Of a DNA stretch of 6,768 nucleotides, positions 1 to 6,768 are shown in pieces. The notes beneath the pieces were generated by a model. It was not told the origin of the DNA. It ran no database searches and worked only from the letters and a program-made list of their open reading frames with translations. The DNA comes from Actinomycetota bacterium. GTDB lineage: Bacteria; Actinomycetota; Actinomycetes; Nanopelagicales; Nanopelagicaceae. The stretch's first letter is position 1. The number at the start of each line of letters is the position of its first letter. The translations under genes were made by a program, and so were the position numbers. The stretch covers positions 1-6,768 of the forward strand of contig WLCR01000060.1 of assembly GCA_009705235.1 (NCBI GenBank), in the 5' to 3' direction.

Positions 1-62
1 AGGGCGATTACATTCACACACACAACATGAGGAGTTATCGATGGGAAGCAAGCCGCGCTTAA
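1..62 (+). CDS. suyA: SuyA, (2R)-sulfolactate sulfo-lyase small subunit (3' end only)
   Basis: Only the 3' tip is present. Starting at base 3, the frame reads GDYIHTHNMRSYRWEASRA and stops at TAA 60-62. The GD(Y/W)(I/V)HTHN block is the characteristic end of the SAF-type small domain of the UxaA/altronate dehydratase family, whose stand-alone form is SuyA. The gene runs past the start codon of suyB and overlaps it by 22 nt in a different frame, so the two subunits should be translationally coupled. SuyA and SuyB together form the iron-dependent lyase that splits (2R)-3-sulfolactate into pyruvate and sulfite. The alternative is the N-terminal subunit of another split UxaA-type dehydratase; the downstream slcC and comC genes make SuyA the better call. 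The body of the gene lies before the window. Confidence 0.72.
   Translation, partial: GDYIHTHNMRSYRWEASRA
29..34 (+). promoter_or_regulatory. Shine-Dalgarno of suyB, inside suyA
   Basis: GAGGAG lies six bases before the ATG at 41, a good ribosome binding site. It is embedded in the last codons of suyA, so ribosomes finishing suyA pass over it. It supports 41 as the suyB start. Confidence 0.75.
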
Positions 63-1207
63 CTGGATACCGCCGCGAAAACGGCACTATGGGTATCCGC
101 AATCACGTAATTATTTTGCCTCTCGATGACCTTTCAAATGCAGCTGCAGAAGCTGTAGCAAAAGTGATTCCAGGCACGATGGCACTACCGCATGCCTTTG
201 GCCGTCTGCAGTTTGGTGAAGATCTTCAATTAACTTTTGACACATTAATCGGAACTGGCGTAAACGCTAACGTTGCCGCAGTTGTTGTTATTGGTATCGA
301 ACCAAAGTGGACACAACGCGTTGCTGACGGAATTGCAAAGACTGGAAAGCCAGTTGCAGCATTTTCAATCGAAGGCAAGGGTGACCTACAAGTTATTCAG
401 GAAGCTAGTCGTGTAGCAGCAATGTTCCTTCAAGATGCATCAGGTCTTGTTCGCACAGAAGCTGAAATGGGCGACATGATCATGTCAATCAAGTGCGGAG
501 AATCAGATACAACATCTGGTCTTGGTTCTTGCCCAACAACTTCAGAAGCAGTAGACCGTTGGGTTGAAGCTGGTGGAACTGTTTTCTTTGGTGAAACTTC
601 AGAGCTGACAGGTGGAGAACATCTAATTGCAGAACGATGCATTGATGCAGCAACTCGTGATTTGTTCCAGCTTACATATGACAACTACATCAAGGTTATT
701 GAAGCCACTGGTGCAAACCTGCTTGGTTCACAGCCAACTCAAGGAAATATTGCTGGTGGCCTAACGACTATTGAAGAAAAGGCACTTGGAAACATTGCAA
801 AGACTGGATCAGTTCCAGTTGTTGGTGTTCTAAAGCCTGCAGAAATGCCTAATCCAGCTAACCCTGGTTTGTATTTTATGGATTCTTCATCGGCTGCAGC
901 AGAGTGCGTAACTCTGATGGCCGCTGGTGGCGCAGTAATCCACTTGTTCCCAACAGGACAAGGAAACGTTATCGGCAACCCAATCGTTCCGGTGTTGAAG
1001 CTAACTGCAAATATCAAGACCGCGAAGTCAATGTCTGAGCACATCGATCTTGATGTTTCTGGAGTCCTTCGTTATGAATACGATATGACTAAGGCTGGCG
1101 ACATGATGATGGATGTCATATATGACACTGTTAATGGTCGTCTATGTAAGGCTGAAGTTATGGGCCACCGCGAATTCACATTCACGAAGTTGTACATCTC
1201 TGCCTAA
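41..1207 (+). CDS. suyB: SuyB, (2R)-sulfolactate sulfo-lyase large subunit (UxaA family)
   Basis: This is the 388-residue large catalytic subunit of a UxaA-family lyase, about the usual SuyB length. Visible family blocks are the KCGESDTTSGLGSCPT segment at residues 151-166 with Cys152 and Cys164, FGETSELTGGEHL at 183-195, the GN(I)AGGLTTIEEKALGNIAK(T)G block at 235-256, and the HLFPTGQGNVIGNPIVPVLK block from 301. With SuyA it cleaves the C-S bond of (2R)-3-sulfolactate to pyruvate and sulfite in the cytoplasm. The family also holds altronate and galactarate dehydratases, so the substrate rests on context: a split two-subunit form followed by SlcC-like and ComC-like sulfolactate dehydrogenases and a sulfate/sulfite exporter. 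The ATG at 41 has a good GAGGAG site and overlaps suyA by 22 nt. Its stop TAA shares one base with the slcC start. Confidence 0.88.
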   Translation: MGSKPRLTGYRRENGTMGIRNHVIILPLDDLSNAAAEAVAKVIPGTMALPHAFGRLQFGEDLQLTFDTLIGTGVNANVAAVVVIGIEPKWTQRVADGIAKTGKPVAAFSIEGKGDLQVIQEASRVAAMFLQDASGLVRTEAEMGDMIMSIKCGESDTTSGLGSCPTTSEAVDRWVEAGGTVFFGETSELTGGEHLIAERCIDAATRDLFQLTYDNYIKVIEATGANLLGSQPTQGNIAGGLTTIEEKALGNIAKTGSVPVVGVLKPAEMPNPANPGLYFMDSSSAAAECVTLMAAGGAVIHLFPTGQGNVIGNPIVPVLKLTANIKTAKSMSEHIDLDVSGVLRYEYDMTKAGDMMMDVIYDTVNGRLCKAEVMGHREFTFTKLYISA

Positions 1208-2145
1208 TGATTCTTATCTCTGAAGATGTATGGGGAACTCCCTTCCAAAAACTGGAAGGGAGTTTTCCCATTACTCGTAATGATGATTTGTGGAGTAACC
1301 CTGAAGAACTTAAATCTTCACTAAAAGATGTAACTGCATTAGTAGTTCGCAATAGAACAAAAGTAACTGCAGATGTTATTGCCGCGGCGCCTAAGCTAAA
1401 AGTTATTGCTAGAGCTGGTGTTGGTTTAGACAATATTGACATTAATGCTGCAGATGCTGCAGGTGTAGTAGTAGTTGCAGGTCTTGGTGCCAACGCGGTC
1501 AGCGTTGGTGAATTAACTCTTGGTTTAGCCCTAGCTTTATTAAGAAATGTTCCGGGCCATGATGTGGCAACACGCGACGGTGGATGGGTTCGTACACCTG
1601 GTAGAGAATTGTCAGGACTTACCTGGGGACTACTTGGGTGCGGTGCGACAGGTCTTGCAACGGCAAAGCTTTTGCAAGGCTTCGGATGCCAAGTTGTTGG
1701 ATATGACCCTTACGCAAAGAATCTTTCTGGTGTCGAGCTAACTACATTTGAAGATGTTCTAAAGCGCAGTGATGTAGTAAGTATTCACATGCCTTCAACA
1801 GCAGAAACAAATGGAAGCATTAACGCTGCATCACTTGCTTTGATGAAACCAGATGCGATCATCGTCAATGTTGGCCGTGGCGAAGTGATTAATGAGGCTG
1901 ATTTGATGACAGCCCTGAGGGCTAAAACCATTGCTGGGGCAGCACTTGATGTGCGTGCCCAAGAGCCTCCGGTTAAGGGCGACATGGAAGAGATTCCAAA
2001 CTTGATTCTAACTCCGCATGTGGCTGGCATTACTAAAGAAAGCCAACTGCGAATCAATCAGATTTTGACCTCTAACATTGAATTAGTTCTAAACTCAAAG
2101 CCTGCTACTCACGCAGTGGGGGCTTTAAAGGAAAGTAGCAACTAA
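1207..2145 (+). CDS. slcC: (S)-sulfolactate dehydrogenase SlcC-like, D-isomer-specific 2-hydroxyacid dehydrogenase
   Basis: The 312-residue protein belongs to the D-2-hydroxyacid / phosphoglycerate dehydrogenase superfamily, in the short form without ACT domain. The substrate loop ARAGVGLDNID is at 68-78, the nucleotide motif GCGATG at 144-149, and Asp167 in GYDPY predicts NAD(H) preference. The catalytic triad is Arg224 (NVGRGE), Glu253 (AQEPP) and His271 (TPHVAG). In sulfolactate degraders SlcC oxidises (2S)-3-sulfolactate to 3-sulfopyruvate with NAD+; position between suyB and a comC-like gene supports that role here. Without context it could be taken for a phosphoglycerate or glyoxylate dehydrogenase. 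The start ATG overlaps the suyB stop (TAATG) and has no clear Shine-Dalgarno, so translation probably depends on termination of suyB. The N-terminus (ILISE...) fits the family from the first residues, although codons 9-21 carry a strong hairpin. Confidence 0.8.
   Translation: MILISEDVWGTPFQKLEGSFPITRNDDLWSNPEELKSSLKDVTALVVRNRTKVTADVIAAAPKLKVIARAGVGLDNIDINAADAAGVVVVAGLGANAVSVGELTLGLALALLRNVPGHDVATRDGGWVRTPGRELSGLTWGLLGCGATGLATAKLLQGFGCQVVGYDPYAKNLSGVELTTFEDVLKRSDVVSIHMPSTAETNGSINAASLALMKPDAIIVNVGRGEVINEADLMTALRAKTIAGAALDVRAQEPPVKGDMEEIPNLILTPHVAGITKESQLRINQILTSNIELVLNSKPATHAVGALKESSN
1232..1268 (+). promoter_or_regulatory. strong hairpin within the start of slcC
   Basis: AACTCCCTTCCA at 1236-1247 pairs perfectly with TGGAAGGGAGTT at 1253-1264 around a five-base loop. 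The stem can extend outward through two G-U pairs and two G-C pairs (1232-1235 with 1265-1268), giving about 16 pairs. A short TTTT run (1263-1266) is followed by CCC. The shape resembles an intrinsic terminator, but the U-tract is short and it lies inside coding sequence, so attenuation, RNA processing or stabilisation of the upstream suyAB message are all possible. The pairing is directly visible; its function is inference. Confidence 0.55.
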
Positions 2146-3132
2146 ATGCCTCAGTTAACCGTTGGTGCTGCAATTGTAAAAGCGACCTCCTTGTTAGAAG
2201 CAGCAGGAGTTCCTGCACAAGAGGCAGCAACGACTGCTCGTTGCATAGTTGCAAGTGATCGATGGGGAATTGGCAGTCATGGTTTGATGCGTTTGCCTTT
2301 TTATCTTTCACGTTTACAGGCTGGTGGAATTAAGGCAGATGCAGAGTTGAAGATAGTTACAGATTTACCAAGTCTGGTTGTCTTTGATGGCGATGATGGA
2401 TTAGGTCATTGGCAACTCCAGAAAGCATCAGAAATTGCAGCAGAACGTGCGATGGTAAACGGAATCGCAGCAGTTGGTGTTGGACGCTCTAATCACTGTG
2501 GTGCTTTAGGTATCTATGTATGGCCAATGATTAATCGCGGATTAGTAGGAATTGCATTTAGTACTGGACCAGCCGTTATGCCACCATGGGGTGGAAATAA
2601 AGCTTTACTATCGACTTCTCCAATTGCAGCAGGTATTCCAACAAATCCTCCAACGGTTGTTGATTTAGCAACGAGCGCAGTTGCTCGTGGAAAAATTCAA
2701 GCAAAAGCTCAGGCAGGAGCCGAATTAGAACCTGGTTGGGCATTTACAAAAGATGGCGCACCAACCACAGATGCCAAGGAAGCACTTGCAGGAATGCTTG
2801 CACCATTAGGTGGCGTCAAGGGTTACGCTGTTGCTGTTCTTGTTGAATCACTAACCGGAATGTTGATTGGTCCAACTCTTGCCAAGAATATTCCAGATAT
2901 GTTCGCTGCTAGCCAAGATGCCTTGCCACAACAGATTTCACATTTTGTCATCGCAATCGATGCGGCCAAATTATCTGTTGATGGCGCTAATAATCGCACC
3001 AATGAGTTTGTTTCTGAGGTCGGTGCAGCAGGTGGACGCCTTCCGGGTGCCAACCGCGTTAATCCAGAAAAGCTCAATCTTGATGATGAAATAACCATCA
3101 CCGATCAAGTCTTTTCACAACTGGGTTTCTAG
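2146..3132 (+). CDS. comC: (R)-sulfolactate dehydrogenase ComC-like (malate/L-lactate dehydrogenase family)
   Basis: The 328-residue protein is a member of the Ldh_2 (malate/L-lactate/ureidoglycolate dehydrogenase) family, which is unrelated to classical Rossmann dehydrogenases. Family signatures are SDRWGIGSHGLMRLP at 37-51 with His45, the VGRSNHCGALG block around 112-122 with His117, the STSP segment at 156-159, and DLATSAVARGKI at 173-184. ComC enzymes act on (2R)-3-sulfolactate and 3-sulfopyruvate, usually with NADP(H). Paired with SlcC, it would convert (S)- to (R)-sulfolactate, the isomer that SuyAB cleaves. It starts directly after the slcC TAA with no gap. An AAAGGA at 2127-2132 is 13 bases from the ATG, farther than usual, so coupling to slcC is likely. 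Substrate is inferred from context; related enzymes use malate, lactate or ureidoglycolate. Confidence 0.8.
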   Translation: MPQLTVGAAIVKATSLLEAAGVPAQEAATTARCIVASDRWGIGSHGLMRLPFYLSRLQAGGIKADAELKIVTDLPSLVVFDGDDGLGHWQLQKASEIAAERAMVNGIAAVGVGRSNHCGALGIYVWPMINRGLVGIAFSTGPAVMPPWGGNKALLSTSPIAAGIPTNPPTVVDLATSAVARGKIQAKAQAGAELEPGWAFTKDGAPTTDAKEALAGMLAPLGGVKGYAVAVLVESLTGMLIGPTLAKNIPDMFAASQDALPQQISHFVIAIDAAKLSVDGANNRTNEFVSEVGAAGGRLPGANRVNPEKLNLDDEITITDQVFSQLGF

Positions 3133-4125
3133 ATGGTTAAAAGCTACGCACCAGGCTTTGGTTTAATTGGCTTATTGGTTGCAATTGCATTTCAAATTAA
3201 TCAAATGCAATCGGCAATTAGTCCACTTGCATTGTGCGTTGCTTTTGGATTTATGGTTGCAAATTTTGCACAGTGGCCAGCATTTGCAGCTCCTGCTACA
3301 AAGATTTCAAGCAAGACTATTATGCGTATTGGTGTTGCATTGTTAGGCGCACAAGTAAGTGTTGTTTCTCTAAAGGAAATTGGCTTAAAGGGCGTGATCA
3401 CAGTTGTGATCGTTGTAACCTTTACGATTTTTGGAATTCTCGGACTGTCTAAGTTGTTTAAGATGTCTGGAGAACTTGGACTTCTGATTGGAGTTGGATT
3501 TGGTGTTTGCGGTGCAACCGCTGTTGCTGCCATCAAGCCACAAACTCGCGCTACTGAAGAAGAGACTTCTTATGCAATCGGTCTGATCTCTTTGTGCGGG
3601 ACACTTTCTATTTTCATGTTGCCATTGATTGGCCATGCGCTCAACCTAGATACTCGAGAGTTCGGTGCATGGGCAGGTGCAGCAGTACATGATGTCGGAC
3701 AGGTAGTAGCAACAGCATCTGTATGGGGTGATGATGCAGACAAGTACGCAATCGTTGTAAAACTTTCGCGCGTTTGCTTACTTGCTCCAATTGTTTTGAT
3801 TTTATCTATTCGACACCGTCGTTGGTTAACCTCGCAAGGTAAGCAAGAGGTTGCAACTGCGAAGGTTCCTTTGATTCCATACTTTGTTCTTGGATTTATC
3901 GCCGTTGCAACACTAAATAACACCGTTCAAATTAGTGAAGGTTTACATGACGCGATCGTTTTGATCAGCAAGTTGATGTTGGGAGCTGGTTTAGTTGCGC
4001 TGGGTTCAGGAGTTAGATGGAAGGCGATCCGGGCCATCGGCCCTCGCCCAATGGCAATGGGAATGCTGGCCTGGGTGATTGTGGCTGGTGTTGCCTTGGC
4101 TGCCGTCCAAATAACCGGACTTTGA
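3133..4125 (+). CDS. yeiH: YeiH-family putative sulfate/sulfite exporter
   Basis: This 330-residue integral membrane protein has about ten hydrophobic segments, roughly at 9-25, 31-48, 62-80, 86-108, 114-134, 145-168, 205-226, 247-263, 272-293 and 305-326. Family landmarks are CGATAVAA at 126-133, GAWAGAAVHDVGQVVA at 178-193, and KLSRV at 210-214, as in the UPF0324/YeiH (PF03601) family. Members beside sulfonate lyase genes are regarded as exporters of the sulfate or sulfite released; as I recall, SuyZ and CuyZ were proposed on that basis. Here it begins directly after the comC stop with no gap or Shine-Dalgarno, so it appears to be the last gene of the suy operon and would export sulfite from SuyAB. 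Its TGA stop (4123-4125) lies inside the -35 element of the next promoter. The family assignment is firm; the transported ion is inference. Confidence 0.85.
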   Translation: MVKSYAPGFGLIGLLVAIAFQINQMQSAISPLALCVAFGFMVANFAQWPAFAAPATKISSKTIMRIGVALLGAQVSVVSLKEIGLKGVITVVIVVTFTIFGILGLSKLFKMSGELGLLIGVGFGVCGATAVAAIKPQTRATEEETSYAIGLISLCGTLSIFMLPLIGHALNLDTREFGAWAGAAVHDVGQVVATASVWGDDADKYAIVVKLSRVCLLAPIVLILSIRHRRWLTSQGKQEVATAKVPLIPYFVLGFIAVATLNNTVQISEGLHDAIVLISKLMLGAGLVALGSGVRWKAIRAIGPRPMAMGMLAWVIVAGVALAAVQITGL

Positions 4126-4147
4126 CATATACCCCCAGGGGTATGAT
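4122..4147 (+). promoter_or_regulatory. promoter of the sulfur-response operon
   Basis: A perfect TTGACA at 4122-4127 overlaps the stop codon of the exporter gene. A TATGAT hexamer lies at 4142-4147, giving a short 14-base spacer. A slipped -10 (TGATAA 4144-4149, spacer 16, or GATAAG 4145-4150, spacer 17) is a more usual spacing with weaker matches. The spacer is filled by a palindrome, so a repressor bound there would block RNA polymerase. It would drive the Cys-rich protein, cstR and the CoA-disulfide reductase. Confidence 0.6.
4129..4144. promoter_or_regulatory. CsoR/CstR-type operator palindrome
   Basis: The sequence is ATACCCC-CA-GGGGTAT, two perfect 7-bp inverted arms around a two-base centre. 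A C-rich half followed by a G-rich half with A/T ends is the known architecture of CsoR/CstR-family operators. A member of that family is encoded 156 bases further on, so autoregulation is the natural reading. The site lies between the promoter hexamers. Confidence 0.8.
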
Positions 4148-4184
4148 AAGTTTACCTTAGGCACTAAATCTAAGGAGATAAACC

Positions 4185-4298
4185 ATGTGTTCACCAGTAA
4201 CGTGCAATGTATGTAAGAAATTCACTTGGTCAGGATGCGGTCAACATATTGAAGAAGCGCTGGCTGGAGTCGCTGAAGCAGATCGTTGTAAGTGCTAA
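4185..4298 (+). CDS. 37-residue Cys-rich miniprotein A, function unknown
   Basis: A short gene with a strong AAGGAG (4172-4177) seven bases before its ATG encodes MC.PVTCNVC.. then WSGCGQH and a DRCKC end. Cysteines are at 2, 7, 10, 18, 35 and 37, with His21. The CxxC, GCGxH and CxC elements suggest a small metal-binding or thiol/persulfide-carrying fold. It is the first gene of the operon controlled by the CsoR/CstR-type palindrome and ends two bases before the regulator's ATG. It matches a second gene at 6233-6403 at 23 of 37 positions, including every cysteine except Cys37, which argues strongly that it is a real protein. From memory, similar short proteins occur unannotated in many bacteria and some fungi. 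I know of no function and assign none. Confidence 0.85.
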   Translation: MCSPVTCNVCKKFTWSGCGQHIEEALAGVAEADRCKC

Positions 4299-4300
4299 TT

Positions 4301-4588
4301 ATGGCTACTAAAAAAATTGCTCATGTTCTCTCAGATGAAGAACAGATTGAAGCAATATCAAAGAGAATTAAGCGTGCCCAAGGTCAACTAGGCGCTGTTG
4401 CTCGCATGCTCGAAGAAGGTCGCAACTGCGAAGAGATTGTGACTCAAATGTCTGCTGTCTCAAAAGCTGTAAATACAGCTGCCTTTACGTTGATTTCAGC
4501 AAGCCTTAAAGAGTGCATTGTCGAAGGTAAGAACAACTCTGAAGCCGTTACCGCTCAGCTTCAAAAACTATTTTTAAGTCTGGCATAG
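4301..4588 (+). CDS. cstR: CsoR-family repressor, CstR-like persulfide sensor
   Basis: This 95-residue all-helical repressor is of the CsoR/RcnR/FrmR family (DUF156). The typical RIKRAQGQLGAVARMLEEGR helix occupies 22-41, followed by NCEEIVTQMSAVSKAVN. Copper-sensing CsoR uses Cys, then His 25 residues later and Cys 29 residues later. Here Cys43 and Cys72 keep the 29-residue spacing, but the His position is Ser68. Two cysteines without the histidine is the pattern of CstR, which forms di-, tri- or tetrasulfide crosslinks with sulfane sulfur and releases DNA. The neighbouring rhodanese/CoA-disulfide reductase agrees. The likely operator is the palindrome at 4129-4144. I chose the ATG at 4301, two bases after the preceding stop, over an in-frame GTG at 4292 that overlaps the upstream gene. 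There is no clear Shine-Dalgarno, so coupling is likely. A FrmR-like or other thiol sensor remains possible. Confidence 0.82.
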   Translation: MATKKIAHVLSDEEQIEAISKRIKRAQGQLGAVARMLEEGRNCEEIVTQMSAVSKAVNTAAFTLISASLKECIVEGKNNSEAVTAQLQKLFLSLA

Positions 4589-4590
4589 GG

Positions 4591-6240
4591 ATGCGCGTAA
4601 TCATTATTGGAGGCGTTGCTGGGGGAATGTCAGCGGCAACACGTTTGCGTCGCCTCGATGAATCCGCGGAGATTATTGTTCTTGAGAAGAGCGGGCACGT
4701 TTCATATGCAAACTGTGGGTTGCCTTACTACGTTGGTGGAGTAATTGAAGAGGAAAAAGATCTGTTGTTGCAGACTCCAGCCAGCCTTCACGCACGTTTT
4801 CGATTAGATGTTCGAGTAAGTACCGAAGTCCTTGCGATTAATCCAAGTAAAAAGATGGTTGCTGTAAAGAATTTGATAACTGGCGAAACCTCTGAGCTGG
4901 ATTATGACAAGTTGATTCTTAGTCCAGGGGCGTCACCTGTAGTTCCGCCGATTCCAGGAATTGAACGTGGAATGACTTTACGCACCGTAGAAGATGTAGA
5001 GAAAATTGCAGCAAGTGTTGGCAAGAAGCCAGCCAGTGCTCTAGTTATCGGTGGCGGATTTATTGGTGTTGAAATCGCTGAAAATCTTGTTCATCGCAAT
5101 ATCCCAACCGCCCTTGTTGAAGCAACAGATCAAGTGCTAATGCCATTAGATCCTGAGCTTGCAACCTTAGTTGCACAGGAAATGCGCTCACACGGCGTTG
5201 ATCTTCGTCTTGGCTCCAGCGTTGTAAAGATTTCATCTGACTCCGTGGAACTAGCCAATGGTGAGGTTTTACCTGCCGAAATTGTTATCTTGGCAATCGG
5301 TGTTCGTCCAGAGATTGGATTAGCAAAGGCAGCAGGCCTTGACATCGGTACACGTAATGGAATTAAAGTCGATGATTTTAATCGCACCAGTAATCTTGAT
5401 ATCTACGCAGTAGGAGATGCAGCTGAAAAGACCGATGCGCTTGATGGAAATGCAACTCTTGTCCCCTTGGCAAACCTTGCTAACCGCCATGGTCGTGTAG
5501 TTGCAGATCACATATGTGGCTTAAAAGTGCGACCGGTAAAAACTATTGGCACCGCCATCGTTAAAGTTTTTGATTTAATGATTGCAACAACTGGATGGAA
5601 TGAGAAGAGATTGATGGCGTCAGATCGCCCTCATCAGGCTATCCACATCCACCCTAATTCACATGCTGGTTATTACCCAGATGCAAAGCAAATGACTTTG
5701 AAATTAATCTTTGATCCAAAGAGTGGTGAAATACTTGGAGCACAGGGTGTCGGAATAGAAGGCGTTGATAAACGCATTGATGTGATTGCAACTGCAATGC
5801 GCGGAGAGATCACTGCACCAGAGCTAGCCGATTTGGAACTTGCATATGCGCCACCATTTGGTTCAGCCAAGGACCCTGTAAACATGTTGGGGTATGTAGC
5901 TGAAAATGTCTTGTCAGGTGTATCAAAGGTTGCGCAGTGGCATGAGATTGATGAGTATCGTGAAAAAGGTTACGAGCTGCTCGATGTTCGATCTGAGGCT
6001 GAATGTGGTCGAGGGATTATTCCTGGAGCTATCAACATTCCAGTTGATGAAATCCGTGATCGGCAATCAGAATTAAAGAACAAAAATCTTTTGGTTAATT
6101 GCCAAGTCGGACTGCGTGGCCACACGGGCTCGATGCTTCTAAGAGAACTTGGATTTAATGCAGTAAATCTTGATGGTGGTTATCTAACGTGGATCAATTC
6201 GCCTGCTGGAGCTAATGAGAAAAGAGAAGTGAATGTGTAG
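4591..6240 (+). CDS. CoA-disulfide reductase fused to rhodanese domain (NADH-dependent persulfide reductase type)
   Basis: The 549-residue flavoprotein combines a pyridine-nucleotide disulfide oxidoreductase of the CoADR class with a C-terminal rhodanese domain. The FAD motif GGVAGGMSAA is at 7-16, the single redox cysteine Cys42 sits in SYANCGLPYY, the NAD(P)H motif GGGFIGVE is at 154-161, and IYAVGDAAE at 271-279 is the second FAD contact. The dimerisation region carries HAGYYPDAK (359-366) and AYAPPFGSAKDPVN (418-431), with the two conserved tyrosines of CoADR. The rhodanese domain spans about 450-538 with LLDVRS at 463-468 and active-site loop CQVGLRG, Cys504. Fused enzymes of this kind reduce CoA-persulfides and polysulfides with NAD(P)H and release sulfide. 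It starts two bases after cstR and would act in the cytoplasm as effector of the persulfide response. Sulfur respiration is an alternative role elsewhere in the family. Confidence 0.9.
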   Translation: MRVIIIGGVAGGMSAATRLRRLDESAEIIVLEKSGHVSYANCGLPYYVGGVIEEEKDLLLQTPASLHARFRLDVRVSTEVLAINPSKKMVAVKNLITGETSELDYDKLILSPGASPVVPPIPGIERGMTLRTVEDVEKIAASVGKKPASALVIGGGFIGVEIAENLVHRNIPTALVEATDQVLMPLDPELATLVAQEMRSHGVDLRLGSSVVKISSDSVELANGEVLPAEIVILAIGVRPEIGLAKAAGLDIGTRNGIKVDDFNRTSNLDIYAVGDAAEKTDALDGNATLVPLANLANRHGRVVADHICGLKVRPVKTIGTAIVKVFDLMIATTGWNEKRLMASDRPHQAIHIHPNSHAGYYPDAKQMTLKLIFDPKSGEILGAQGVGIEGVDKRIDVIATAMRGEITAPELADLELAYAPPFGSAKDPVNMLGYVAENVLSGVSKVAQWHEIDEYREKGYELLDVRSEAECGRGIIPGAINIPVDEIRDRQSELKNKNLLVNCQVGLRGHTGSMLLRELGFNAVNLDGGYLTWINSPAGANEKREVNV

Positions 6241-6403
6241 CAGAACTACCTGTCGTAAATGTGGAAAGCCTTCATGGTCAGGTTGTGGCCAGCACATTGA
6301 AATTGCGCTCAAAGGTGTGACTAAAAAGGATCGTTGCCAGGGCCATGCCAACGACCCCAAGGGGCCTGGCCTTTTCAGCAAAATTTTCGGTAAAAAGGGT
6401 TAA
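6233..6403 (+). CDS. 56-residue Cys-rich miniprotein B, paralogue of miniprotein A
   Basis: The ATG at 6233 overlaps the end of the reductase gene by 8 nt, with a modest GAGAAG at 6224-6229. The product begins MC.RTTCRKCGK, then WSGCGQHIE and KDRCQGH. It shares 23 of its first 37 positions with miniprotein A, keeping Cys2, Cys7, Cys10, Cys18, Cys35 and His21. The CxC end of A is replaced by CxxH (Cys35, His38). An extra tail follows, running DPKGPG and then GLFSKIFGKKG, a short basic and hydrophobic stretch that could be amphipathic. Location at the end of the cstR-reductase operon, with its twin at the head, ties both to the same sulfur or thiol stress response. A metal site or persulfide carrier is conceivable, but I recognise no characterised homologue. 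Confidence 0.83.
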   Translation: MCSRTTCRKCGKPSWSGCGQHIEIALKGVTKKDRCQGHANDPKGPGLFSKIFGKKG

Positions 6404-6404
6404 A

Positions 6405-6478
6405 CACGCTCAAATTTTCCCGCACCTGCAAGTAAACGTCACCGAATCGTTACCCGAATATCCTGTTATTTGAGCGTG
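6405..6478. repeat. 11-bp inverted repeat in the intergenic gap
   Basis: CACGCTCAAAT at 6405-6415 is repeated in inverted, perfectly complementary form as ATTTGAGCGTG at 6468-6478, separated by 52 bases. It starts two bases after the miniprotein B stop. No T-run follows the second arm, so it is not a standard intrinsic terminator. It could be a long-loop RNA stem or a paired operator for the downstream gene. GAGCGT recurs at 6482-6487 just after the second arm. Between the arms I see no gene or recognised RNA. Confidence 0.6.
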
Positions 6479-6532
6479 CTCGAGCGTAGATTTCACAGCG
6501 TCCAAAGGCTTTGACCCCTCAAAACCTGATGA

Positions 6533-6542
6533 CCTTCGAAGG
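6533..6542. promoter_or_regulatory. 10-bp perfect palindrome upstream of the lipoprotein gene
   Basis: CCTTCGAAGG is fully self-complementary and lies 23-26 bases before the candidate start codons, probably in the leader or near the promoter. It may be a repressor site or chance. A TTGACC at 6511-6516 could be a -35 element, but no convincing -10 lies at the right distance. Confidence 0.3.
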
Positions 6543-6567
6543 CTCAACATAAGAGAAAAGGACAATG

Positions 6568-6768
6568 ATGTCAGATCTAAATAATGGCATTTCCCGCCGC
6601 TCAGTACTTAAGGGTGCTGCAGTTGGTGGTCTCGGACTAGCAGCAGGTGGATCACTTCTTGCTGGTTGCGGAGATAAAGCAACAGGACCTCTTGCATACG
6701 GTGCACGTTCCGTAGATGCGGGTCCAACAGCACAGAACGAAGCTTTGATTGCTGCATACACAGCAAAG
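6568..6768 (+). CDS. Tat-exported lipoprotein, probable solute-binding protein (5' part)
   Basis: Only the first 67 codons are present; the gene continues beyond the window. The N-terminus has a twin-arginine motif SRRSVLK (about residues 8-14), a hydrophobic stretch rich in Gly, Ala and Leu, and a lipobox LLAGC ending at about residue 35. The product should cross the membrane by Tat, be lipidated on that cysteine and stay anchored outside. The following QNEALIAAYTAK resembles the first helix of extracellular ABC-transporter solute-binding proteins, where a periplasmic-type ligand domain starts. AAGGA (6558-6562) is five bases from the ATG at 6568 and two from another ATG at 6565, so I chose 6568; the difference is one Met. 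It seems to begin a new transcription unit. Substrate cannot be told from this fragment; sugars or sulfonates are both open. Confidence 0.78.
   Translation, partial: MSDLNNGISRRSVLKGAAVGGLGLAAGGSLLAGCGDKATGPLAYGARSVDAGPTAQNEALIAAYTAK

Follow-up and report, generated by a model that had tools for sequence, protein, structure and literature searches.

What do two small, mutually similar cysteine-rich proteins do at either end of an operon that encodes a CsoR-family repressor and a CoA-disulfide-reductase-like (CoADR-like) enzyme with a rhodanese domain? The operon lies in the window, the whole 6,768-nucleotide stretch of actinobacterial DNA analysed here. A first-pass annotation had read it as a possible thiol or metal module in which miniproteins A and B bracket a persulfide sensor and a reductase, and it knew of no described role for either miniprotein. 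The features on which the argument depends are as follows.

3133..4125, + strand: YeiH-family membrane protein (PF03601, 236.4 bits, cutoff 24.5)
4122..4127, + strand: TTGACA, -35-like hexamer of a putative promoter, abutting the operator
4129..4144, + strand: operator-like palindrome ATACCCCCAGGGGTAT, an exact match to ATACCn6GGTAT
4172-4177, + strand: AAGGAG, Shine-Dalgarno-like, 5' of miniprotein A
4185-4298, + strand: miniprotein A, 37 aa, ATG start, ending RCKC, without a C-terminal tail
4301-4588, + strand: CsoR-family repressor, 95 aa from ATG (PF02583, E 8.4e-21)
4591-6240, + strand: CoADR-like flavoprotein with C-terminal rhodanese domain, 549 aa (PF07992, PF02852, PF00581)
6233-6403, + strand: miniprotein B, 56 aa, C-x-G-H variant, basic tail GLFSKIFGKKG

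The genes are tightly packed. The stop of the YeiH-family gene (TIGR00698, 172.9 bits, under the cutoff of 232.6) overlaps the -35-like hexamer, at which a promoter scan reported no promoter. The stop of A is separated by 2 bp from the CsoR start (an alternative GTG start at 4292 is in the list of open reading frames), and the start of B overlaps the stop of the enzyme gene by 8 nt. The enzyme has Pyr_redox_2, dimerisation and rhodanese domains, and is named CoADR-like because its score against the NCBIfam equivalog TIGR03385, 444.1 bits, falls under the cutoff of 578.8. These coordinates agree with the earlier statement that A leads and B closes the operon, and the order A-CsoR-CoADR-B recurs on a single contig in each of genomes G002, G013 and G020 (in G020 the contig stops within B), and split over two contigs in G010. 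At five of twenty loci of the genus, YeiH stands directly 5' of a miniprotein and the stretch examined contains no CsoR. A literature search on Nanopelagicales returned nothing on the A-CsoR-CoADR-B operon.

BLASTP finds A and B identical at 23 of 36 positions (E 3e-16), with C2, C7, C10, C18, C35 and H21 common to both; position 37 differs, C in A and G in B, so that the count of 23 of 37 given at first pass is correct. The purifying constraint it had proposed is seen among five A orthologues of the genus, with dN of 0.05-0.16 against dS of 0.40-0.93 in the three of ten pairs for which dS could be computed (dS is saturated in the other seven). The profile search it had proposed gave 5,558 matches, the best 120 proteins of which were examined, with members in 49 of 396 genomes of the phylum, the window's own included, the genome searches being confined to Actinomycetota. 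Because the family numbers thousands and dN is below dS among the A orthologues, the likeness of A and B is beyond chance, and a reading of the miniproteins as spurious open reading frames is ruled out by conservation. Neither protein matches a Pfam or NCBIfam family at E up to 1 in profile searches; the best PDB sequence match has an E of 7.9 (B), and the literature searched likewise describes no role for them. An IMG/VR scan gave one confirmed family locus, and a search for fusions to rhodanese or another domain, a weak test, gave two candidates, none significant. Among 40 plasmid records listed, 37 show no annotated gene for the family member, in a gene table known to be incomplete. Pairing of a tailed with a short tailless copy recurs in the window's genus, at L055 and L060, and at L085 and L196.

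Several features of the family suggest metal binding. Up to seven ligand candidates are present (C2, C7-x2-C10, C18-x2-H21, and C35-x-C37 or C35-x2-H38), and among 158 sequences the last ligand place is filled by C-x-C in 61, by C-x2-H in 96 and by His one place later in one; this exchange of Cys for His favours metal. A hairpin-helix core is predicted in both structure models that were made, at a mean confidence of only 73, with C7-x2-C10 at the predicted hairpin turn and C18-x2-H21 at the predicted helix start; fold searches against the PDB gave no match better than E 5. Besides the cysteines, conservation covers W15, G17, G19, H21 and R34. Part of the residue invariance is built in by the choice of members: those used for conserved-residue and ligand counts were picked either by a pattern already demanding most of the Cys and the His or, for the P-id members (151 of 179 proteins), by a start with MC and a length of at most 62 aa. 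From the sequences and predicted ligands we judge that the miniproteins probably bind metal, likely zinc.

One link to sulfur lies in the repressor. The window's CsoR (PF02583, 74.6 bits, cutoff 22.8) has C43 and C72, and four residues ahead of C72 it has S68 where copper sensors have their ligand His. A His at that place marks the copper sensors, and by its residues the protein is predicted to be a CstR-type persulfide sensor. The annotation's reading of a persulfide sensor is supported, on residues, at other loci too: each of the 57 CsoR-type genes that were called up to 2.5 kb from a family gene is C-[A/G/S/N]-C, of persulfide rather than copper type, and none has the copper-ligand His (56 genes once one duplicate locus is removed). 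The corresponding conserved cysteines of S. aureus CstR are C31 and C60, according to PMC5480029.

The palindrome at 4129-4144, 40 bases 5' of A, is the only exact copy of ATACCn6GGTAT in the 1.02-Mb assembly, and excerpts of PMC7533328 give this as the published sulfane-sulfur CsoR operator. As the same excerpts liken the consensus to copper-sensing CsoR/RicR sites too, the operator match alone is not diagnostic of persulfide sensing. An exact operator lies within 300 bp upstream of 55 of 130 family genes (130 distinct loci) against 7 of 1,100 far genes, and in 16 of those 55 cases tblastn finds no module gene (defined below) within 1 kb. In the phylum sample it is present at only 9 of 52 loci. 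Among the twenty genus loci, the operator is found 5' of the miniprotein at 7 of 7 with CsoR and at 0 of 13 without.

Module genes are defined here as those for CsoR, CoADR, metallo-beta-lactamase (MBL)/rhodanese, TauE, thioredoxin or rhodanese; YeiH, probed likewise, contributed none. One lies within 1 kb of the family gene at 24 of the 52 phylum-sample loci, while of 256 distant genes at the same loci, over 4 kb away, only 3 have one so close; for the distinct named loci the figures are 58 of 78, against 34 of 463 far genes. Of at least 589 matches, ordered by their likeness to a single sequence, the top 80 make up the named loci, many of which are close relatives; one, L046, failed the residue pattern and was left out, and L054 and L128 are the same place (counted as two in the 57-CsoR tally and in that of 463 far genes, as one in the 130-locus counts). 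All such figures count loci, not independent events. Over the 130 distinct loci, CsoR occurs within 1 kb at 34 and beyond 4 kb at 7, CoADR at 29 and 1, MBL-rhodanese at 19 and 1, TauE at 18 and 0, thioredoxin at 7 and 0, rhodanese at 7 and 3, and DUF302 at 6 and 5. Sulfur-transfer enzymes and exporters are, by inspection, the commonest recurrent neighbour clusters. In seven of eight plasmids sampled from 77 records, module genes stand no more than 4 kb away and an exact operator precedes a family gene or its operon. The gene set is carried by plasmid pRHL3 of Rhodococcus jostii RHA1 (L198).

The sulfur-related setting, for which the first pass had proposed a neighbourhood survey as a check, is thus seen beyond the single operon, on plasmids and at many other places in the phylum. 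The survey also shows exceptions: 26 of the 52 phylum-sample loci, 22 of them among the 33 outside the window's class, lack both an exact operator and a module gene within 1 kb. Within the window's class the link to the module is strong, with 13 of 19 loci, but elsewhere it is weak, with 11 of 33. Some relatives in the genus adjoin quinone-oxidoreductase-like, MFS-like, ABC-ATPase-like or YaaA-like genes (named by inspection), and these neighbours, with the 26 loci, count against a strict sulfur role. The annotation's overall interpretation is partly supported; sulfane-sulfur acceptor, metal-sulfur chaperone and partner of the rhodanese domain are the candidate roles it had offered.

That the window's two miniprotein genes belong to a persulfide regulon is very probable. 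The explanation we put forward for them, tentatively and at somewhat less than an even chance, is that A and B are metal-thiolate partner proteins of a CstR-type persulfide regulon, likely passing sulfane sulfur between rhodanese-bearing enzymes, a chemistry that we infer. Persulfide formation on the C43/C72 sensor would release the operator at 4129-4144 and turn on A, CsoR, CoADR/rhodanese and B. C2, C7-x2-C10, C18-x2-H21 and the C35-x-C37 or C35-x2-H38 ligands would hold the metal, and free or exchangeable thiols could accept sulfane sulfur from the rhodanese domain or offer it to that domain. Such a relay, taken by itself, we rate slightly lower still. The tail of B may be a docking or membrane-facing element, and since A has none there may be a division of labour between A and B. 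More doubtful is the general form of the proposal, dedicated actinobacterial persulfide relays with paired tailed and tailless copies, in which the metal-thiolate core accepts sulfur and the amphipathic tail passes it to rhodanese-bearing enzymes or a sulfite exporter.

Metal binding would also fit proteins that buffer or chaperone zinc during the sulfide response, holding it while sulfide and persulfide strip other sites and taking no direct part in the transfer of sulfur. The Cys/His ligand swap and the zinc-knuckle-like predicted core fit this, as do one plasmid with an ArsR/SmtB regulator and a cation diffusion facilitator within 3 kb and the zinc-limitation response to sulfide in S. aureus noted in passages of PMC5480029. 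Inspection recognised no zinc-uptake cluster among the recurrent neighbours, where sulfur-transfer enzymes and exporters prevail, and we consider the buffer unlikely. The position of A, 5' of CsoR, and the many loci where a miniprotein adjoins a same-strand CsoR invite another reading, that the miniprotein binds and tunes the repressor or another operon product as an anti-repressor or redox switch; but family genes also have CoADR, dioxygenase, TauE or YeiH as neighbours where no CsoR adjoins them, which makes such an adaptor improbable.

A small, Cys-rich protein behind a CsoR-family operator could also resemble a copper metallothionein and be controlled by a CsoR that senses copper, as MymT is by RicR. 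This is very improbable, given the absence of the copper-ligand His from all 57 nearby CsoR genes, and no copper-ATPase cluster was recognised among the recurrent neighbours by inspection, without a dedicated search. The MymT type was rejected on the same residue count and on the score of the window's CsoR against the RicR model (47.8 bits, cutoff 175). Cysteine-responsive leader peptides are known in mycobacteria, and A, a short Cys-rich reading frame at the head of the operon, might act by its translation and not as a protein. A leader peptide would have an upstream position and constraint on Cys codons only; what is found is constraint on the amino acids, conservation of W15, G17, G19, H21 and R34 beside the cysteines, B at the end of the operon, and, at L064, L093, L098, L102 and L128, a family gene 3' of CoADR and CsoR. 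The leader was rejected, and we regard it as extremely improbable.

A family of thousands without a Pfam model appears to be part of a sulfur-defence regulon in many actinobacteria; the regulon supplies a testable inducer, and the operon supplies named partner enzymes for the miniproteins. If the miniproteins do relay sulfane sulfur, a small protein carrier would join the rhodaneses, dioxygenases and low-molecular-weight persulfides through which the cited papers describe this pathway.

Among known systems, the predicted miniprotein fold shares with zinc-knuckle and treble-clef small proteins a C-x2-C at the hairpin turn and a C-x2-H at the helix start, and differs from them in having no Pfam, NCBIfam or PDB fold match. 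YeiH, 5' of the miniprotein in the window, is required for sulfite resistance in Salmonella, where it is under YeiE control and where the sections of PMC12880088 consulted mention no miniprotein. The sulfane-sulfur circuit of S. coelicolor (ScCsoR, ScPDO, a rhodanese and a sulfite transporter) shares operator and gene set with the loci described here, and extracts of PMC7533328 name these four genes and no miniprotein; a family match is absent from the 11 genomes listed for group g19, which we guess to be Streptomyces. A further parallel is the S. aureus CstR operon (cstR, cstA, cstB, sqr, tauE). Portions of PMC5480029 name no Cys-rich protein of 37-60 aa in it and include unnamed "hypothetical" genes among those induced, while its persulfide sensor, persulfide dioxygenase-sulfurtransferase and TauE all have counterparts among the neighbours of the miniprotein family. 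Where S. aureus has CstA and CstB, the window has the CoADR-like/rhodanese enzyme, bracketed by A and B.

The two cysteine-rich miniproteins, A (37 aa) and B (56 aa), do bracket, as the first-pass annotation described, a CsoR-family gene and a gene for a CoA-disulfide-reductase-like flavoprotein with rhodanese (CoADR-like/rhodanese). All four lie on the same strand, A first and B last:

41-3132: genes for a GD_AH protein, a 2-hydroxyacid dehydrogenase and an Ldh_2 protein, upstream of YeiH
4185-4298, + strand: miniprotein A, with a good ribosome-binding site
4301-4588, + strand: CsoR-family gene, 2 bp after A
4591-6240, + strand: CoADR-like/rhodanese gene, 2 bp after the CsoR-family gene
6233-6403, + strand: miniprotein B, its start inside the 3' end of the CoADR gene (8-nt overlap)

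The likeness of A to B is confirmed at 23 identical positions. Neither matches Pfam or NCBIfam at E up to 1, and a PDB sequence search with B gave nothing better than E 7.9. Downstream of B (6565-6768) is the start of a TAT-signal protein; loci L182, L185, L186 and L187 also have a protein like it after the miniprotein.

B retrieves 65 close homologues, and a profile from a 38-member alignment reaches 5,558 proteins (E <= 0.001); the 120 matches listed carry no Pfam domain. Counting the window's own genome, A has matches in 32 of 60 whole genomes, and the profile hits 49 of the 396 searched across the phylum (one match weak). Members also occur on an unverified phage record from human feces (L204, MT835623.1) and on one IMG/VR viral-collection contig (L205). 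The family is unnamed in Pfam and NCBIfam; the open-licence papers listed for the topics CstR/CsoR, persulfide, small proteins and sulfane-sulfur operons include none on it, and four family peptide strings queried there gave no match, so within these libraries and literature the absence of a described role stands. Purifying constraint, claimed for both copies, is borne out: dN is well under dS where dS is computable, and dS is otherwise saturated. Five A orthologues of the genus give dN of 0.05-0.16 (dS 0.40-0.93 in three pairs, saturated in seven of ten), and five B sequences 0.05-0.18 (dS 1.08 for the one computable pair, the other nine of ten being saturated). With dN this low against dS, both genes are very likely translated.

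Alignments of 38, 97 and 133 sequences show no variation at M1, C2, C7, C10, G17, C18, G19, H21 and C35, partly by construction, because the pattern used to pick members required most of them, but not G19 or C35. Among 158 distinct sequences, not counting a 159th truncated at its contig end, the core after C35 ends in C-x-C (61), C-x2-H (96) or a His one place later (1). A Cys/His swap of this kind is usual for metal ligands, which makes it likely from sequence that family members bind metal. A short basic amphipathic tail follows in 112 of the 158 (loose pattern) and is absent from A and its orthologues; tailed and short tailless members share one cluster in L055, L060, L085 and L196, as in the window's genus. 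AlphaFold2 models of B and of family protein P0066 (97 and 133 sequences) have one topology, at mean pLDDT 73.4 and 73.6: strands 3-6 and 13-16, a helix from 19, a low-confidence linker and a short helix at 48-52. The models place C7-x2-C10 between the two strands and C18-x2-H21 where the helix begins; a PDB fold search with them gave no match.

Neighbours were surveyed in two sets, counted as loci rather than independent events. The phylum sample holds 52 of 53 strong places in 396 genomes, the window's own genome excluded (the 53rd shares one locus in genome G095; a weak match in G426 is left out). The named set holds 79 of the best-ranked 80 loci among at least 589 matches to one sequence (L046 failed the pattern), or 78 once L054, the same place as L128, is removed. 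Families recurring within 1 kb, by our own gene calling, are CsoR, CoADR(-rhodanese), metallo-beta-lactamase-rhodanese, TauE, thioredoxin and rhodanese (here "module genes"), identified by Pfam on one representative per family and, for CoADR, by similarity to the window's protein. A tblastn search seeded with up to eight sequences from each family, together with CsoR, CoADR and YeiH of the window, finds one or more module genes within 1 kb at 24/52 phylum-sample and 58/78 named loci. Farther out, the bins spanning 4 to 8 kb contain one at 0, 0, 1 and 0 of 52 loci and at 6, 4, 1 and 2 of 79; among distant genes, the share with a module neighbour is 3 of 256 and 34 of 463, respectively. DUF302 (L052, L131, L167 and others) is about as frequent far as near (six loci within 1 kb, five beyond 4 kb). 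A rhodanese-like stretch separates CsoR from CoADR in L176, L177, L178, L188, L190 and L193, and is absent in the window and L179.

The 16-bp site ATACCn6GGTAT is defined, in an excerpt of PMC7533328, as the operator of the sulfane-sulfur repressor ScCsoR of Streptomyces coelicolor. An exact copy stands at 4129-4144, and the 1.02-Mb assembly (72% complete) has no other. TTGACA at 4122 abuts it; a promoter scan reported no promoter at this place. Across 20 genus loci (some contigs short, two loci from one genome), the operator precedes the miniprotein in 7/7 with CsoR and 0/13 without. Across 130 distinct loci, 55 family genes (9/52 phylum-sample, 46/78 named) have an exact operator within 300 bp upstream, versus 7 of 1,100 genes more than 4 kb away. 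In 49 of these 55 the distance from the site's first base to the start codon is 28-106 bases, and 16 of the 55 have no module gene within 1 kb by tblastn. The operator consensus alone cannot separate persulfide from copper input, according to the same excerpt (PMC7533328). The window's sensor has C43-S68-C72, and the C-[A/G/S/N]-C type is shared by every one of the 57 CsoR genes called no more than 2.5 kb from a family member (a profile search of the called genes added none), which argues that the input is likely persulfide rather than copper.

Co-occurrence with sulfur and CsoR-family genes holds in the window's class, where 13 of the 19 loci sampled carry a module gene (15 a gene or operator), and on plasmids, but falls to 11/33 by either measure in other classes. 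Of 77 matching plasmid records, eight were examined; seven of these regions carry an exact operator upstream of a family gene or its operon. On Curtobacterium pC1a an unannotated family gene has a "metal-sensitive transcriptional regulator" on one side and rhodanese-DsrE-TauE on the other; trxA and an MBL hydrolase are also close by. In the remaining seven regions, module-type genes lie within 4 kb in six and are absent in one. The 22 unlinked loci of other classes have mixed neighbours (judged by gene lengths, and by inspecting ten sequences over all unlinked loci). Within the genus, inspection suggests a quinone-oxidoreductase-like gene adjoining the miniprotein in L183 and L191 (start overlapped), MFS-like genes in L189 and L192, an ABC-ATPase-like gene in L194 and a YaaA-like gene in L195. 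The quinone-oxidoreductase-like gene comes directly or shortly after the miniprotein in L181, L183 and L191, also by inspection. The family may serve broader thiol/redox stress, or may have joined the sulfur regulon in one class.

The persulfide-response setting, the metal-type ligand swap and the rhodanese-bearing and sulfite-exporter partners make a small metal-thiolate protein serving sulfane-sulfur enzymes the most economical reading. Such a miniprotein would take up or present sulfane sulfur for rhodanese-bearing enzymes and sulfite exporters, with the tail as a putative docking element. The main rival is a zinc buffer, ranked so because sulfide triggers a zinc-limitation response in S. 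aureus, as part of PMC5480029 describes.

A second sulfur link comes from five genus loci (L182, L184, L185, L186, L187) with the miniprotein directly after YeiH, and no CsoR or operator in the stretch examined. Several genus relatives keep the SuyB-like, SlcC-like and ComC-like genes with YeiH after them. For the Ldh_2 protein the best NCBIfam model is L-sulfolactate dehydrogenase (NF040650), far under cutoff at 201.6 of 500 bits; in PDB, L-sulfolactate dehydrogenase 2x06 ranks third, after a malate/lactate-type entry and one named "dehydrogenase". The GD_AH protein's sole match in the libraries searched is galactarate dehydratase, its NCBIfam score below cutoff. Together with YeiH, 41-3132 could possibly be a sulfolactate desulfonation operon yielding sulfite. 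Its gene order is similar to that of the SuyB/SlcC/ComC set, which the available portion of PMC12421959 presents as a sulfolactate pathway releasing sulfite, and in the window YeiH (treated in part of PMC12880088) then follows.
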